Shown: piece after piece, positions 1 to 64,000 of the stretch | How positions within the stretch are numbered: position 1 is the first letter of the stretch | Layout: every line of letters starts with the position of its first letter | Source: Ruegeria profundi | Lineage (GTDB): Bacteria > Pseudomonadota > Alphaproteobacteria > Rhodobacterales > Rhodobacteraceae | Reading direction: 5' to 3' | Length of the DNA stretch: 64,000 nucleotides | Assembly (NCBI RefSeq): GCF_001507545.1 | Contig: NZ_LQBP01000003.1 | Coordinates: 248,001-312,000 of the forward strand | Made by a program: the position numbers and the translations under genes | Notes under the pieces: generated by a model | Databases searched by the model: none | Seen by the model: only the letters and a program-made list of their open reading frames with translations | Told to the model about the DNA's origin: nothing

Positions 1-2
1 AG

Positions 3-671
3 AAGCTGAGGCCCGTGACCCGAGAAGAGGCTGAAAGCCTTTTGTCCTACATCGCTGACAATGATGGCCTCAAGTATCAGTTTGAAATGTTCGTTACCGT
101 AAGGTTGCTCTGGGTTACCGGATGCCGACTGAATGAAATCTGTGGGCGCTATTTGTCGGACATAGAGGACAAGGGGGATCACATCCGCATCAACATCCCT
201 GAGGCCAAGACCGAGGCAGGGAAGAGGACGGTTATGATTGTCGGTGATGATGATTGTGCGTTGCTCAGAGAGGCAATCAAGAGGGCAGGTATCGTAGAAC
301 CTTCATGCCCCGAGAACGTAGGTCGGTTGTTCCCAAGGATTGCCCTAGGTGGTTACGACAAGCAGCCTAGCCATTACCTCGGGAAAGCCTTGGAGAAGGC
401 GAGAAAGAAATTGGATGGTGATCATTCCAAGTGGGATATGCACTCGTTCAGAAGAACCGCTGTATCGGCTTTGGTGAACGCAGGGGTTGCTAAGGAAGCT
501 AGAAACCTTGCTGTCGGTCACTCGAACAAGGATGACATAGGGGTTAGCGTCTACGCGAAGAGGGCTGAGTTGGATGGTGTAATCAAAGCAACCTTCGAGG
601 CGCTTTATGATGAACTTGGGGGAAGCCTAGTGTCCGAAAAAGTTCCAAGTGAGAAGTTAAATTCCCACTAG
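3..671 (+). CDS. Tyrosine recombinase/integrase, 5' truncated by window edge
   Basis: Site-specific recombinase that would insert and excise the element by strand exchange at its attachment sites. The reading frame is open to the window edge, so only the catalytic domain is seen; a GTG at 15 is internal rather than a real start. Counting from that GTG, the catalytic residues are R38 (TGCRLNE), a lysine around 65-70, the HxxR pair H143/R146 (MHSFRRT), H169 (VGHS) and the nucleophile Y180. All expected residues are present, so the enzyme should be active. A tRNA-Leu 3' fragment at 7657-7711 is the probable recombination scar. The protein family is certain; the subfamily is not. Confidence 0.9.
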   Translation, partial: KLRPVTREEAESLLSYIADNDGLKYQFEMFVTVRLLWVTGCRLNEICGRYLSDIEDKGDHIRINIPEAKTEAGKRTVMIVGDDDCALLREAIKRAGIVEPSCPENVGRLFPRIALGGYDKQPSHYLGKALEKARKKLDGDHSKWDMHSFRRTAVSALVNAGVAKEARNLAVGHSNKDDIGVSVYAKRAELDGVIKATFEALYDELGGSLVSEKVPSEKLNSH

Positions 672-768
672 ACCGAGCGAGCATTGTGATTGGTAATCAG
701 ATTGGTTTTCAGTTTAAAAATTAAGTGATAACAGAGGGTAAGTACCCAAAGTTACTAGAGAGTTCTGA

Positions 769-1680
769 ATGATCCCTGACTACCAATCGCTAATGCGCCC
801 AGTCCTTGAATGTGCCCGAGTTAAGCCGCGGAATATTTCTGATGTAGTTGAAGAGGTATCAGATAAATTAGGCCTGACGCAGGAAGAGCGTGATCAACTC
901 CTACCAAGCGGAACACAGACAACCATTCGAAACCGCGTTCATTGGGCTCGTTCTTACATGAAACAGGCGGGACTTGTGCGAAACGTCAAGCGTGGTTGGT
1001 ACGAGTTAACTGATCGCGGCCGGGAAGTTTTAAACAACCCTGAAATTGAGTTAAACACGAAGTTTTTGGAGCAGTTCGATGAATTCCAAGACTTCAAAAA
1101 CCGAACACGTGAAGATGGTTCAAACTTAGAATTTAACGGAAAAGAAGACAGTAAAACACCTGATGAAAACCTTCAAGCCGCTCATGCTCGGCTCTCAGCG
1201 GAAACAGCGGCAAATTTGCTGGACTTAGTGAGAACCGCATCACCTGCATTCTTTGAGACTTTGATTGTCGATTTACTGATTGCAATGGGATACGGAGGAG
1301 CCTCAAAAGATGCAGGACGTGCATTAGGACAATCCGGTGACAACGGTGTTGACGGTGTGATTGACCAAGACCCACTGGGGGTCGACCAGATTTATCTTCA
1401 AGCCAAGAGATACGCTTCTGGTAATTCTGTTGGTCCAGGAGAGATAAGGGACTTCTACGGTGCGCTCAGCATCAAGAAAGCGACCAAAGGAATTTTTGTT
1501 ACTACGTCGACGTTTACGAATTCGGCTTCACAGACAGCAAAAGACTTGGGCTCTCGCATCGTGCTTATTGATGGGTTGCAACTTTCTCGCCTTATGCTGC
1601 GGTACAATATTGGCTGTAGAGACAAAGAAGTATTGCATATCAAGCAGATTGATGAAGGTTACTTCGAAGAGAACGGCTGA
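769..1680 (+). CDS. Mrr-like restriction endonuclease
   Basis: Probable type IV or modification-dependent restriction enzyme, which cuts foreign methylated DNA in the cytoplasm. The N-terminal 110 residues look like the winged-helix Mrr_N domain (WYELTDRGREVL near residues 77-88). The C-terminal half is a PD-(D/E)xK fold of the Mrr type: the conserved D195 in the GVDG motif is followed by Q211-x-K213 in YLQAKRY, the Q-x-K variant typical of Mrr. A further family hallmark is the segment GIFVTTSTFTNSA. It stands alone, about 100 bases after the integrase, without a methylase, which agrees with a methyl-dependent enzyme. It is likely cargo that protects the element or host against incoming phage or plasmids. 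The substrate is not predictable. Confidence 0.85.
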   Translation: MIPDYQSLMRPVLECARVKPRNISDVVEEVSDKLGLTQEERDQLLPSGTQTTIRNRVHWARSYMKQAGLVRNVKRGWYELTDRGREVLNNPEIELNTKFLEQFDEFQDFKNRTREDGSNLEFNGKEDSKTPDENLQAAHARLSAETAANLLDLVRTASPAFFETLIVDLLIAMGYGGASKDAGRALGQSGDNGVDGVIDQDPLGVDQIYLQAKRYASGNSVGPGEIRDFYGALSIKKATKGIFVTTSTFTNSASQTAKDLGSRIVLIDGLQLSRLMLRYNIGCRDKEVLHIKQIDEGYFEENG

Positions 1681-1818
1681 TTTTCTACAAAAAATCTGTG
1701 TAGGTATATATTGGTGGTCGTGGTCTGGTTACCCCCCGGTCCCCCCAAGCAAACCCTGAGCAACCGACAGTCCACCCGAGCAACGACAGGACAAGGTAGT
1801 TAGGTTGCCATTAGGAGA

Positions 1819-1891
1819 ACACACGCGCTCACCTCTGCCCGTGGTCAGGTAATAAAGCTGCATATGGACCACACACGCGCTCACCTCTGCC
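1819..1891. repeat. Two exact 21-bp direct repeats
   Basis: Copies at 1819-1839 and 1871-1891 share the same 21 bases, beginning ACACACGCGCTC and ending CTCTGCC, with start points 52 bases apart. They lie in noncoding DNA of the element. They may be binding sites for an element protein such as an excisionase, replication initiator or repressor. Confidence 0.8.
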
Positions 1892-2065
1892 TGAGGCCAG
1901 ATAGAAAACCCTCCATTATGAATACACACACCCTCAAGTTTGCAGGGTATGAGTAAGGATACTCACAGTGAACCTTTAGTTTACAATGAGTTAGGCTTTG
2001 AGTTGTGTGTGGGTTGTACGGGAATGTAGGGAAAAACCCCTCATTATGAGAATACATACTCTGTC

Positions 2066-2169
2066 GTTCCGAGGCAGCTTGGGACAATTAAGGCCCCGTA
2101 TAGAATACAATCGAGTTCCAAGGCGGCTTGGGACAATAGAATTGCCGTATAGAGTACAACCAAGTTCCC
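2066..2169. repeat. Tandem 49-bp repeats, two full units and a start of a third
   Basis: Units start at 2066, 2115 and 2164 with an exact 49-base period. Each begins GTTCC, then AGGC(A/G)GCTTGGGACAAT, a variable middle, and a (C/G)CCGTATAGA(A/G)TACAA end. The third copy is reduced to GTTCC. Contiguous repeats of this length, close to four and a half to five helical turns, are compatible with iterons or repeated promoters. They are not CRISPR: there are no spacers. Confidence 0.8.
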
Positions 2170-2272
2170 ATACTCGGGCGCGAACTCAGGTTTTATTTGA
2201 ACAGTACTCCATGACCTTCTTGCGAGTAGTTCGCAACTAGCGAGTTCTTTGCGCATAATTCCCAAACACTTT

Positions 2273-2294
2273 TTGGTCGATCAGTTGGTCGATC
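2273..2294. repeat. Two TTGGTCGATC boxes 12 bp apart
   Basis: TTGGTCGATC occurs at 2273-2282 and again at 2285-2294, about 50 bases before the helicase start. An inverted GATCGACC occurs at 2408-2415 inside the helicase gene. Position directly ahead of the helicase suggests an operator or helicase loading site; this is inference. Confidence 0.55.
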
Positions 2295-2344
2295 TCTACC
2301 ACATATTTTTTATTCAAAAACATAGCACTCAAGAAAGAAGCTAA

Positions 2345-3697
2345 ATGAAACACAACCATAATTTTGACAAACCCAAGTCCACTCAAGTCAGACCTGTAGT
2401 AATTATTGATCGACCTTGCGGCACTGGCAAGACAACCGAGATGATCGCAGGTCTTGTAGAGTCCAAGAGATACCTGGTCGTAACGCCGCTCCTATCAGAA
2501 TGCGAACGTATCATCAGAGATGCTCGCGTTGCTTTCATGCAGCCCGAGGTAATCCAAGATGACCCTGAGATTGACACCAAGAAAGACCATCTGATTGCCC
2601 TGCTAGAAGCTAGGCACAATGTCGTCACCACTCATGCAATGTTCAACAACCTCGCAGACGTGGAAAAAATGGGCCTCTTGGATGGTTACGAAATCATCAT
2701 TGATGAGGTCATGTCTGTTGTTGATGACGGTTACCGAGTTAAGAAAAAGACTTGGGAACAGTTCTACGTGAATGACGGGTACGTTGATATTAATCCAGAT
2801 ACCGGATTGATAACTCCCACTGATCTCTGGGTTGAACATTTAGAAGACGTAGATGATGCCCTAAGCACCTCTCTCTACCATGCTGCCAACGCTGGTCGTC
2901 TCTATCATCTTTCTGATGGTATCAATCTCGCGGTAATGCCTGAAGGTCTACTGAAGGCTGGTAACTCCCTGACTGTCTACACCTACAAGGCAGAGGGTTC
3001 GATCATGTTTGCTTATCTCAAGCGTCTCGGATTGGACCCAGTGCATGACACTGGTTCACCAGAAATCGAGCAACGCTTTGTAAGACAGGCAAGGGAATTG
3101 ATAACCGTTAAAGACATTCGAACTCTTCGCGGTATCAACCTGAGTTACACCAGTCAGACTAAGACAAACTCCAAGAAGCTAGACGAGTTGGTACCGAAAG
3201 CCCTGAGTGGCCTGAGGCGTAACCGTATGTCCGAGGTATGGTTGCCTGACATTCTGATCACGACACCAAAGAGTAAGTGGTATCGAAAAGGGAAAGACCC
3301 TAAAATTGGTGAGTGCGGTGAATTGCTTACACCGTTCAAACCCGGTCCTTATGCGAGTGGTAGTCGTCTCTCACCCGCTGGTCACACTGAGGTCCGCGCT
3401 ACGTGGGTCCCAAATACAACCCGAGGCACCAACGACTACAAACACTGCACCCATGCAATTTACCTCTATGACCAAAACATCAATCCTTCGATCTTGAATT
3501 GGTTCGGTGGACCGAAGGTAATTTCCAATGATGATTATGCCCTGACGGAATTGATCCAATGGCTTTGGAGGACCCAAGTCAGAGATGGGTATCCTATCAC
3601 TTTGTTTCTACCATCTCAGCGTATGCAGGAGTTGCTCTTGAATTGGCTTTGGGAAGGACAAATCCCACCAAACGAATGGCGTAAAATCAGGGCGTAG
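2345..3697 (+). CDS. Superfamily 2-like helicase/ATPase, probable replication protein
   Basis: Probable DNA helicase that would act in replication of the element. The Walker A loop is at residues 22-30 (DRPCGTGKT), with TTHAMF at 95-100 and Walker B IIIDEVM at 117-123. The C-terminal part, from about residue 355, has RGTNDYKHCTHAIYL and then LIQWLWRTQVRDG, which fit helicase motifs V and VI, so the ATPase core appears complete at 450 residues. This arrangement is like origin-binding or DEAD-type helicases found in phages and plasmids of marine bacteria. It follows a repeat-rich noncoding region, which fits a helicase that loads at an adjacent origin. No primase domain is visible. The start at 2345 has an upstream GAAAGAAG. 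Confidence 0.7.
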   Translation: MKHNHNFDKPKSTQVRPVVIIDRPCGTGKTTEMIAGLVESKRYLVVTPLLSECERIIRDARVAFMQPEVIQDDPEIDTKKDHLIALLEARHNVVTTHAMFNNLADVEKMGLLDGYEIIIDEVMSVVDDGYRVKKKTWEQFYVNDGYVDINPDTGLITPTDLWVEHLEDVDDALSTSLYHAANAGRLYHLSDGINLAVMPEGLLKAGNSLTVYTYKAEGSIMFAYLKRLGLDPVHDTGSPEIEQRFVRQARELITVKDIRTLRGINLSYTSQTKTNSKKLDELVPKALSGLRRNRMSEVWLPDILITTPKSKWYRKGKDPKIGECGELLTPFKPGPYASGSRLSPAGHTEVRATWVPNTTRGTNDYKHCTHAIYLYDQNINPSILNWFGGPKVISNDDYALTELIQWLWRTQVRDGYPITLFLPSQRMQELLLNWLWEGQIPPNEWRKIRA

Positions 3698-3700
3698 AAA

Positions 3701-3730
3701 GCCTACAGCCAAATGCATCGTGCTGTAGGC
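3701..3730 (+). terminator. Hairpin after helicase gene
   Basis: A 9-bp perfect stem, GCCTACAGC (3701-3709) with GCTGTAGGC (3722-3730), starts four bases after the helicase stop. It is followed by CTGAAAAAGC rather than a T run, so it may be an mRNA end-protecting structure or a weak terminator. Confidence 0.5.
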
Positions 3731-3787
3731 CTGAAAAAGCATTTAAAAACAGATACTTAAGAGGCATACCCGTAAAGAAAAAACACT

Positions 3788-3830
3788 TTAGGGAAGACAA
3801 TGATAATAATCATTTTTGTCTTCTCCCTAA
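3788..3830. terminator. Long bulged hairpin, candidate terminator
   Basis: The arms TTAGGGA...AGACA...ATGAT and ATCAT...TGTCT...TCCCTAA close around AATA, with two small bulges. The total span is 43 bases. The right arm contains a short TTTTT. It is the second of three successive hairpins between the helicase and the next gene. Confidence 0.5.
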
Positions 3831-3866
3831 GTCCACTCTGGCACTGACTCAGGTCAGAACAGACAG

Positions 3867-3893
3867 CTCACCGCGCTTCCTATCAGCGGTGAG
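3867..3893. other. 8-bp hairpin
   Basis: CTCACCGC at 3867-3874 pairs perfectly with GCGGTGAG at 3886-3893 around an 11-base loop, about 30 bases before the next gene. It is the third of three successive hairpins; it could shape the leader of the gene at 3923. Confidence 0.45.
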
Positions 3894-3922
3894 TCACCCA
3901 GTTCAACGAAAGAAAACAGAAG

Positions 3923-4336
3923 GTGAAACCAACAGTACTCAAAGAGTCCAACCCAAAGTATCACAGGGTCCTATACATCCAAGATGATTGGCGAATAATC
4001 CTCTGCAAAGACGGTCTTCAATACATCATCCAAAGACAAAAGAACAAAGGGAAACGAGGGCAGGAGTGGGAAGGTCGCAAGTATTGCGTGACTTCCAAAG
4101 CCCTAATCAGGGAATGGTCCAAGGTTATGCGATTATCAAATAATCATGATGATCCAATCCCGAACGAGATTTCTTGTCTTCCAAGCTATGCTCATGATCT
4201 TGTCTCCAACGGCCCTAGTGAGGCGTTGAGAGCGGGGGTGCAGAGACCCAAGGCCCCTCAAGTAAACTCAGGTCTCCAACAGCCAATACCTCTGTCCACC
4301 CCCGGTGAAACCGAGGAAGCCATAGGTTCTCCTTAA
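3923..4336 (+). CDS. Element protein of unknown function (137 aa)
   Basis: I do not recognise this protein. The first 75 residues are basic and mixed (WRIILCKDGLQYIIQRQ, then EGRKYCVTSKALIREW) and read like a compact folded domain; the last 60 residues are rich in proline, serine and glutamine and look disordered. The start is a GTG at 3923, with the motif CAACGAAAGA ending ten bases before it, a motif that also precedes the genes at 4445 and 5611. The gene follows three hairpins and precedes another unknown gene on the same strand. The real start could be slightly different because AGAAGG abuts the GTG. Confidence 0.6.
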   Translation: MKPTVLKESNPKYHRVLYIQDDWRIILCKDGLQYIIQRQKNKGKRGQEWEGRKYCVTSKALIREWSKVMRLSNNHDDPIPNEISCLPSYAHDLVSNGPSEALRAGVQRPKAPQVNSGLQQPIPLSTPGETEEAIGSP

Positions 4337-4444
4337 GATGGCGGAGTACCTGACCATCATTCTTAGTCACTTCAACGAAGTCATTTTCTATGTCGGTCAA
4401 CTGGAAAGGTTGACTGACGACAAAACGAAAGAACAACCAATTCA

Positions 4445-4723
4445 ATGAATAATAAATTCAAGACCTTCGCTCTTTGCGAATATTTCCGAGACAAACCAGA
4501 TGGTGAGTACTACCCATTCACAGTCAGTACCGACCTTGGTCTCTCTAATGCCAACTGGCGGCGCTATGCGTTGACCCATCTATACCCTGAGGGTTCAGAG
4601 GCGAGACAAGAACTTGCCAAGGTAGGGGTATCAATCAAGACGCTACCCACGCCCAAGGAAATCCGAGGCAGTAAGATTATCATTTCGACATTCGTGAAAG
4701 AGACAACCATCCAAGATGCCTAA
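4445..4723 (+). CDS. Element protein of unknown function (92 aa)
   Basis: This is a small unrecognised protein with no membrane segment or cysteine motif. The sequence starts with aromatic, charged segments (LCEYFRDKPDGEYYPF) and ends with a beta-rich stretch (SKIIISTFVKET). AAACGAAAGA sits 12 bases before the ATG. Its end overlaps the next gene by eight bases, which suggests translational coupling with the zinc-finger-like protein at 4716. A DNA-replication or regulatory role is possible from context only. Confidence 0.65.
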   Translation: MNNKFKTFALCEYFRDKPDGEYYPFTVSTDLGLSNANWRRYALTHLYPEGSEARQELAKVGVSIKTLPTPKEIRGSKIIISTFVKETTIQDA

Positions 4724-5585
4724 GTTACCTTTGTCTACCATCCCCGCGGGGGAGCGTAGCAGAGCGTCACGAGAGGCACTCAGGCAAAGACGACTAGCAC
4801 AAGAGAGGATCAATAAACTCAACCCATGTGCTGTTGTCGGATGCGACAAGCCTAGGCGCGGCGTCTCTGTCTATTGCCAAGAGCATTACCAACGGAACCG
4901 TAGGTACGGACACCCTACAGGACGTCTGCCAACCCAAGGTGAACTGAAAGCCCTCGAAGCCGCTATCAAAGCATGGCTCGAAGAGGACTATCTAACCACC
5001 GACTTTGCCAAGCGTTCCTTCAAGTCCTCTTGGGGTTCCGCCCAGCGCACCATTACCCACAACCCAGCCTTTGCTCTGCCGTTCTTTCGGCTTGAGGGGG
5101 ACATGGGTTACACCCAGAAGGCTAAAGCCTGGGTGATCCTCTCCAACTACGTTCACCGACAAGGGAACTCGCTGTCAGATGCAATGGTCCGGTATATGGC
5201 CTGTCGTATGTGGTCAGAGTTCCACTGGCAGATGCCTGAGGGCAAACGAGGGGCGGCTAAGGCCCGTAATTTCTTTGTCGATACATGGGCAGGGAAGTTT
5301 GTCTTGGCTCACTCAGGGTTCACCAAGACCAAGACGACAGAGAAGATCATCCGTTGGGCAAAGCCTTGGTACATCTCGGATGATCCTGTCCAGAACGAAC
5401 CCCGTCCTATCAAGGAAAAGGTGACAAAGAAGGTCACCATCAACCGCTTCAAGGCAGGACCCATTGTCCGTGCCATTGGAAAGGAACTCCAATCCGCTGT
5501 CGATCACGCGATGGGCAAAGCTTGGTGTTCCGACCATCGCCTTCTTGAGAAGGCACACGAGGCTCTTGGCCTCTCACTCAAATAA
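4716..5585 (+). CDS. Element protein with N-terminal zinc-finger-like motif (289 aa)
   Basis: Function is unknown. Around residues 38-58 there is a C-x4-C-x11-C-x2-H pattern (PCAVVGCDKP, then YCQEHYQRNRRYG) that looks like a small zinc-binding, nucleic-acid-contacting module seen in many phage proteins, including some HNH nucleases; no HNH catalytic core is visible here. The first 30 residues are arginine-rich and helical. The middle is rich in tryptophan and basic residues, and the C-terminus has several lysine clusters (KEKVTKKVTINRFK). A DNA-binding role is plausible. It is coupled by overlap to the gene at 4445. Confidence 0.65.
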   Translation: MPKLPLSTIPAGERSRASREALRQRRLAQERINKLNPCAVVGCDKPRRGVSVYCQEHYQRNRRYGHPTGRLPTQGELKALEAAIKAWLEEDYLTTDFAKRSFKSSWGSAQRTITHNPAFALPFFRLEGDMGYTQKAKAWVILSNYVHRQGNSLSDAMVRYMACRMWSEFHWQMPEGKRGAAKARNFFVDTWAGKFVLAHSGFTKTKTTEKIIRWAKPWYISDDPVQNEPRPIKEKVTKKVTINRFKAGPIVRAIGKELQSAVDHAMGKAWCSDHRLLEKAHEALGLSLK

Positions 5586-5610
5586 TTCTTCAAACGAAAG
5601 AGATTAATAA

Positions 5611-6387
5611 ATGACAATTGAAACAATAAACGAAACCAACGCAGTCCCCGGTAGCAACCTCAGCAACAGCAACGAACTTACAACCTCTGTTCGAGATGTG
5701 AACGCAGAGAACCGAGCCAAGGGCCACTACCACGAAGCATCGACATTCATCCCTGACAAAGAGTTCAACAACAATCTGGATGTGGTCATCCGTGATGGCT
5801 CTAGGGTTCACTCAGGGGGTCAGTATCGACCCAATGATATCGTGATGATCAACGGCACCACGATGGAATACGAGATGGCCCAAAGCCTAGGGCTGTTGAC
5901 GGGGAACCAATTCACGACACCACAAGAGAGTTTTCAAGAAACCTCTGCCGAGAACAGCGCGGAACCTGAGGCCACCGATGATCGACCATTGGAAACCCGA
6001 GTTCTACAGGACCAATTTGAGTTGGCCTTTGGTGAGAACAGCGAGGCCGCTTTGAATACCTTAGGTCAGGATATCGTCATGAATGGCGAACTGAGCGAAC
6101 ACGGGATCAACTTCTTGCATGAGAAGATGGGCGTATCTGAGCAGCGATACCAAGAAACATTTTCAGAGATGCAGGAAGTAGGGGGTCAGGTGTTAAGCCA
6201 GTACCTTGAAACGGGTGATGGTCTTTCGTTGGATCGTATCGAGTTTCTTGTTGATCTTGCTGAGACAGGAACAAAAGACCAGCAAGCCACTGTTCGGAAT
6301 ATCTGGTTCAAGGCCGCTACAGGCCAGTTGTCCCGAGACCAAGCCATTGAAGCCTTCGATCACCTTTGGGAGCCTTATGATGGCTGA
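5611..6387 (+). CDS. Acidic element protein, possibly scaffold-like (258 aa)
   Basis: I do not recognise this protein. It is strongly acidic, lacks cysteine and membrane segments, and is predicted mostly polar and helical. An N-terminal 40 residues rich in Asn, Thr and Ser lead into a short ordered stretch (VVIRDGSRVHSGGQYRPND), then a disordered Glu/Ser region around residues 108-135, then a helical C-terminal half. Composition and position immediately before a small-terminase-like gene are like phage scaffolding proteins, but this is weak evidence. AAACGAAAGA sits nine bases before the ATG. It overlaps the next gene by eight bases. Confidence 0.6.
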   Translation: MTIETINETNAVPGSNLSNSNELTTSVRDVNAENRAKGHYHEASTFIPDKEFNNNLDVVIRDGSRVHSGGQYRPNDIVMINGTTMEYEMAQSLGLLTGNQFTTPQESFQETSAENSAEPEATDDRPLETRVLQDQFELAFGENSEAALNTLGQDIVMNGELSEHGINFLHEKMGVSEQRYQETFSEMQEVGGQVLSQYLETGDGLSLDRIEFLVDLAETGTKDQQATVRNIWFKAATGQLSRDQAIEAFDHLWEPYDG

Positions 6388-6625
6388 GGATAGCATCAAG
6401 AACGCGACCCAAGGCGAACTTGAGGAACTCAATGGATTGCTCATCCGTGAGTTAATCGGAAAGATCAGGGAAGGTACCGCCAATGGTACCGACCTTTCAA
6501 CGGCAGCGAAGCTGGTATTGTCGAACAAGGTTGAACCGATCGACCCGAGGGTTCCGACAACGTCCTACCACAACCAGATGCCAAGCGAACACTTGGATTA
6601 CCCAGTGGATGTGGACGCCATTTAG
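6380..6625 (+). CDS. Small terminase-like protein (81 aa)
   Basis: A short acidic protein whose core, LEELNGLLIRELIGKIREGTANGTDLSTAAKLV in outline, follows the pattern of T7-type small terminase subunits (a helix of the type LHxxL-x-LxxxIRxGxAxxxDLxxAxxxL, then a disordered tail). Small terminases select phage DNA for packaging; a lone small terminase is a hallmark of phage satellites that hijack a helper. I assign this by pattern, not by alignment. I chose the ATG at 6380 because GGGAG at 6368-6372 is seven bases upstream; the ATG at 6377 is an alternative. It overlaps the preceding gene by eight bases. Confidence 0.55.
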   Translation: MAEDSIKNATQGELEELNGLLIRELIGKIREGTANGTDLSTAAKLVLSNKVEPIDPRVPTTSYHNQMPSEHLDYPVDVDAI

Positions 6626-6657
6626 GAGGTTACGGGATTTGCTGAGACTGTTGCGGA

Positions 6658-6900
6658 TTATTCAGCTTTGTTTTTGGCAATTTTTGTCAGAAGCCCGAGA
6701 GCGACGCCGACCACAAGCATTATCATACCATCGTTGATAGCTTCGCCAGAGCTTGCCCTAGCCAAGTATCTCTTCGCCGCGGCAGTATTCTGTTCAGCGG
6801 TGAATGCAAAGGCCACATAGAACCCCATTGCAGTTCTTAAACCGCCCAGTGCAATCAGCGCCCAAGCAATAAACGAGCCAAGCTTAACCATTAATTCCAT
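6658..6900 (-). CDS. Small two-helix membrane protein (80 aa)
   Basis: This is the only gene of the element on the minus strand. It has one hydrophobic segment at about residues 6-32 (ending in ALIALGGLRTAMGF) and a second at about 57-73 (MIMLVVGVALGLLTKI), separated by a short polar stretch, so an inner-membrane hairpin is expected. Similar short proteins with a LGGLRxAMGF motif occur in Rhodobacterales genomes, without known function as far as I recall. It may be a moron-type gene transcribed independently. The ATG at 6891 is an alternative start, since TGGAA lies just before it. Confidence 0.6.
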   Translation of the reverse strand: MELMVKLGSFIAWALIALGGLRTAMGFYVAFAFTAEQNTAAAKRYLARASSGEAINDGMIMLVVGVALGLLTKIAKNKAE

Positions 6901-7036
6901 TCCATTTTTGAGTGCTGCTTTGGGATAATATCAAAGTAACGATGAGAGCAATGTGAAAAACCTGAATTCTTGAGAGTTCACATCCAGGCTTACCCTCGTA
7001 GCACCCAAGCTTTACGTGAAGGAACCATCAAAGTAG

Positions 7037-7528
7037 ATGCCTATATCTAATTACGACTCACAGAGCCTCTCAGTGGACTCAGAGCCGCCCAAAGCCCTCT
7101 CAGAGTCCCAACCTACCAAAAACCCATTAGGCCCACTCAGTGAGTCTCTCAGGGCCTCTCTGGGCGAACTGCCAGACGACGCCTTGTCGATCCTTGGGCC
7201 GGAACTCTTCGATCAAGCAAACAAAGAACTGAACCGTACCGCCAAGAGACGAGAAGCCAACTCTCTCAACGGCGTTCTTTACAATGCCATTGATGAACAA
7301 ATGAGATTCTTCTACCGCGACGAGAAGAGTAGGGCGCGGCACATGTACCAGAACATTGTCGGGTTGGTTTACCCTTGCTCCAAGACAGACACAGAGAAGC
7401 GTCGGTTGAACCAAGCATTTGAGGACGGTTGGGAGAGCGGTGACCTAGAGTTTCTTGCAAGTATACCGCGAGCCGACTTGGGGCTCTACATGAGTCAAGT
7501 TGACTCAGCCGTTACATGTACGGGTTGA
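7037..7528 (+). CDS. Element protein of unknown function, next to attachment site (163 aa)
   Basis: The protein is unrecognised. The first 45 residues are rich in Ser, Pro and Leu and probably disordered; the remainder is helical and charged (LFDQANKELNRTAKRREA, FFYRDEKSRARHMYQ). There are two cysteines and no membrane segment. It is the last gene before the tRNA-Leu fragment. Genes at this position in integrative elements are often accessory, but no function can be given. Confidence 0.6.
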   Translation: MPISNYDSQSLSVDSEPPKALSESQPTKNPLGPLSESLRASLGELPDDALSILGPELFDQANKELNRTAKRREANSLNGVLYNAIDEQMRFFYRDEKSRARHMYQNIVGLVYPCSKTDTEKRRLNQAFEDGWESGDLEFLASIPRADLGLYMSQVDSAVTCTG

Positions 7529-7656
7529 CCACCCCGATTCCGTTACAGTAAGGGTCGTACTCGCAGTACTTAACTGTGCGAAGAAACCAAGAAGGTCACG
7601 CGGTCAAAGACACCAGGTTTTCAGTGCGTTAGACGGAATGTTTACACGCGGTTTAC

Positions 7657-7711
7657 TTGAGGTCGCTGTGGGGTAACACCCGTGGAAGTTCGAGTCTTCT
7701 CGACCGCACCA
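7657..7711 (+). other. tRNA-Leu(GAG) 3' half, distal attachment site
   Basis: From the anticodon loop TTGAGGT (7657-7663) onward the sequence is a normal leucine tRNA: anticodon-stem 3' strand CGCTG, a long class II variable arm TGGGGTAACACCCG, T arm with GTTCGAGTC, acceptor strand CGACCGC and ACCA ending at 7711. The matching 5' parts are missing: the bases before the loop (TTTAC) do not pair with CGCTG, and no GCGGTCG acceptor strand or D arm is in the proper place. It is therefore a displaced tRNA 3' end left by integration, not a functional gene. Confidence 0.85.
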
Positions 7712-7764
7712 AGTGATGGACTGTCTCAATCCCTTTCGACAAACTTGAAGGCCACCAAACTGTT

Positions 7765-7905
7765 TTGGGCTGGATGACCAGATGTCTTGGGGCTTTGCCT
7801 TACAGCAGATTAGGTCGAACTGTTTACGTTCCCGACCAGACAGAACATCAGGCAATCATCGGCCGAATGCAGGCCGTGTTAAAGGACGGTCGTCTCGGGC
7901 ACCCA
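7765..7905 (+). pseudogene. Possible fragment of a serine recombinase
   Basis: One open frame reads VPDQTEHQAIIGRMQAV and KDGRLG, which resembles the linker after the catalytic domain of large serine recombinases and resolvases (pattern PDxxEQAxIxRMxxL). No catalytic serine domain is present. If real, it is a decayed remnant from an earlier insertion at the same tRNA-linked site. The match is short and may be chance. Confidence 0.2.
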
Positions 7906-7937
7906 CGTCACAATCACGGATCCGTGCGGCTTAAATT

Positions 7938-7956
7938 GACTGGTTCAATTCCAGTC
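7938..7956. other. tRNA T-arm-like hairpin
   Basis: GACTGG and CCAGTC enclose TTCAATT, matching the T-arm pattern of tRNAs. GCGGC and GCCGC flank it as outer arms. There is no CCA end and no matching 5' acceptor strand nearby, so it is not an intact tRNA. It may be a second tRNA scar or simply a terminator-like stem. Confidence 0.35.
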
Positions 7957-8009
7957 TCGCCGCGGTACGTTCGGATGTGTATGACAAGGGGTAACGAAAG
8001 TCGGGAAGT

Positions 8010-8996
8010 ATGATGTCGCAGGCCATTACCGTATTCACCACGATGAAGAACGAAGGCCCATACATGTTGGAATGGGTCGCATTCCATAAAACGATCGGGG
8101 TGGATCACTTTGTGATCTTTACCAACGATTGTGAGGATGGCACCGACGATATCGCCCGCAGATTGCAGGACCTTGGGCTGGCGACACATGTCGTGAACGA
8201 AGTGAAAGAGGGCGGCAACCCGCAGCATCAGATGCTGCGACAATCGCGAAGACAGCCGAAGGTCAAAGAGGCGGATTGGTTGTTGTGCCTTGATGTGGAT
8301 GAGTTCTGGAATATCCGACACGGAGACAACAGCTTTGGCGCACTTATTGCTGAGGTTGAGAGCCGCGCGGGTCGACCGGTTGATGCAATCTCATTCGCGT
8401 GGAAGCTGTTTGGAAGTTCCGGAAACATCAGTTTTGAAGACAAACCAGTGACCGAGGCTTTTGCGATGGGGGATACAGAATTTCCGTATCACTCGGGCCG
8501 GGCCTATGGACTTAAGACTCTGTTTCGCAACAACGGTAAGTTTACCCGCTTCGGGCCGCACCGCCCGAAAGGAATCGCGCAAGGCACGGCGGCTGAGGTC
8601 GCTTGGTCTGATGCGGGCGGCAAGTTGTTTCCGGCTGACAAAGTGGGGTGGCGGGCCTGGCGTGGGTTCGACCATTCGCTTGGGCGGCTGCATCATTACT
8701 CGGTCCGGTCTTTGGATGGCTTTCTGATCAAGCGTGACCGCGGGCGCACCAATCACATCAAGGTGGATCAGGGCCAGTCCTATTGGCAGGACATGAATGC
8801 AAACAAAAAGGTCGACCCCTCTATCCAACCCATCGCTCGGCGTGCCGCACCGCTGTTGGAAAAGCTGAAAGCAGACGAAACCCTGGGGGCGCTGCATAAA
8901 CAGGCCTGTGATTGGCACCGGGCCAAGATCGCCGAAATCAAGATGCGCCCGGATTGGGTGGATTTTCGGTTGTGGCTGGCTGATAATCTTATCTGA
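8010..8996 (+). CDS. Glycosyltransferase family 2-like protein
   Basis: Probable sugar transferase of the Glyco_tranf_2_4 type, working on a cell-surface or exopolysaccharide glycan in the cytoplasm. The N-terminus carries TMKNEGPYMLEWVAFHK and TNDCEDGTDD, the sugar-nucleotide-binding pattern, and LCLDVDEFW at about 93-100 is the metal-binding D-x-D motif. It has no membrane segment. The gene at 12066 is a clear paralogue with the same motifs. It opens a same-strand cluster up to 14079. Start may be 8010 or the ATG at 8013; both are ATG in the same frame. Confidence 0.85.
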   Translation: MMSQAITVFTTMKNEGPYMLEWVAFHKTIGVDHFVIFTNDCEDGTDDIARRLQDLGLATHVVNEVKEGGNPQHQMLRQSRRQPKVKEADWLLCLDVDEFWNIRHGDNSFGALIAEVESRAGRPVDAISFAWKLFGSSGNISFEDKPVTEAFAMGDTEFPYHSGRAYGLKTLFRNNGKFTRFGPHRPKGIAQGTAAEVAWSDAGGKLFPADKVGWRAWRGFDHSLGRLHHYSVRSLDGFLIKRDRGRTNHIKVDQGQSYWQDMNANKKVDPSIQPIARRAAPLLEKLKADETLGALHKQACDWHRAKIAEIKMRPDWVDFRLWLADNLI

Positions 8997-9001
8997 GGAT
9001 C

Positions 9002-9943
9002 ATGGCAGACGACCTATCGAAACAGCAGTTGAAACCTGATCACCCCGACCGAAAAACGGGGTTTGAACGCATTTTGACTGATCCCGCACCACCGTGGTTT
9101 GTTGAGCTTTACCCTGGTGGCGATGGCGCAGGTTTCCTGCAAAAGCTTGAACGGCATTCCGTGTTGTTTCATCAACGCTCGGCGTCTCAGTTGGTGGTCA
9201 GCTTTGACAATATCGCCAACGCCAACGATCTGTCATTCGCCCGCGAGCCCTGGGGGTGGAAGTTCTTTCGTGATGCGGGCTGGTCTCATATGGGGGTCTT
9301 TGCACGCACCAAGGCATGGTACCGTGACCCCGAGATCATCACCTATTTCCAGAACCGCGCGGCAGAAGGCTTTTTCAAACAATTCAATCAGGTTGTTTTT
9401 GCCGGGGCTTCGATGGGCGGGTTTGGGGCGCTGGTCTTTTCCGGGCTGGTGCCGGGCGCAAATGTGGTCGCGTTTAACCCGCAAACATCGCTGGACGAAC
9501 GGCTGGTGCCTTGGGAAACCAGATATCGGTTCGGGCAGGTGCAGGATTGGAACCTGCCCTTGGGAGATGCCGCGCAAACGGTGAAACGCGCCGGTAAGGC
9601 CTATGTTTTTTATGATCCGTTCTTCGATCTGGATCGACGGCAGGTTACGCGGTTGCAAGGCGATAATGTCGTGCTCTTAAAAACTTGGTTTTCGAACCAT
9701 TTTGCGGCCCCGATGCTGCGAAAGCTGGATATCCTGAAGCCCGTGATGTTGAAGGCAATGGATGGTTCGCTTGAACCCGGTGAATTTTATCGAATGATGC
9801 GCGCGCGTCGAAACCTTCCGATGGTCATGCGCGCGATCGAGGCGCAGGCGGGTGAGCGCCATCCCAAATTGGTTCGGCAAGCGCGCCAGAGGTTCCGGTT
9901 GCTGCGCCGCGCCACTATGGCCAACGGCGAGAGGTCCCAATGA
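9002..9943 (+). CDS. Alpha/beta-hydrolase-like protein of the glycan cluster
   Basis: Probable alpha/beta-hydrolase fold protein. The nucleophile elbow GASMGG puts the serine at residue 137, a histidine around 236 (WFSNHFAAP) could complete the triad, and an Asp-rich turn (YDPFFDLDRR) precedes it. The N-terminus has no signal peptide. It could remove or transfer acyl groups on a glycan, or only bind a substrate, as activity of the family in these clusters is not known to me. Spacing to the upstream glycosyltransferase is five bases, and it overlaps the next gene by four bases (ATGA), so the genes are almost certainly co-translated. Confidence 0.7.
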   Translation: MADDLSKQQLKPDHPDRKTGFERILTDPAPPWFVELYPGGDGAGFLQKLERHSVLFHQRSASQLVVSFDNIANANDLSFAREPWGWKFFRDAGWSHMGVFARTKAWYRDPEIITYFQNRAAEGFFKQFNQVVFAGASMGGFGALVFSGLVPGANVVAFNPQTSLDERLVPWETRYRFGQVQDWNLPLGDAAQTVKRAGKAYVFYDPFFDLDRRQVTRLQGDNVVLLKTWFSNHFAAPMLRKLDILKPVMLKAMDGSLEPGEFYRMMRARRNLPMVMRAIEAQAGERHPKLVRQARQRFRLLRRATMANGERSQ

Positions 9944-11931
9944 CGTCAGCAAAAGGGGTGTTCATTGGACAGCGCAAAGACCGGATGGGTGCGCGCCTGC
10001 TGATGATGCTGACCTGCATCCGTCTGGCCGAGGATTTTGACACCGCTTACAAGGTCAATTGGTTCCCGCAAGGGTCTGACGCGCCGGAATTGGATCAGCC
10101 GCAGGAGCTGTTTGCGCAGGATTGGATGGATGCGCATTTCCTTGATGCCGAGGAGTTTGACCGGCTCAACTCTCAGGCCCTGCCGATTTGGGCCTTTCAG
10201 GGCGACAACTCCGCCGAGCGCCTGATCGCGCACCTGAATGATGGTCGCTCGGTTCTGGTTGAGGAAGGGTTCGAGGTTTTGGCCTTTCCGTGGGAGGATA
10301 TCGAAACCATTCGCCCAAGGTATCGGGATTTCATCCATCGGATCGGTTTTACCAACGAAATTCGAAAGGTTATGGCGCGCGTCGACGAAAAACTGTCGGG
10401 GCAGGGCGTGTCCGCCTACCACATAAGACGAGGCGACATCCTGAATGGCGTGCCATGGAAGCACACGACGTGGCCCGCGAAAATCGAACCCGAAGAGCTG
10501 TACGAAGCGCATCTTGAGGCAAACGCCGGGCGAACAGCCATCATGTTCTCCGATCAGCCGGAATTGATCTCCCGGTTTCAAGACCGGTATCCGCAAATGC
10601 TGCGGATGTCAGATGTTGCGGATGTGTCGGGCATGACCCGAGCGCAGCGCGACTTTCTTGAGCTTTACACCATGTCCCGGGCCGAGCAGGTGATTGCGCC
10701 CTATATCTCGGCGTTTTCAATGGCGGCGGCCAGAATTTCCGGGCGGCAACGCTTGGTGTTCAAAGATGTTCTGACCGAGCAACAAATGTCAGAGGCGAAC
10801 CTTCGGGTGATTGATCGTGTTGCCAAGGGGCCAGAGGCTTTCTTGAATGTCTCAGAGGCGTCGCATGTTTACGCCAAGGCGGCGCAATATCTGGCGGCGA
10901 AGGACCAGTTTGAACACGCATACGCGCTTGCGAAACCCATTCTCGAAGAAAACCCAGACAACGCGTTTATGCCGGTCTTGCAGGCGCTAAACTGTTTTTG
11001 CCTTTCCAATTGGAAAGAATGCGAACGTCTGGCCGAGGAAGGATTGAAGAATGCTAATCTTTGGCCCGAGGACTATGCCGTTCTTCTGGCTATTCGGGCG
11101 GCCGCGCTGGGGGCGCAAAAGAAACGTTGGTCGGCAAGTCGAAACCTGGCACGTGCTTTTTGGGCCAAACCTCTGCGCCCGGACGTGGTGGTGTTGGGCT
11201 CGCGAATGCTATACCGAGATCAGGTGTCCTTCCGGCTGTTTCCGCCCGCAGACTGGCGCCTTCAAAGAGAAGTCCGGCGTCAGCGCTTCCCTCCCTTTAA
11301 CAACCTCTATCTGGTGCAACACAAGGTACTGGCCAGACAGCCGTGTAACTTTGATCTTGTTTTACTGGATTGGTCTGATCTGACACTGGACCAAAAGGCG
11401 CGCAGGCTTCTTGACGACCGTTTCCGACTAGAGCGTCTGCAAGAGAGCTTTGGTAATCTGACAAGCATCGAACACGATGATCCATCCGTATCCGCCGCCC
11501 AAGCGATGCTGAGTTGGTACTTGGGCGTGTCCAGTCTTGCACAAACGATAGACGTGATGCGAAAAACCTCAGCGGATTGGCCGGAAAACCCGCTTTATCA
11601 CAAGAGATTGGCAACACTGTACGAGGCCGACGCGGATCAGGCGCGTGCTCAACTGAAGATGGCCGACGCTTTGGCCTGTGATCCGGGCAACCCTTTTCTG
11701 ATTTTCGCAATGGGAAAGTTCCTGGAAAGAAAAGGCGCTCAAGACCAAGGGCAAAATCAGATCATTCAGGCCGCTGACATCGACGACAATACCCCAGTCA
11801 TTCAGGGCGAAGCCGGGCAAATCTACCTGCGGCGGGGGGAAAAGGAAAAAGCGAGGCCCTACTTGCAAAAAGCTCATGACCTGTTCCCGCCATTCAAACG
11901 GTTTGCCAACCAGTTGGCGCGCGCGCGATGA
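9940..11931 (+). CDS. Fucosyltransferase-like protein fused to TPR repeats
   Basis: The N-terminal 300 residues look like a GT-B fucosyltransferase related to nodulation O-/NodZ-type enzymes: YHIRRGDIL at about 160-168 is the GDP-fucose-binding motif I, and FSDQPELISRF and SRAEQVIAPYISAFS fit the later motifs. The C-terminal part, from about residue 310, is helical with TPR-like repeats (EHAYALAKPILEENPDNA, then AQLKMADALACDPGNP and EKARPYLQKAHDLFP). TPR fused to a glycosyltransferase suggests protein-bound glycan or docking in a complex. The acceptor is unknown. It overlaps the preceding gene by four bases. Confidence 0.7.
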   Translation: MTSAKGVFIGQRKDRMGARLLMMLTCIRLAEDFDTAYKVNWFPQGSDAPELDQPQELFAQDWMDAHFLDAEEFDRLNSQALPIWAFQGDNSAERLIAHLNDGRSVLVEEGFEVLAFPWEDIETIRPRYRDFIHRIGFTNEIRKVMARVDEKLSGQGVSAYHIRRGDILNGVPWKHTTWPAKIEPEELYEAHLEANAGRTAIMFSDQPELISRFQDRYPQMLRMSDVADVSGMTRAQRDFLELYTMSRAEQVIAPYISAFSMAAARISGRQRLVFKDVLTEQQMSEANLRVIDRVAKGPEAFLNVSEASHVYAKAAQYLAAKDQFEHAYALAKPILEENPDNAFMPVLQALNCFCLSNWKECERLAEEGLKNANLWPEDYAVLLAIRAAALGAQKKRWSASRNLARAFWAKPLRPDVVVLGSRMLYRDQVSFRLFPPADWRLQREVRRQRFPPFNNLYLVQHKVLARQPCNFDLVLLDWSDLTLDQKARRLLDDRFRLERLQESFGNLTSIEHDDPSVSAAQAMLSWYLGVSSLAQTIDVMRKTSADWPENPLYHKRLATLYEADADQARAQLKMADALACDPGNPFLIFAMGKFLERKGAQDQGQNQIIQAADIDDNTPVIQGEAGQIYLRRGEKEKARPYLQKAHDLFPPFKRFANQLARAR

Positions 11932-12065
11932 GAATGGTAGCGCCTTTCAGAACGACTCCGGGTCGCTCTTGGCTGCTGCGGCCAGTCGGTTTAGGCTGCA
12001 CCCCGAGCGGATACCGCAGAACATCAATCGCAGGTTCAAAAAGCGGTACAACACGAGGCGAATAA

Positions 12066-13064
12066 GTGTCTGATCAAGACCCCCGATACATCAGCATCAC
12101 CCCGATGAAGAATGAAGGCCCGTTTGTGCTGGAATGGGTGGCCCATAACCGTGCGATTGGCGTCGACCAGATGGTCGTGATGACCAATGATTGCACAGAC
12201 GGCACGGACGCCTTGCTAAAGCGGCTGGAGGCGATGGGTTTTCTAACCCATGTCGACAACAATTCGCGACGCCAGACCAGCCCACAAAAACGCGCGTACA
12301 AGAAGTTTCTGAAAATGGACGTCGCACAGCCCCACGATTGGGTGATCGTGATAGATGCCGATGAGCATATAAATGTGAAAACCGGAGACAATACGCTGCG
12401 CGCGCTGACTGGCGCCATCCCGGACGCCAAAATGATCTCGATGACATGGCGGCTTTTCGGAAACGCGGGTGTCGAACGGTATGAGGATCGGTTCCTTTCG
12501 GATCAGTTTCGATTGGCTGCGCAAGAGCAAAAGCACCGCCCGCCGCAGGCGTGGGGGTTCAAGACTATGTTCCAAAGACAGCTTTGGACTGCGCTGGGCG
12601 TCCACCGGCCCAAGCGTCCCGCAGTAGAGACCATGCAGGAGTGCCACTGGTATAACGGATCAGGGCAGTTGATGCCGGATCGTTATTTCACCAGCAGCTG
12701 GCGGTCCGCGCGGGATTCCGTCGGATACGATCTGGTGCAGATCAACCATTACGCGCTGAAGTCCTGCGAAAGCTATCTGGTCAAGAAAATGCGCGGGCGG
12801 GCCCATCACCTGGGCGATAGCCTTGGTATGGATTACTGGAATATGATGAACCACAACGCGGTGGAAGACGGCTCGATCGATGTCATTCGGGATCGCAAGC
12901 GCGACCACTATCATGAGATGTTGTCGGACCCCGAAATCGCACGCCTACACCATATGTCATGTGATCTGCACCGAGAGAAGATCGCCGAACTTCGCGCACA
13001 ACCGCAAATGCGGGATCTCATGCGGCAAATGACGGCTGATTTTGCGGCAAGTCCCAAGGAATGA
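12066..13064 (+). CDS. Glycosyltransferase family 2-like protein, paralogue of the gene at 8010
   Basis: Second family 2-like glycosyltransferase of the cluster. It shares PMKNEGPFVLEWVAHN, TNDCTDGTD and an Asp-rich motif, here VIDADEH at about 95-101 instead of DVDEF, with the 8010 gene, so the two probably arose by duplication and diverged in acceptor or donor choice. There is no membrane segment. The start is GTG at 12066, supported by GAGG seven bases upstream; the 135-base gap before it holds no gene. It is followed after 31 bases by the sulfotransferase-like gene. Confidence 0.85.
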   Translation: MSDQDPRYISITPMKNEGPFVLEWVAHNRAIGVDQMVVMTNDCTDGTDALLKRLEAMGFLTHVDNNSRRQTSPQKRAYKKFLKMDVAQPHDWVIVIDADEHINVKTGDNTLRALTGAIPDAKMISMTWRLFGNAGVERYEDRFLSDQFRLAAQEQKHRPPQAWGFKTMFQRQLWTALGVHRPKRPAVETMQECHWYNGSGQLMPDRYFTSSWRSARDSVGYDLVQINHYALKSCESYLVKKMRGRAHHLGDSLGMDYWNMMNHNAVEDGSIDVIRDRKRDHYHEMLSDPEIARLHHMSCDLHREKIAELRAQPQMRDLMRQMTADFAASPKE

Positions 13065-13095
13065 GCGGGCTTAAACCTCAAACAGGAGTCCTCTG

Positions 13096-14079
13096 ATGCT
13101 GTGGCTGCATATCGGTATGCCCAAGACCGGCACGACGGCGCTTCAGTCTTACGTGCGCCGGAACAAGGCGCAGTTGGCTGATGTCGGTCTGCATTACATG
13201 GAGGCTGGCCGCCGCCGCGCGGAGGGGAGCGATCGCCTCGCGATCAGCCACAATCCAATCGCGTTTTATATCAATCAGAGCAACAAGCCGATGGACCCGT
13301 TCCGTGAGCTTATGGCGACCGAGTATCAGATGCACGGCGATCATACCTGTCTGGTGTCGTCCGAGATGTTTTACTCGTGTGACCTGACTAGGCTGGCACA
13401 GGCGTTTGCCGAAATCCCCGCGCGCGAGATGCGGATCACCTTCTACTGCCGCCGATACTCGGATTTCTTTGAGGCAGATTACAAGCAGCGCGCCAAGAAT
13501 GGCCGATTGGCTACCATCGGGTCCGCGTTCGTCAGGGACCGGCTGGCAACAATAAAAGCAAACCCGGACAGCTTCAGCTTCTCGGCGAAAGCACAGCAAA
13601 TTCGGCAGGCTTTTCCCGGTGTTGAAATTGTACCAATGCTGTATAACCGTGCGCAAATGGTACAGGGTCATGTTGTGGATGATTTCCTGTCGCGCATTGG
13701 CGTCGCGTTGCCGGATGGCGGGGCGGTTGACCGACCTTCGAACCTGTCTCAATCGCGTGCAGCAAGTGAGGCTTTTGGCATCGTGTCACGGGCAATGGGG
13801 CGCAAGCAGAGCCGCCAACTCCGTCGGCAAGTGGCAAGCGACCCGGTCATGATCCGGCGATATGACGTGTTGGAGCCGGATGAACGCGCTTGGTTGGATC
13901 AGTACCTGACCACGAAAGACGTCGCGTTTCAGCAAGAGTTCTTCCCTGACCGGCCCGGTTTGTTCGACCCGGTCGAGTTAAGCGAGGAAGACCAGAAGTT
14001 TCGTCGCGATACTCCCGAAGAGTATGAAGCGCTGCGTCGCGCATCCGAAATCGTTTTCCGAATGGCGTTGAAAGCCTGA
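13096..14079 (+). CDS. Sulfotransferase-like protein
   Basis: Probable sulfotransferase that moves sulfate from PAPS to a glycan or small molecule. The N-terminal LHIGMPKTGTTALQ (residues 4-17) is the 5'-phosphosulfate-binding loop, and SSEMFYS around 93-99 with FYCRRYSDFF near 117-126 fit the 3'-phosphate-binding region, where arginine-serine pairs are usual. It has no signal peptide. As the last gene of the glycan cluster, it may sulfate the surface polymer built by the upstream enzymes. Acceptor and product are not known. Confidence 0.75.
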   Translation: MLWLHIGMPKTGTTALQSYVRRNKAQLADVGLHYMEAGRRRAEGSDRLAISHNPIAFYINQSNKPMDPFRELMATEYQMHGDHTCLVSSEMFYSCDLTRLAQAFAEIPAREMRITFYCRRYSDFFEADYKQRAKNGRLATIGSAFVRDRLATIKANPDSFSFSAKAQQIRQAFPGVEIVPMLYNRAQMVQGHVVDDFLSRIGVALPDGGAVDRPSNLSQSRAASEAFGIVSRAMGRKQSRQLRRQVASDPVMIRRYDVLEPDERAWLDQYLTTKDVAFQQEFFPDRPGLFDPVELSEEDQKFRRDTPEEYEALRRASEIVFRMALKA

Positions 14080-14082
14080 GCA

Positions 14083-14394
14083 TTACGGCTCGACGACAAT
14101 TTCCTGACGCTGGCGACCCGTTGTCTTGTCAAATATCAGAATGCGATCGTCATCAGTCACAACCGCATACCAGTTGCTGCCGATGGTCACGGCTTGTGCC
14201 TTGGCCCCGTCGGGCAGGTCGACCTGATCGGGTAGGGTGGGGGTTCGGTCCGATAGCCGGATGACAATCAGGGCGAATGTCACTAGAACCCCGCCAATCA
14301 TCACCGCGGTCAGCAACATGACCATTCTCCGCAGCAGGCGAAGCTGCGGCGTTTCCTGCGGTTCTTGGGGTTCGGAAGGGATAGTCATGGGCAC
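14083..14394 (-). CDS. Single-pass membrane protein, DUF6476-like (103 aa)
   Basis: A short protein with one membrane segment at about residues 26-47 (VMLLTAVMIGGVLVTFALIVI) after a proline-rich cytoplasmic start, and a beta-rich C-terminal domain ending in DRILIFDKTTGRQRQEIVVE. It resembles a DUF6476-type family of Rhodobacterales; function unknown. Its coding region begins inside the 5' end of the divergent pseudouridine synthase gene, so the starts overlap: GTG at 14394 here and ATG at 14387 there. An ATG at 14388 gives a slightly shorter protein and also overlaps. Confidence 0.7.
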   Translation of the reverse strand: MPMTIPSEPQEPQETPQLRLLRRMVMLLTAVMIGGVLVTFALIVIRLSDRTPTLPDQVDLPDGAKAQAVTIGSNWYAVVTDDDRILIFDKTTGRQRQEIVVEP

Positions 14395-15421
14395 CCGTCA
14401 GATTGAATTTCAGATCGCGGCCGATCCGCCGTCACGCCTTGATAAGGCGCTTTCGCGCGATGTGCCAGCCGAGGAAAACCTGTCGCGAACCCGACTGGCC
14501 AAGCTGATCGACGAAGGTGCCGTGCTGATTGACGGTGTTCCGGCTAGCGACCCAAAGGCCAAGGTGGCTGGCGGCGCAAGTGTCGCGATCACCGTGCCCG
14601 AGGCCGAAGACAGCCACATCGGCCCCGAAGACATCCCGCTGGACATAGTATTTGAAGACGATGATTTGATTGTCATTAACAAACCCGCAGGCATGGTTGT
14701 TCACCCTGCGCCGGGGTCACCAAGCGGGACTCTGGTGAACGCGCTGCTGCATCATTGCGGCGATCATCTGTCTGGCGTCGGTGGGGTGAAACGGCCCGGA
14801 ATTGTGCACCGAATCGACAAGGAAACCAGCGGTCTTTTGGTGGTTGCGAAATCAGATGCGGCGCATCACGGTCTGGCCTCTCAGTTCGAGGCGCACTCGG
14901 TCGAGCGGTATTACCGCGCTATTTGCTATGGCGTACCCGATGCAAATGATCCGCGTCTGCGCGGTGTTAAAGGTGTCAGCTTTGAGTCCGGAAACATCAT
15001 GCGCCTTACGACTCAGTTGGCGCGGCACAAGACCGACCGGCAACGACAGGCCGTCCTGTTTCACGGGGGGCGTCACGCGGTTACGCGGGCGCGCGTGGTT
15101 GAAACCTTTGGATCGCCAGCAGGGTTGGCGCTGATCGAATGCTGGCTGGAAACCGGCCGCACGCATCAGATTCGCGTTCACATGGCACATGCTGGGCATG
15201 GTCTGGTGGGCGATCCGGTTTACGGTGGCAAACGAAAGCTGGCCTCAAAGGCGTTCAGCGCCATTTCGTCCGAGGCTGTTCGGAACTTTCCGAGACAAGC
15301 GCTTCATGCGGCTGTTTTAGGGTTTGAGCATCCCGTCACGGGCGAAAATATGCGGTTCGAGGCCGGTTTACCCCACGACATGCAAAAACTAATTGATCAA
15401 CTTCGCGCACCGCTGACATAA
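14387..15421 (+). CDS. rluD: RluA/RluD family 23S rRNA pseudouridine synthase
   Basis: Isomerises uridines in the large-subunit rRNA; RluD-type enzymes modify the helix 69 region. The N-terminal S4-like domain is at about 1-75 (NLSRTRLAKLIDEGAVLIDG). The catalytic HRIDKETSGLLV motif near residue 140 contains the conserved aspartate, and INKPAGMVVHPAPG lies at about 100-113. GRTHQIRVH closes the catalytic core. The length of 344 residues is normal. I chose ATG 14387 rather than upstream starts because the RluD N-terminus MxTRxIEF-type begins there and homology does not extend upstream. Assignment to RluD rather than RluC is by length and domain order. Confidence 0.85.
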   Translation: MGTRQIEFQIAADPPSRLDKALSRDVPAEENLSRTRLAKLIDEGAVLIDGVPASDPKAKVAGGASVAITVPEAEDSHIGPEDIPLDIVFEDDDLIVINKPAGMVVHPAPGSPSGTLVNALLHHCGDHLSGVGGVKRPGIVHRIDKETSGLLVVAKSDAAHHGLASQFEAHSVERYYRAICYGVPDANDPRLRGVKGVSFESGNIMRLTTQLARHKTDRQRQAVLFHGGRHAVTRARVVETFGSPAGLALIECWLETGRTHQIRVHMAHAGHGLVGDPVYGGKRKLASKAFSAISSEAVRNFPRQALHAAVLGFEHPVTGENMRFEAGLPHDMQKLIDQLRAPLT

Positions 15422-15567
15422 AATGCAAAGTTGCGTGAATAAGACTTTCTTAGGTTTCCTTTATCTAACGTTAATTCCAAACTGGTAATGTGACCTCTTG
15501 AACGAGTTGATATGGATGACCATATCCAATGTTAAAGGCTTAAACATTTGTCGGAGGGACATGAAAC

Positions 15568-16464
15568 ATGGCAAATTACGCAAATCTCCCCGCGCCGACG
15601 CCAGAAGGCGGCCTGAACCGCTATATGCAGGAAATTCGCAAGTTTCCGCTGCTGGAACCGGAAGAAGAGTACATGCTCGCCAAGCGTTGGGTGGAAGAAC
15701 AAGACACTGAAGCGGCGCATAAAATGGTGACGTCGCACCTGCGTCTGGCGGCCAAGATCGCCATGGGGTATCGCGGCTATGGATTGCCGCAGGCCGAGGT
15801 GATTTCCGAGGCCAACGTAGGTCTGATGCAGGCGGTGAAACGTTTTGATCCCGAAAAAGGGTTCCGGTTGGCGACTTACGCCATGTGGTGGATTCGCGCC
15901 TCGATTCAGGAATACATCCTGCGGTCGTGGTCGCTGGTAAAGCTGGGTACAACCTCGGCGCAGAAGAAGCTGTTTTTCAACCTTCGCAAGGCCAAAGCGC
16001 GCATCGGTGCGTTGGAAGAGGGCGACCTGCGTCCTGAAAACGTCGCGCAGATCGCCAATGATCTGGGCGTGACCGAAGAAGAAGTCATCAGCATGAACCG
16101 CCGGATGTCCGGTGGAGATGCCTCGCTGAACGCGACCGTCGGGTCCGAAGGTGAAGGCACGATGCAGTGGCAGGACTGGCTGGAGGACGAAGATGCCGAC
16201 CAAGCTGGCGATTATGAAGCCCGCGACGAATTGGACGCGCGCCGCGAACTTTTGGCAGCCGCATTGGATGTTCTGAACGACCGGGAAAAAGACATCCTGA
16301 CGCAACGCCGGTTGATGGACCAACCCGTGACGTTGGAGGAGTTGAGCGTGCAGTACAATGTCAGCCGCGAACGTATTCGTCAGATCGAGGTTCGTGCCTT
16401 TGAAAAACTGCAAAAAAAGATGCGAGAGCTGGCACGCGAAAAAGGAATGCTAAACGCGGTCTAA
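15568..16464 (+). CDS. rpoH: RNA polymerase sigma factor RpoH (sigma-32)
   Basis: Heat-shock sigma factor that directs RNA polymerase to stress promoters. Region 2 shows HLRLAAKIAMGYRGYGLP and the -10 recognition segment with RLATYAMWWIRASIQEYIL; the RpoH box QKKLFFNLR (residues about 132-140) distinguishes it from RpoD. Region 4 ends in VSRERIRQIEVRAFEKLQK. The length of 298 residues is normal. GGAGGGAC lies before the ATG and a clear terminator follows at 16480. Many Rhodobacterales carry two rpoH copies; which one this is cannot be told from the window. Confidence 0.95.
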   Translation: MANYANLPAPTPEGGLNRYMQEIRKFPLLEPEEEYMLAKRWVEEQDTEAAHKMVTSHLRLAAKIAMGYRGYGLPQAEVISEANVGLMQAVKRFDPEKGFRLATYAMWWIRASIQEYILRSWSLVKLGTTSAQKKLFFNLRKAKARIGALEEGDLRPENVAQIANDLGVTEEEVISMNRRMSGGDASLNATVGSEGEGTMQWQDWLEDEDADQAGDYEARDELDARRELLAAALDVLNDREKDILTQRRLMDQPVTLEELSVQYNVSRERIRQIEVRAFEKLQKKMRELAREKGMLNAV

Positions 16465-16773
16465 ATCGCACTTTGAGGGAAGCCCGCTTATCATGGCGGG
16501 CTTTTTTGTTGCCGTCAGCCAACTTGGCTTCGCGTCACGGATCATTCCAGGAAACGCAAAGTACGGGACCCAGGAAACCAGCAAAAGTTGCCTTGCGCAA
16601 ACATCTGACAAAACAGCGTTTTGTACGTAAACAATCTGTTTCCAGAAATCATACAGGCTTGTGAAATAGAAAAGCCTGACTTGAAGCCTTTTGATTGATA
16701 GAAATTCATAAAACCGAACTGTTAGCGTTAACCATCAGATTCGGCCAATGAATAACGAATCTTGGAGGAGAAT
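16465..16773. other. Intergenic region between rpoH and oxidoreductase
   Basis: After the rpoH terminator this 309-base region has no gene. It holds a 7-bp stem, CAGGCTT (16654-16660) with AAGCCTG (16672-16678), and AT-rich DNA (TTGATTGATAGAAATTCATAAAA) that is a plausible promoter zone for the next gene. No specific promoter can be defined. Confidence 0.4.
16480..16507 (+). terminator. Rho-independent terminator of rpoH
   Basis: AGCCCGC (16481-16487) pairs with GCGGGCT (16496-16502) around an 8-base loop, followed directly by a T run. It starts 16 bases after the rpoH stop. Confidence 0.9.
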
Positions 16774-17748
16774 ATGCAAAAACCGGTTCAGTGGGGCGTT
16801 CTGGGCGCCGCAAAGTTCGCACGGCAATACATGGCCCCCGCGATTCATGCCGCCAACGGCGCGTGTTTGGCGGGGTTGGCGACGTCCAGTGCGGCAAAGG
16901 CTGAACCTTTTCAAGCCTTTTGCCCCGATCTGACGGTCTATGACAGTTACGAGGCTTTGCTGGCAGACCCTCAGATTGAGGCGGTCTACATCCCGCTGCC
17001 CAACCACTTGCATGTGGAATGGAGCCTCAAGGCGTTGGAGGCCGGAAAGCACGTGTTGTGCGAAAAGCCGATGACCATGACAGCGAACGAGTTTTCGCCC
17101 TTGATCCAGAAACGGGATGAGACGGGTCTGCTGGCCGCCGAAGCATACATGATCGTTCATCATCCGCAGTGGCAGTTTGTGCGAAAGTTGATTGCCGACG
17201 GGGCGATAGGCAAACTTGTTCATGTGACTGGGGCGTTCAGCTTTGACAACCGCGCGGACACCGGAAACATACGAAACCGCGCGGAAACAGGCGGGGGCGG
17301 GCTGCGGGATATTGGTGTCTATGTGATCGGCAGCGCCCGGTTCGTGACGGGTCAGGAACCCACGAAGGTGCAATCAGCGATCCGCTGGGAGGATGGAATA
17401 GACACGTTCACCGAAATTCGGGCGCAGTTCCCGGATTTCACCTATTCAAGCTATGTCTCAATCCGCATGCACCCGCATCAGGAGATGGTGTTCCACGGTG
17501 AAGGTGGGGTAATCCGTCTGACCGCTCCGTTCAATGCCCGTGTGTTCGGAGAGGCGCGTGTTGAGCTGCATCGACCGGGGCTTGAGGTTCAGGTCACACG
17601 TTTCCCCGGCGACGATCACTATAAACTTCAGGTCGAGGCGTTTTGCCGTTCGGTCCGCGACGGGGTGGAATACCCTTGTCCGCTGGAATTTTCACGCGGG
17701 ACGCAACAGATGATTGACCTTGTGTTGGACCGGGCTGTTTCCCTCTGA
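16774..17748 (+). CDS. Gfo/Idh/MocA family oxidoreductase
   Basis: NAD(P)-dependent sugar or inositol-type dehydrogenase. The Rossmann start is GVLGAAKFARQ (about residues 7-17), with the family motif VLCEKPMTM near 90-98 holding the catalytic EKP lysine, and the C-terminal alpha/beta domain follows. The length of 324 residues is typical. ATG 16774 is preferred over an upstream TTG at 16762, since GGAGGAG at 16764-16770 lies just before the ATG. It stands apart from its neighbours with its own promoter region; substrate unknown. Confidence 0.85.
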   Translation: MQKPVQWGVLGAAKFARQYMAPAIHAANGACLAGLATSSAAKAEPFQAFCPDLTVYDSYEALLADPQIEAVYIPLPNHLHVEWSLKALEAGKHVLCEKPMTMTANEFSPLIQKRDETGLLAAEAYMIVHHPQWQFVRKLIADGAIGKLVHVTGAFSFDNRADTGNIRNRAETGGGGLRDIGVYVIGSARFVTGQEPTKVQSAIRWEDGIDTFTEIRAQFPDFTYSSYVSIRMHPHQEMVFHGEGGVIRLTAPFNARVFGEARVELHRPGLEVQVTRFPGDDHYKLQVEAFCRSVRDGVEYPCPLEFSRGTQQMIDLVLDRAVSL

Positions 17749-17805
17749 CTTGCCGCGCTGCGTTCCGCGGGTTTACTGTGTAAAACAGCAAATCAGGAGG
17801 AGAAC

Positions 17806-18075
17806 ATGGCTGGCGGCTGGGCGCGGGACGGCGCGGTGAGTGAACAGATAGAAGCGTCGATTTCGGACGAACTGGCGCGGATGCAGGCACGTAAGCGGCC
17901 TTCTGGCGATAGCCTCATCTATTGTGCTGAATGCGAAGAGCCGATCCCTGAAAAACGACGGATTGCCTTACCTGGTGTCAAATTGTGCCTCGAGTGTCAG
18001 CAAGAACGTGATGCAGCTTTTAGCTCACGTGGCGGAATAAATCGGCGCGGGTCAAAGGACAGTCAGCTAAAATAG
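17806..18075 (+). CDS. DksA/TraR-type zinc-finger protein (89 aa)
   Basis: Short member of the DksA/TraR family. The C-terminal zinc finger is C-x2-C at YCAECEEP and C-x2-C at LCLECQ, with the RRxALPG loop between them. The coiled-coil arm of full DksA is missing, so it is of the YbiI-type short group, whose role in transcription control is uncertain. AGGAGG stands before the ATG at 17806. It follows the oxidoreductase by about 58 bases. Confidence 0.85.
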   Translation: MAGGWARDGAVSEQIEASISDELARMQARKRPSGDSLIYCAECEEPIPEKRRIALPGVKLCLECQQERDAAFSSRGGINRRGSKDSQLK

Positions 18076-18142
18076 TTTGATACGCCGGGATGTGCTGAAG
18101 TTTCGAAACGTGCACACGCCCAGCAATCCCTGCGCAGACAAT

Positions 18143-18382
18143 TTATTTGGACATTCGCCACCAGCGAATGAGTAACCGAACATCCATTGCAGCCACCATT
18201 ACGCCCAACGGGATCATCCAGAAACCCAACACGGGAAGAAACCCGAAAAAACCACCAATAATCATGAGTATGCCTACGACGAACCGCAAACCACGCGGCA
18301 CGGTTCGTCGGATGCGCGCAAGGACAGGGCGCAGCTTGGCCTTGAGCGTGGCCCAGCGCCCATCCTTCGATGAGGGTGTCAC
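18143..18382 (-). CDS. Small membrane protein (79 aa)
   Basis: Two hydrophobic stretches join at residues about 33-65 (LRFVVGILMIIGGFFGFLP, then LGFWMIPLGVMVAAMD), with basic residues on both flanks, as in small PGPGW-like inner membrane proteins. Function unknown. Its GTG start overlaps the pepF stop by three bases (GTGA), so it is probably translated from the pepF transcript. Confidence 0.6.
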   Translation of the reverse strand: MTPSSKDGRWATLKAKLRPVLARIRRTVPRGLRFVVGILMIIGGFFGFLPVLGFWMIPLGVMVAAMDVRLLIRWWRMSK

Positions 18383-20199
18383 CCCTCCATCGCCTCAAGT
18401 TCGTCGATGAAGCCAGATATCATCGAAAGGCCTTTGTCCCAGAATTTGGGATCGCTTGCGTCCAACCCAAACGGGGCGAGCAGCTCCTTGTGGTGCTTGG
18501 ACCCACCAGCGCGCAGCATTTCGAAATACTTGTCCTCGAACCCTTCGGAACCGCTTTCGTAAACCGAATAGAGCGCGTTCACCAAGCCGTCGCCGAAGGC
18601 ATAGGCATAGACGTAGAAAGGCGAGTGGACGAAGTGTGGGATATAGGCCCAGAAAGTCTCATACCCGTCCATGAATTCGAATGCCGGGCCAAGGCTTTCG
18701 GCCTGAACGCTCATCCATAGGGCGTTGATGTCATCTGGGGTCAGTTCGCCCTCGCGCCGTGCCGCATGAAGCTTGCACTCAAAGTCATAGAACGCGATTT
18801 GGCGGACCACGGTATTTATCATGTCCTCGACCTTCCCGGCCAGCAAAACCTTTCGCTGCTCGGGGGTTTCGGCCTGATCCAGCATCTTGCGGAACGTTAG
18901 CATTTCACCAAAGACAGATGCAGTTTCGGCCAGCGTCAGGGGGGTCGATGACAGCATTTCGCCCTGGTCGGCGGCCAGAACCTGATGGACACCGTGGCCA
19001 AGCTCATGCGCCAGCGTCATCACGTCGCGCGGTTTGCCCAGATAGTTGAGCATCACATAAGGATGCACCTCGGTCACCGTTGGATGGGCAAACGCGCCCG
19101 GTGCTTTGCCCGGTTTTACCGCCGCGTCGATCCAACCTTTGCTGAAGAAAGGCGATGCAATCTCACCCATGCGGGGGTCGAAGGCGTTGTAAGCCTCCAT
19201 CACGGTCTTTTCAGCCTCATCCCAGCCAACAACGCGGGTGTCTTCCATTGGCAGCGGCGCGTTGCGGTCCCAGACCTGCATAACGTCCAGGCCCAGCCAT
19301 TTGCGTTTCAACTCGTAATAGCGGTGGCTCAGCTTGGGATAGGCGGCAACGACGGCCTCGCGCAGCGCCTCGACCACCTCTGGTTCCACGTCATTCGACA
19401 GGTGACGACCGGTCTGAGCCGTTGGCATCTTGCGCCAGCGATCAACGATCTCTTTTTCTTTGGCCTGCGTGTTGTGCACACGGGCAAAGGTTTTGATGTT
19501 GTCCTGAAATACACGCGCCAACTCGCGCGACGCCGCTTCGCGTTTGCTGCGGTCTTGCTCGGTCAGCAGGTTCAGGGTGCCCTCGATGTTCAGTTCTTCG
19601 CCGTCAACGTCGAATGTCAGCCCGGCGATGGTTTCGTCGAAAAGGCGCTCCCAAGCGTCGCCGACCACGCCTAGATCGTGCAGGAATTTTTCAAGCTCAT
19701 CCGACAATTGGTAAGGCTTCATCGCGCGGATGCGGCGGAAGACAGGCTCATAGCGGGCCAGATCAGCATTTGCGTCGAAGCGCGCTTTCAAAGCGTCATC
19801 GTCGATCCGGTTGATTTCCAACGTGAAAAAAACCAGCGGAGTGGTGAAGATGGTGACTTTTTCCTGCATGTCCGACAGGAATTTGGCGCGTTCGGCATCG
19901 GTGGTCAGCTGATAGTAGCGCAGCCCCGCAAAGGACATGATACGCCCGGCAATCGTGTTGATCTTTTCGTTTCGTTGGACGCAGGTCAAAAGCCCATCGG
20001 CATCCAGATCGGCAAGCTTGCCTTCGTAATCGGTTGCGAAGGCGGCGCATTCGCCCTCAAGCCAGTTCAAATCGCGGTCCAGTTCCGGTGCTTCATCCGA
20101 GCTATAAAGGTCGGTCAAATCCCATTCCGGCAGGTTGCCAAGATCGCCGGTGCCTCCGGCTGCGTTTGCGTCACGGACGGGAAAGGGAAGGTCGCGCAT
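18379..20199 (-). CDS. pepF: Oligoendopeptidase F, M3 family metallopeptidase
   Basis: Cytoplasmic zinc peptidase that degrades short peptides. The active site HELGH (in TLAHELGHGVHQ) is at about residue 390, with the third zinc ligand glutamate about 25-28 residues later in PLTLAETASVFGEM. The N-terminal helical PepF domain precedes the M3 domain. The length of 606 residues is usual. The ATG at 20199 starts with MRDLPFP. It heads a short minus-strand pair with the small membrane protein. Confidence 0.93.
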   Translation of the reverse strand: MRDLPFPVRDANAAGGTGDLGNLPEWDLTDLYSSDEAPELDRDLNWLEGECAAFATDYEGKLADLDADGLLTCVQRNEKINTIAGRIMSFAGLRYYQLTTDAERAKFLSDMQEKVTIFTTPLVFFTLEINRIDDDALKARFDANADLARYEPVFRRIRAMKPYQLSDELEKFLHDLGVVGDAWERLFDETIAGLTFDVDGEELNIEGTLNLLTEQDRSKREAASRELARVFQDNIKTFARVHNTQAKEKEIVDRWRKMPTAQTGRHLSNDVEPEVVEALREAVVAAYPKLSHRYYELKRKWLGLDVMQVWDRNAPLPMEDTRVVGWDEAEKTVMEAYNAFDPRMGEIASPFFSKGWIDAAVKPGKAPGAFAHPTVTEVHPYVMLNYLGKPRDVMTLAHELGHGVHQVLAADQGEMLSSTPLTLAETASVFGEMLTFRKMLDQAETPEQRKVLLAGKVEDMINTVVRQIAFYDFECKLHAARREGELTPDDINALWMSVQAESLGPAFEFMDGYETFWAYIPHFVHSPFYVYAYAFGDGLVNALYSVYESGSEGFEDKYFEMLRAGGSKHHKELLAPFGLDASDPKFWDKGLSMISGFIDELEAMEG

Positions 20200-20281
20200 G
20201 GATCACCTCGGATTATCTGCTTTGGCAAACATCTAGGCGTGGGCGGCCCGGATCACAAGCCGCCTTCGCGCAAGGGGGCGG

Positions 20282-21262
20282 TTAGCTGGACAATGTGGTC
20301 GCTGACTTGGCACCTGACTGCGTCGCCATGAAATGCGCCGCCATCTGGTCAAACACCGGGCCGCGCACATCGGGCGGCTCCATCAGTACCTCGTGTTCAC
20401 CATCAGGAATTTCGACCAACGTCCCATTGGGCCAGTTTTCCATCCGCGCGCGGATCGCTTTGCGGTCAACGATTTGCTCGTGACTGCCCAGGAAGGTCAG
20501 GCCAGGCGTCGTGGGTGCGGTTTGCGCCATCAGCCAAGCGCATTCATCTAACGCCTCGCGCAGCCAGATCGTCGAGGGCGCTGCCAGCGACAGTTCAGGA
20601 TGGGCCGCAAGTTGGTCTTTCATCATTTGGTACATCGCTGGATCGCGTGTCAGGATATTTCCCTCGAAAGGCTGTGAGACGACATAGCTTTCCATCGTTG
20701 TCGTCGGGGGCGTCTTTTGCCCAAGACCGATCCGCGGGCCCCAATACGCCGTAAGCCGGCTGAGCGGTTTCATGATTGGCGTGAAAAAGATGCCCCACAT
20801 CGGGCCGGTAAAGGCGCAGGCGGCGAAGCTGTCACCCTCAAGCACTGCACGCAAACCAATCGCACCACCCATCGAATGACCAACCACATACCAAGGCTTT
20901 GGTAGGTCAAGCTTTTTCGCGAGGTCCAACGTTGCAAGCACGTCCTGCTGATAGTCAGTGAATTTTTCAACATGCCCGACGCGCGGATCGGGCAGCGGGC
21001 GATCTGCCAGCCCCTGACCACGCCAGTCAACCGCGAGAAATGCAAAACCTCTGTCGACGAATTCCGTCGCCGTACCACCGTATTTCTCAATGTATTCTGT
21101 CCGGCCGGGGAACATCATCACCGTGCCGTTTGTTTCGTTGTCCGCGCGCCAGTGACCCACACGGATACGGGTGTTGTCTGCGGTCGTGATCCAATGCGCC
21201 GCCCCACCGGCGGGTCCGCCGGCCACGTCCGCAAAGAAAGGGGCCGGCGACAACTCGGTCAT
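20282..21262 (-). CDS. Alpha/beta hydrolase, lysophospholipase-like
   Basis: Serine hydrolase fold protein of the PldB/monoglyceride-lipase type, probably acting on lysophospholipids or acylglycerols. The nucleophile elbow VGHSMGGAIG lies near residues 131-140, DWRGQGLADRPLPDP fits the lid-adjacent region of this family, and the final histidine is in DGEHEVLMEP. It overlaps the SCP2 gene upstream by four bases (ATGA), suggesting the two act on the same lipid chemistry. Confidence 0.8.
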   Translation of the reverse strand: MTELSPAPFFADVAGGPAGGAAHWITTADNTRIRVGHWRADNETNGTVMMFPGRTEYIEKYGGTATEFVDRGFAFLAVDWRGQGLADRPLPDPRVGHVEKFTDYQQDVLATLDLAKKLDLPKPWYVVGHSMGGAIGLRAVLEGDSFAACAFTGPMWGIFFTPIMKPLSRLTAYWGPRIGLGQKTPPTTTMESYVVSQPFEGNILTRDPAMYQMMKDQLAAHPELSLAAPSTIWLREALDECAWLMAQTAPTTPGLTFLGSHEQIVDRKAIRARMENWPNGTLVEIPDGEHEVLMEPPDVRGPVFDQMAAHFMATQSGAKSATTLSS

Positions 21263-21549
21263 GCCAGTACCGAGGCGAGTTTCATGGCGACACTCATGTC
21301 TCCGTCCACGCTCAGCTTGCCTGACATGAATGCGCCGGTCGGATTCAAATCACCGCTCAGGATTTGCTCGAACGTATCCGCATCTGCGCTCAGCGTCACT
21401 TCTGCGTCGTCGTCGCTGACGCGCGCTCCGTTTTCATCCAGAACGATTGCGCCCATGCCGGTGATATCAAACTTGGCGGTCGAGTCGAAATCACCGCCCG
21501 AGAGTTTGTCGTTCAGCGCGGCCGCTGCTTTTTCAAGAGTGTCACTCAT
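21259..21549 (-). CDS. SCP2 sterol-binding domain protein (96 aa)
   Basis: A small lipid-binding domain. The pattern KFDITGMGAIVLDENG, then DAEVTLSADADTFEQILSGDLNPTGAFMSGKL and VDGDMSVAMKLASVL is typical of bacterial SCP2 proteins, which bind fatty acyl or sterol-like ligands. Start at 21549 is chosen because homology begins at MSDTLEK; longer upstream frames have no support. It is translated just before the lysophospholipase-like gene. Confidence 0.9.
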   Translation of the reverse strand: MSDTLEKAAAALNDKLSGGDFDSTAKFDITGMGAIVLDENGARVSDDDAEVTLSADADTFEQILSGDLNPTGAFMSGKLSVDGDMSVAMKLASVLA

Positions 21550-21618
21550 GGTGTTCCTCATTTTGTTTATGCGCCGTGGATGGACTTCCCCGGTCGCAAC
21601 GCTACACTGCGCATTGTT

Positions 21619-22188
21619 ATGGGTATTGCAATCGACAATCTCAAACGTACCGTAGCGGCACTTTTTGTCACGGTCATGTTTTCCACCGGTCCGCTTGCGC
21701 AACAAGCGGACTCGAGGGATGAAGCCGCATTGCTGAAGCAATTGGCACAATCGACGCCAGAACAGGCGATTGGCATTGATCGTCAGCTCAAGGCGCTTTG
21801 GTCTCAATCGGGATCAGCATCCGCAGATTTGCTGCTTGAGCGTGGACGCGAGGCTTTGGACGACGGGGATACGGTGGCCGCTATCGAACACCTGACCGCG
21901 CTGACCGACCATGCGCCGGGGTTTGCCGAAGGCTGGCACCTGCGCGCGTCGGTTTTTTTTGGCATGGATCGCTTTGGCATGGCCGCGGCTGACCTGGAAC
22001 ACGCGCTGACGCTGAACCCGTACAATTACGAGGCCATTTTCGGACTGGGCCTAATTTTCGAGATAGTTGAGCAACCTGACAAGGCCCTGAAGGCTTATCA
22101 GCGGGCGCTGGCTATACATCCGCATCACGAAGAAGTAACCAATGCGGTGAATCGACTGAAGCCTCAGGTCGAGGGCTCGGCCCTCTGA
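21619..22188 (+). CDS. Secreted TPR-repeat protein
   Basis: Probable periplasmic protein with an N-terminal signal-like segment (residues about 8-28, VAALFVTVMFSTGPLAQQ) and three tetratricopeptide repeats, the clearest being GMAAADLEHALTLNPYN and DKALKAYQRALAIHPH. TPRs mediate protein contacts. I chose ATG 21619; an ATG at about 21580 would add a short extension. It is divergent from the SCP2 gene and precedes the helicase by 22 bases. Confidence 0.7.
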   Translation: MGIAIDNLKRTVAALFVTVMFSTGPLAQQADSRDEAALLKQLAQSTPEQAIGIDRQLKALWSQSGSASADLLLERGREALDDGDTVAAIEHLTALTDHAPGFAEGWHLRASVFFGMDRFGMAAADLEHALTLNPYNYEAIFGLGLIFEIVEQPDKALKAYQRALAIHPHHEEVTNAVNRLKPQVEGSAL

Positions 22189-22210
22189 CGAATCGGGGCA
22201 GGGGGCAGAA

Positions 22211-25027
22211 TTGAGCGGGTCATCCCGAATAGTGGCCGTACTGGGCCCGACCAATACAGGCAAAACCCATTACGCGGTTGAAAGGATGCTGGGCTACCGA
22301 ACTGGCGTGATCGGTCTGCCGCTGCGTTTGTTGGCGCGCGAGGTGTACGACAAGATCGTTGCAATCCGTGGTCCGTCCGTTGTGGCCCTGGTTACCGGCG
22401 AAGAGCGGATCGTGCCGCCGCGCACGCAGTACTGGGTCTGCACGGTTGAGGCTATGCCCGAAGGGCTGGGTGCGGATTTTGTTGCCATTGATGAGATTCA
22501 ACTCTGCGCCGATCCCGAACGCGGTCACGTTTTCACAGACCGGTTGTTGCGCGCGCGGGGTACGCATGAAACGCTGTTTCTGGGTGCTGACACGATGCGC
22601 GGCCCCATCGCCGCCCTTGTCCCTGATGCTCAGTTCGTGCGCCGAGAACGGATGTCGCAGCTTGTCTATTCCGGTTCCAAGAAGATCAGCCGCATGCCGC
22701 CACGCAGCGCCATCGTCGGGTTTTCTGTTGAAAACGTTTATGCCATTGCCGAATTGCTGCGGCGTCAAAAGGGTGGCGCAGCGGTGGTTATGGGCGCGCT
22801 CAGCCCGCGTACCCGCAACGCTCAGGTCGAATTGTATCAGAATGGTGAGGTGGACTATCTGGTTGCGACAGACGCAATCGGGATGGGGTTGAACCTTGAT
22901 GTGAACCACGTGGCGTTCTCCTCGCTGACCAAGTTCGACGGTCGTCGGATGCGCCCATTGGCACCGAATGAGCTGGCTCAGATTGCAGGTCGCGCGGGGC
23001 GCGGCATGTCCGACGGCACCTTTGGTGTCACCGGAGAGGCCCCGCCGTTGGATGAAGGTGTGGCACAAGCCATAATGGACAGCCGTTTTACGCCGGTGAA
23101 AAAACTCAACTGGCGCAATGCAGCCTTGCGGTTTGGGTCAATCGACGCGTTGATCGACTCGCTTGAGGTCAGCCCGAATGACGAGCACCTTACAAAGGCA
23201 CGGCCCGCAGATGATTTGAATGCTCTCAAGTCGCTTTCGCAGGTCGCCGAAGTTGCCGCCCGCGCCAGTGATCCGCAATCTGTCCGTCTACTATGGGATG
23301 TATGCCGGATTCCGGATTTCCGGGGCATCAGCCATGCGGAACATACCAACCTTCTTGAGGTGATCTATGGCCACCTGCACCAAAGCGGATCGATACCCGA
23401 TGACTTCTTGATGAGGCAGATTCGTCGGATTGATCGGACGGATGGGGATATTGATGCGTTGTCCAAAAGATTGGCATATATTCGCACTTGGACATATGTT
23501 GCGCAGCGAAACGGCTGGGTACGCGACGAATCACATTGGCGTGCGGTAACCCGCGCTGTAGAAGACAGGGTGTCGGACGCGTTGCATGACCGTTTGACGC
23601 AAAGATTTGTGGACCGGCGCACGTCCGTGTTGCTGCGCCGGCTCAAACAGAAGGAGGCCCTTTTGGCCGAAGTAAATGACAAGGGTGAAGTGACCGTCGA
23701 AGGTGAATTTGTCGGTCGACTAGAAGGGTTCCGGTTCATCCCGGACAAAAGCGCGCAAGGAACCGAAGCAAAAGCTTTGAAATCGGCCTCTCTGCAAGCA
23801 CTCGCGCCGCAATTCCATCTGCGCGCCGACCGCTTTTACAACGCGCCCGATACCGAAATTGATTTCACTGATCAGGGTGGCCTGATGTGGGGCGAGTATG
23901 CGATCGGCAAACTTGTTGCCGGGTCCGAACCTCTCAAACCCATGGTTGAGGTGTTTGTAGATGAATCAGCCGGACCGGATGTTGAGCAAAAGGTTCAACG
24001 TCGCCTGCAGCATTTCATCGACCGCAAAATCGCCGCGCTGTTTGAGCCGCTGTTGAACCTGTCACGCGATGAAGAGTTATCAGGACTTGCCAAGGGTTTT
24101 GCGTTCCGAATGGTTGAGGCTCTGGGCGTTTTACCGCGCGCGCAGGTCGCGCAGGACGTCAAGGATCTGGATCAGGACGCTCGCGGTGCCTTGCGCAAGC
24201 ACGGCATCCGTTTTGGTCAGTTCACCATATTTATGCCGCTGCTGCTGAAGCCCGCGCCGACGCGTCTGCGTCTGGTTCTGTGGGCACTGTCCAGCGGTTT
24301 GCAGGAATTTCCCGAAGCACCGCCCCCTGGGCTTGTCACTGTACCCGTCGCCAAAGATGCGCCCAAGGGTTACGATACCATGTGCGGTTACCGCGATGCC
24401 GGAGATCGCTCGATCAGGATCGATATGCTAGAACGGCTGGCCGATATGCTGCGCGCCGAAGACAGCCGTGGCGGGTTTGAAGCCAAGCCGGATATGTTAT
24501 CGATTACCGGCATGACTTTGGATCAATTCGCTGATCTGATGCGGGGGCTGGGCTATAACGCTGAGCGGGGCGAGCGGGAAAAGGTAAAACCCGTAGCGGC
24601 TGAGCAACTGGTAGAACAGTCGTCAGTCGAAGAAACTCCGGCATCTGAGACGGAAACCGAATTGCCCGAAGCGGCACCCGAAGAAACAGCCGCACCCGCC
24701 GAGGCGATAGCCGAGGCCACCGACAGCACCGAGGCGACAGCCGAGGCTCCTGCGGCAGATGAGCCGGAGGTTGAGGTGTTTTATACCTTCACCTGGGGTC
24801 GCCAGCGTCAGGCAAACCGTGGTCCGCGTCGGGAACACCGACAGGGGCAGGGCAAAGGAAAACCGCGCGGCAAGCCTCAGGATGGGCGCGGCAAACCGCA
24901 AGGCAAGAAAGGTGGCAAGCCGCAAGGGGCCAAAACCTTCTCGTCGCGGCCGCCCAAGAAAGAAAAAGCGATCGACCCAGACAACCCATTTGCGGCTGCG
25001 CTTATGGGTTTGAAGGACGGTAACTAA
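22211..25027 (+). CDS. SUV3-like ATP-dependent RNA/DNA helicase
   Basis: Large superfamily 2 helicase related to mitochondrial SUV3, which unwinds RNA and DNA duplexes. Motif I is VLGPTNTGKTHYA at about 9-21, motif II is FVAIDEIQL with DEIQ, and motif VI is QIAGRAGRG. The C-terminal 140 residues are acidic and alanine-rich, then basic and glycine/arginine/proline-rich (RQRQANRGPRREHRQ), a disordered nucleic-acid-contacting tail. The start is a TTG at 22211 with a weak upstream purine run. The next gene encodes an S4 RNA-binding protein, seven bases away, which supports an RNA-metabolism role. Confidence 0.85.
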   Translation: MSGSSRIVAVLGPTNTGKTHYAVERMLGYRTGVIGLPLRLLAREVYDKIVAIRGPSVVALVTGEERIVPPRTQYWVCTVEAMPEGLGADFVAIDEIQLCADPERGHVFTDRLLRARGTHETLFLGADTMRGPIAALVPDAQFVRRERMSQLVYSGSKKISRMPPRSAIVGFSVENVYAIAELLRRQKGGAAVVMGALSPRTRNAQVELYQNGEVDYLVATDAIGMGLNLDVNHVAFSSLTKFDGRRMRPLAPNELAQIAGRAGRGMSDGTFGVTGEAPPLDEGVAQAIMDSRFTPVKKLNWRNAALRFGSIDALIDSLEVSPNDEHLTKARPADDLNALKSLSQVAEVAARASDPQSVRLLWDVCRIPDFRGISHAEHTNLLEVIYGHLHQSGSIPDDFLMRQIRRIDRTDGDIDALSKRLAYIRTWTYVAQRNGWVRDESHWRAVTRAVEDRVSDALHDRLTQRFVDRRTSVLLRRLKQKEALLAEVNDKGEVTVEGEFVGRLEGFRFIPDKSAQGTEAKALKSASLQALAPQFHLRADRFYNAPDTEIDFTDQGGLMWGEYAIGKLVAGSEPLKPMVEVFVDESAGPDVEQKVQRRLQHFIDRKIAALFEPLLNLSRDEELSGLAKGFAFRMVEALGVLPRAQVAQDVKDLDQDARGALRKHGIRFGQFTIFMPLLLKPAPTRLRLVLWALSSGLQEFPEAPPPGLVTVPVAKDAPKGYDTMCGYRDAGDRSIRIDMLERLADMLRAEDSRGGFEAKPDMLSITGMTLDQFADLMRGLGYNAERGEREKVKPVAAEQLVEQSSVEETPASETETELPEAAPEETAAPAEAIAEATDSTEATAEAPAADEPEVEVFYTFTWGRQRQANRGPRREHRQGQGKGKPRGKPQDGRGKPQGKKGGKPQGAKTFSSRPPKKEKAIDPDNPFAAALMGLKDGN

Positions 25028-25033
25028 GTAGGG

Positions 25034-25399
25034 ATGGTCAATCCCAGGCTGCGGATCGACAAATGGTTGTGGCAGGCTCGGTTCTTCAAGACCCGTAGCC
25101 TGGCCGCCAAACAGGTAAGCGGCGGCCATGTCCGGCTCAACGGAAACCGGGTTCTGAAATCGGCGCAGCCCGTGGGACCCGGGGATGTCTTAACCTTCCC
25201 GCAAGGACGTATTGTGCGGGTTGTACGGGTTGAAGAACTGGGTGAACGCCGCGGCCCGGCATCGGAAGCCCAAACACTTTACACGGATTTGACGGAAAAA
25301 AGGGACGAAACGCCCAAGAATCCCGGTTTCGGAGGAAAGGGTCGTCCGACAAAGAAGGATCGGCGCGCGCTTGATCTTTCTCGCACCAAAGAGGGGTGA
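25034..25399 (+). CDS. hslR: S4-domain RNA-binding protein, Hsp15-like
   Basis: Heat-shock protein 15-like RNA binder; in E. coli Hsp15 binds 50S subunits carrying stalled peptidyl-tRNA. The S4 domain covers residues 4-62, with RIDKWLWQARFFKTRSLA and GHVRLNGNRV. The rest is a basic tail ending KKDRRALDLSR. The length of 121 residues is normal. It begins six bases after the helicase stop, so the two genes probably share one mRNA. Confidence 0.85.
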   Translation: MVNPRLRIDKWLWQARFFKTRSLAAKQVSGGHVRLNGNRVLKSAQPVGPGDVLTFPQGRIVRVVRVEELGERRGPASEAQTLYTDLTEKRDETPKNPGFGGKGRPTKKDRRALDLSRTKEG

Positions 25400-25465
25400 T
25401 CTGCCCTTGAAGACACTAAAAGACTGGATTAGCTAAACGCCCAAACCGCAAATGGGATTCAAACA

Positions 25466-25804
25466 ATGACCTATGTTGTCACCGAAAACTGCATTGGCTG
25501 CAAATATACCGACTGTGTGGAAGTATGTCCGGTCGACTGTTTCTATGAAGGTGAGAACACGTTGGTTATTCACCCCGATGAATGCATTGACTGCGGAGTG
25601 TGTGAGCCAGAGTGCCCCGCAGATGCAATCCGCCCTGATACCGAGCCGGGTATGGATCAATGGGTTGAGTTCAACCGAAAGTATTCGGAAATGTGGCCGG
25701 TTATCGTCACCAAGAAAGATCCACTGCCCGAGGCGGCGGACCGTGATGGTGAAGAGGGCAAGATGGAGAAATACTTCTCTGAAGCGCCCGGTGAAGGGGG
25801 CTGA
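25466..25804 (+). CDS. fdxA: Ferredoxin, 7Fe-8S type
   Basis: Small electron carrier with one [3Fe-4S] and one [4Fe-4S] cluster. The motifs are C-x7-C-x3-CP ([18 protein letters not shown]) and C-x2-C-x2-C-x3-CP ([16 protein letters not shown]). The length of 112 residues and the C-terminal acidic tail fit FdxA of alphaproteobacteria. It sits 66 bases after hslR. Partners are not visible. Confidence 0.93.
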
Positions 25805-26085
25805 GCGATTCGCTCTCTGAACTTGTTCGTTTAGGTGCAAAATCGGGCTGTAATGCGCTGGTATAAAAGGGGTTTCACGTCCACGAAAGGGCGTGACCTT
25901 TCAGGCGTCGTATTTTTGTGATATACTCTATGCCTGAATGATGAATGAGATGGGGATGTGCTCCGTAAGTATGACTGCTTTGGAGTTCTGATTTTGTGAC
26001 AAAACGACTGCATGACGGGGCCGAGAGTGGCTCCGGCTGGTTTTTTGTCGTCCACACCTCGCTCTGTAACCAAGGATGATCCTGT
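25805..26085 (+). promoter_or_regulatory. carD leader and promoter region
   Basis: This stretch of 281 bases separates fdxA from carD and has no gene. TATACT at 25922-25927 is a good -10 candidate, but no convincing -35 box is placed 16-18 bases upstream. The leader is 158 bases, long for a simple gene. A short dyad GAGCGattCGCTC lies after the fdxA stop. Confidence 0.35.
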
Positions 26086-26595
26086 ATGTCTAAGTCGAAA
26101 AAGCTTGAGTTCCGCCCCAACGACTATGTTGTCTATCCTGCGCATGGCGTAGGCCAGATCATATCGATCGAAGAGCAAGAAGTCGCGGGTCATTCGCTCG
26201 AGCTATTCGTCATCTCGTTTGAAAAGGACAAGATGACCTTGCGGGTGCCTACAAACAAGATCACTGAATCCGGTTTGCGCTCACTAAGCTCCCCCGATGT
26301 TATCAGCCAGGCGATGAAGACACTTAAGGGCAAAGCGAAGGTCAAACGCGCCATGTGGTCGCGTCGGGCGCAGGAGTATGAACAAAAGATCAACTCGGGC
26401 GACCTGATCTCAATCGCTGAGGTTGTCCGCGACCTGCATCGCACCGACGACCAGCGCGAGCAGAGCTATTCCGAGCGTCAGCTTTATGAGGCCGCGCTCG
26501 AGCGTCTGACTCGCGAAGTGGCCGCCGTATCCGGAGCCGGAGAAGTTTCAGCCGCTAAGCAGGTGGATGAGGTTCTGACTTCGCGCGCTGCCTGA
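26086..26595 (+). CDS. carD: CarD family transcriptional regulator
   Basis: Interacts with RNA polymerase beta and helps promoter opening. The N-terminal RNAP-interacting domain starts with FRPNDYVVYPAHGVGQIISIEEQEV, and the helical DNA-contacting C-terminal domain follows, with a conserved tryptophan (AMWSRRAQEYE). The length of 169 residues is typical for alphaproteobacteria. A strong terminator follows at 26617. Confidence 0.93.
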   Translation: MSKSKKLEFRPNDYVVYPAHGVGQIISIEEQEVAGHSLELFVISFEKDKMTLRVPTNKITESGLRSLSSPDVISQAMKTLKGKAKVKRAMWSRRAQEYEQKINSGDLISIAEVVRDLHRTDDQREQSYSERQLYEAALERLTREVAAVSGAGEVSAAKQVDEVLTSRAA

Positions 26596-26616
26596 TTTCA
26601 GCCGTTTCTGACGTTT

Positions 26617-26647
26617 AGGCCGCTCCGTCACTGGGGCGGCCTTTTTT
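26617..26647 (+). terminator. Rho-independent terminator of carD
   Basis: AGGCCGCTCC pairs with GGGGCGGCCT around a short loop and runs into a T tract. It starts 21 bases after the carD stop. Confidence 0.9.
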
Positions 26648-26708
26648 GTATCTGGCCTTGGTGAATTGTGCCTTTGCGGCTAATTTTCCTGCAAACAGAG
26701 GCGGATAC

Positions 26709-27479
26709 ATGGATAAAATTAGGCACACCATAAAGTTTCTGTATATCGCGCATGAACCGGTCTCGGTCTGGTTCCGCTACGGGCTGATCCTCTTTGATGC
26801 GGCTTCCATCGTCTTCTTCGTGGCCACGGCGAATATTCCGCATGGACCCGGGATAAAGATTGCCAGCCTTTGTGTCGGGCTTGTCATCCTGCTGGATTTT
26901 CTCGCCCGGATGTGGATTGCGAAAGACCGCTGGAAACTGCTGCGCAAAATCTACACGCTTGCAGATATCGTCGTGATCGCCTCACTGTTGCTCGAGCCGT
27001 TTTTGCCCGGAAACCTGGCCTTCGTGCGGATTTTGCGCGCTTTGCGCCTGATCCACTCTTATCACTTACTGCGGGACCTACGACGCGACAGCCAGTTTTT
27101 TCGGACCCACGAAGATGCGGTTATCGCTGCAATAAATCTGATGGTGTTTGTGTTCGCCACCTCAACGGCAGTTCTGGTGTTCTTTATCCCAGAGGATAGT
27201 CAGACGCCCTATATTGATGCGCTTTATTTCACCATGGCGACGCTAACAACAACCGGGTTCGGAGATATCACCTTGGTGACCCCTGCTGGAAAGTTGTTTT
27301 CAGTATTCATCATGGTTGTCGGCGTGGCTTTGTTCGTGCGACTGGCGCAAGCCATATTCATGCCGCAGAAAGTCCGGCACAAATGCCCTCATTGTGGGCT
27401 TTACCGCCATGATCCCGACGCGGTGCATTGCAAACATTGTGGCGAAACTCTGAAGATTGAAACCGGCGGCACGAGTTAA
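26709..27479 (+). CDS. Voltage-gated-type potassium channel with zinc-ribbon tail
   Basis: Inner-membrane ion channel of the six-helix class. Membrane segments include LILFDAASIVFFVATA and ADIVVIASLLLEPFL; S4 holds regularly spaced arginines (VRILRALRLIHSYHLLRDLRRD). The pore has the selectivity filter TTTGFGD near residue 185-191, between two helices. After the last helix comes a short C-terminal C-x2-C ... C-x2-C zinc ribbon (KCPHCGLY, then CKHCGET), an unusual soluble tail. I chose ATG 26709, since GAGGCGG lies upstream, rather than the longer frame. Its stop overlaps that of convergent cobS by two bases. Confidence 0.85.
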   Translation: MDKIRHTIKFLYIAHEPVSVWFRYGLILFDAASIVFFVATANIPHGPGIKIASLCVGLVILLDFLARMWIAKDRWKLLRKIYTLADIVVIASLLLEPFLPGNLAFVRILRALRLIHSYHLLRDLRRDSQFFRTHEDAVIAAINLMVFVFATSTAVLVFFIPEDSQTPYIDALYFTMATLTTTGFGDITLVTPAGKLFSVFIMVVGVALFVRLAQAIFMPQKVRHKCPHCGLYRHDPDAVHCKHCGETLKIETGGTS

Positions 27480-28240
27480 AGCGCAGCAACCGCAACGGTA
27501 AGGAACGCCAACTCTGCCAGTTGTTGACTGGCCCCCAGAATGTCGCCGGTTTGACCACCGATCTTGGACCTTGCGACCTGGGCAAAAAAGCCAATCGCCA
27601 ATCCAACAACAAGCATGGGAAGGGCTGCTGCAGCACCCATCAAAAGCGCCACACATAGTACGGCCAACCCAAGGCCTAATGCGACCGTTCCAGCCCGTGG
27701 TGCACCGACCGAATGGCTCAGGCCGCTGGTTCGGGCGTTTGGAAGGGCGGCCATCAGAAATGGCAAGACAGCGCGCGACGTGATGCAGGCGGCAAGGATC
27801 GTGGAAAATCCCCCAGAGGCCAAAAGCGTTGTCACCAGCATGATGCGCAGGGTTTGTGAAAAGATCAGGGCCAACACACCATAGGTGCCGATATGGCTGT
27901 CTTTCATGATTTCCAATCGACGCTCGGCCGTGAAACCGCCCCATAGGCCATCCGCCGTGTCAGCCAGCCCGTCTTCGTGCATGGCGCCAGTTGTTAAGAC
28001 CAGCACCGCGATCAGGAAAATCGCACTCACCGGTGCGGGCAGGTTCAGCGCGAGTGCGAACCAAGCGGCTGCATTGGCCAGCAGGCCCACGGCCAGTCCG
28101 ACCAAGGGAAAAGCCCATGTTGCCTCAGCTTGCCGAATGAAGGAATTTTCCGGCAGGCGCGGCACTGGCAGACGGGTCAGTAAGACCAGCGAAAGTGGAA
28201 TATCCCACACAGAGATCAGGCTGGTATCGTTTTTATGCAC
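27476..28240 (-). CDS. cobS: Adenosylcobinamide-GDP ribazoletransferase
   Basis: Inner-membrane enzyme of vitamin B12 assembly that joins alpha-ribazole to adenosylcobinamide-GDP. The family motif [18 protein letters not shown] is intact, followed by [11 protein letters not shown]. Several membrane segments run through the protein. Its start could be GTG 28240 (GGGAG-type bases just upstream) or GTG 28288; 28240 gives a normal length and leaves a usable promoter region to cobT. It is divergent from cobT, which makes the activated ribazole. Confidence 0.9.
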
Positions 28241-28319
28241 TCCCGCGCCTTTCGGGGTCTTGTTGGGTCGGACACTTCGGTTAAACACTCAGGACCACAC
28301 CGATGCAACGAGGCTTTGG

Positions 28320-29333
28320 ATGCTGCCTGAACTTATTGATCTGAAAACGTTCCGCAAAGCCTTGTGCCAGGCACCGGGGCCGGATGCCAGCGCGCTAAAA
28401 GGCGCGGCTGACCGCAATGGGCAACTGACCAAACCGCCCGGCGCGCTGGGGCGGCTTGAGGATCTGGCGATCTGGTATGCTGGCTGGCGCGCAGATGCAC
28501 GACCGCAGATTTCGAGGCCACAGGTCATTGTATTCGCAGGAAACCATGGTGTTACAGCGCAGGGCGTGTCTGCCTTTCCACCCGAAGTGACCACGCAGAT
28601 GGTGATGAATTTCGAACATGGCGGCGCGGCAATCAATCAACTTGCAATGGCCGCAGGGGCCAGGATGGATGTGCATGCCTTGGATTTGGATCAGCCCACG
28701 GCAGATTTCACCAAAGAACCCGCCCTGTCCGAAGATGGGCTGCTGAAGGCCCTGCGCGCGGGGTGGAATGCAGTTGACCCCAGCGCCGATCTTTTGGTTG
28801 TCGGTGAGATGGGGATCGGCAATACCACACCAGCGGCTGCAATTGCCTGTGCGCTGTTCGGTGGAGATGCGGCCGACTGGACCGGGCGCGGAACGGGTGT
28901 TGATAACGTTGGCCTAGCCAACAAAACTCGTGTGGTAGCCGAAGGTGTGGCCCTGTATGCGGATGCAAAAGACGGGTTGGAAATTCTACGCTGCCTCGGT
29001 GGGCGCGAGATCGCGGCCATGGCCGGTGCCATCGCAGCTGCGCGTATCTTGCGCATACCGGTAATTCTCGACGGCTTCATCTGCTCGGCAGCGGCGGCCT
29101 GTTTGGCAGATGTCGCCGAAGGCGCGCTAGACCACGCCATAGCAGGGCACCAGAGCGCCGAAGGCGCGCATGGCACCCTGTTGCAGAAGCTGGGTAAAAA
29201 GCCGTTGTTGGACCTTGGCCTGCGTCTGGGTGAGGGTTCAGGTGGCGCGTTGGCCATCAACATCCTTAAAAGCGCGGTGGCATGCCACTCGGGCATGACA
29301 ACTTTTGCCGAGGCAGGCGTTTCAGACGCCTGA
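28320..29333 (+). CDS. cobT: Nicotinate-nucleotide:dimethylbenzimidazole phosphoribosyltransferase
   Basis: Makes alpha-ribazole-5'-phosphate for the lower ligand of cobalamin. The sequence shows [29 protein letters not shown] and GRGTGV with the conserved catalytic glutamate near the end ([10 protein letters not shown]). The length of 337 residues is normal. ATG 28320 is the start; the longer open frame upstream lies in the divergent region. No cobalamin riboswitch is visible before either gene. Confidence 0.93.
29314..29332. terminator. Hairpin at the convergent end of cobT
   Basis: CAGGCGT (29314-29320) pairs with ACGCCTG (29326-29332) around five bases. It overlaps the cobT stop and lies before the convergent antiporter end. 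No T run follows, so terminator activity is uncertain. Confidence 0.4.
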
Positions 29334-29361
29334 CCCCGTTGGCCTGATCTGCACTTGAGGT

Positions 29362-31242
29362 TCAGGCAGATTTCTGGGCGTGTTTCTCAGCCAATTCCAG
29401 CAGTTCGGTCTCAAGCTCTTTTTCAAATTGCTGGGCGCGCTCAAGGTACTTCTTGTTCTCTGCCGTCGGCATGCCAGGGATCCACAGTTCAGCAAGCTCA
29501 CGGATCGACTCGCGGTCGTGATGATAAAAGGTCTGTTCGGCCTGCGCGGCCTCGTACTCGCTGAGGCCGATATTTTCCAGCACGTATCGCCCTGCGCGAA
29601 GTGAGCTATCGAACATTTCCCGCACGATATCGTCCGCGCCGGCCTGATACAGTTCGTACACATGGGTGCGATCATGCGCGCGCGCGATGATGTGCAAATC
29701 AGGGCGCTGACGGCGCGCAAAACTGACCAGGCGGGTCACGTGTTTTGGATCGTCCATTGCCGCGACAAGAACGGCGGCTTTCTCAAGCCCAGCCGCGCGC
29801 AGCAGTTCTGGCCGGGTCGGATCACCCAGGAACCCTTTGACACCAAACCGGCGCATGAGTTGGATGGTTTCGATATCGTGGTCAAGAACAATGGTCTTGA
29901 ACCCGCTGGCGCGGACCAACCGGTTCACAATCTGACCAAAGCGCCCGATCCCCGCGATAATAACTGGACCTTTTTCGTCGATTTCATCGGGTTCCGGCTG
30001 GGGCGCACTGTCACCGATCCGGCGCGACAAAAGATCGTAGACGATAAACAGCAACGGCGTTATGAGCATGGTTAAAGCGATGATCATCAGTAGTTTCTGC
30101 GACAGGTCTGGCGGGATGACGTTTTGTTGCGTGGAAAAGGCCAGCAGGACAAAACCGAATTCGCCCGCTTGTGCCAAACCGAGCGTAAACAGCCAGTGAT
30201 CCCTGCCTTTTAGCCGAAACGCCCGCCCGACGAGGAACAGAATGATACCCTTGGTCAGGATGACAAGAAGGGCCAGTCCGATCAGTTCCAATGGATCATT
30301 AAAGAAATAGGCAACGTCGATCCCTGCGCCGACGGTGATAAAGAACAAGCCCAAGAACAGACCTTTGAACGGTTCAAGGTCGCTCTCCATCTCGTGCCGG
30401 AACTCTGAACTGGCCAGCACAACGCCCGCTAAAAACGCACCGAGAGCCGGGGACAAGCCGACAAGCGTCATGAGGAAGGAAATACCGACGACGATCATCA
30501 GGGCCAGTGCGGTATACATTTCGCGCAAGCGCGTGGCGTGAATAAAGCGGAACAGGGGACGGGTAAGGTAGACACCTGCAAGAATGACAAAGGCAATGGC
30601 GCCAAGCGTAACCAATGTAACCGCCCATCCCGGAAGACCTTCGACCAGCGAGAGGCTATGGTGCCCGGCGTCATGCAGGTCTTTCACGCCGCGGTCGATG
30701 GACCCGTCGCTTTCAAGATGCGGCATCGCAGGCAGTGCCAGCAGTGGCAACAGCGCCAGAATCGGGATCACAGCGATATCCTGGGTCAGCAGCACCGAGA
30801 ATGTTGCCCGGCCACCATTGGTCTGCATCAGCCCTTTTTCGGAAAGGGTTTGCAGCACGATCGCCGTTGAAGAAAGCGAAAGTGTCAGTCCAACGGCCAG
30901 AGCGACCGACCAAGGATGGTTTGCATAGATAGCCACCGCAGCAATCGCAGCGGTCGACAGGCCGACTTGTAAACCACCCAGACCCAAAAGACGGTCACGC
31001 ATATCCCATAGGGCACGGGGTTCAAGCTCTAACCCGATCAGGAACAGCATCATGACCACACCGAATTCGGCCACGTGCTGCAAGCTCTCAGTCTCGGCCC
31101 CCACCAGACCCAGCCACGGGCCGATCACGATCCCTGCGGCCAAGTAGCCCAGAACGGACCCTAAACCCAGACGCGCCGATAAGGGCACGGCGATCACGGC
31201 AGCCGCCAGATAGATCGAAGCCTGGTAGAGGAAATCGTCCAT
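29362..31242 (-). CDS. Monovalent cation:proton antiporter, KefB/KefC type
   Basis: CPA2-family potassium/proton antiporter in the inner membrane. About 12 helices form the N-terminal 390 residues, with ELEPRALW and LSLSSTAIVLQTLSEKGL in typical positions, and a TrkA-N/RCK domain follows (IIAGIGRFGQIVNRLVRASG, a Rossmann fold with FGQ in the glycine loop). The C-terminal end is helical. The length of 626 residues agrees with KefC. No KefF/G partner lies next to it. It lies downstream of the Lrp-type gene with a gap of 18 bases, perhaps co-transcribed. Confidence 0.88.
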   Translation of the reverse strand: MDDFLYQASIYLAAAVIAVPLSARLGLGSVLGYLAAGIVIGPWLGLVGAETESLQHVAEFGVVMMLFLIGLELEPRALWDMRDRLLGLGGLQVGLSTAAIAAVAIYANHPWSVALAVGLTLSLSSTAIVLQTLSEKGLMQTNGGRATFSVLLTQDIAVIPILALLPLLALPAMPHLESDGSIDRGVKDLHDAGHHSLSLVEGLPGWAVTLVTLGAIAFVILAGVYLTRPLFRFIHATRLREMYTALALMIVVGISFLMTLVGLSPALGAFLAGVVLASSEFRHEMESDLEPFKGLFLGLFFITVGAGIDVAYFFNDPLELIGLALLVILTKGIILFLVGRAFRLKGRDHWLFTLGLAQAGEFGFVLLAFSTQQNVIPPDLSQKLLMIIALTMLITPLLFIVYDLLSRRIGDSAPQPEPDEIDEKGPVIIAGIGRFGQIVNRLVRASGFKTIVLDHDIETIQLMRRFGVKGFLGDPTRPELLRAAGLEKAAVLVAAMDDPKHVTRLVSFARRQRPDLHIIARAHDRTHVYELYQAGADDIVREMFDSSLRAGRYVLENIGLSEYEAAQAEQTFYHHDRESIRELAELWIPGMPTAENKKYLERAQQFEKELETELLELAEKHAQKSA

Positions 31243-31260
31243 AGTCGTCCTTTCGGCGGG

Positions 31261-31716
31261 TCAGGTGGGTAAAGGGGCGTCGCGTTTAAGCTGGTCCATC
31301 ACGATTTGGCTCTGGACTCGCGCCACTGCAGGATGCGGCAGTATCACCTGGTGAAGCAAGCGATTGAGCGCGGCTAGATCGTCGCAATAGACATGCAGCA
31401 GGTAATCTGCCTCTCCGGTCATCGTCCAGGCGCTGGTAATCTCGGGGCGCGTGTCCACCATGCGGGCAAAGCTGGCGGATTGTTCGGGGCCATGCGTGCC
31501 CAGATGTACCTGAACGAATCCCTGGACATGCAATCCAAGCTTTAACGGGTCCAACCGCGCGGCATAGCCGGTAATGTATCCTTCGGCCTCAAGTCGCTGT
31601 CGGCGCCGACCGGCCTGACTGGCCGACAGGTTCAGCAACTCCCCCAACTGATGTGCCGTTAGATGGGCATCGGCCTGCAATGCGGATAAAAGGCGCAAAT
31701 CGGTGGAGTCCAGCAT
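31261..31716 (-). CDS. Lrp/AsnC family transcriptional regulator
   Basis: Amino-acid-responsive DNA-binding protein. The N-terminal winged helix includes AHQLGELLNLSASQAGRRRQRLEAEGYITGY, and the RAM ligand domain follows (SAWTMTGEADYLLHVYCDD). It is divergent from hpd, separated by about 145 bases. This arrangement is common where the regulator controls tyrosine breakdown through HPPD; direct control is inferred. Confidence 0.9.
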   Translation of the reverse strand: MLDSTDLRLLSALQADAHLTAHQLGELLNLSASQAGRRRQRLEAEGYITGYAARLDPLKLGLHVQGFVQVHLGTHGPEQSASFARMVDTRPEITSAWTMTGEADYLLHVYCDDLAALNRLLHQVILPHPAVARVQSQIVMDQLKRDAPLPT

Positions 31717-31861
31717 ATGCGAAGTTTTCCCTAATCTGTGCGTTATGATGCGTGTTTTGCGCGCTTTTTGCCATTTTACATTAAAACAATGCGCAGAAAC
31801 AGCGCTACAATAGGTTTATTTTTGACTCAGCTAGGAAACTTCTATTTCAAGGAAATCCATC

Positions 31862-32959
31862 ATGGGTCCGTTCCCTCATAATGCTCCAAAATCCACCATT
31901 AGCCCCGAAAACCCTGTCGGTACGGATGGGTTTGAGTTTGTTGAGTTTGCCCATCCCGATCCGCAAGAACTGCGCGACTTGTTCGCAAAGATGGGTTTCG
32001 AAAAGGTTGCGCACCACAAGGAAAAGCCTGCGGTCGAGCTTTGGCAGCAAGGTGATGTAACCTACATCCTGAACGCCGACCCCGATAGTTTTGCAGCCCG
32101 CTTTGTCGATGAACATGGTCCTTGCGCCCCGGCGATGGGCTGGCGTGTCGCAGACGCGCAGAAAGCGTACGAACATGCGATCGCAAAAGGGGCTGAACCC
32201 TATGACGGGGTGGATAAGACAATGGACGTTCCGGCGATCAAGGGGATTGGCGGGTCACTGATCTATTTCATCGACCAATACTACGACACGTCCCCCTATA
32301 ATGAAGAGTTCAATTGGATCGCACAGTCAAAACCGCGCGGAGACGGCTTTTATTACCTCGATCACCTGACACATAACGTCTATCGCGGAAATATGGACAA
32401 GTGGTTTGAGTTCTACGAGCGCCTGTTCAACTTCCGTGAGATCCGGTTTTTCGACATTCAGGGGAAGTATACGGGCTTGTACAGCCGTGCGTTGACCTCA
32501 CCTTGCGGACGTATCCGTATTCCGATTAACGAAGACCGGGGTGTAACGGGTCAAATCGTGTCGTACCTCAACAAATACAAGGGTGAGGGTATTCAGCACA
32601 TCGCGGTGGGAAGCGAGGATATCTATTCCTCGACCGATGCGATTGCGGAAAAGGGGCTGAAGTTCATGCCCGGTCCGAATCGAACATACTATGAGCTGTC
32701 CAAGGAAAGGGTCGCCGGTCACGATGAACCTCTGGATCAGATGATGAAACACGGAATCCTGATCGATGGCGAAGGCGTGCTGGATGGTGGTGAGACGAAA
32801 ATCCTGCTCCAGATATTCTCGAAAACTGTAATTGGCCCCATCTTCTTCGAGTTCATTCAGCGCAAGGGTGATGACGGATTCGGAGAAGGGAACTTTCAGG
32901 CGCTCTTCGAATCCATTGAGCGTGAGCAAATCGAAAGTGGCGAAATACCAGCGGCTTGA
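31862..32959 (+). CDS. hpd: 4-hydroxyphenylpyruvate dioxygenase
   Basis: Fe(II) enzyme that converts 4-hydroxyphenylpyruvate to homogentisate in tyrosine degradation. The iron ligands fit the two histidines in YLDHLTHNV and IQHIAVGS and the glutamate in the C-terminal FFEFIQRKGDDGFGEGNF region. The length of 365 residues is normal. ATCAAGG-like bases precede the ATG. The neighbouring Lrp-type gene may regulate it. Downstream homogentisate genes are not in this window. Confidence 0.94.
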   Translation: MGPFPHNAPKSTISPENPVGTDGFEFVEFAHPDPQELRDLFAKMGFEKVAHHKEKPAVELWQQGDVTYILNADPDSFAARFVDEHGPCAPAMGWRVADAQKAYEHAIAKGAEPYDGVDKTMDVPAIKGIGGSLIYFIDQYYDTSPYNEEFNWIAQSKPRGDGFYYLDHLTHNVYRGNMDKWFEFYERLFNFREIRFFDIQGKYTGLYSRALTSPCGRIRIPINEDRGVTGQIVSYLNKYKGEGIQHIAVGSEDIYSSTDAIAEKGLKFMPGPNRTYYELSKERVAGHDEPLDQMMKHGILIDGEGVLDGGETKILLQIFSKTVIGPIFFEFIQRKGDDGFGEGNFQALFESIEREQIESGEIPAA

Positions 32960-32975
32960 GCCTCAAGGTTAATCA

Positions 32976-32999
32976 GATGTGGGCGATAACGCCCGCATC
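32976..32999. terminator. Convergent hairpin between hpd and the following gene
   Basis: GATGTGGGCG and CGCCCGCATC pair over 10 bp (one GU) around ATAA. The right arm overlaps the stop region of the convergent gene. No T run is present, so it may be a bidirectional structure that slows read-through. Confidence 0.5.
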
Positions 33000-35022
33000 A
33001 CCCCCGCGGCATTTTCAGCGTGACGTTCCGGCCTTTTTTCTGATAGCGCAACTCGCTGTCGCCTATTGCGATGACCTGGCCGCCGTCAATCCTGTCCCCG
33101 ACCTTTAGCTTTTTGTAGCGACCGCTTGGCAACCGAACCAGGGCCCGGCGGTTTGCGGGCGTACCGTAAACACCTATCAGGTTCAATTTTCGAAGATTCA
33201 TCGCGTTGTCGATTGTCGCCTGTCTCGCGACCGACGCAGAGGACGGAATTTTTGGTGCAACGGCCTTGGGTTGGAACGTGTCGGCTTCGGGTTGACTAAC
33301 GGCTGCCGTCGACCCCAAGGTGCTAGGCTGCGGAGTAGCGGCGGCTGGGGCCAGCCCCGCCGGGCGAAGTTTAGGGCGCGGCACACGTACAACGGCCAGC
33401 GCGGTTGGCGTTTCGTCCACCTCTGGTTGCTGTTGCAGTGAAGCAGGGCGCAGTTTGGGGCGCAGCACTGCCAACTCTTCTCGGGTGCGGCCACCCAATT
33501 GCTGTCGCTCAAACCGGCTGGTCAGGTCCGCGGGGCGAAGTTTTGGCCGCAACCCGGCAAGCCTGCTGTCTGGGGCTTCCTCAAGCGTTGGCTCCTCTTC
33601 AAACCGGACAGGTGGCTCGGGCGGCACTTTCGACGGGCGACCAAGATAGACGACAACACCTTCGGGGTTCAGTGTTCCCTCGACGGTGGGCGTAACGAGG
33701 CCACTATCATCCAGCTCAAAACGGGTGCCGGCGACGCTGGGCAAAGCAACCCGTTCAAAGGGCGCATCGGTGTCATAGCTCTGGACCGAGGGCAGGGCGA
33801 TCGCGTCATTTGACAGGTTGGTGCCATCAACAGAAGCCAGATATGGTTCGTCTTGTGACAGAGGGACCGGTGGCTCCAGCGGTTCCGGGGCCGTGATCTT
33901 TACACCGGGCAGGGCCTGATCCTCAGGCGGCTCGGGATCGCGGGCGATCTCTTCCACAACCGTCGGCGCGATATTGAGGGCATTACGTATCGCCTCATCC
34001 GCCGGGGTAAGGTCGGGCTGCGCGTCGTCAGCGGAGGGCGACGATGACGAGGTTGGTGGGGACGCAATCTCGGCCTCCTCCCTCGGAGGCGTCTCAGTCG
34101 GTGCGACAGTCAACGCTTCAAGTATCGCCGCATCCGTGGGCGAGATGTCAGGCGCGTCCTCAGCCACGTCTGGTTGTTCCACTTCCCGGTCGGTTATCTG
34201 CGGCTCGACTTGTGCGGTACCGATCGCAGGCGTTTCGGGTGTGGCCTCTGATACGATATCGCCCTGAGGGTCGGGTTCAGGCACAGCCTCTTCGGTTTGC
34301 ACCGACCCGGTCTGGACGCTTTCGTCCGTGTCTGAACCAATCAACGCCCATGCGCCGAACGACACCGCCAGACCCAGTGCCACCGCTCCTGGAATGACAT
34401 AGTGTTTTGCTATAACGTTGGTGGTCGATTGTCCGGGCGAGATCGGCGTTGGTACGGACCGGAAAGACTCCGGAGGCGTTTCGTCAGCAATCACATGCAC
34501 GTTCGCGGGCAGTTTGTCCGTTTCAACCCCCTCGGCCGTTTCTTCGGGAGCAGACGGAATGTCCGGCACCGGGAACATTGGTTTTGCAGGAAAGTCTTCT
34601 GGGGCCGATTCTGTTGTGATCTGAACCGGAACAAATCCATGTTCGGTGGCAAAATCCTGCGCTTCGATCAGCGTTTGTCGAGTTACGGCCGCGATATGGG
34701 TTGTCGGGCCGATTGTGGCGCTGTCAAAAACCAGCTCATCGACCGAATAGGGCGTCGCGTCCGCCAGCGTATGTTCTGCACTTTCGCTCTGGGATTGAGC
34801 GTCAGCTTCCACGGACAGGAACCGAACTTGATCAGCTGGAATTATGACCTGACAGGTCAGGTTGTTTTCCAGGGCGAAGGCCCGGTCCCTCAGCGCAAAC
34901 AACTGCGCGTTCAAATCCGGCGCGTCCAACGCAACTTCGCCTATACAATACCAATCGCTATCCGATTGGTGATGCACAGATATTCCGGTTGCAGAAAAAG
35001 ACAGCGCAAAGGCGGGTTTCAT
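32998..35022 (-). CDS. Large single-pass protein with PilP/GspC-like C-terminus
   Basis: I do not recognise the whole protein. The N-terminal 150 residues look like a soluble cytoplasmic domain of PilM/GspL flavour (ADATPYSVDELVFDSATI). One membrane segment lies at about 205-227. A long Pro/Glu-rich periplasmic region follows, with three RPKLRP motifs near residues 491, 520 and 550. The last 65 residues (LIGVYGTPANRRALVRLPSG, then VGDRIDGGQVIAIGD) resemble the homology region of GspC or PilP, which links inner- and outer-membrane parts of secretion or pilus machines. No other pilus or secretion gene is nearby. A periplasm-spanning anchoring role is inference. Confidence 0.5.
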   Translation of the reverse strand: MKPAFALSFSATGISVHHQSDSDWYCIGEVALDAPDLNAQLFALRDRAFALENNLTCQVIIPADQVRFLSVEADAQSQSESAEHTLADATPYSVDELVFDSATIGPTTHIAAVTRQTLIEAQDFATEHGFVPVQITTESAPEDFPAKPMFPVPDIPSAPEETAEGVETDKLPANVHVIADETPPESFRSVPTPISPGQSTTNVIAKHYVIPGAVALGLAVSFGAWALIGSDTDESVQTGSVQTEEAVPEPDPQGDIVSEATPETPAIGTAQVEPQITDREVEQPDVAEDAPDISPTDAAILEALTVAPTETPPREEAEIASPPTSSSSPSADDAQPDLTPADEAIRNALNIAPTVVEEIARDPEPPEDQALPGVKITAPEPLEPPVPLSQDEPYLASVDGTNLSNDAIALPSVQSYDTDAPFERVALPSVAGTRFELDDSGLVTPTVEGTLNPEGVVVYLGRPSKVPPEPPVRFEEEPTLEEAPDSRLAGLRPKLRPADLTSRFERQQLGGRTREELAVLRPKLRPASLQQQPEVDETPTALAVVRVPRPKLRPAGLAPAAATPQPSTLGSTAAVSQPEADTFQPKAVAPKIPSSASVARQATIDNAMNLRKLNLIGVYGTPANRRALVRLPSGRYKKLKVGDRIDGGQVIAIGDSELRYQKKGRNVTLKMPRG

Positions 35023-35186
35023 ATTCCCGAGGAACCATATTTGTCAGCATCAATGCAAACGACTTTTCGTTCGCAAGCAGACATTAAAGCAGGATATTGC
35101 CGAGGGGAAGGCAAACCCAAATTCCCCCCTTGTTTGGTCTGACCCCGCAGCCCCATGTATAGCATGAAGAAATTGGAGGGAAGATC

Positions 35187-35882
35187 TTGAAGAAAAGCGC
35201 TTTTCTGGCCGCACTGCTGGCCGTTACGGTCGCGGGCATGACCCATGCGCAAGAACGTCGCATCACGGTGGATGCATCCGGCATTGTGCAAGCTGCACCG
35301 GATATGGCGACCATTACTGTGGGCGTAACAAACGAAGACCCGCAGGCCTCAAATGCGATGCAGGCGACATCTGATGCCGTGTCGTTGATCCTGAAACGGC
35401 TAGAGGACATGGGGCTTGAAGCGCGCGACGTGCAAACCCGCGACCTGTCGCTGTCTCCGGTCTGGTCCGGGCGCAATACCTCGACCGGTGATCGACCTGA
35501 GATTTCCGGTTTTGTAGCCTCTAACACTGTTCAGGTCAGGGTTCGTGATCTGGCTCAGCTGGGCACAATCATGGACGGAGTTATTGAAGACGGTGCCAAT
35601 GACTTTCGCGGCCTGACCTTTGGTGTTCAGGACCCGACGCCTTTGCAGGCAGAGGCGCGGGCTAAAGCAGTTGCCGAAGCCATGGCAAAGGCTGAACAAC
35701 TGGCACAAGCGGCGAACGTGTCGCTGGGTCCTGTACAGCAGATTAGTGAGCAGGTAGGCGGTGTCCGCCCCGCACCAATGATGCGCGCAATGGATGTTTC
35801 AGAGGCCGGAGGAGTCCCGGTTGCGAGTGGTGAGATTTCAGTCTCGGTCAACGTGTCGATGGAATTTGGCATAGCCGAGTAA
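35187..35882 (+). CDS. Secreted SIMPL/DUF541 domain protein
   Basis: Periplasmic protein with a classic signal peptide (residues 1-21, cleavage after MTHAQ-type end). The SIMPL domain follows: VDASGIVQAAPDMATITVGV, then conserved NTVQVRVRDLAQLGTIMD and FGVQDPTPLQAEARAKAV. Function of the family is poorly known; oxidative stress links are reported for some members. The start is a TTG at 35187, decided by GGAGGG at 35176-35181 at proper distance and by the signal peptide. Confidence 0.85.
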   Translation: MKKSAFLAALLAVTVAGMTHAQERRITVDASGIVQAAPDMATITVGVTNEDPQASNAMQATSDAVSLILKRLEDMGLEARDVQTRDLSLSPVWSGRNTSTGDRPEISGFVASNTVQVRVRDLAQLGTIMDGVIEDGANDFRGLTFGVQDPTPLQAEARAKAVAEAMAKAEQLAQAANVSLGPVQQISEQVGGVRPAPMMRAMDVSEAGGVPVASGEISVSVNVSMEFGIAE

Positions 35883-36003
35883 CCCTTGCCAAAAGCTCAA
35901 GCCATCAGCAGACTTGCAGTTGGCTTGACGGGCTACACGTGTTTACGCTCAGCAAGGCCTCGAACGCAGTTTTTCCGCCATGCACTGTCGAACGGCGTCG
36001 GTG

Positions 36004-36033
36004 GCAAACGCCCGGAATGGCCCGGACGTTTGC
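36004..36033. terminator. Bidirectional hairpin between SIMPL gene and metY
   Basis: GCAAACG (36004-36010) and CGTTTGC (36027-36033) form an outer stem, with an inner CCGG/CCGG pairing, between convergent genes. No strong T run is seen. Confidence 0.45.
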
Positions 36034-36044
36034 TTGCCTACGGT

Positions 36045-37337
36045 TCAGGCTGTCGCTTTGGCCAACGCCTGATCTAGATCGGCGATTAGGTCATCCGCGT
36101 CTTCGATGCCAATGGACACACGCACCACACCGGGACCCGCGCCTGCGGCCTCTTGCTGCTCGGGGCTGAGCTGGCGGTGCGTGGTCGAGGCTGAATGAAT
36201 AATCAGCGACCGCGTGTCGCCCAGGTTGGCCACGTGGCTGAAAATTTCCAGTGCGTTTACCAGTTTGACACAGGCGTCGTAGCCGCCTTTCACCGCAAAG
36301 GTAAACAGCGCCCCGGCACCTTTTTTATACTGCGACTTGACGCGGTCGTAATAGGGCGAGGACGGCAGACCTGCATAGGTCACGTACTCAACGCGGTCAT
36401 CGGCCTCAAGCCAAGCGGCGATCTTCTGCGCATTCTCAATATGTCGTTCCATCCGCAAGGACAGGGTTTCGATCCCCATTAGCGTGTAGTGCGCCGCCTG
36501 CGGGTTCATGGTCATGCCCAGATCGCGCAGACCGATGGCGATCCCGTGGAAGGTGAAGGCCAGCGGGCCGAAGGTCTCGTGGAATTTCAACCCGTGGTAA
36601 GCTTGTTCCGGTTCGCTGAGCGACGGGAACTTGTCATTTGCAGACCAGTCGAACTTGCCTGAATCCACGATGCAGCCGCCTGTGACGGTGCCGTTTCCGG
36701 TCAGGTATTTGGTGGTCGAATGTACCACCAGTGTCGCGCCGTGCTCAATCGGGCGACACAGGTATGGCGTGGCCGAGGTGTTGTCGACGATCAGCGGAAT
36801 GCCCGCTGCATCGGCCACATCCGCAAGGGCGCGGATATCGGTGACATAGCCGCCGGGGTTGGCGATAGATTCACAGAAAATTGCGCGTGTGTTTTCGTCT
36901 ACAGCGGCCTTTACCGCGTCAAGATCGTCGGTATCCACGAACGTGGCCGACCAGCCAAAGCGTTTGATCGTTTGGCTGAACTGCGTGACGGTGCCACCAT
37001 ACAGACGAGTCGACGCCACCACGTTGCAGCCCGGTCCCATCAGCGGGAACAGCGCCATGATTTGCGCCGCGTGGCCCGAGGAGCAGCAGACCGCGCCCAC
37101 GCCACCTTCCAACGTGGCGACACGTTCCTGCAGCACTGCCACGGTTGGATTGGTCAGCCGCGAATAGATGAATCCGACCTCTTGCAGGTTAAAAAGGGCC
37201 GCTGCGTGGTCGGCGTCACGGAATACATAAGCGGTGGTCTGGTAAATCGGTGTCTGCCGCGCACCGGTTGCCGGATCGGGGCGAGCGCCCGCATGAATCT
37301 GTAGCGTGTCAAAACCGTAGGTAGGGCCGTCTGACAT
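36045..37337 (-). CDS. metY: O-acetylhomoserine sulfhydrylase (MetY-type)
   Basis: PLP enzyme that makes homocysteine from O-acetylhomoserine and sulfide in methionine synthesis. The Cys/Met metabolism fold shows YSRLTNPTVAVLQERVATLEGG, the phosphate-binding SSGHAAQ, and the PLP lysine in VHSTTKYLTGNGTVTGG. The length of 430 residues is typical for OAH sulfhydrylase (longer than CGS/MetB). ATG 37337 is preferred because GGAG lies nine bases upstream; a TTG at 37343 is in the same frame. No SAM riboswitch is seen in the short leader. Confidence 0.9.
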   Translation of the reverse strand: MSDGPTYGFDTLQIHAGARPDPATGARQTPIYQTTAYVFRDADHAAALFNLQEVGFIYSRLTNPTVAVLQERVATLEGGVGAVCCSSGHAAQIMALFPLMGPGCNVVASTRLYGGTVTQFSQTIKRFGWSATFVDTDDLDAVKAAVDENTRAIFCESIANPGGYVTDIRALADVADAAGIPLIVDNTSATPYLCRPIEHGATLVVHSTTKYLTGNGTVTGGCIVDSGKFDWSANDKFPSLSEPEQAYHGLKFHETFGPLAFTFHGIAIGLRDLGMTMNPQAAHYTLMGIETLSLRMERHIENAQKIAAWLEADDRVEYVTYAGLPSSPYYDRVKSQYKKGAGALFTFAVKGGYDACVKLVNALEIFSHVANLGDTRSLIIHSASTTHRQLSPEQQEAAGAGPGVVRVSIGIEDADDLIADLDQALAKATA

Positions 37338-37409
37338 CGTCAAAATCTCCTGTTGGGATGTAGGTTGCAGACTCTCTAGGCGATTGAGCGCGCACGTACA
37401 ACATTCCTG

Positions 37410-38405
37410 TCATCGCATCCAAAGGCCGTTATTCTTGATCGAGTTGCGTATGGCCTGCTCGCGCTTGGGCAGGTTGTCTCGGTCGAAGAGGTCGCGGATT
37501 TTGTGGCCCTTGCGCTGCAGGACCAGCTTCTTGATTGGGTCATAGCCTTTGAGCACCTTCTTGACCTTGTTGGGCGCAACCACGGTTTCCAGCACCTCGA
37601 CCACATGGTCGCTCTCGCGCGCGTAGAGCAGGGGAAACAGGCGATAGTGGCAGCTTACCGATCCATCCAGCAGACCTGGGGGGAGGGCGTCTCGTCCCCC
37701 TCCGAATGAGTGGATGACCAATGGCAGCGCGACCTGATCCAGCCACGGGTCTAGGGTCTGACCTATCAGTTCGGGGATGTTTTCATCCCGGACGGTGTGG
37801 GCATAGCTCAAAAAGCGTTCGCCAAATTGGCGTGGGCAGGAATAATAGAAAAAGCCGGCGTTAAAATACAAATATCGCCGCCAGTGGTCGATTGGTTGAC
37901 TGGTATCCAGCGAGCTTTGAAAATCCAGTTCAAAACGACGGTAAAGCGCGCGCCAAATACCGTCGATACCAGGGCCATACAGGGTCGGTTTGGGCCATGT
38001 CCCCTCCACCTTTTGCGAGGCGCTGGGACGGTTGAAATCGAAGGGAACAGCGGTCAGGTCCCCGGTGATCAGCGTATCGCTGTCGAAGAACACAAAAGGC
38101 TCACCTTCGGGAAGGGCCAGCAGCGCCTCGATCTTGTTGCCATAGGGGTAGCTGTCGCCGAACACGGCGCTGTCGAATGGCAGGATTTCGGCTTCCAGCT
38201 GGCGCAACGCTTTCAGCACATCCTCATTCTGGATACTCGGATCCTGTCGCCAGCGCGGGCCGGGTTTCGGAACCGCCACGAACAGACGGCCAGAAAAATT
38301 CGGTGAGCTGTGGCGCAACGAGGCTGCAAATAGCAGCGCTTCGTATTGAAGGCGATTGTTTTGCCCGATGATGACGATGTTGAAATTCGGTGTACTGGCC
38401 TGCAT
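37410..38405 (-). CDS. Glycosyltransferase-like protein with DxD motif
   Basis: Probable GT-A-fold nucleotide-sugar transferase; FVFFDSDTLITGD holds the metal-binding D-x-D. NKIEALLAL precedes it as in GT8-like enzymes. Ends in a basic tail (KVKKVLKGYDPIKKLV). It has no signal peptide. ATG 38405 is preferred over the upstream open frame. It is not linked to the glycan cluster at 8010-14079 and lies between metY and the pyrimidine module; acceptor unknown. Confidence 0.65.
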   Translation of the reverse strand: MQASTPNFNIVIIGQNNRLQYEALLFAASLRHSSPNFSGRLFVAVPKPGPRWRQDPSIQNEDVLKALRQLEAEILPFDSAVFGDSYPYGNKIEALLALPEGEPFVFFDSDTLITGDLTAVPFDFNRPSASQKVEGTWPKPTLYGPGIDGIWRALYRRFELDFQSSLDTSQPIDHWRRYLYFNAGFFYYSCPRQFGERFLSYAHTVRDENIPELIGQTLDPWLDQVALPLVIHSFGGGRDALPPGLLDGSVSCHYRLFPLLYARESDHVVEVLETVVAPNKVKKVLKGYDPIKKLVLQRKGHKIRDLFDRDNLPKREQAIRNSIKNNGLWMR

Positions 38406-38709
38406 CGGATGACTTTCGGAATTCTTGCCGATGACCGGCGCTGCGCGTTTTGACCTACAATACGCAGCAAGGCCCGTCAAAACCTGATGCAGGGAAAACC
38501 TGATACGAAGGCCGCGTTGGCAATCTGCCCCTCAACGTTTTGTCCGAACTGGTTCGTCGGGTGGTCAAAAACTATGCGGTTCATTGGGAATTCGGGGAAT
38601 TTTGCTGGTTTTTTCTTTTTTTGGTCATTTTGTAAATTTTACCAATTGATAAAAAATTAGAATGTGGCAAGCTGATACAACAACAAACATATCTACAGGG
38701 AGTAGAGCG
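38406..38709. promoter_or_regulatory. preT upstream region
   Basis: These 304 bases have no gene. The second half is very AT-rich (TTTTTCTTTTTTTGGTC, then TTTGTAAATTTTACC), suiting a strong promoter for preT. A RutR-type half site TGGTCAA occurs at 38562-38568, but its other half is degenerate, so regulation by RutR is only a possibility. Confidence 0.35.
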
Positions 38710-40044
38710 ATGGCACAGGGCCAGATGGCCCCCGGCATTGTATCCGGGCGGCTTTCCAGCGATGAGCTGACCTCGAATTTTACGGATCTGCATCCGCCAT
38801 TGGCCGCGCATGAGGCCGCAGTGGCCGCGGATAGATGCTATTTCTGCTACGATGCGCCGTGCGTGACCGCTTGTCCGACAGACATCGATATTCCGCTGTT
38901 CATGCGGCAGATTCAGGCAGGTCAACCCGAAGCGGCGGGAGAGACCATTCTGGCGCAGAACATTCTGGGCGGTATGTGCGCCCGCGTGTGTCCGACCGAA
39001 ACGCTGTGCGAAGAAGCCTGTGTGCGCGAAGCTGCCGAGGGCGCTCCGGTCGAGATCGGCCGCTTGCAGCGTTACGCGACCGACAGTGTCATGGTGTCGG
39101 GCAGTCATCCGTTTAGTCGGGCCGAACCAACTGGCAAAACGATTGCCGTCGTTGGGGCGGGACCCGCTGGTCTTGCCTGCGCGCACCGGCTCGCGATGCT
39201 GGGGCATGACGTGGTGATCCATGAACGCAAGCCCAAGCCGGGTGGTCTGAACGAATATGGCATTGCCGCATACAAATCGACCAATGACTTTGCGCAGGCC
39301 GAGGTCGACTGGTTGTTAAAAATCGGTGGCATCACCATTGAGACCGGTTCGGTGCTGGGTGAGAGCGTTTCACTGAACGGCCTGATCGAAAACTACGATG
39401 CGGTTTTCCTCTCCATTGGTCTGGCAGGCGTGAACGCCTTGCGTGCAGACGGGGCCGAAAAAGACGGTGTTCGGTTTGCGGTCGACTTCATCTCGGATGT
39501 TCGTCAGGCCTCTGATTTGGCAGATCTGCCGGTGGGGCGCAATGTTGTGGTGATCGGTGGCGGGATGACCGCAGTCGACGCCTCGGTAAAGTCCAAGTTG
39601 TTGGGGGCCGAGAATGTCACCATAGCTTATCGCCGTGGTCGCGATGCCATGGGGGCCAGCCGCTATGAACAAGACCTCGCGGCCTCACACGGTGTGAAGA
39701 TCATGACCAACGTCCAGCCCGTCGCCATACATGGAAACGGTGCGGCTGTTGAAATCGAATTGGAGTATACTTCCAGTCACGACGGTCAACTCAAAGGTAC
39801 TGGTGAAACAGTGCGACTGGCCGCAGATCAGGTTCTGAAGGCTATCGGCCAGACGCTGGAGGGCGCACCGGAAGGTTTACAACTGGACGGTAGCAAAATT
39901 GCCGTGAAAGGGGCCGGGCGCACCTCGATAGCCGGTGTCTGGGCCGGAGGGGACTGCGCCGCCGGCGGCGAAGACCTGACGGTGACTGCCGTTGCCGAGG
40001 GCCGCGATGCCGCGATGGATATCCATGCGAGCCTGACAGCGTGA
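38710..40044 (+). CDS. preT: NAD-dependent dihydropyrimidine dehydrogenase subunit PreT
   Basis: Flavin/Fe-S partner that passes electrons from NADH to PreA for reduction of uracil and thymine. The N-terminus holds the GltD-like cysteine clusters (CYFCYDAPCVTACPTDIDIP and CARVCPTETLCEEACV). Two Rossmann motifs bind FAD and NADH: VVGAGPAGLACAHRLA and VVIGGGMTAVDASV. The length of 444 residues is normal. ATG 38710 follows GGGAG at 38698-38702; upstream codons are not needed. It is followed after 45 bases by preA. Confidence 0.92.
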   Translation: MAQGQMAPGIVSGRLSSDELTSNFTDLHPPLAAHEAAVAADRCYFCYDAPCVTACPTDIDIPLFMRQIQAGQPEAAGETILAQNILGGMCARVCPTETLCEEACVREAAEGAPVEIGRLQRYATDSVMVSGSHPFSRAEPTGKTIAVVGAGPAGLACAHRLAMLGHDVVIHERKPKPGGLNEYGIAAYKSTNDFAQAEVDWLLKIGGITIETGSVLGESVSLNGLIENYDAVFLSIGLAGVNALRADGAEKDGVRFAVDFISDVRQASDLADLPVGRNVVVIGGGMTAVDASVKSKLLGAENVTIAYRRGRDAMGASRYEQDLAASHGVKIMTNVQPVAIHGNGAAVEIELEYTSSHDGQLKGTGETVRLAADQVLKAIGQTLEGAPEGLQLDGSKIAVKGAGRTSIAGVWAGGDCAAGGEDLTVTAVAEGRDAAMDIHASLTA

Positions 40045-40089
40045 AACTGACAGACAAAGATGCGAAAATGCATCAGGGAGGCCGGATAA

Positions 40090-41394
40090 ATGGCTGATTT
40101 AAAAACAAACTTTCTGGGTATCGAAAGCCCTAACCCGTACTGGCTGGCTTCGGCGCCACCAACCGACAAAGAATACAACGTTCGCCGCGCATTCGAAGCC
40201 GGATGGGGCGGTGTCGTCTGGAAAACTCTGGGGTCTGAGGGGCCGCCGGTCGTGAATGTCAACGGGCCGCGCTATGGTGCGATCTATGGGGCTGATCGGC
40301 GTTTGCTGGGCCTGAACAACATCGAACTGATCACCGACCGTCCGCTTGAGGTGAACCTTGAAGAGATGGCGCGGGTCAAGGCCGATTACCCGGATCGTGC
40401 GCTGATCGCCTCGATCATGGTGCCGTGCGAGGAAGAGGCGTGGAAAGCCATCCTGCCGCGCGTGGCCGAAACCGGTGCCGATGGGATCGAGCTGAATTTT
40501 GGCTGCCCGCACGGGATGAGTGAGCGCGGCATGGGTTCAGCCGTTGGGCAGGTCCCAGAATACATCGAGATGGTCACGCGTTGGTGCAAAAAATACTACG
40601 ACCGTCCGGTGATCGTAAAGCTGACGCCCAACATCACCGATATCCGCAAGCCTGCTGCAGCCGCAAGAAATGGTGGCGCGGATGCGGTGTCACTGATCAA
40701 CACGATCAATTCAATCACAAGTGTCAATCTGGATACCTTCAGCCCGGAGCCCTCGATCGACGGCAAGGGCAGCCACGGCGGCTATTGCGGACCTGCGGTG
40801 AAGCCGATTGCCCTGTCGATGGTGTCGGAAATTTCGCGCGCTGAGGCGACACATGGCTTGCCGATCTCGGGGATTGGTGGCGTGACCACCTGGCGCGATG
40901 CGGCCGAGTTCATAGCACTGGGCTGCGGCACGGTTCAGGTCTGCACGGCTGCGATGACCTACGGCTTCAAGATCATCGATGAACTGACGGCTGGCCTGTC
41001 TAAATGGATGGACGAAAAAGGATATACGGACGTCTCGCAGGTTGTGGGCCTTGCGGTGCCAAACGTAACTGACTGGCAGTATCTGAACCTGAACTACGTA
41101 GCCAAGGCCAAGATCGATCAGGATCAATGCATCAAGTGTGGCCGCTGTTATGCCGCATGCGAAGACACCAGCCACCAGGCGATTTCGATGTCTGCGGACC
41201 GCGTGTTCGAGGTCAAGGACGAAGAATGCGTCGCCTGTAACCTGTGTGTGGATGTGTGTCCGGTGGATGGGTGCATCTCGATGGTGCCGATGCAGGCCGG
41301 AGAGGTCGATCCGCGCACCGGATTGGAGGTGCAGCCAAACTACGCCAACTGGACAACGCATCCAAACAATCCGATGTCGAAAGCCGCCGAATAA
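40090..41394 (+). CDS. preA: Dihydropyrimidine dehydrogenase catalytic subunit PreA
   Basis: FMN enzyme that reduces uracil to dihydrouracil, first step of the reductive pathway. The N-terminal TIM barrel resembles dihydroorotate dehydrogenase, with NFGCPHGMSERGMGSAVGQ as substrate loop and active cysteine. Two [4Fe-4S] motifs at the C-terminus are CIKCGRCYAACEDTS and CVACNLCVDVCPVDGC. The length of 434 residues is usual for PreA. GGGAGGC precedes the ATG. It shares its transcript with preT and ends at a strong terminator. Confidence 0.94.
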   Translation: MADLKTNFLGIESPNPYWLASAPPTDKEYNVRRAFEAGWGGVVWKTLGSEGPPVVNVNGPRYGAIYGADRRLLGLNNIELITDRPLEVNLEEMARVKADYPDRALIASIMVPCEEEAWKAILPRVAETGADGIELNFGCPHGMSERGMGSAVGQVPEYIEMVTRWCKKYYDRPVIVKLTPNITDIRKPAAAARNGGADAVSLINTINSITSVNLDTFSPEPSIDGKGSHGGYCGPAVKPIALSMVSEISRAEATHGLPISGIGGVTTWRDAAEFIALGCGTVQVCTAAMTYGFKIIDELTAGLSKWMDEKGYTDVSQVVGLAVPNVTDWQYLNLNYVAKAKIDQDQCIKCGRCYAACEDTSHQAISMSADRVFEVKDEECVACNLCVDVCPVDGCISMVPMQAGEVDPRTGLEVQPNYANWTTHPNNPMSKAAE

Positions 41395-41411
41395 CACCAA
41401 TGACAGACGAA

Positions 41412-41438
41412 GAAAGGGGCCGGTCAACGGCCCCTTTC
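41412..41438. terminator. Bidirectional terminator between preA and rutR
   Basis: GAAAGGGGCCG (41412-41422) and CGGCCCCTTTC (41428-41438) pair over 11 bp around GTCAA, with runs of A and T on the flanks. It serves convergent preA and rutR. Confidence 0.9.
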
Positions 41439-41439
41439 T

Positions 41440-42048
41440 TTATGGCGACAGCAATTTGCGATAGAGCGTGTCTATAAACGGCTCAGCCCCTTCGAACGGG
41501 TCCTCCTCGCCCAGAATAGCGCGGACCTGAACATCAAAATCAGCGTAATGCTGGGTCAGCGCCCAGATCGAAAAGATCAGGTGATAGGGATGCAGCCGCG
41601 CGATTTTGCCCTGATCCATCCATCCTGTCAGAACCGTGGTTTTTTCGTCGACCAGTGCCTTGAGGTCGTTTGACAAGGCGTCGTGAATGCGGGGCGCACC
41701 CTGAACAAGCTCGTTGGCGAACAGACGGCTTTCGCGGGGCAGTTCGCGGCTCATTTGCAGTTTCCGATGGATATAAGACAGAATTTCTTCCATCGGTTCG
41801 CCGTCCTCGTCCAGATCGTGCAGCGGTGCCAGCCATGTTTCAAGCAAGCCCGACAGCAGCGCAGTGTGAATCGCTTCTTTTGACGGGAAGTAATACAGAA
41901 GGTTCGGTTTGCTCAGCCCGGCCTCTGTCGCGATCTGATCGACTGTCGCCCCGCGAAACCCATGGGCTGAGAACACGTTCAGGGCGGCATTGAGAATCGT
42001 GGCGCGATTCTTTTTCTGTATCCGGGTCGGGGCACGATCCTTGGGCAT
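41440..42048 (-). CDS. rutR: RutR, TetR-family regulator of pyrimidine breakdown
   Basis: DNA-binding repressor whose ligand in E. coli is uracil. The HTH is ATVDQIATEAGLSKPNLLYYFPSKEAI, and the C-terminal ligand domain ends YRKLLSP as in RutR. The length is 202 residues. I chose ATG 42048 as the start; a longer frame upstream runs through the operator. A perfect TTTGACCA-TA-TGGTCAAA palindrome lies between it and the catabolic operon, matching the E. coli RutR consensus, so it very probably represses that operon and itself. Confidence 0.9.
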   Translation of the reverse strand: MPKDRAPTRIQKKNRATILNAALNVFSAHGFRGATVDQIATEAGLSKPNLLYYFPSKEAIHTALLSGLLETWLAPLHDLDEDGEPMEEILSYIHRKLQMSRELPRESRLFANELVQGAPRIHDALSNDLKALVDEKTTVLTGWMDQGKIARLHPYHLIFSIWALTQHYADFDVQVRAILGEEDPFEGAEPFIDTLYRKLLSP

Positions 42049-42153
42049 GTTTTCAGCGTGTCTCTTTTTTTGCCATGCGCGGGTAAATAGCGCCGAAACT
42101 TCTGGCGGCACCATGCAATTTCTTGACTGACGTCGAACCCGTGATAGCGTGAG

Positions 42154-42171
42154 TTTGACCATATGGTCAAA
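42154..42171. promoter_or_regulatory. RutR operator
   Basis: TTTGACCATATGGTCAAA is a perfect 18-bp palindrome and fits the known RutR consensus TTGACCA-nn-TGGTCAA. It lies 48 bases before the beta-ureidopropionase start and about 105 bases before the rutR start, so it can control both directions. Confidence 0.85.
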
Positions 42172-42219
42172 TCAAGACACCACAAGCGAGCCAAATCGCA
42201 AGCAACAGGGAAGACACCA

Positions 42220-43470
42220 ATGGCAGCTCCGGCGCAGAACCTCAGAATCAATGGCGACAGGTTGTGGGATAGCCTGATGGAGATGGCAAAGATTGGCCCG
42301 GGTGTTGCAGGCGGCAATAATCGTCAAACGCTGACGGATGAAGACGCCGAAGGACGCGCGCTTTTCCAGAAATGGTGTGAGGATGCGGGCTGCTCCATGG
42401 GATTGGACCAGATGGGTAACATGTTTGCGCACCGCGCTGGAACTGATCCAGATGCGCTGCCGGTTTATGTCGGGTCGCATCTGGACACACAGCCAACGGG
42501 TGGAAAGTATGATGGCGTGCTGGGCGTGCTGGGCGGATTAGAGATCATACGGACTCTGAACGATCTGGGTATCAAGACCAAGCATCCGATCGTGGCAACC
42601 AACTGGACCAATGAAGAGGGCACGCGTTATGCGCCGGCGATGTTGTCATCGGGCGTGTTTGCCGGGATGCACACGCAGGATTGGGCCTACGACCGCGAAG
42701 ATGCCGAGGGTAAGAAATTCGGTGATGAGCTTCAGCGCATTGGCTGGCGAGGTGATGAAGAGGTTGGTGCACGCAAGATGCACGCCTTCTTTGAGCTTCA
42801 TATCGAGCAGGGGCCAATCCTTGAGGCAGAGGGCAAAGACATCGGTGTGGTCACGCATGGCCAAGGTCTTAGCTGGACGCAGATCACTGTGACAGGCAAG
42901 GATGCCCATACCGGGTCGACCCCAATGCCGATGCGCAAGAACGCTGGCCTTGCGATGGCGCGAATTCTTGAGAAGGTTGATGAAATCGCGTGGTCCCATG
43001 CCCCGCATGCAGTGGGGGCTGCGGGACATATCGACGTATATCCGAACTCGCGTAATGTGATTCCGGGTAAGGTGGTCTTCACGGTCGATTTCCGCTCGCC
43101 CGAGTTGGACGTGATCACCGATATGGAAAATCGCCTGCGCGTTGCCGCTGAGGATATCGCCGACGAGATGGGTCTGCAGATCGAATTCGAGAAGGTCGGC
43201 GGGTTTGATCCTGTGAAATTCGATGAGGGCTGCGTGGCCGCCGTACGTGACGCGGCAGAACGGCTGGGCTATTCGCATACCGACATCATCTCGGGTGCGG
43301 GTCATGACGCGTGCTGGATCAACCGCGTGGCACCAACGGCCATGGTCATGTGCCCCTGCGTTGACGGGTTGAGCCACAACGAGGCCGAAGAAATCAGCAA
43401 AGACTGGGCTGCAGCCGGGGCGGATGTTCTGTTTCATGCCGTCGTCGAAACTGCGGAAATCATGGAGTAA
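42220..43470 (+). CDS. Beta-ureidopropionase (Zn-dependent M20-type amidohydrolase)
   Basis: Hydrolyses N-carbamoyl-beta-alanine to beta-alanine, CO2 and ammonia, third step of the reductive pathway. It is of the bacterial M20 type (HyuC/AmaB/PydC), with metal ligands in GSHLDTQPTGG, TNEEGTRY and FELHIEQGP, and near the end GAGHDACW. The length of 416 residues is normal. ATG 42220 is chosen because the earlier ATG at 42163 lies inside the operator. AGGGAAG sits before it. The next gene is dihydropyrimidinase. Confidence 0.88.
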   Translation: MAAPAQNLRINGDRLWDSLMEMAKIGPGVAGGNNRQTLTDEDAEGRALFQKWCEDAGCSMGLDQMGNMFAHRAGTDPDALPVYVGSHLDTQPTGGKYDGVLGVLGGLEIIRTLNDLGIKTKHPIVATNWTNEEGTRYAPAMLSSGVFAGMHTQDWAYDREDAEGKKFGDELQRIGWRGDEEVGARKMHAFFELHIEQGPILEAEGKDIGVVTHGQGLSWTQITVTGKDAHTGSTPMPMRKNAGLAMARILEKVDEIAWSHAPHAVGAAGHIDVYPNSRNVIPGKVVFTVDFRSPELDVITDMENRLRVAAEDIADEMGLQIEFEKVGGFDPVKFDEGCVAAVRDAAERLGYSHTDIISGAGHDACWINRVAPTAMVMCPCVDGLSHNEAEEISKDWAAAGADVLFHAVVETAEIME

Positions 43471-43557
43471 TCTGGACCAGCCATCCTCTGACGGGCGTTA
43501 CCCATGAGACGGCAGGCTAACAAAACAAGCGGCGAAGACCGCGTTAGGGAGTTTAAA

Positions 43558-45012
43558 ATGAGCACAGTTATCAAAAACGGCACTGTCGTCACTGCGGACT
43601 TGTCTTACAAGGCGGACGTGATGGTAGAAGACGGTGTGATCACCGAAATCGGGATAGGACTGAAGGGCGACAGGGAACTGGACGCGACGGGTTGCTATGT
43701 GATGCCGGGTGGCATTGACCCGCATACGCACCTTGAGATGCCGTTTATGGGAACGTACTCCAGCGATGATTTCGAAAGCGGAACGCGGGCGGCCTTGGCT
43801 GGCGGCACGACGATGGTGGTGGATTTTGCTTTGCCCAACCCTGGGGAAAGCCTGCTGGACGCCTTGAAACGCTGGGATAATAAATCGACACGCGCAAACT
43901 GTGACTATTCCTTCCATATGGCTGTGACCTGGTGGGGTGAGCAGGTGTTTGATGACATCAAGACCGTCGTGGAAGAGCGTGGAATCAATACGTTTAAACA
44001 CTTCATGGCCTATAAAGGCGCGCTTATGGTGAATGACGATGAGCTGTTCGCGTCATTCAAGCGGTTGGCTGAACTGGGCGGGATCGCGATGGTGCATGCC
44101 GAGAACGGTGATGTCGTGGCCGAGTTGCAAGCCAAGCTGTTGGCCGAAGGTAATTCTGGCCCCGAGGCGCATGCCTACTCACGCCCGCCACAGGTCGAAG
44201 GCGAAGCCACGAACCGCGCCATCATGATCGCTGATATGGCGGGCGTGCCGCTTTACGTGGTGCATACCTCGTGTGAAGAAGCGCATGAGGCCATCCGCCG
44301 GGCGAAGATGCTAGGCAAACGCGTGTGGGGAGAGCCGCTGATCCAGCACCTGACGCTGGACGACAGCGAATATGCACATCCGGATTGGGACCATGCGGCG
44401 CGGCGTGTTATGAGCCCTCCGTTCCGTAACAAACAGCACCAGGATAGCCTGTGGGCGGGGCTACAGTCAGGCTCGCTGAGCGTCGTGGCCACCGATCATT
44501 GTGCGTTCACGACTGAACAGAAGCGCTATGGCGTCGGCGATTTCACCAAGATCCCGAATGGCACTGGCGGTCTGGAAGACCGGATGCCGATGCTTTGGAC
44601 CCACGGTGTGAATACCGGCCGGTTAACGCCAAACGAATTCGTGGCAGTTACTTCAACAAACATCGCTAAGATATTGAATTGCTATCCGAAAAAAGGTGCA
44701 ATCCTTGTGGGTGCTGACGCCGACATCGTCGTTTGGGACCCTGAAAAGAGCAAAACGATCACCGCCGAAGCGCAGCAATCTTCCATTGACTACAACGTGT
44801 TTGAGGGAAAAGAAGTCAAAGGCCTGCCGCGCTTTACCCTGACCCGCGGACAGGTGGCCGTGCATGACGGCGAGATCAAAACACATGAAGGCCACGGCAA
44901 GTTTGTTGCGCGTGAAGCCAACACCACCGTCAACAAGGCACTGAGCACTTGGAAAGAGCTTACTGCCCCAAGGCCAGTTGAACGATCGGGCATCCCGGCG
45001 ACGGGGGTTTAG
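43558..45012 (+). CDS. hydA: Dihydropyrimidinase (D-hydantoinase)
   Basis: Opens dihydrouracil and dihydrothymine rings, second step of the pathway. Metal ligands: the HxH in GGIDPHTHLEMP, the lysine to be carboxylated in FKHFMAYKGAL, histidines in MVHAENGD and YVVHTSC, and the aspartate in ATDHCAF. The length of 484 residues is normal. AGGGAG lies nine bases before the ATG at 43558. It is in one operon with beta-ureidopropionase and the ABC importer. Confidence 0.93.
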   Translation: MSTVIKNGTVVTADLSYKADVMVEDGVITEIGIGLKGDRELDATGCYVMPGGIDPHTHLEMPFMGTYSSDDFESGTRAALAGGTTMVVDFALPNPGESLLDALKRWDNKSTRANCDYSFHMAVTWWGEQVFDDIKTVVEERGINTFKHFMAYKGALMVNDDELFASFKRLAELGGIAMVHAENGDVVAELQAKLLAEGNSGPEAHAYSRPPQVEGEATNRAIMIADMAGVPLYVVHTSCEEAHEAIRRAKMLGKRVWGEPLIQHLTLDDSEYAHPDWDHAARRVMSPPFRNKQHQDSLWAGLQSGSLSVVATDHCAFTTEQKRYGVGDFTKIPNGTGGLEDRMPMLWTHGVNTGRLTPNEFVAVTSTNIAKILNCYPKKGAILVGADADIVVWDPEKSKTITAEAQQSSIDYNVFEGKEVKGLPRFTLTRGQVAVHDGEIKTHEGHGKFVAREANTTVNKALSTWKELTAPRPVERSGIPATGV

Positions 45013-45066
45013 TGCAGGCCAGAAAGTACAGGTGCCGCATAAAGATAATATTTTCAAGGCAGTGCA

Positions 45067-45861
45067 ATGAATACTGAAAGTACGACCGAGCCCGTAATTG
45101 AGGCAAATCAACTGGATCTGACGTTCCAGACAAATGACGGGCCGGTCCACGCGCTTAAAGACGTCAACCTGTCGATCAACAAGGGTGATTTCGTCAGCTT
45201 CATCGGCCCCTCGGGCTGTGGCAAGACCACCTTTCTGCGCTGTATCGCGGCGCTTGAAACGCCAACCGGGGGCACGTTGACTGTCAATGGCATGACACCG
45301 GATGAGGCGCGGCGAAACCGGGCCTATGGGTATGTGTTTCAGGCAGCGGGGTTGTACCCGTGGCGGACCATCGCGAAGAACATCAAACTACCACTTGAGA
45401 TCATGGGATACTCATCAGCCGAACAAGATGAAAGGGTGAGCAAAGTTCTGGATCTTGTTGATCTAAATGGATTTGGCGGCAAGTTCCCTTGGCAGTTGTC
45501 AGGCGGCATGCAACAGCGTGCGAGCATAGCGCGGGCGCTGGCGTTTGATGCGGATCTTCTGCTGATGGATGAACCTTTCGGGGCGCTGGATGAGATTGTG
45601 CGCGACCACCTGAACGAACAGCTTTTGGCGCTGTGGGCGCGGACAGAAAAGACCATCGGGTTTGTCACTCACTCGATCCCTGAGGCTGTGTACCTCAGCA
45701 CCAAGATCGTTGTGATGAGCCCGCGGCCGGGACGGATTACGGATGTAATCGACAGCCCTTTGCCGAAGGAGCGACCTTTGGATATTCGGGACAGCCCTGA
45801 ATTCATCGAAGTTGCGCATCGCGTTCGTGAAGGTCTGAGGGCAGGGCATTCGGATGACTAG
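45067..45861 (+). CDS. ABC transporter ATP-binding protein, nitrate/taurine-type family
   Basis: Energy-coupling subunit of a NitT/TauT-type importer. Walker A is GPSGCGKTT, signature is LSGGMQQRASIARAL, Walker B is LLLMDEPFGALDE and the H-loop is VTHSIPEAV. The length of 264 residues is normal. It follows dihydropyrimidinase after 54 bases and overlaps the next permease gene by eight bases. Its place between catabolic genes suggests import of a pyrimidine or related compound. Confidence 0.93.
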   Translation: MNTESTTEPVIEANQLDLTFQTNDGPVHALKDVNLSINKGDFVSFIGPSGCGKTTFLRCIAALETPTGGTLTVNGMTPDEARRNRAYGYVFQAAGLYPWRTIAKNIKLPLEIMGYSSAEQDERVSKVLDLVDLNGFGGKFPWQLSGGMQQRASIARALAFDADLLLMDEPFGALDEIVRDHLNEQLLALWARTEKTIGFVTHSIPEAVYLSTKIVVMSPRPGRITDVIDSPLPKERPLDIRDSPEFIEVAHRVREGLRAGHSDD

Positions 45862-46786
45862 TACGGGGGTAAGGTCATTCTGGGCGGTCTTGACCGTTGT
45901 CGGCGTCATCATTCTGTTCTGGTATGCGGCGAGCGTGCCGATGAACATCAAGGGTGTGCTGACCGAACTCGAACGGGCCGGAGAATCCGTCGATCCACCC
46001 AACGCGGCCGATCGGCGGGACATGAATGAGTTTGGGCTGATCTTGGACAACAGCTTTGCGATTGACGAAACGTGGGAGCAGGACCGCCCGCGTCTACCGG
46101 CACCGCATCAGGTGGCCGAAGAGTTGTGGGACAGCACGGTCGAGAAAAAGATTACCTCGAAAAGATCATTGATCTACCACTCCTGGGTGACGCTCAGCGC
46201 CACAATGCTTGGATTTGCCATCGGCACTGGGCTAGGCATCCTGCTGGCCGTCGGGATCGTGCATAGCCGCGTTATGGACTTGTCGGTCATGCCTTGGGCC
46301 ATCGTCAGCCAGACCATACCAATCATCGCACTTGCGCCGATGATCATCGTGGTCCTTTATTCTGTGGGCATTCAGGGGATTATTCCCAAAGCGATCATCT
46401 CGGCTTACCTCAGCTTTTTCCCGGTCGTGGTTGGCATGGTAAAAGGGCTGCGCAGCCCCGATGCGATGCAGTTGGACCTTTTGCGCACCTATAACGCCAG
46501 CCAATCGCAGGGGTTCTGGAAGCTGCGTCTGCCTGCGTCCATGCCATACCTGTTTACCTCGCTAAAGATTGGTATCGCGGCCTCACTCGTCGGAGCCATT
46601 GTTGGCGAACTGCCGACCGGGGCGGTTGCCGGTCTGGGCGCGCGTCTGCTGGCAGGGAGCTATTACGGTCAGACAGTGCAGATCTGGTCGGCGCTGTTTG
46701 CGGCAGCGATATTGGCGGCATGTCTTGTTGGTCTGCTGGGCCTGATCGAGCGTTCGGTTCTGAAACGGATGGGGATGGCGCAATGA
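45854..46786 (+). CDS. ABC transporter permease, with periplasmic insertion
   Basis: Membrane subunit of the same importer, with the BPD_transp_1 fold. Five or six helices lie in the last 200 residues; the EAA-like loop is around LLRTYNASQSQGFWKLRLPASM. After the first helix there is a soluble acidic stretch of about 90 residues (residues 30-115, ERAGESVDPPNAADRRDM) before the core domain, larger than usual and probably periplasmic. It overlaps its neighbours on both sides by a few bases. Confidence 0.88.
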   Translation: MTSTGVRSFWAVLTVVGVIILFWYAASVPMNIKGVLTELERAGESVDPPNAADRRDMNEFGLILDNSFAIDETWEQDRPRLPAPHQVAEELWDSTVEKKITSKRSLIYHSWVTLSATMLGFAIGTGLGILLAVGIVHSRVMDLSVMPWAIVSQTIPIIALAPMIIVVLYSVGIQGIIPKAIISAYLSFFPVVVGMVKGLRSPDAMQLDLLRTYNASQSQGFWKLRLPASMPYLFTSLKIGIAASLVGAIVGELPTGAVAGLGARLLAGSYYGQTVQIWSALFAAAILAACLVGLLGLIERSVLKRMGMAQ

Positions 46787-47628
46787 TACTTGTTTTCTGC
46801 GCAATCCTTCTGTGGCTGTTCGGCTGGTGGGTAAATAGCCGACTGGCAAGCGGACCCTATGCCGATACGCCGACTGTGCGGTTTCTAGCACCCCTTATCT
46901 TTGGTCTTACGATCATAGGGATATGGGAACTGACGGTGCGGGGGCTTGATGTACCCCTAGTCATCCTGCCTGCGCCATCCTTGATTGCAGTGCGTTTTGC
47001 AGACAGCCTGCCAATTCTTTGGGCTGACTTTGTTCAGACGATCATCAAAGGGGCGCTCAGCGGTTACATCATCGGGTGCGGATCGGCCTTTTTGGTGGCG
47101 ATTGCCGTGGACAGGTGGGATTTCTTTCGGCTTGGGCTGCTACCGGTCGGCAACTTCGTCGCAGCCCTGCCCATCGTGGGAACTGCCCCCATTTTGGTTA
47201 TGTGGTTCGGTTTCGACTGGCACTCCAAGGCGGCGGTGGTTGTAGTGATGGTGTTCTTTCCGATGCTGGTAAACACCGTAGCTGGCCTCCGAGAAGCCAC
47301 GGCCATGCAGCGCGACCTGATGGAGACTTACGCGGCGACCTATTGGCAGAGCTTTCTTAAACTGCGCCTTCCTGCAGCGATGCCGTTTATTTTCAATGGG
47401 CTAAAGATTTCTACCACTCTTGCGCTGATTGGCGCTATCGTGGCCGAGTTCTTTGGTTCGCCGACCTTGGGTATGGGGTTTCGGATTTCAACCAGCGTTG
47501 GGCAGCTTTCGCTGGATATGGTCTGGGCCGAGATCGTCGTGGCCGCCTTGGCCGGGACGGCGTTTTACGGCTTGGTGGCCGTGATCGAAAAGGCGGTAAC
47601 CTTCTGGCACCCGTCGCAACGCGGATAA
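46783..47628 (+). CDS. ABC transporter permease, second subunit
   Basis: Second membrane subunit of the NMT1/THI5-type importer. Six helices with an EAA-like loop LMETYAATYWQSFLKLRLPAAMP. No periplasmic insertion. The ATG overlaps the previous stop (ATGA), showing coupled translation. Two different permeases in one operon suggest a heterodimeric channel. Confidence 0.9.
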   Translation: MILVFCAILLWLFGWWVNSRLASGPYADTPTVRFLAPLIFGLTIIGIWELTVRGLDVPLVILPAPSLIAVRFADSLPILWADFVQTIIKGALSGYIIGCGSAFLVAIAVDRWDFFRLGLLPVGNFVAALPIVGTAPILVMWFGFDWHSKAAVVVVMVFFPMLVNTVAGLREATAMQRDLMETYAATYWQSFLKLRLPAAMPFIFNGLKISTTLALIGAIVAEFFGSPTLGMGFRISTSVGQLSLDMVWAEIVVAALAGTAFYGLVAVIEKAVTFWHPSQRG

Positions 47629-47684
47629 CGAAGATTAAACAGACCTCGAAAACGGGGCACCAACAACAACTAGGAGAGATGAAG

Positions 47685-48674
47685 ATGAATAAGCTACTCA
47701 GCGGGGCGATTGCTGCCTTCAGCCTGGCAGCCAGTACGGCCTTGGCGGCGGATGAAGTAACGCTGCAACTAAAGTGGGTCACGCAGGCACAGTTCGCGGG
47801 CTATTATGTCGCCAAGGACAAAGGGTTTTATGAGGAAGAAGGGCTGGATGTTACGATCTTGCCGGGCGGTCCGGATATCGCGCCGACGCAGGTGATTGCA
47901 GGCGGTGGCGCCGATGTCACCGTTGAGTGGATGCCCGCCGCGCTTGCCGCACGTGAAAAGGGCTTGCCGCTGGTCAATATCGCGCAGCCGTTCAAAAGCT
48001 CTGGCATGATGCTGACATGCTGGAAAGATGCTGGAATCTCGTCGCCCGAAGACCTTAAGAACCGCACGCTGGGTGTTTGGTTTTTCGGCAACGAATTCCC
48101 GTTCATGAGCTGGATGAGCCAGTTGGGCATCGACACCAGCGGCAAGAGCGAGAACGGTGTTGAGGTCCTGAAGCAGGGCTTTAACGTTGATCCGTTGTTG
48201 CAGCGTCAGGCCGATTGCATCAGCACCATGACCTACAACGAATACTGGCAGGTGATTGATGCCGGTGTCAGCCCGGATGAGCTTGTCACCTTTAAATACG
48301 AGGAACAGGGCGTCGCCACGCTTGAGGACGGCTTGTACGTTCTGGAGGAAAACCTGAGCGATGAAGCTTTTGTTGACCGCATGGAACGATTTGTTCGCGC
48401 CTCGATGAAAGGCTGGAAATACGCCGAGGAAAACCCGGATGAAGCAGCTGAAATCGTCCTGGAGAATGATGCGACCGGTGCGCAGACGGAAGAACATCAA
48501 AAGCGCATGATGAGCGAGATTGCCAAGCTGACTGCCGGTTCAAACGGAGCGCTCGAAGAGGCGGACTTTCAGCGCACGGTGGATACTCTGCTGGCCGGCG
48601 GATCCGATCCTGTGATCACCAAGCAGCCCGAGGGCGCGTGGACACACACGATTACCGATGCTGCCCTGAACTGA
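47685..48674 (+). CDS. NMT1/THI5-type substrate-binding protein
   Basis: Periplasmic binding protein of the importer. A signal peptide occupies residues 1-22 (ending STALAAD). Mature start VTLQLKWVTQAQFAGYYVAKDKGFYEEEGLDV is typical of the NMT1/THI5 family, which bind pyrimidine precursors or aromatic-type ligands. ATG 47685 lies eight bases from AGGAG and is preferred to 47679. The ligand is inferred from the operon: a pyrimidine or related compound. Confidence 0.88.
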   Translation: MNKLLSGAIAAFSLAASTALAADEVTLQLKWVTQAQFAGYYVAKDKGFYEEEGLDVTILPGGPDIAPTQVIAGGGADVTVEWMPAALAAREKGLPLVNIAQPFKSSGMMLTCWKDAGISSPEDLKNRTLGVWFFGNEFPFMSWMSQLGIDTSGKSENGVEVLKQGFNVDPLLQRQADCISTMTYNEYWQVIDAGVSPDELVTFKYEEQGVATLEDGLYVLEENLSDEAFVDRMERFVRASMKGWKYAEENPDEAAEIVLENDATGAQTEEHQKRMMSEIAKLTAGSNGALEEADFQRTVDTLLAGGSDPVITKQPEGAWTHTITDAALN

Positions 48675-48697
48675 TCTTTGGCAAATTCAGAAACTGG

Positions 48698-48728
48698 CGC
48701 GGTCCCAACTGGGGCCGCGTTTCCTTTT
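48698..48728 (+). terminator. Terminator of the pyrimidine operon
   Basis: CGCGGTCCC (48698-48706) pairs with GGGGCCGCG (48711-48719), one GU pair, around AACT, followed by a T-rich stretch. Confidence 0.85.
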
Positions 48729-48827
48729 GGTGCATAGGAATTGATACTGTACTTGGGTTGAGAAACGAGTAGTATTCTTTTGTAATTTGACGCGTTTTAT
48801 ACGGCTGATCCTAGAAAACAGAAGAAC

Positions 48828-49541
48828 ATGCAAAATTTTGCAACAGAATTCAACGCAGCCATGGCTTTGATCCTGAACGGGGATGCAGAGCTTTGGGCGA
48901 TTGTGCTGTTGTCCCTGAAGGTTTCGCTTTTCGCTGTTCTGATTTCTGCGCTGATCGGCATGCCCTTGGGGGCCGCCTTGGCGGTTGCGCGGTTTCCCGG
49001 ACGGCGCGTGTTGATCGTTCTGATGAACGCGCTGATGGGTCTTCCTCCTGTCGTTGTGGGGCTTCTGGTGTATCTGATGTTGTCGCGTTCGGGTCCGCTT
49101 GGAGTTTTGGAGCTATTGTACACGCCAACCGCCATGATCATCGCACAGGTGGTTCTGGTCACCCCCATCATCGCGGCGTTGACCCGCCAAGTCATCGAGA
49201 TGCTGGCTGAGGAGTATTCGGAACAGCTCCGCTCGTTGGGTGTGTCACGGCTGTCCTCGGTCCCGGTCTTGTTGTGGGATGCGCGGTTGGCGCTGGTAAC
49301 GGCGCTCTTGGCTGGTTTCGGGCGCGCCATTGCTGAGGTCGGGGCGGTGATCATCGTGGGCGGGAACATCAACCATGTGACGCGGGTGATGACGACGACA
49401 ATCGCGCTTGAAACGTCCAAGGGTAACTTGGCGCTGGCGCTGGCGCTTGGTGCGATCCTGATCGGCATCGCGGTTGCTGTGACTGCCATGGTCAGCACAC
49501 TCAGCTTAAGGGCCGAACAGGAAGGGCTGCGCCATGCGTGA
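48828..49541 (+). CDS. tupB: Tungstate ABC transporter permease
   Basis: Membrane subunit of a tungstate importer. It has five or six helices, with the EAA-like loop around LRSLGVSRLSSVPVLLWDARLAL. Order permease, ATPase, binding protein is as in tup operons. The length of 237 residues is normal. It lies beside a tungsten-type formate dehydrogenase operon, which needs the metal. It overlaps the next gene by eight bases. The 100-base leader has TTGACG at about 48787 but no clear -10 box. Confidence 0.85.
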   Translation: MQNFATEFNAAMALILNGDAELWAIVLLSLKVSLFAVLISALIGMPLGAALAVARFPGRRVLIVLMNALMGLPPVVVGLLVYLMLSRSGPLGVLELLYTPTAMIIAQVVLVTPIIAALTRQVIEMLAEEYSEQLRSLGVSRLSSVPVLLWDARLALVTALLAGFGRAIAEVGAVIIVGGNINHVTRVMTTTIALETSKGNLALALALGAILIGIAVAVTAMVSTLSLRAEQEGLRHA

Positions 49542-50268
49542 CCTGGTTTCAGATATGGCAAGTTGCCTGTCGGTGGGTGGCGTACGGATTACGCGCAAAG
49601 GTAAGGCCTTGCTGGACGTACCCAGTTTGAACCTCGACGGGCCGGGCTCAACCTTGATCCTTGGGCCGAACGGAGCGGGTAAAAGCCTTTTGTTGCGGTG
49701 TCTGCATGGGTTGATTGTACCGGATCGTGGACAGGTGATGCAGGATGGGGTGCCCCTGAACGCTGAACGCAAAGCACGACAGGGGATGGTGTTTCAACAG
49801 CCTGTCTTGCTGCGCCGGTCTGTTGCGGCAAACCTGGATTTTGTCCTTAAACGCCAAGGTTTGCCCCGCAGTGAACGGAAAACCCGCATCCAGAATTTGC
49901 TAACCGAGGGTGGGCTGGATGGCAAGGCTCGGCAGTCTGCCCGGTCGTTGTCTGGGGGGGAGGCGCAACGCCTAGCCATTCTGCGCGCCCTCGCGCTTAA
50001 CCCCGAGACGCTGTTTCTGGATGAACCCACCAGCGCGCTTGACCCGAGCGCCACGCAGATGATCGAACGGATGGTTCAGCGGGCCTCATCCCGAGGCGTG
50101 CGTATCGTGATGGTGACGCATGATATCGGTCAGGCCCGACGATTGGCTGCCGACATCGTAATGATGCAGGGCGGTCGGGTGGTTGAACACGGTGCGGCGC
50201 AACAGGTGTTGGATGCCCCCGAAAGCGACGCCGCACGCCGATATCTGGCAGGCGGGCTGGTTACCTAA
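49534..50268 (+). CDS. tupC: Tungstate ABC transporter ATP-binding protein
   Basis: ATPase subunit of the importer. Walker A GPNGAGKSL is followed by the signature LSGGEAQRLAILRAL, Walker B ETLFLDEPTSALDP and the H-loop VTHDIGQAR. The length of 244 residues is normal. An ATG at 49555 (MASCLSVG) is an alternative start. It is coupled to the permease gene and followed by tupA after 19 bases. Confidence 0.88.
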   Translation: MRDLVSDMASCLSVGGVRITRKGKALLDVPSLNLDGPGSTLILGPNGAGKSLLLRCLHGLIVPDRGQVMQDGVPLNAERKARQGMVFQQPVLLRRSVAANLDFVLKRQGLPRSERKTRIQNLLTEGGLDGKARQSARSLSGGEAQRLAILRALALNPETLFLDEPTSALDPSATQMIERMVQRASSRGVRIVMVTHDIGQARRLAADIVMMQGGRVVEHGAAQQVLDAPESDAARRYLAGGLVT

Positions 50269-50287
50269 TTTGAAATTGGAGTTCTAG

Positions 50288-51103
50288 ATGATCCGGAACA
50301 TTGTTCAGGCAACCTTGATCGCTGTCGGTTTGACGGCGACAGAGGCGAGTGCCGAAGCGCCGTTTATCGTAGTTCAATCAACAACCTCGACCCAGAATTC
50401 GGGCCTTTTGGACTATATCCTTCCGGGGTTTGAGGCTGAAACAGGCATAGATGTCCGGGTGGTTGCTGTTGGCACAGGTCAGGCGATCCGTAACGCGATT
50501 AACGGGGATGGGGATGTGCTGCTGGTGCATTCCAAACCAGCCGAGGAGAAATTTGTGGCCGACGGCTGGGGCGTTCAGCGTTTTGACGTGATGTACAACG
50601 ACTTTGTGTTGGTCGGGCCGAAGTCTGATCCGGCACAGGTGAAGGGCGGCACGGATATTGTGGCTGCACTGACTGCGGTCGCCGAGGCAGAAGCCCCCTT
50701 TGCTTCGCGCGGGGATGACAGCGGCACGCACAAGGCAGAGATGCGCCTGTGGGATGCTACGGCTGCCGAACCCACTGCGGCATCAGGGACGTGGTACCGA
50801 GAGACAGGCTCGGGCATGGGGGCGACGCTGAATGTGGCAAACGGAATGGGGGCTTATGTGCTGACGGATCGCGCCACATGGCAATCCTTCGGGAACAAGG
50901 ACAATCTTGAGGTTCTGGTCGAAGGCGATCCGCGTTTGTTCAATCAGTATGGTGTCATTCTTGTGAACGCGGAAAAGCACCCTCATGTTCGCGCCGCTGC
51001 AGGTCAGAGGTTCATCGACTGGCTCATCGGTCCGCATGGTCAGGAAGCGATCGCGTCGTACAAGCTGGACGGTCAGCAGTTGTTTTTTCCGAACGCAGAT
51101 TAA
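50288..51103 (+). CDS. tupA: Tungstate-binding protein
   Basis: Periplasmic receptor with very high affinity for tungstate. A signal peptide covers about 1-21. The TupA motif VQSTTSTQNSGLLDYILP, then TGIDVRVVAVGTGQAI, is intact; the STTST stretch binds the oxyanion. The C-terminal end PHVRAAAGQRFIDWLIGP is also typical. The length of 271 residues is normal. The gene converges with the regulator gene, stop to stop four bases apart. The cytochrome at 62448 repeats short parts of this protein. Confidence 0.92.
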   Translation: MIRNIVQATLIAVGLTATEASAEAPFIVVQSTTSTQNSGLLDYILPGFEAETGIDVRVVAVGTGQAIRNAINGDGDVLLVHSKPAEEKFVADGWGVQRFDVMYNDFVLVGPKSDPAQVKGGTDIVAALTAVAEAEAPFASRGDDSGTHKAEMRLWDATAAEPTAASGTWYRETGSGMGATLNVANGMGAYVLTDRATWQSFGNKDNLEVLVEGDPRLFNQYGVILVNAEKHPHVRAAAGQRFIDWLIGPHGQEAIASYKLDGQQLFFPNAD

Positions 51104-51107
51104 AGCG

Positions 51108-51980
51108 TCAGCCGCTGGCGCCGTTGTGGTGGATTGTTCCCAATCCGGACAGGTCATAGCCACTGAATTCCGCGGCGCGGATGCTGAAACGTTCTGATTG
51201 CAGAAAGCCCAGCAGTTTCAGCATCGGATCCTCGAAATAGGCGCGTCGCCAGATGGCCAGATCCAGACGTTCGGAATGGGTCGGGACGAAATTCAGATCA
51301 TAGAGCCCAGCCAAGGCACCCAGCCCGAACCCAACCTCGGCCTTGCTGTCGTGCAGGGCAATGGCCAGCTCTTCTTCGGTGCGGGCAGCGGTGGGTAGAG
51401 TGTCCAGATCGTCGCGCGTCAGCCCGTGGGCTTCAAGCTGCGTGTCGAATAACCGCTGACTGGCGGCGCTGTCCTGACGCAGGATCACCCGCCTTCCTTT
51501 CAAATCGGAAAATCCGGAGATGCCCGTGGCTTTTGGGGACAGAAGCAGCCCGCGCTGTCGCTGCGCGATTTCGTAAAGAACAACCGGAGCCTCACCGAGA
51601 TTGGCACGCAAGGACTGCGTGTTAAAGCCGTTGTCTTCGTGAATATGCAGCGCCGCGGCTTGTGCGCTGCGATCCTTCAGGCGGTCCAACCCATCGAACG
51701 AGCCGTCATAATACGTCGCCAGACCCGATCCACTTTCACGCAGCGCCCAATCTAGCAACGGATCATGACTGCCTGCGACAATCGGGGGTAGCGGAGGTTC
51801 TGCCACCTGCGGGCCTGAGCGTGAGGCATTGAGCCATGCGATAACCTCGGCCCTTGGAAACAGAAGCTTACCCATGGCGCGCACACAGGGAACCTCACCA
51901 GATGAGGCAAGGTCATAGGCCTTCCGCTCGCCAATGCGCAGCAGGTCAGCCAGCTCTTTCGTCGTCAGGTATTCAGACAT
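51108..51980 (-). CDS. HTH regulator with periplasmic-binding-like domain (COG1910 type)
   Basis: Probable metal-oxyanion-responsive regulator. The N-terminal 55 residues are an excisionase-type winged helix (LTTKELADLLRIGERKAYDL); the rest is a cytoplasmic version of a molybdate/tungstate-type binding domain (PBP_like, with SGFSDLKGRRVILRQDSAASQ). It ends the formate dehydrogenase operon, just opposite tupA, so it may sense tungstate or molybdate and control both. Ligand and targets are inferred. Its ATG follows the stop of the 41-residue gene directly (TAAATG). Confidence 0.8.
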   Translation of the reverse strand: MSEYLTTKELADLLRIGERKAYDLASSGEVPCVRAMGKLLFPRAEVIAWLNASRSGPQVAEPPLPPIVAGSHDPLLDWALRESGSGLATYYDGSFDGLDRLKDRSAQAAALHIHEDNGFNTQSLRANLGEAPVVLYEIAQRQRGLLLSPKATGISGFSDLKGRRVILRQDSAASQRLFDTQLEAHGLTRDDLDTLPTAARTEEELAIALHDSKAEVGFGLGALAGLYDLNFVPTHSERLDLAIWRRAYFEDPMLKLLGFLQSERFSIRAAEFSGYDLSGLGTIHHNGASG

Positions 51981-52106
51981 TTAGTCGAGGCGCACAGCGG
52001 ATCCGGATCCCACATCCGCCGCGCTGAATCCCATCTGTTGCAGCGCAAAGGGTGCAGCAGCGGTAATCACGACCATTGCGGCCACAGCGGCAATAAAGGC
52101 TTTCAT
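51981..52106 (-). CDS. 41-residue small protein of the formate dehydrogenase operon
   Basis: A short frame between the cytochrome and the regulator. It starts MKAFIAAVAAMVVITAAAPF, a signal-like or membrane segment of about 19 residues, and ends in a short polar tail (VGSGSAVRLD). The ATG at 52106 overlaps the upstream stop (ATGA), and GGAGGAGACCG lies just before it, so the signal for translation is strong. The next gene begins right after its stop. It may be a small lipoprotein-like or membrane peptide of the complex; function unknown. Confidence 0.75.
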   Translation of the reverse strand: MKAFIAAVAAMVVITAAAPFALQQMGFSAADVGSGSAVRLD

Positions 52107-53380
52107 CGGTCTCCTCCGGTTGCGTTCTCCGGTGCCGTTGCGCGGCGCAGAAAGGCGACCAAATCGTCGCGGTCTTGCGCTTGTGTAATCCGTTGCATCG
52201 GCATCTTTGACCCCGGAATGTAGTGGTCTGGCCCTTCGTCGAAAAGGGCATCTATCGTATCGTCATTCCAAATGATATCAGAGTCTTGCAGCGTATCCGA
52301 GTAAAAATATCCCGGCAGAGTTCCAGCCTTTCGACCAAAGACGCCGTGCAATGTCGGACCCGCCCGCCTTTCCCCATCCGGTGTCAGGCTATGACAGATC
52401 GAGCATTTGCGGGCAAACTGGCGTTCACCATTGCTCATCTCTTCCGGGTTTTTAAGGAAACTTGGTTCAATCGAAGCCATTTGCGCCTGATCACCAAGTG
52501 CTGACACAGGCCAACTATACATCGCCTCATCAATACCGCCCGCGTGAATATTCCGTCCGTCGGTAGAAAACGCCAAAGCCCAAACCGGCCCACGCAGGGT
52601 GGCGCGGAAATCCTGTGCGATACGCCAGTCCTTCGTGTCGATGATCATGATGTAACCTTCACCGTCGCCCACTGCCAGCATTGTGCGATCCGGGCTAAGC
52701 GCCAAGGCCAGGATAGGACGGCGGCCAAGGGTAAAATCGCGCTCTTCTCCGGTATTCAGATCCAATATGCGCGTCACACCGTCCACCGCTCCATAGGCAA
52801 TCCAGTTGTCTTGGGTGTTCAGAACAAGCTCATTTATCCCAAAGCCATGTTCGACCAGACGCCGTGTTTCCTCGCCGCTGGCCACATCCCAAATTCGCAA
52901 AGTTCCATCCATACCGGCGGAATACAATGTGGCACCATCGGATGAGAAGGCGACAGCGTTAACCCCGCTACCAATGGTTAGGGTATGTGCGTTTGAACCG
53001 TCCTCGGGCCAAAGTCCGATGGTGCCGTCCCAACTTGCCGTTGCCACGTGAGTTTTCGAGGTCGCAAGTCCCACGATCTTTCCCTTGTGACGGCCAACAA
53101 CCTCGCCACCCGGCCAGCGGCGCAAGGTAAAGTCATCTCCGGCTGAGTAGATCGCACGCCCGTTGAAAGAGACACAGTTTACGGCGGCCTCGTGCCCCTC
53201 AAGCCATTCCGGCTTGCCGTCCGACCACAGCCCAACGGAATTATCGAAGCTTGCCGTCGCGATCCGCCCGTCAGGCGCGGTCGCGATCCCCATGATCGGG
53301 CCGCCGTGACCTTTGAGCGTAAAGAACTCGGCCAAGGCGGGCAGGGGGATCAGAGCAAGTGCAACGGCCAGCCAGCGCAT
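52103..53380 (-). CDS. WD40-repeat and cytochrome c fusion protein
   Basis: Exported protein: signal peptide at 1-17 (VALALIPLPALAE). Residues about 20-310 form a beta propeller of WD40 repeats (GHGGPIMGIATAPDGR, SASWDGTIGLW-type and AGMDGTLRIWD). The last 100 residues are a class I cytochrome c, with heme motif CSICH (ARKCSICHSLTPDG) and a distal methionine in GSKMPMQ. It is transcribed between the cytochrome b subunit and the 41-residue gene, so it may carry electrons from the formate dehydrogenase into the periplasm. The overlap with the next gene is three to four bases. Confidence 0.85.
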   Translation of the reverse strand: MRWLAVALALIPLPALAEFFTLKGHGGPIMGIATAPDGRIATASFDNSVGLWSDGKPEWLEGHEAAVNCVSFNGRAIYSAGDDFTLRRWPGGEVVGRHKGKIVGLATSKTHVATASWDGTIGLWPEDGSNAHTLTIGSGVNAVAFSSDGATLYSAGMDGTLRIWDVASGEETRRLVEHGFGINELVLNTQDNWIAYGAVDGVTRILDLNTGEERDFTLGRRPILALALSPDRTMLAVGDGEGYIMIIDTKDWRIAQDFRATLRGPVWALAFSTDGRNIHAGGIDEAMYSWPVSALGDQAQMASIEPSFLKNPEEMSNGERQFARKCSICHSLTPDGERRAGPTLHGVFGRKAGTLPGYFYSDTLQDSDIIWNDDTIDALFDEGPDHYIPGSKMPMQRITQAQDRDDLVAFLRRATAPENATGGDR

Positions 53381-54589
53381 CTATTCCGCAGGCGAGGCCG
53401 CTGCTTTTCCGGCTTCTTTTTCCTGCACCTCTTCCAACCACAGCGAGTGATGTTCGCGCGCCCATTGTTCTTCGACTTCACCCGTGCCCATGGCATCGAA
53501 CGCGCCTTCCATCCCGACAGAGCCAAGGTAGATATGCGCAATGATGATGGCGATAAAGATATAAGCGACGATCACGTGCCAGAGCTGCGCGTACTGCATC
53601 TCTTCCTGCGGGGACATTTGCGTCGGCAGGTTCAGGCCAAGCATCTGAGGAATTCCCGTGGCATTTGCGACCGAGAAGGTTTTGGCGAACATCGGCAGTT
53701 CGAACGGGAACAGAAGCGACAGGCCCGACAGGCTGATCGATATCCCCAGCAGGACACAGGCCCAGAAGATCACCTTTTGGCCGGCGTTGAATTTCTTGGC
53801 GGGCGGGTGGCTTCCTTTGGTGAATAGCCCCCCTCCGGCGGCCAGCCATTTCAGGTCGGTGCGGTTGGGGATGTTATGCGCGATCCAATTCACGGTGATG
53901 ATGACCAACCCCAGCATAAAGGCCCAGGCCAGATTGTTGTGCAGCCACTTACAGCCCTGCGCGATAGTCGCGAACCCTTCTTTTCCAAAGATCGGGATAA
54001 GGAAGTCGCGGCCATAAAGGGTCAGCAGCCCCGTTATTCCCAGTACCAGGAACGAGCCCGCAAACAACCAGTGGCCGAAACGTTCAAACCCGTTAAAGCG
54101 AAGCACGGTCCGGCCTGTTTTTTCCCCGTCTATGCGAATTCTTCCGCGCAGCAGGAAAAACAGCACGAGGATGGCCAGCATTCCAGCAATGATATACGTT
54201 CCGTATTCGCGCAGCGGACCGGTGCGAAATGCCATCCACCACATACCACCGTCCTGAATCAGAACGCTGTCGGCGGGTCCGCGCGACGACACTGTTACAT
54301 CTGCTGACCCGTAGCGCAACGCTCGGTAGACGTCGCTGTCCGAGGCAACCCCGCGTGTCCCGAACTGCCCCAGCAACCCTTCGACATTGCCTTGGCCGGT
54401 GTTTTGCGATCGGTAGCTGTCATCCACTTTTTCACCGCGCTGACGGGCCAGGATATCCTCTAACGTGGTTGCGCCGCCTGTAGAGGCGCGCTCATTCGCG
54501 GTGGCCGGTGCCTCGGTCTCGTTGGTTTGCGCGATGGTGGCTTGTGCCAGTCCAATGGTAAACAGCAATGCGATGAATAAGCGGAACAT
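53381..54589 (-). CDS. fdoI: Formate dehydrogenase cytochrome b subunit
   Basis: Membrane anchor that takes electrons from the iron-sulfur subunit and passes them to quinone. The four-helix core runs from about 170 to 370 (HNLAWAFMLGLVIITVNWIAHNIP and IVAYIFIAIIIAHIYLG), with histidines for two b hemes. A signal peptide and about 100 extra residues (polar, EKVDDSYRSQNTG) stand before the first core helix; they are unusual and perhaps periplasmic. ATG 54589 with GAGG just upstream is preferred over the longer frame. The symbol is by analogy; alphaproteobacteria also call it fdhC or fdhI. Confidence 0.88.
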   Translation of the reverse strand: MFRLFIALLFTIGLAQATIAQTNETEAPATANERASTGGATTLEDILARQRGEKVDDSYRSQNTGQGNVEGLLGQFGTRGVASDSDVYRALRYGSADVTVSSRGPADSVLIQDGGMWWMAFRTGPLREYGTYIIAGMLAILVLFFLLRGRIRIDGEKTGRTVLRFNGFERFGHWLFAGSFLVLGITGLLTLYGRDFLIPIFGKEGFATIAQGCKWLHNNLAWAFMLGLVIITVNWIAHNIPNRTDLKWLAAGGGLFTKGSHPPAKKFNAGQKVIFWACVLLGISISLSGLSLLFPFELPMFAKTFSVANATGIPQMLGLNLPTQMSPQEEMQYAQLWHVIVAYIFIAIIIAHIYLGSVGMEGAFDAMGTGEVEEQWAREHHSLWLEEVQEKEAGKAAASPAE

Positions 54590-54663
54590 CTGAACCTCGG
54601 TCAAAATCCCTGATCAGGCGACCCACGCATGCAGGTCGCCTGTTTGGTTTACGGAAAGCGGCC

Positions 54664-55260
54664 TTAGCCGTCTTTCTGGTCGTAAGCCGTGCCCCAGCCC
54701 CAAGCGCCCGAGCCAAACCCGCGCGCGACGACACGCTCACGGTAGATGGCGGACACCACGTCGCCGTCACCGGCGAGCAGGGCTTTCGTGGAACACATCT
54801 CGGCGCAGATGGGCAGTTTGCCTTCTGCGATCCGGTTGCGACCGTATTTGGCGAACTCTGCGGTCGAGTGCGTTTCCTCGGGCCCACCGGCGCAGAAGGT
54901 ACATTTGTCCATCTTGCCGCGTGATCCGAAGTTGCCCGCCTGCGGATACTGCGGCGCGCCGAAGGGGCACGCGTAGAAGCAATAGCCGCAGCCAATGCAC
55001 AGGTCCTTGGAATGCAGGACGACCCCTTCTTCGTTCTGATAGAAGCAGTCGACCGGGCACACCGCCATGCAAGGCGCGTCCGAGCAATGCATACAGGCCA
55101 CCGAGATCGAGCGTTCGCCCGGGTCACCGTCATTGATCGTCACCACCCTGCGGCGGTTCACGCCCCACGGCACCTCGTGTTCGTTCTTACACGCGGTGAC
55201 GCAGGCATTGCACTCGATGCAGCGTTCGGCGTCGCAGAGAAATTTTGCTCTTGCTGCCAT
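54664..55260 (-). CDS. fdoH: Formate dehydrogenase iron-sulfur subunit
   Basis: Electron-transfer subunit with four cysteine motifs: [48 protein letters not shown] and CTFC ... CAEMC, enough for four [4Fe-4S] clusters. The length of 198 residues is typical of the shorter tungsten-type FDH beta subunit (about 200 residues). It lies between the catalytic and cytochrome b subunits. The symbol is by analogy. Confidence 0.92.
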
Positions 55261-55276
55261 GTTCTCTTTTCCTCCC

Positions 55277-58171
55277 TTACGCTGCCCAGATTTTGCACAG
55301 AGTCGCTTTGGTCTCTTGCATCTGGGTCACTGAATCGTAGCCATAGGTCTGGGCGGTGTTGGTGCTTTCACCCAGCACATAGGGATCGGCGCCTTTCGGG
55401 TATTTCGCCCGTAGGTCCTCGCCCTGGAAATGGCCACCGAAGTGGAATGGCATGAAGGCCACGCCGGCACCGACCCTGTTGGTCAGCATCGCCATCACCT
55501 TGACCTTGCCACCTTCCGGACCTTCCACCCAGACCTGTGATCCGTCGCGAATTCCAAGGTTGTTGGCATCGCGCGGATTGATCTCGACGAACATGTCCTG
55601 CTGAAGCTCAGCCAGCCATGGATTTGACCGCGTCTCATCCCCGCCGCCTTCATATTCGACCAGACGACCTGACGTGAGGATTATCGGGTAATCCTTTGAA
55701 AAGTCGTTCTTCTGGATAGAAGCATAAAGGGTCGGCAGGCGATAAGCCTGACGGTCTTCGTAGGTCGGATAGTCCTCCACCAGATCGCGCCGGTTGGTAT
55801 AGAGCGGCTCGCGATGCAGTGGGATCGGATCCGGGAAGGTCCAGACGACCGCGCGGGCCTTGGCGTTCCCGAAGGGCGCGCAGCCATGCTTGATCGCAAC
55901 CCGCTGGATACCGCCGGAGAGGTCGGTTTTCCAGTTGGTCTCTGGTCCCGCAACGGCGTCGATGGCCGCGCGTTCCTCATCCGTCAGGTCTCCATCCCAG
56001 CCAAGGTCCATCAGCATTTGCATCGTGAATTCGGGATATCCATCCTGAATTTCCGACCCAACACTATAAACCCCTTCGGCCAACAGGTTGTCACCATCGC
56101 GTTCCACGCCAAAGCGCGCGCGGAAGGTCAGGCCACCTTCGGCCACCGGTTTGGACATATCATAAAGGTTCGGTGTCCCTGTATGACCCATTTCCGGCGT
56201 TCCCCAGCAGGGCCAGGGCAGGCCGTAGTATTCGCCGTCATTCGGACCGCCAACAGCCTGCAGCGTGGTTCTGTCGAACGTGTGCTGATTGGCCATGTGA
56301 CTTTTCAGACGTTCCGGCGATTGGCCTGTATAGCCGATGGTCCAGAGGCCGCGGTTGAACTCACGCGTGATGCTTTCAACATTCGGGGTCTCGGGGTCCT
56401 CCATCTCGATATTGCGGAACAGACGATCCGCCCAGCCGAACTTGTTTGCGAACTTGGCCATGATGACCTCGTCCGGCAGGCTTTCGAACAGCGGATCGAC
56501 CACTTTATCGCGCCACTGTAGCGACCGGTTCGAGGCCGTGACCGAGCCACGGGTTTCGAACTGCGTACAGGCGGGCAAGAGGTAGACGCCATCGGTGCGG
56601 TCATGGAGAACAGCCGAGACGGTGGGATACGGATCAATTACGACCAGCATGTCCAGCTTTTCCATTGCCGTCTTCATCTCCGGTCCTCGCGTTTGCGAGT
56701 TCGGAGCGTGACCCCACAGAACCATGGCGCGAACGTTGTTGTCCTGATCCATGTTTGCCGGGTCCTCTAGAACACCGTCGATCCAACGAGACACCGGAAT
56801 GCCGCGTTCGTTCTGAAGCGGCTTGTCCTTGCCGTCCTTGTCTTTGATCGAAGCGAACTGACCAGCCAGCCATTCTGGGTCTTCACCCCAGACGCGTGCC
56901 CAATGGGCCCATGCACCTTTTGACAGACCATAGTAGCCGGGCAGGGTGTGAGACAGAACACCAAGGTCCGTCGCGCCCTGCACGTTGTCGTGGCCGCGGA
57001 AGATGTTGGTGCCACCGCCAGACGTGCCCATGTTACCAAGTGCAAGTTGCAGAACGCAGTAGGCGCGGGTGTTGTTGTTCCCGTTTGTGTGCTGCGTGCC
57101 ACCCATGCACCAGATCACTGTTCCGGGGCGATTGTTCACCAAAGTGCGCGCCACGCGCTTCAGCTGTGAACCGGGTACACCCGTCACGCGCTCGGTTTCT
57201 TCTGGCGTCCAGTTGGCGACCTCTTCGCGGATCTGGTCCATTCCCCAGACACGGGTGCGGATGAACTCTTTGTCCTCCCAACCGTTGTCGAAGATGTGCC
57301 ACAGCATTCCCCAGATCAGGGCAACGTCTGTTCCGGGACGGAACCGGACATATTCATCTGCGTGTGCCGCTGTGCGCGTAAAGCGCGGGTCACACACAAT
57401 CAGCGGTGCGTTGTTCTGCTCTTTCGCGCGCAGAACATGCAGCAGCGAGACGGGGTGCGCCTCGGCCGGGTTGCCGCCGATGATGAAGATCGCCTTTGAG
57501 TTATGGATGTCGTTGTAGCTGTTGGTCATGGCGCCGTAGCCCCATGTATTCGCAACACCCGCAACCGTGGTTGAGTGACAAATCCGGGCCTGGTGGTCCA
57601 CGTTGTTCGTACCCCAATAAGCGGCGAACTTGCGGAACAGATAGGCCTGTTCATTGTTGTGCTTTGCAGACCCCAACCAGTACACGCTGTCTGGTCCGGA
57701 TTCCTGGCGGATGTTCATCATGCCGTCGCCGATCTCATTGATCGCCTCTTCCCAGCTGATGCGTTTCCACTCTCCGCCTTCTTTTTTCATCGGGTATTTC
57801 AGGCGGCGCTCGCCGTGGGCGTGTTCGCGAACCGAGGCCCCCTTGGCGCAGTGCGCACCCAAATTGAACGGGCTATCCCAGCCCGGCTCCTGACCGATCC
57901 ATACGCCGTTCGATACTTCGGCAACCACGGTGCAACCGACCGAACAATGCGTGCAAACCGATTTCACTAGGTTGACCGCGCCGGTGGCTGTGGCGGCGGC
58001 ATTGGCCTGTGTCACGGTTCCACCCGTGGCGCTGATCGCGGCAAGGCCGCCAATCGTCAGGCCCGAGCCACGCAGGAATGCGCGGCGATCGACGGTTTTC
58101 TCGCCGATTTGGGACAGGATACTTGTCCGCTGGGGGCGTCTCGCAACCCCGTTGGTCTTTTTCCTAAGCAT
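55277..58171 (-). CDS. fdoG: Formate dehydrogenase catalytic subunit, tungsten/molybdenum, cysteine type
   Basis: Oxidises formate to CO2 in the periplasm. A Tat signal is present, with RR at residues 29-30 (VDRRAFLRG). The [4Fe-4S] ligands are C73, C76, C80 and C108, and the metal ligand is C198 in [12 protein letters not shown]: cysteine and not selenocysteine. The C-terminal pterin-binding domain follows (molydop_binding). The length of 964 residues is normal. The link to tupBCA suggests tungsten as the metal. The symbol is by analogy. Confidence 0.95.
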
Positions 58172-58275
58172 TTTTCTCCTCCCTTGCTGGCCATGACCTG
58201 CATGGCTGGCTTGGTGCTGTTGATGCCGACGTCAGGGCCAATCGCAACCGTCTGCCGGGTGTGACAACGTCCGGG

Positions 58276-58464
58276 TTAGAACCGGGCGCTGTCGAGGTAA
58301 GCGCGCGTATGCGCGGTGTCCTGCATCCGGGTTTCGTCCGTTGGCAGCTCGGCTGCTTCGGCCTGTCCGGTCAGGCTGGCGGCGGCAACGGCAGCGGGTG
58401 CGGCGGTTCCGGCCAGTTTGAGGAAGTCGCGGCGCGTTGCGCCTTCTTCCTTGGTCTTGCTCAT
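58276..58464 (-). CDS. Small Tat-signal protein of formate dehydrogenase operon (62 aa)
   Basis: A 62-residue protein with a twin-arginine motif near the start (TRRDFLKLAGTAAPAAVAAASL). After the predicted cleavage site only about 30 residues are left. It is the known small Tat-type protein found next to FDH genes, perhaps a chaperone or anchor that escorts the catalytic subunit; its function is not established. ATG 58464 has AAGGAG upstream. It is 104 bases before the catalytic gene. Confidence 0.8.
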   Translation of the reverse strand: MSKTKEEGATRRDFLKLAGTAAPAAVAAASLTGQAEAAELPTDETRMQDTAHTRAYLDSARF

Positions 58465-58525
58465 GGGCTTCTCCTTTCCCATTTGCAGTTTGACGCCCCA
58501 AAAGGCGCCGGTGAATGACAGCGGT

Positions 58526-59137
58526 TCAGGCTGTCGTCATTCGAAACGCCTCGCGCTCGATCTCCATGAACACCCGACCGGCCGTGCCGACAGATGCGTA
58601 AAGAACCGATGCTTCGGCGGCTTCCAGATCCGCATAGAAATGCGTGGCCCAGGGGCCGATATGCTTGTTCCAGAACGCCTTTTGATCAGCCAGTGTGGCA
58701 GGCACACCAAAACGGCCAACGATCATGCCCGCCATCATCTCCATCAACGAGGCAATATTGTCCTCTGGCTCAAACACGTTTTGGGCCCGCGTGATACTGC
58801 GTGCGGCCATGTCCTTGCGCAGCTGCGCCAAGGGTTTTTCGTTCAGAAAACCGGTCAGGTAAAAGCTTGCATAGGGCAGCAGCTCGCCACGTCCCAGCCC
58901 AATGAACAGCGCGTTGAACTCACGTTCCGCAGCGGCGGGTTTGGTGACTTTTGCCACACGCGCCATGGCCTGAATGGCCTGCCCCAGATCAGTATCGTCA
59001 CCAGTCAGGCCAGCGACCTGATCCAGCAGCATCTGATCCGGTGGGGCAGCTAACAGAAGCCCAAGAAAGTTATAGAAATCAGCGCGCAGGCGATCCTCGG
59101 ATGAGACATCAAGTTGTTGCGCGTTGTTTGCGGTCAT
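58526..59137 (-). CDS. TorD/DmsD-family chaperone
   Basis: Helical cytoplasmic chaperone that binds Tat signals of molybdo/tungsto-enzymes until cofactor insertion is complete. The protein shows the TorD pattern LRADFYNFLGLLLAAPP and EREFNALFIGLGRGELLPYASFYL. The length of 203 residues is normal. ATG 59137 follows AAGGA at proper distance. The client is probably the formate dehydrogenase catalytic subunit. Confidence 0.87.
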   Translation of the reverse strand: MTANNAQQLDVSSEDRLRADFYNFLGLLLAAPPDQMLLDQVAGLTGDDTDLGQAIQAMARVAKVTKPAAAEREFNALFIGLGRGELLPYASFYLTGFLNEKPLAQLRKDMAARSITRAQNVFEPEDNIASLMEMMAGMIVGRFGVPATLADQKAFWNKHIGPWATHFYADLEAAEASVLYASVGTAGRVFMEIEREAFRMTTA

Positions 59138-59141
59138 GAGG

Positions 59142-59708
59142 CTATCCTTCAAACTCGAATTTCATGCGACGTGGGGTAGGGGCCAGTTCAACCTCTTCGG
59201 TGTCCTCAGCCACTGCGACAATAACGGGCGTCGGGCTGGGCTCTTCCAGCAACTCGGGGTCCGCGTCCGGCTCGGCTGTGTCTTCTTCCGGCTGTTCTTC
59301 TTCAGCTTGCGCCGCTAGCGCTTCGATATGGGCCAGCATGCCTTTGCCGACCTGATAGGCCGTAGAGATATTTTCGATCACGCACGCAGCGTCGGTATAA
59401 TCTTCGCCGTAATCGACCAGCCCGTCGACATTGGCCAGAACCGGATTCAGCCGCCACAAACGCCGCAGTGCGCGGCGGCGCAGGCGGTCCGGCACAGCCT
59501 TGGCCATAAAGCCCGAGACGTCATCCCCGGCTTGCAACTGATCGGGATCGGGCAGGTTGAACTCAGCCAATATCTCGGCGTCGCTCTTTTCCTGCAACTC
59601 GGCCTGTTGTGCGGCAATGGCTTGGTCTTCGGCCGCGATCACTTCGGCTTCGGCCTCAGCCTGAACGGCGGCCTTGCGGCGGGACCAGAAATCGCGGGCT
59701 TGTGTCAT
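59142..59708 (-). CDS. DUF3306 protein
   Basis: Protein of unknown function, repeatedly found beside formate dehydrogenase of this class. The N-terminus FWSRRKAAVQAE is a family signature. The core DRLRRRALRRLWRLNPVLANVDGLVDYGEDYTDAA fits DUF3306; N- and C-terminal parts are acidic, low-complexity and probably disordered. It overlaps the DUF3305 gene by four bases and precedes the TorD gene. Confidence 0.88.
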   Translation of the reverse strand: MTQARDFWSRRKAAVQAEAEAEVIAAEDQAIAAQQAELQEKSDAEILAEFNLPDPDQLQAGDDVSGFMAKAVPDRLRRRALRRLWRLNPVLANVDGLVDYGEDYTDAACVIENISTAYQVGKGMLAHIEALAAQAEEEQPEEDTAEPDADPELLEEPSPTPVIVAVAEDTEEVELAPTPRRMKFEFEG

Positions 59709-60259
59709 TGCGCGATCCTCCGCGGAGCGCGGTAAACGTCTGAGGCCTGCCGGATACGGGCGTCCCCCTTGCCATCTTCCACAAGATCGGTCCGCTTTTT
59801 GTCACGGCGGCGTTTGACGAAAACTTCGTTACGATGATGCTCCAACGCGAAATCCCTGACCCATGCGATCAGACCATCGGTCATCGGAATTTTCTCGACT
59901 ATCTCTTCCCCGGTATCGGCATAGTCCTGCCCTTCGAACGGGGATGCCGTGACAAGGACCGCATCCATCGGACGTTCCCCATCAAGCGCATCGCGCAGAA
60001 CCAGATAGATAGAGGGTTGACCGTCAGAGAGGTTGACCATGTAGGCTTCGGTTTCATCCGCCCAAAGTGTCAGGGGCAGGGTGGCTGCATGGTATTCCAC
60101 CGCGTCACCTTCACGGCGTAATTCACGCCAGTCTGCCGGTCCGGCACCCGGTAATACGGCAACGGCACGCCAGTTCCATTTGGCCCAGCGGGTAACACCG
60201 GGTGTTTTGCGCACGACGACGCCGATTGGCATTTCGATCTGGCTTGCGGCCTTGGCCAC
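59705..60259 (-). CDS. DUF3305 protein
   Basis: First gene of the FDH operon and of unknown function. PIGVVVRKTPGVTRWAKWNWRAVAVLPG fits DUF3305 (motif PxGVVVxR..S.W....WR..AVL), and WADETEAYMVNLSDGQPSIYLVLR the rest. I chose GTG 60259, since GGGGAGG lies upstream and homologues start near here; TTG 60316 would add 19 residues. The divergent polyferredoxin gene begins 240 bases away, so this gap likely holds a two-way promoter. Confidence 0.82.
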   Translation of the reverse strand: MAKAASQIEMPIGVVVRKTPGVTRWAKWNWRAVAVLPGAGPADWRELRREGDAVEYHAATLPLTLWADETEAYMVNLSDGQPSIYLVLRDALDGERPMDAVLVTASPFEGQDYADTGEEIVEKIPMTDGLIAWVRDFALEHHRNEVFVKRRRDKKRTDLVEDGKGDARIRQASDVYRAPRRIAQ

Positions 60260-60498
60260 TGGCTCCTCCCCGAAAGGCTCTCCCCTGCCTTCCCTCGCGT
60301 CCACTATGGTACACAATCCGGCTTTGTGCCAAGCATGAATTCTTTTGAAACATAATATTTTAATGTCTGTTCCTTACTTCAATTGTCGGGAACTGGTTTC
60401 GTAATTCACAAATTCATCAATGAATGATGCCAAGCGGATTGCCTGAGTGCCAATACGGTTTAATGTGCGAAGCATAAGGAATGTGTCCGGGGGAGGAT
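60260..60498. promoter_or_regulatory. Divergent promoter region of FDH operon and polyferredoxin
   Basis: This 239-base AT-richer region separates two divergent start codons. It shows AT-rich stretches at 60345-60420 but no motif that I can assign to a named regulator. Confidence 0.4.
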
Positions 60499-62454
60499 AT
60501 GGGTACCAAACTTTTGCTTTGTGATTGCGCAGGCAGTCAAACCGTAGACGGCGACCGGATTGCAGGTTCCTGCGATGTTGAATGCTCCAAACTTCATACG
60601 GCGCTATGCACCGATCAGCTGGGGGTGGTGTCACGAGCCTTGCAAGAGGAAGAGCAGGTTCTTATCGCCTGCGGTCAGGAGCAAGATGTGTTCCGCACCC
60701 TTGCCGACGAACTGGAAGTCGACCCGCCAGCCTTCGTGGATCTGCGCGATCGTGCCGGGTGGTCTGAGCAGGGCAGCGCAGCAGCCCCCAAGATGGCCGC
60801 CCTGACTGCCGAGGCATTGCTGCCTCAGCCAATCACGCGCAGCGTTGATGTTGTAAGCGAAGGCACCTGTTTTATTGTTGGCCCCGGTGAACCGGCCTTT
60901 GATTTGGCCAAGAGGCTGTCTGATACGCTGGCCGTTACAGTGCTGATCACTGACAATGCGCAGCCGATCACGCGCAGCTTTGATGTGGTGCGAGGGCAGT
61001 TGCGGTCTGTGTCGGGCGCGTTGGGCGGGTTTTCATTGCGTTTTGACGGACTGCAGCAGCTTGAACCGGGCGGTCGCGGGGCCTTCGGCTGGTCCGAACC
61101 GCGCGATGGCGCGCTGTCATCCTGCGACATTGTTCTTGACTTGACCGGTGGCACTCCGTTCGTTCAGGCCCCCGCCAAGCGCGAGGGGTATTTGCGCGCC
61201 GATCCCAAAGATTTGGTCGCGGTCGAGCGACTTGCCTTCCTGGCAGTCCAACTCGTCGGTACGTTCGAAAAGCCGCTTTACGTTCGTTTGGAAGAGACAC
61301 TCTGCGCGCATTCCCGTGCCGAACAAGTTGCCTGTACCAATTGCCTGGATATCTGCCCGACGGGTGCAATCACCCCGGCGGGTGAGCACGTATCGATTGA
61401 CCCAATGGTGTGCGCCGGATGCGGAGCCTGCGCGGCACTGTGCCCCTCAACTGCCATCACCTACGAAGACCCGCCGGTTTCCGCGCTTCTGTCGCGGATG
61501 CATATTTTGGCGCGTACCTATCGGCGCGCAGGGGGCAAAGCGCCTCGGTTGCTGGTGCATGATGCCCACGGGGCAGAGATGATCCGGCTTGCCGCGCGGT
61601 TCGGGCGCGGCCTGCCAGCAGACGTTATCCCGTTGGAACTGAGCGTGATCTCGGGCTTTGGCCACGCCGAGATGCTGGCCGCGCTGGCCCATGGCTTTGC
61701 ACGTGTCGACATTCTGTTGGCCCCGACCACTGAACGCGAGGCGCTGAGCCAAGAGATTGCGCTTGCGCATGCGATTGCCGGGCCGAATGGGATAGGGCTG
61801 ATTGATGAGGCCGACCCGGATGCAATGTCAGAATTGCTATATACGCAGGACGTACCACTGCCCTTGGCCGATCCGGTCTTGCCGTTGGGCAATCGCCGAC
61901 AAATTACGCGGTTGTCGGCGCAGGCGCTGAACCCTCAGGCAGATGCGCCCTTGCCGTTGCCCGAAAACGCGCCCTATGGAGCCATTGCGGTAGATACCGA
62001 TGCCTGCACGCTGTGCCTGAGCTGTGTCTCGCTGTGCCCATCCGGCGCGTTGATCGACAACCCCGACAAGCCGCAACTGAACTTTCAGCAGGATGCCTGT
62101 CTGCAATGTGGCTTATGCAAGGGCATCTGTCCCGAGGATGCGATCTCTTTGGTTCCGCAACTGGATCTCAGCGACGCCGCATTGTCGCAGCAGGTTCTGA
62201 ACGAGGAGGAACCATTTGCCTGCGTGGAATGCGGTGCCCTGTTTGGGGTGAAGTCCACGATCGAGCGGATCATGGAAAAGCTATCGGGCACGCATCCGAT
62301 GTTCGCCACCTCAGAACAAGCTCGGATGATCCAGATGTGCGACAACTGCCGCGTGAAAGTGCAGTTCCAGCACGACGACAACCCGTTCCAGTCAAAACCG
62401 AAGCCCAAGGTCGTCACGACCGAAGACTACTTCTCAGACAGAAAGGATCACTGA
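60499..62454 (+). CDS. Multi-cluster 4Fe-4S ferredoxin (651 aa)
   Basis: Electron-transfer protein with four 4Fe-4S ligand sets: CTNCLDICPTGA, CAGCGACAALCPSTA, CTLCLSCVSLCPSGA and CLQCGLCKGICPEDA. It also has a C-terminal C-x2-C ... C-x2-C pattern (FACVECGALFG, MCDNCRV). The first 250 residues have single cysteines and no known fold. There is an internal repeat, QPITRSxDVV, near residues 112 and 157. GGGGGAGG precedes ATG 60499. It is divergent from the FDH operon, so it may link to it. Partners are unknown. Confidence 0.85.
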   Translation: MGTKLLLCDCAGSQTVDGDRIAGSCDVECSKLHTALCTDQLGVVSRALQEEEQVLIACGQEQDVFRTLADELEVDPPAFVDLRDRAGWSEQGSAAAPKMAALTAEALLPQPITRSVDVVSEGTCFIVGPGEPAFDLAKRLSDTLAVTVLITDNAQPITRSFDVVRGQLRSVSGALGGFSLRFDGLQQLEPGGRGAFGWSEPRDGALSSCDIVLDLTGGTPFVQAPAKREGYLRADPKDLVAVERLAFLAVQLVGTFEKPLYVRLEETLCAHSRAEQVACTNCLDICPTGAITPAGEHVSIDPMVCAGCGACAALCPSTAITYEDPPVSALLSRMHILARTYRRAGGKAPRLLVHDAHGAEMIRLAARFGRGLPADVIPLELSVISGFGHAEMLAALAHGFARVDILLAPTTEREALSQEIALAHAIAGPNGIGLIDEADPDAMSELLYTQDVPLPLADPVLPLGNRRQITRLSAQALNPQADAPLPLPENAPYGAIAVDTDACTLCLSCVSLCPSGALIDNPDKPQLNFQQDACLQCGLCKGICPEDAISLVPQLDLSDAALSQQVLNEEEPFACVECGALFGVKSTIERIMEKLSGTHPMFATSEQARMIQMCDNCRVKVQFQHDDNPFQSKPKPKVVTTEDYFSDRKDH

Positions 62455-63176
62455 AGCTGTAGCGGGGCGCCAAGTTCCGCCGCCTTGATAACCGACACAA
62501 AAGCCAGAATCGCCTCAAGCTCTTCCAAGGTCATTTGGACCGGATGGATGGGTGAGGGGCGCTCGGGGTCGAAAGGCGGCGTCAGCCCGTCGATCTGCGT
62601 AAAGGCGGGGTGGGGGTTAAGGGCGAAGAAGGCTTCAAACCGTTCGGACCAATCCGGCATCGCGCGCAGCACCGCAAAAGAGGGGGTCGAGCCCAGCCCG
62701 TTCATCCGGTTCCGTGGGCCGATCACGTGACACCGTCCGCAATGGGTCATCGACAATTCCTCGCCCCGAAGTGCATCGCCATCGACAGCGGTTTCCTGCT
62801 GGGTCGCTGCGGCTTCGAAACTGGCAGAGAAGGGTGCGCCTTGTTCCGGTGCAAAGCTTTCAACCGTATTTTTGCCGATATCGGACAACAGCCAATCGCG
62901 GAATCGCTCATGCCTGGCGTCACTTTCGATCCGCAGGTGATAGACCACACCGGCGCGAGCAAAGACCGGATCACCCGGAGGAGCCGTTTCCAACAGCAAA
63001 ACACCCGCATCATCCGCAATAACGCGTATCCCGGTCTTGAGCGAGAAGCGTGGAAGAATATGTTGCAACAGACCGGACTCTTTCACCTCAGCCGGGGCGG
63101 CAAGCCCCAGTGCCTCTTGCGACAAAGAGGGGGTGGCAGAGAGCGTCAGGGTCAGGCACAAAAGGACAAAGCGCAT
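62448..63176 (-). CDS. c-type cytochrome with mini-TupA-like N-terminus (242 aa)
   Basis: Signal peptide at 1-19. Residues about 20-125 contain two short parts that match tungstate-binding TupA (50288): SGLLQHILPRFSLKTGIRV, and HERFRDWLLSDIG, with the middle of TupA missing. The oxyanion STTST part is not kept. Residues 130-240 are a cytochrome c with heme motif CGRCH (MTHCGRCHVIG) and a likely distal methionine in HPVQMTLEEL. It shares seven bases with the polyferredoxin end, and its role may be redox relay to FDH. Confidence 0.75.
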   Translation of the reverse strand: MRFVLLCLTLTLSATPSLSQEALGLAAPAEVKESGLLQHILPRFSLKTGIRVIADDAGVLLLETAPPGDPVFARAGVVYHLRIESDARHERFRDWLLSDIGKNTVESFAPEQGAPFSASFEAAATQQETAVDGDALRGEELSMTHCGRCHVIGPRNRMNGLGSTPSFAVLRAMPDWSERFEAFFALNPHPAFTQIDGLTPPFDPERPSPIHPVQMTLEELEAILAFVSVIKAAELGAPLQLQ

Positions 63177-63240
63177 GGCCTAATCTAGCGGCCTGGCCCC
63201 AAATGCGTCAATTGAACAGAAAAAGACGGAGACACATGCA

Positions 63241-63288
63241 ATGAAAATCAGCCACAAGGTTGGGCAGACGAACGGGGTGCAGGCATGA
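63241..63288 (+). CDS. Possible 15-residue leader peptide before mrp
   Basis: A tiny frame starting at ATG 63241 (MKISHKVGQ) ends in a TGA that overlaps the mrp ATG (ATGA). GGAG lies about ten bases upstream. It may be chance, but translational coupling would fit. No clear role. Confidence 0.25.
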   Translation: MKISHKVGQTNGVQA

Positions 63289-64000
63289 GTGTTCGGGACG
63301 CGGTTCTGGCAAACCTGAAAAAGATTGCCGATCCTGTCTCTGGTCAGGATATCGTCAGCGCGGGTGTTGTACGTGCGTTGAACGTGGACGGCGGCACCGT
63401 GCGGTTTGTGCTGGAGATCGACCCGAAACAGGCCGAGCGTATGGAACCCGTACGGGCCGCTGCGGAACAAGCCGCACAGATGGTTGAAGGCGTTGCCAAC
63501 GTCTCCGCGATGATGACGGCGCACTCCGACAAGGCGCCGCCGGATCTGAAGCCCAAACCAAAACCGTCGCAAACCGGACCCCAGGCCGTGCCGGGTGTTG
63601 ATCGGATTATTGCTGTTGCGTCGGGCAAGGGCGGTGTTGGTAAGTCGACAGTCTCGGCCAACCTTGCCTGCGCCTTGGCGGCTGAAGGACGCCGCGTCGG
63701 CCTGTTGGACGCGGATGTTTATGGCCCGTCGCAGCCTCGTATGCTTGGGGTCTCGGGTCGTCCCGCCAGCCCCGATGGCAAGACGATCCTGCCACTGCGT
63801 AATCATGGCGTGACCATGATGTCGATGGGCCTGATGACCAACGAAGGGCAGGCCGTTGTCTGGCGTGGCCCGATGCTGATGGGTGCGCTGCAACAGATGA
63901 TGAAGCAGGTACAATGGGGCGCGCTGGATGTGCTGATCGTGGACCTGCCGCCCGGTACTGGTGATGTCCAGTTGACGTTGAGCCAGAAATTCAAGGTGGA
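63285..64000 (+). CDS. mrp: Mrp/ApbC iron-sulfur carrier P-loop ATPase, 3' truncated by window edge
   Basis: Carrier that delivers [4Fe-4S] clusters to target proteins. The deviant Walker A is ASGKGGVGKSTVSANLA near residue 110, preceded by a MIP18-like domain (residues about 1-80, VLANLKKIADPVSGQDIVSAG). LLDADVYGPSQPRMLG and IVDLPPGTGD are the Walker B and switch motifs. The frame is open at the window end, so the C-terminal part with the cluster-binding CxxC is not seen. ATG 63285 is the start by homology. It is divergent from the mini-TupA-cytochrome gene. Confidence 0.93.
   Translation, partial: MSVRDAVLANLKKIADPVSGQDIVSAGVVRALNVDGGTVRFVLEIDPKQAERMEPVRAAAEQAAQMVEGVANVSAMMTAHSDKAPPDLKPKPKPSQTGPQAVPGVDRIIAVASGKGGVGKSTVSANLACALAAEGRRVGLLDADVYGPSQPRMLGVSGRPASPDGKTILPLRNHGVTMMSMGLMTNEGQAVVWRGPMLMGALQQMMKQVQWGALDVLIVDLPPGTGDVQLTLSQKFKV

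What the first reader, a model, noticed from the sequence alone, without database searches (positions are those of the whole stretch)
1..7711. Possible phage satellite or undescribed integrative parasite with minimal gene set
The element pairs a tRNA-targeting integrase with its own helicase, repeat-rich origin-like DNA, an Mrr-type nuclease, an acidic scaffold-like protein and a small-terminase-like protein, but no portal, capsid or tail genes. This composition is the signature of satellites that hijack a helper phage for packaging; the small terminase resembles T7-type ones, and T7-like phages infect Roseobacters. Satellites of this type are, to my knowledge, poorly described in Rhodobacterales.
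Basis: partly seen in the sequence, partly recalled or inferred. Interest (0 to 1): 0.75.

Follow-up and report, generated by a model that had tools for sequence, protein, structure and literature searches.

The report
Probable satellite of T7-like phages
A small mobile element in a bacterium of the order Rhodobacterales carries its own DNA-selection gene, and probably its own capsid-building gene, both resembling those of T7-like phages, so it probably spreads by hijacking such phages while carrying an anti-phage gene for its host.

Summary
The element is complete: 8,432 bp between 55-bp repeats of the 3' part of tRNA-Leu(gag). The left repeat begins 721 bp before the window; beyond it are host genes.

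The 81-aa protein is a T7-type small terminase (TerS). A profile of 60 phage TerS, searched against 3,299 ORFs, finds only p81 orthologs; the p81 profile, searched against 763 phage ORFs, ranks the TerS of three marine Autographiviridae first. The 258-aa protein resembles the same phages' scaffold more weakly: best of 88 protein clusters, probability 56-76%, 0 of 250 column shuffles, but no plain HMM hit. In those phages the two genes lie 15-19 kb apart; here they overlap.

I infer a satellite that excises when a T7-like helper infects, selects its DNA with its own TerS and probably redirects capsid assembly with its own scaffold. No helper, excision or particle was shown. The parts I saw of my paper searches listed no satellite family of T7-like phages.

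The parts
1..671 (+). 3' part of the tyrosine integrase (430 aa; gene starts at L004:7379, 622 bp before the window)
   Evidence: orthologs in 4 further elements
769..1680 (+). Mrr-type (type IV) restriction nuclease, variable cargo
   Evidence: no mrr match in the relatives' loci
1680..1789 (.). conserved non-coding block, candidate replication or packaging site (untested)
   Evidence: 74-76% DNA identity to the G397 and G400 elements, which have other cargo; not seen in the Wenxinia or G197 elements beyond 16-nt matches
1809..2163 (.). imperfect direct repeats (3 x 48 nt, 2 x 49 nt), origin-like only in form
   Evidence: no 11-mer occurs more than twice in this element or in G397 or G400
2345..3697 (+). 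helicase-like protein, relative of SPbeta YonV and phrog_2467
   Evidence: no match in the G400 and G197 elements
3923..4336 (+). p137, unknown; ortholog in the G400 element
4445..4723 (+). p92, small operon protein; overlaps p289 by 8 bp
4716..5585 (+). p289, basic protein (pI 10.1) with an N-terminal Cys/His motif
   Evidence: dN/dS 0.13-0.15
5611..6387 (+). p258, acidic protein, candidate T7-type scaffold (match in the C-terminal half)
6380..6625 (+). p81, T7-type small terminase (TerS)
6658..6900 (-). 80-aa ORF, membrane-like by eye; no homolog found in the relatives' loci; gene status uncertain
7037..7528 (+). p163, unknown; orthologs in the G397, G400 and G267 loci
   Evidence: dN/dS 0.28-0.35
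7491..7563 (.). conserved block near the right end (overlaps the end of p163), candidate integrase-arm, excision or packaging site (untested)
   Evidence: 89% identity over 73 bp to G397 and G400; shorter shared core in the Wenxinia and G197 elements
7657..7711 (.). attR: 55-bp copy of the 3' part of tRNA-Leu(gag); attL at L004:7280-7334

Best explanation
An integrative phage satellite whose helpers are T7-like (Autographiviridae-type) phages. Shown: a complete element at a tRNA gene; the same operon in four further elements and part of it in a fifth; a T7-type small terminase by profile; genes under purifying selection; cargo that differs between elements, with defence-model matches in four of them. 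Inferred: on infection by a T7-like phage the integrase excises the element, it is amplified, its TerS (p81) joins the helper's large terminase and directs satellite DNA into heads, and p258 replaces or competes with the helper's scaffold, probably giving smaller heads suited to 8-15.5 kb. The cargo (here Mrr) would protect the host against other phages. The confidence given is for a satellite of T7-like phages in some form; it includes the first rival below, which differs only in the role of p258.
For: attL, attR and tRNA; in 12 of 54 congeneric genomes the tRNA 3' end lies 78-109 bp from the start of the downstream-flank match, as at an empty site (upstream side not checked). Integrase plus operon at tRNA-Leu, tRNA-Thr and tRNA-Tyr. 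TerS: PF11123 in 3 of 3 members; best of 88 phage protein clusters, probability 95.5% and 95.2%, next at most 2.1%; deep profile 96.6%, P 5.9e-10; HMM search of 3,299 ORFs returns only p81 orthologs; top three of 763 phage ORFs in reverse; 0 of 150 column shuffles. Scaffold: best of 88 clusters, 76.4% and 73.7%, next at most 1.7%; 0 of 150 and 0 of 100 column shuffles. Control proteins p289 and p92 of the element: nothing above 2.1%. dN/dS 0.05-0.18 for p81. Scaffold and TerS genes lie about 15-19 kb apart in CRP-804, CRP-125 and HTVC011P but overlap by 8 bp here. Cargo.
Against: No helper, excision, induction or particle was observed. The scaffold match is only moderate: 56.4% with the deep profile, and the deep scaffold HMM finds no ORF at E <= 10 among 3,299. 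The p258 model is poor (mean pLDDT 60.5) and its fold search gave no hit at E <= 0.001. p81 and p258 of G197 and G267 have no PHROGs match at E <= 0.01. Five IMG/VR scans with element proteins found no relative, although such a collection may leave out elements without hallmark genes. p81 is out of frame in the Wenxinia element (DNA, read by eye), and the G400 integrase frame has no ATG, GTG or TTG start before about residue 55, so those copies may be decayed. No satellite regulator (AlpA, Stl) was recognised among the 10 proteins.
Confidence: 0.75

Rival explanations
1. A satellite that takes over packaging through its own TerS but does not remodel the capsid; p258 is a regulatory, replication or anti-helper protein, and the DNA is packaged as concatemers in full-size heads, as PICMIs do.
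For: TerS evidence is much stronger than scaffold evidence; PICMI115 is packaged as concatemers in full-size heads (passages of PMC10803314).
Against: The p258 profile ranks the scaffold first of 88 clusters in three builds; p258 is acidic and its gene directly precedes p81 in the five loci where both are intact.
Confidence: 0.3
2. A degraded prophage of a T7-like phage that kept scaffold and TerS by chance.
For: The three T7-like phages looked at carry an annotated integrase, so lysogeny by such phages is plausible.
Against: Scaffold and TerS are about 15-19 kb apart in these phages but adjacent here and in the relatives; p289, p92, p163 and p137 match no cluster of these phages above 6.4%; helicase and integrase were compared only with the deep scaffold and TerS profiles, not with all clusters; dN/dS is low.
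Confidence: 0.05
3. An integrative defence island moved by another route (conjugation, natural uptake, general transduction), in which p81 is a decoy that disturbs an invading phage's terminase rather than a packaging protein.
For: Defence-model matches in the cargo of four elements; no packaging was shown.
Against: No relaxase or conjugation family among the 10 proteins at E <= 1; p258 and p81 stay together across genera while cargo changes.
Confidence: 0.15

Closest known systems
SaPI1 and relatives (PICI), with CpmB and TerS
   Same: Integrase at a fixed site, own small terminase (recalled) and own alternative scaffold that redirects helper head assembly (title and abstract start of PMC5644958 in the listing).
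   Different: Here the TerS is of T7 type and the host is alphaproteobacterial; no Stl or AlpA regulator recognised. No SaPI protein was compared directly.
PICMI
   Same: Small satellite of virulent phages with integrase and few genes (abstract start and passages of PMC10803314).
   Different: PICMIs sit next to fis, carry AlpA and a primase, do not encode capsid remodelling; the word terminase does not occur in that text, 'terS' once; Vibrionaceae.
Tycheposons and VEIMEs
   Same: Integrative elements of marine bacteria thought to move in virions (passage of PMC10803314); tRNA sites and tyrosine recombinases recalled.
   Different: Their papers were not read and no member was compared here.
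P4 and its Sid scaffold
   Same: Satellite with its own capsid-size-determining scaffold (title and abstract start of PMC7552001).
   Different: Sid works on P2 heads as an external scaffold (recalled); here the match is to a T7-like internal scaffold.
Marine Autographiviridae CRP-804, CRP-125, HTVC011P
   Same: Their TerS and, more weakly, scaffold are related to p81 and p258.
   Different: Full phages of 38.9-41.6 kb; no RNA polymerase, portal, capsid, tail or large terminase family was found in the element.

Membership tests
Phage satellite (general) | Integrative element without portal, capsid and tail genes | tested here: met
Phage satellite (general) | Carries a gene that acts on helper packaging or capsid assembly | tested here: met
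   TerS homolog by profile; its action on a helper was not tested; scaffold moderate
Phage satellite (general) | Induced and packaged by a helper phage | not testable with these tools
   needs infection experiments
PICI | AlpA or Stl regulator | tested here: inconclusive
   no such family among 10 proteins, but p92, p137 and p163 are unassigned
PICMI | Integration next to fis | tested here: not met
   site is tRNA-Leu(gag)
PICMI | AlpA and primase genes | tested here: inconclusive
   no such family recognised; unassigned proteins remain
Tycheposon / VEIME | tRNA-targeting tyrosine recombinase in a marine bacterium | tested here: inconclusive
   tRNA site and recombinase found; no member compared; habitat of the window's strain not known from any call
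Tycheposon / VEIME | Found inside virions | tested here: inconclusive
   no relative in IMG/VR in five scans
T7-type small terminase (PF11123) | Sequence profile match | tested here: met
   window protein is below Pfam's curated cut-off (18.1 vs 27.5 bits), but 3 of 3 members match, with support
T7-type scaffold | Sequence profile match | tested here: inconclusive
   probability 56-76%; no HMM hit at E <= 10 among 3,299 ORFs; in reverse the p258 profile's only hit at E <= 1 among 763 phage ORFs is the CRP-125 scaffold, E 0.057
Autographiviridae prophage | RNA polymerase, portal, capsid, large terminase | tested here: not met
   none among the 10 proteins

The most novel reading that the evidence does not exclude
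A distinct satellite family of T7-like phages in Rhodobacterales that carries both of its helper-control parts as one overlapping gene pair: its own T7-type scaffold to make small heads and its own T7-type small terminase to fill them, with exchangeable defence genes; one element even carries a relative of PifA, which I recall as the F-plasmid protein that excludes T7.
Probability: 0.45. Interest if true: 0.82.

Novelty: new variant of a known kind. Interest (0 to 1): 0.7.

Why it matters
Autographiviridae, the T7-like family, is called one of the most abundant phage families in the ocean (abstract start of PMC11092137), and T7 is a textbook phage. The rows I saw of my full-text searches listed no satellite family that parasitises T7-like phages. 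If the reading is right, it gives a testable satellite-helper system with a named strain to start from (Wenxinia marina DSM 24838 holds a relative), suggests that capsid redirection by an alternative scaffold also arose against T7-type heads, beside the P4, SaPI and PLE cases (titles), and shows defence genes travelling on such elements.

Tried and rejected
Single-sequence searches of p81, p258 and p289 against 50,697 phage records gave nothing convincing, and p289 gave no plasmid match. BLASTP of p81 against CRP-804 TerS found no alignment; only profiles see the relation. Five IMG/VR scans with element proteins found no relative. Models of p258 (pLDDT 60.5) and p289 (70.0) were too weak and the two fold searches gave no hit at E <= 0.001; not used either way. 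PHROGs had no match at E <= 0.01 for p81 or p258 of G197 and G267, nor for the L060 p258-like protein. The motif AACGAAAG occurs three times in the window element but 0 or 1 time in four relatives; dropped. Eight other occupants of the tRNA-Leu(gag) site in congeners (L074-L081) gave no hit of the p81, p258, p289 or p92 profiles at E <= 0.01.

Hits not counted as members: G141 and G471 (marginal), G901 (weak, not opened), G1050 (p289 match 6e-8, no other operon gene at E <= 0.1), G624 (fragment of p289 at a contig start, 1.8e-36), G313/L060 (distant p258-like protein, no TerS hit).

Left out before counts: the broken Wenxinia p81 from all p81 alignments; L060's protein from A10 (added only); T7's own TerS from the three-phage clusters (it is in A7). 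The deep profiles hold 80 and 60 unique sequences, from the best 80 loci kept of 523 and 508 relatives plus three reference phages each. The 3,299 ORFs come from overlapping loci, so some occur twice. Of the five phages, T7 was represented by 3,001 bases only and CRP-804 and CRP-125 by their first 38,500.
Full report
1. The element. A search of the window's own genome with bases 1-7711 found the first 151 bases again on another contig (95%) and the last 55 bases again starting 721 bp before the window. The upstream copy is the 3' part of a tRNA-Leu(gag) gene (L004:7248-7334; repeat L004:7280-7334). The element therefore runs from L004:7280 to window 7711, 8,432 bp, with 49.0% G+C against 55.6% and 57.2% in the flanks. 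The integrase gene starts 44 bp after the tRNA (L004:7379). Upstream of the tRNA the ORFs look like host genes, such as a DsbA-like protein and a cytochrome oxidase subunit (named by eye from the translations). A search of 54 genomes of the genus with the right flank showed, in 12 of 54 (G396, G397, G398, G405, G407, G409, G411, G413, G416, G417, G418, G433), the tRNA 3' end only 78-109 bp from the start of the downstream-flank match: as at an empty site, though the upstream side was not checked. G397 is among them and carries its own element elsewhere. In eight others that I opened the same site is followed by other integrase elements or other genes.

2. The gene set. Integrase (PF00589, DUF6538), Mrr nuclease (PF04471, PF14338; PADLOC type IV restriction), a helicase-like protein of phrog_2467 with relatives such as YonV of SPbeta, and seven small proteins. 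No portal, capsid, tail or large terminase family was found among the 10 proteins scanned.

3. A family of elements. The helicase has a match in 8 of 394 genomes of the family, this one included. In five of the six loci of those genomes that are not members, an integrase-like ORF lies beside a tRNA gene (three by phmmer, two by eye) without any operon gene. The operon genes are more specific. Profiles of p289 or p258 found, the window's genome included each time, 3 of 54 genomes of the genus; 6 of 390 of the order, of which three are clear, one is a fragment and two are marginal; 5 of 394 of the family, of which four are strong and one weak; and 3 of 385 of the class, of which only the window's own is strong. 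Members opened: (a) Wenxinia marina DSM 24838 (NCBI Rhodobacterales, Roseobacteraceae; contig identical to the named record), 11.3 kb, tRNA-Leu(cag) at both contig ends; (b) G397, 15.5 kb at tRNA-Thr(tgt), 44-bp repeat; (c) G400, 15.5 kb, 62-bp repeat that looks like a tRNA 3' part by eye, one copy at the contig end, not called by ARAGORN; (d) G197, 8.0 kb between two identical tRNA-Tyr genes; (e) G267, cut by a contig end, with p258, p81 and p163 only. Integrase, p92, p289, p258 and p81 occur in a-d. Two weak points: p81 of Wenxinia is out of frame (DNA by eye; its DNA still matches), and the integrase frame of G400 is open but has no ATG, GTG or TTG before about residue 55. No helicase match was found in G400 and G197, so it is not part of the core.

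4. p81 is a T7-type small terminase. PF11123 (DNA_Packaging_2) is the best Pfam family for the window protein (0.0029, 18.1 bits, below the curated cut-off of 27.5) and matches 3 of 3 members scanned, best 8.6e-5; phrog_891 (terminase small subunit) also matches 3 of 3. Other families match too: phrog_1683 in 2 of 3 (best 0.0025) and PF24210, RIIA.1-like, in 2 of 3 (best 0.00044). The more distant p81 of G197 and G267 had no PHROGs match at E <= 0.01. Profile comparison: p81 was compared with all 88 clusters of 140 annotated proteins of three marine T7-like phages (CRP-804, CRP-125, HTVC011P); TerS came first with probability 95.5% (three members) and 95.2% (five members), the next cluster having 2.1% or less. 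With a smaller set including T7's TerS it was 91.5%, with 60 TerS sequences 96.6%, P 5.9e-10. A plain HMM search of the deep TerS profile against 3,299 ORFs of the window and related loci returned six rows, all p81 orthologs; the window copy appears twice because L004 overlaps the window, so five distinct proteins, E 8e-7 to 0.001. In reverse, the p81 profile searched against 763 ORFs of five phages ranked the TerS of CRP-804 (1e-6), HTVC011P (2e-4) and CRP-125 (0.003) first; T7's TerS appears only at E = 1, and no ORF of SIO1, a roseophage of another family, appears at E <= 1. Column shuffling: 0 of 150 reach the score.

5. p258 is a candidate scaffold. It is acidic (pI 4.29). Against the same 88 clusters the scaffold came first: 76.4% (four members), 73.7% (six members), 71.1% with the distant L060 protein added; the next cluster had 1.7% or less. 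L060's protein alone also ranks the scaffold first, but with only 12.1%, and against the deep scaffold profile it aligns elsewhere with 21.3%. With 80 scaffolds the p258 probability is 56.4% (P 1.1e-4), and the deep scaffold HMM finds no ORF at E <= 10. In reverse, the p258 profile's only hit at E <= 1 among 763 phage ORFs is the CRP-125 scaffold, at E 0.057. Shuffles: 0 of 150 and 0 of 100. The match covers the C-terminal half (about residues 148-235); the stretch before it is what p258 shares with L060's protein. Scaffolds of other phage lineages were not compared. I treat scaffold as likely, not shown.

6. Not a prophage remnant. Scaffold and TerS genes lie 14.9, 16.1 and 18.5 kb apart in CRP-125, CRP-804 and HTVC011P but overlap by 8 bp here. 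p289 and p92 resemble no cluster of these phages above 2.1% in the first test; with more members p289 stayed at 1.6%, p92 reached 6.4% for the DNA polymerase cluster, and p163 and p137 stayed at 3.0% or less. dN/dS between the window, G397 and G400 elements is 0.05-0.18 for p81, 0.13-0.15 for p289, 0.14-0.47 for p92, 0.28-0.35 for p163, 0.29 for p137, 0.05 for the integrase and 0.10 for one p258 pair. Many dS values are above 2 or saturated (both other p258 pairs and the helicase), so these are rough.

7. Cargo. Window: Mrr. G397: a SIR2 plus NB-ARC and TPR protein and two matches to candidate defence models PDC-S31. G400: an OLD/GajA-like ATPase and a KAP NTPase matching PifA (3.7e-51); two further G400 proteins and one of G397 had no defence match. 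Wenxinia: methylase and specificity proteins like type I systems. PifA as the T7-exclusion protein of F is recalled. G197 carries a DUF4145 protein and was not scanned for defence models.

8. DNA sites. Two blocks are kept between elements with different cargo: window 1680-1789 (74-76% to G397 and G400) and 7491-7563 (89%). The second has a shorter core in the Wenxinia and G197 elements and lies 93 bp before attR, as expected for integrase or excisionase arm sites; it could also be a packaging site. Neither was tested. The repeats at 1809-2163 are imperfect, and no equivalent was found in G397 or G400 by 11-mer counts, a test that also misses the window's own repeats; an origin there is only possible.

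9. Mechanism. Inferred order: infection by a T7-like phage; excision by the integrase; amplification; p258 changes or competes in head assembly; p81 pairs with the helper's large terminase on satellite DNA; injection and integration at a tRNA gene. Sizes of 8.0-15.5 kb are about one fifth to two fifths of the 38.9-41.6 kb of the three phages, which would suit small heads or concatemers in full heads.

10. Literature. Searches with satellite, Roseobacter, Rhodobacterales, Autographiviridae, T7-like, terminase and scaffold terms listed no satellite family of T7-like phages. What I saw: 20 of 30 papers, 15 of 15, none found, 15 of 571, 20 of 56, 15 of 15, 15 of 50, as titles and abstract starts. 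Passages were read of PMC10803314, PMC10386132 and PMC11092137. Tycheposon and VEIME papers were not read.

Family and habitat wording was narrowed, the G400 integrase start and the missing PHROGs matches were added, and regulator tests were set to inconclusive.

Noticed in passing
L005:7016-7636 (G000:C1, about 207,016-207,636): A shortened, broken relative of the integrase beside a tRNA-Leu(caa): probably the scar of another such element in the same genome.
   Followed up: partly
L060:4863-13814 (G313): A different element-like region with a serine-recombinase-like ORF (by eye), a distant p258-like protein (246 aa), zinc-motif proteins and an amidase (phrog_822); no TerS hit.
   Followed up: partly
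L039:13199-15364 (G400 element): A PifA-like KAP NTPase (PADLOC 3.7e-51) inside a presumed satellite of T7-like phages; PifA of F is recalled to exclude T7.
   Followed up: no
L016, L018, L019, L020 (G266, G271, G228, G135): The helicase family also sits near other integrase-like ORFs beside tRNA genes, without p258 or p81; L019 has a 1,282-aa and a 329-aa protein of unknown kind after it.
   Followed up: no
L074-L081: The tRNA-Leu(gag) site is a hotspot: in eight congeners opened it is followed by other integrase elements or by other genes.
   Followed up: partly
L017 (Wenxinia marina contig, 11,343 bp): The contig ends share an exact 89-nt tRNA-Leu sequence that also occurs on two other contigs; this may be an assembly break at the att repeat or a circular form.
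   Followed up: partly
L059:9646-10575, L060:7856-8338, L077:4246-4704: Proteins with a similar Cys-rich motif (by eye) occur in three otherwise different elements.
   Followed up: no
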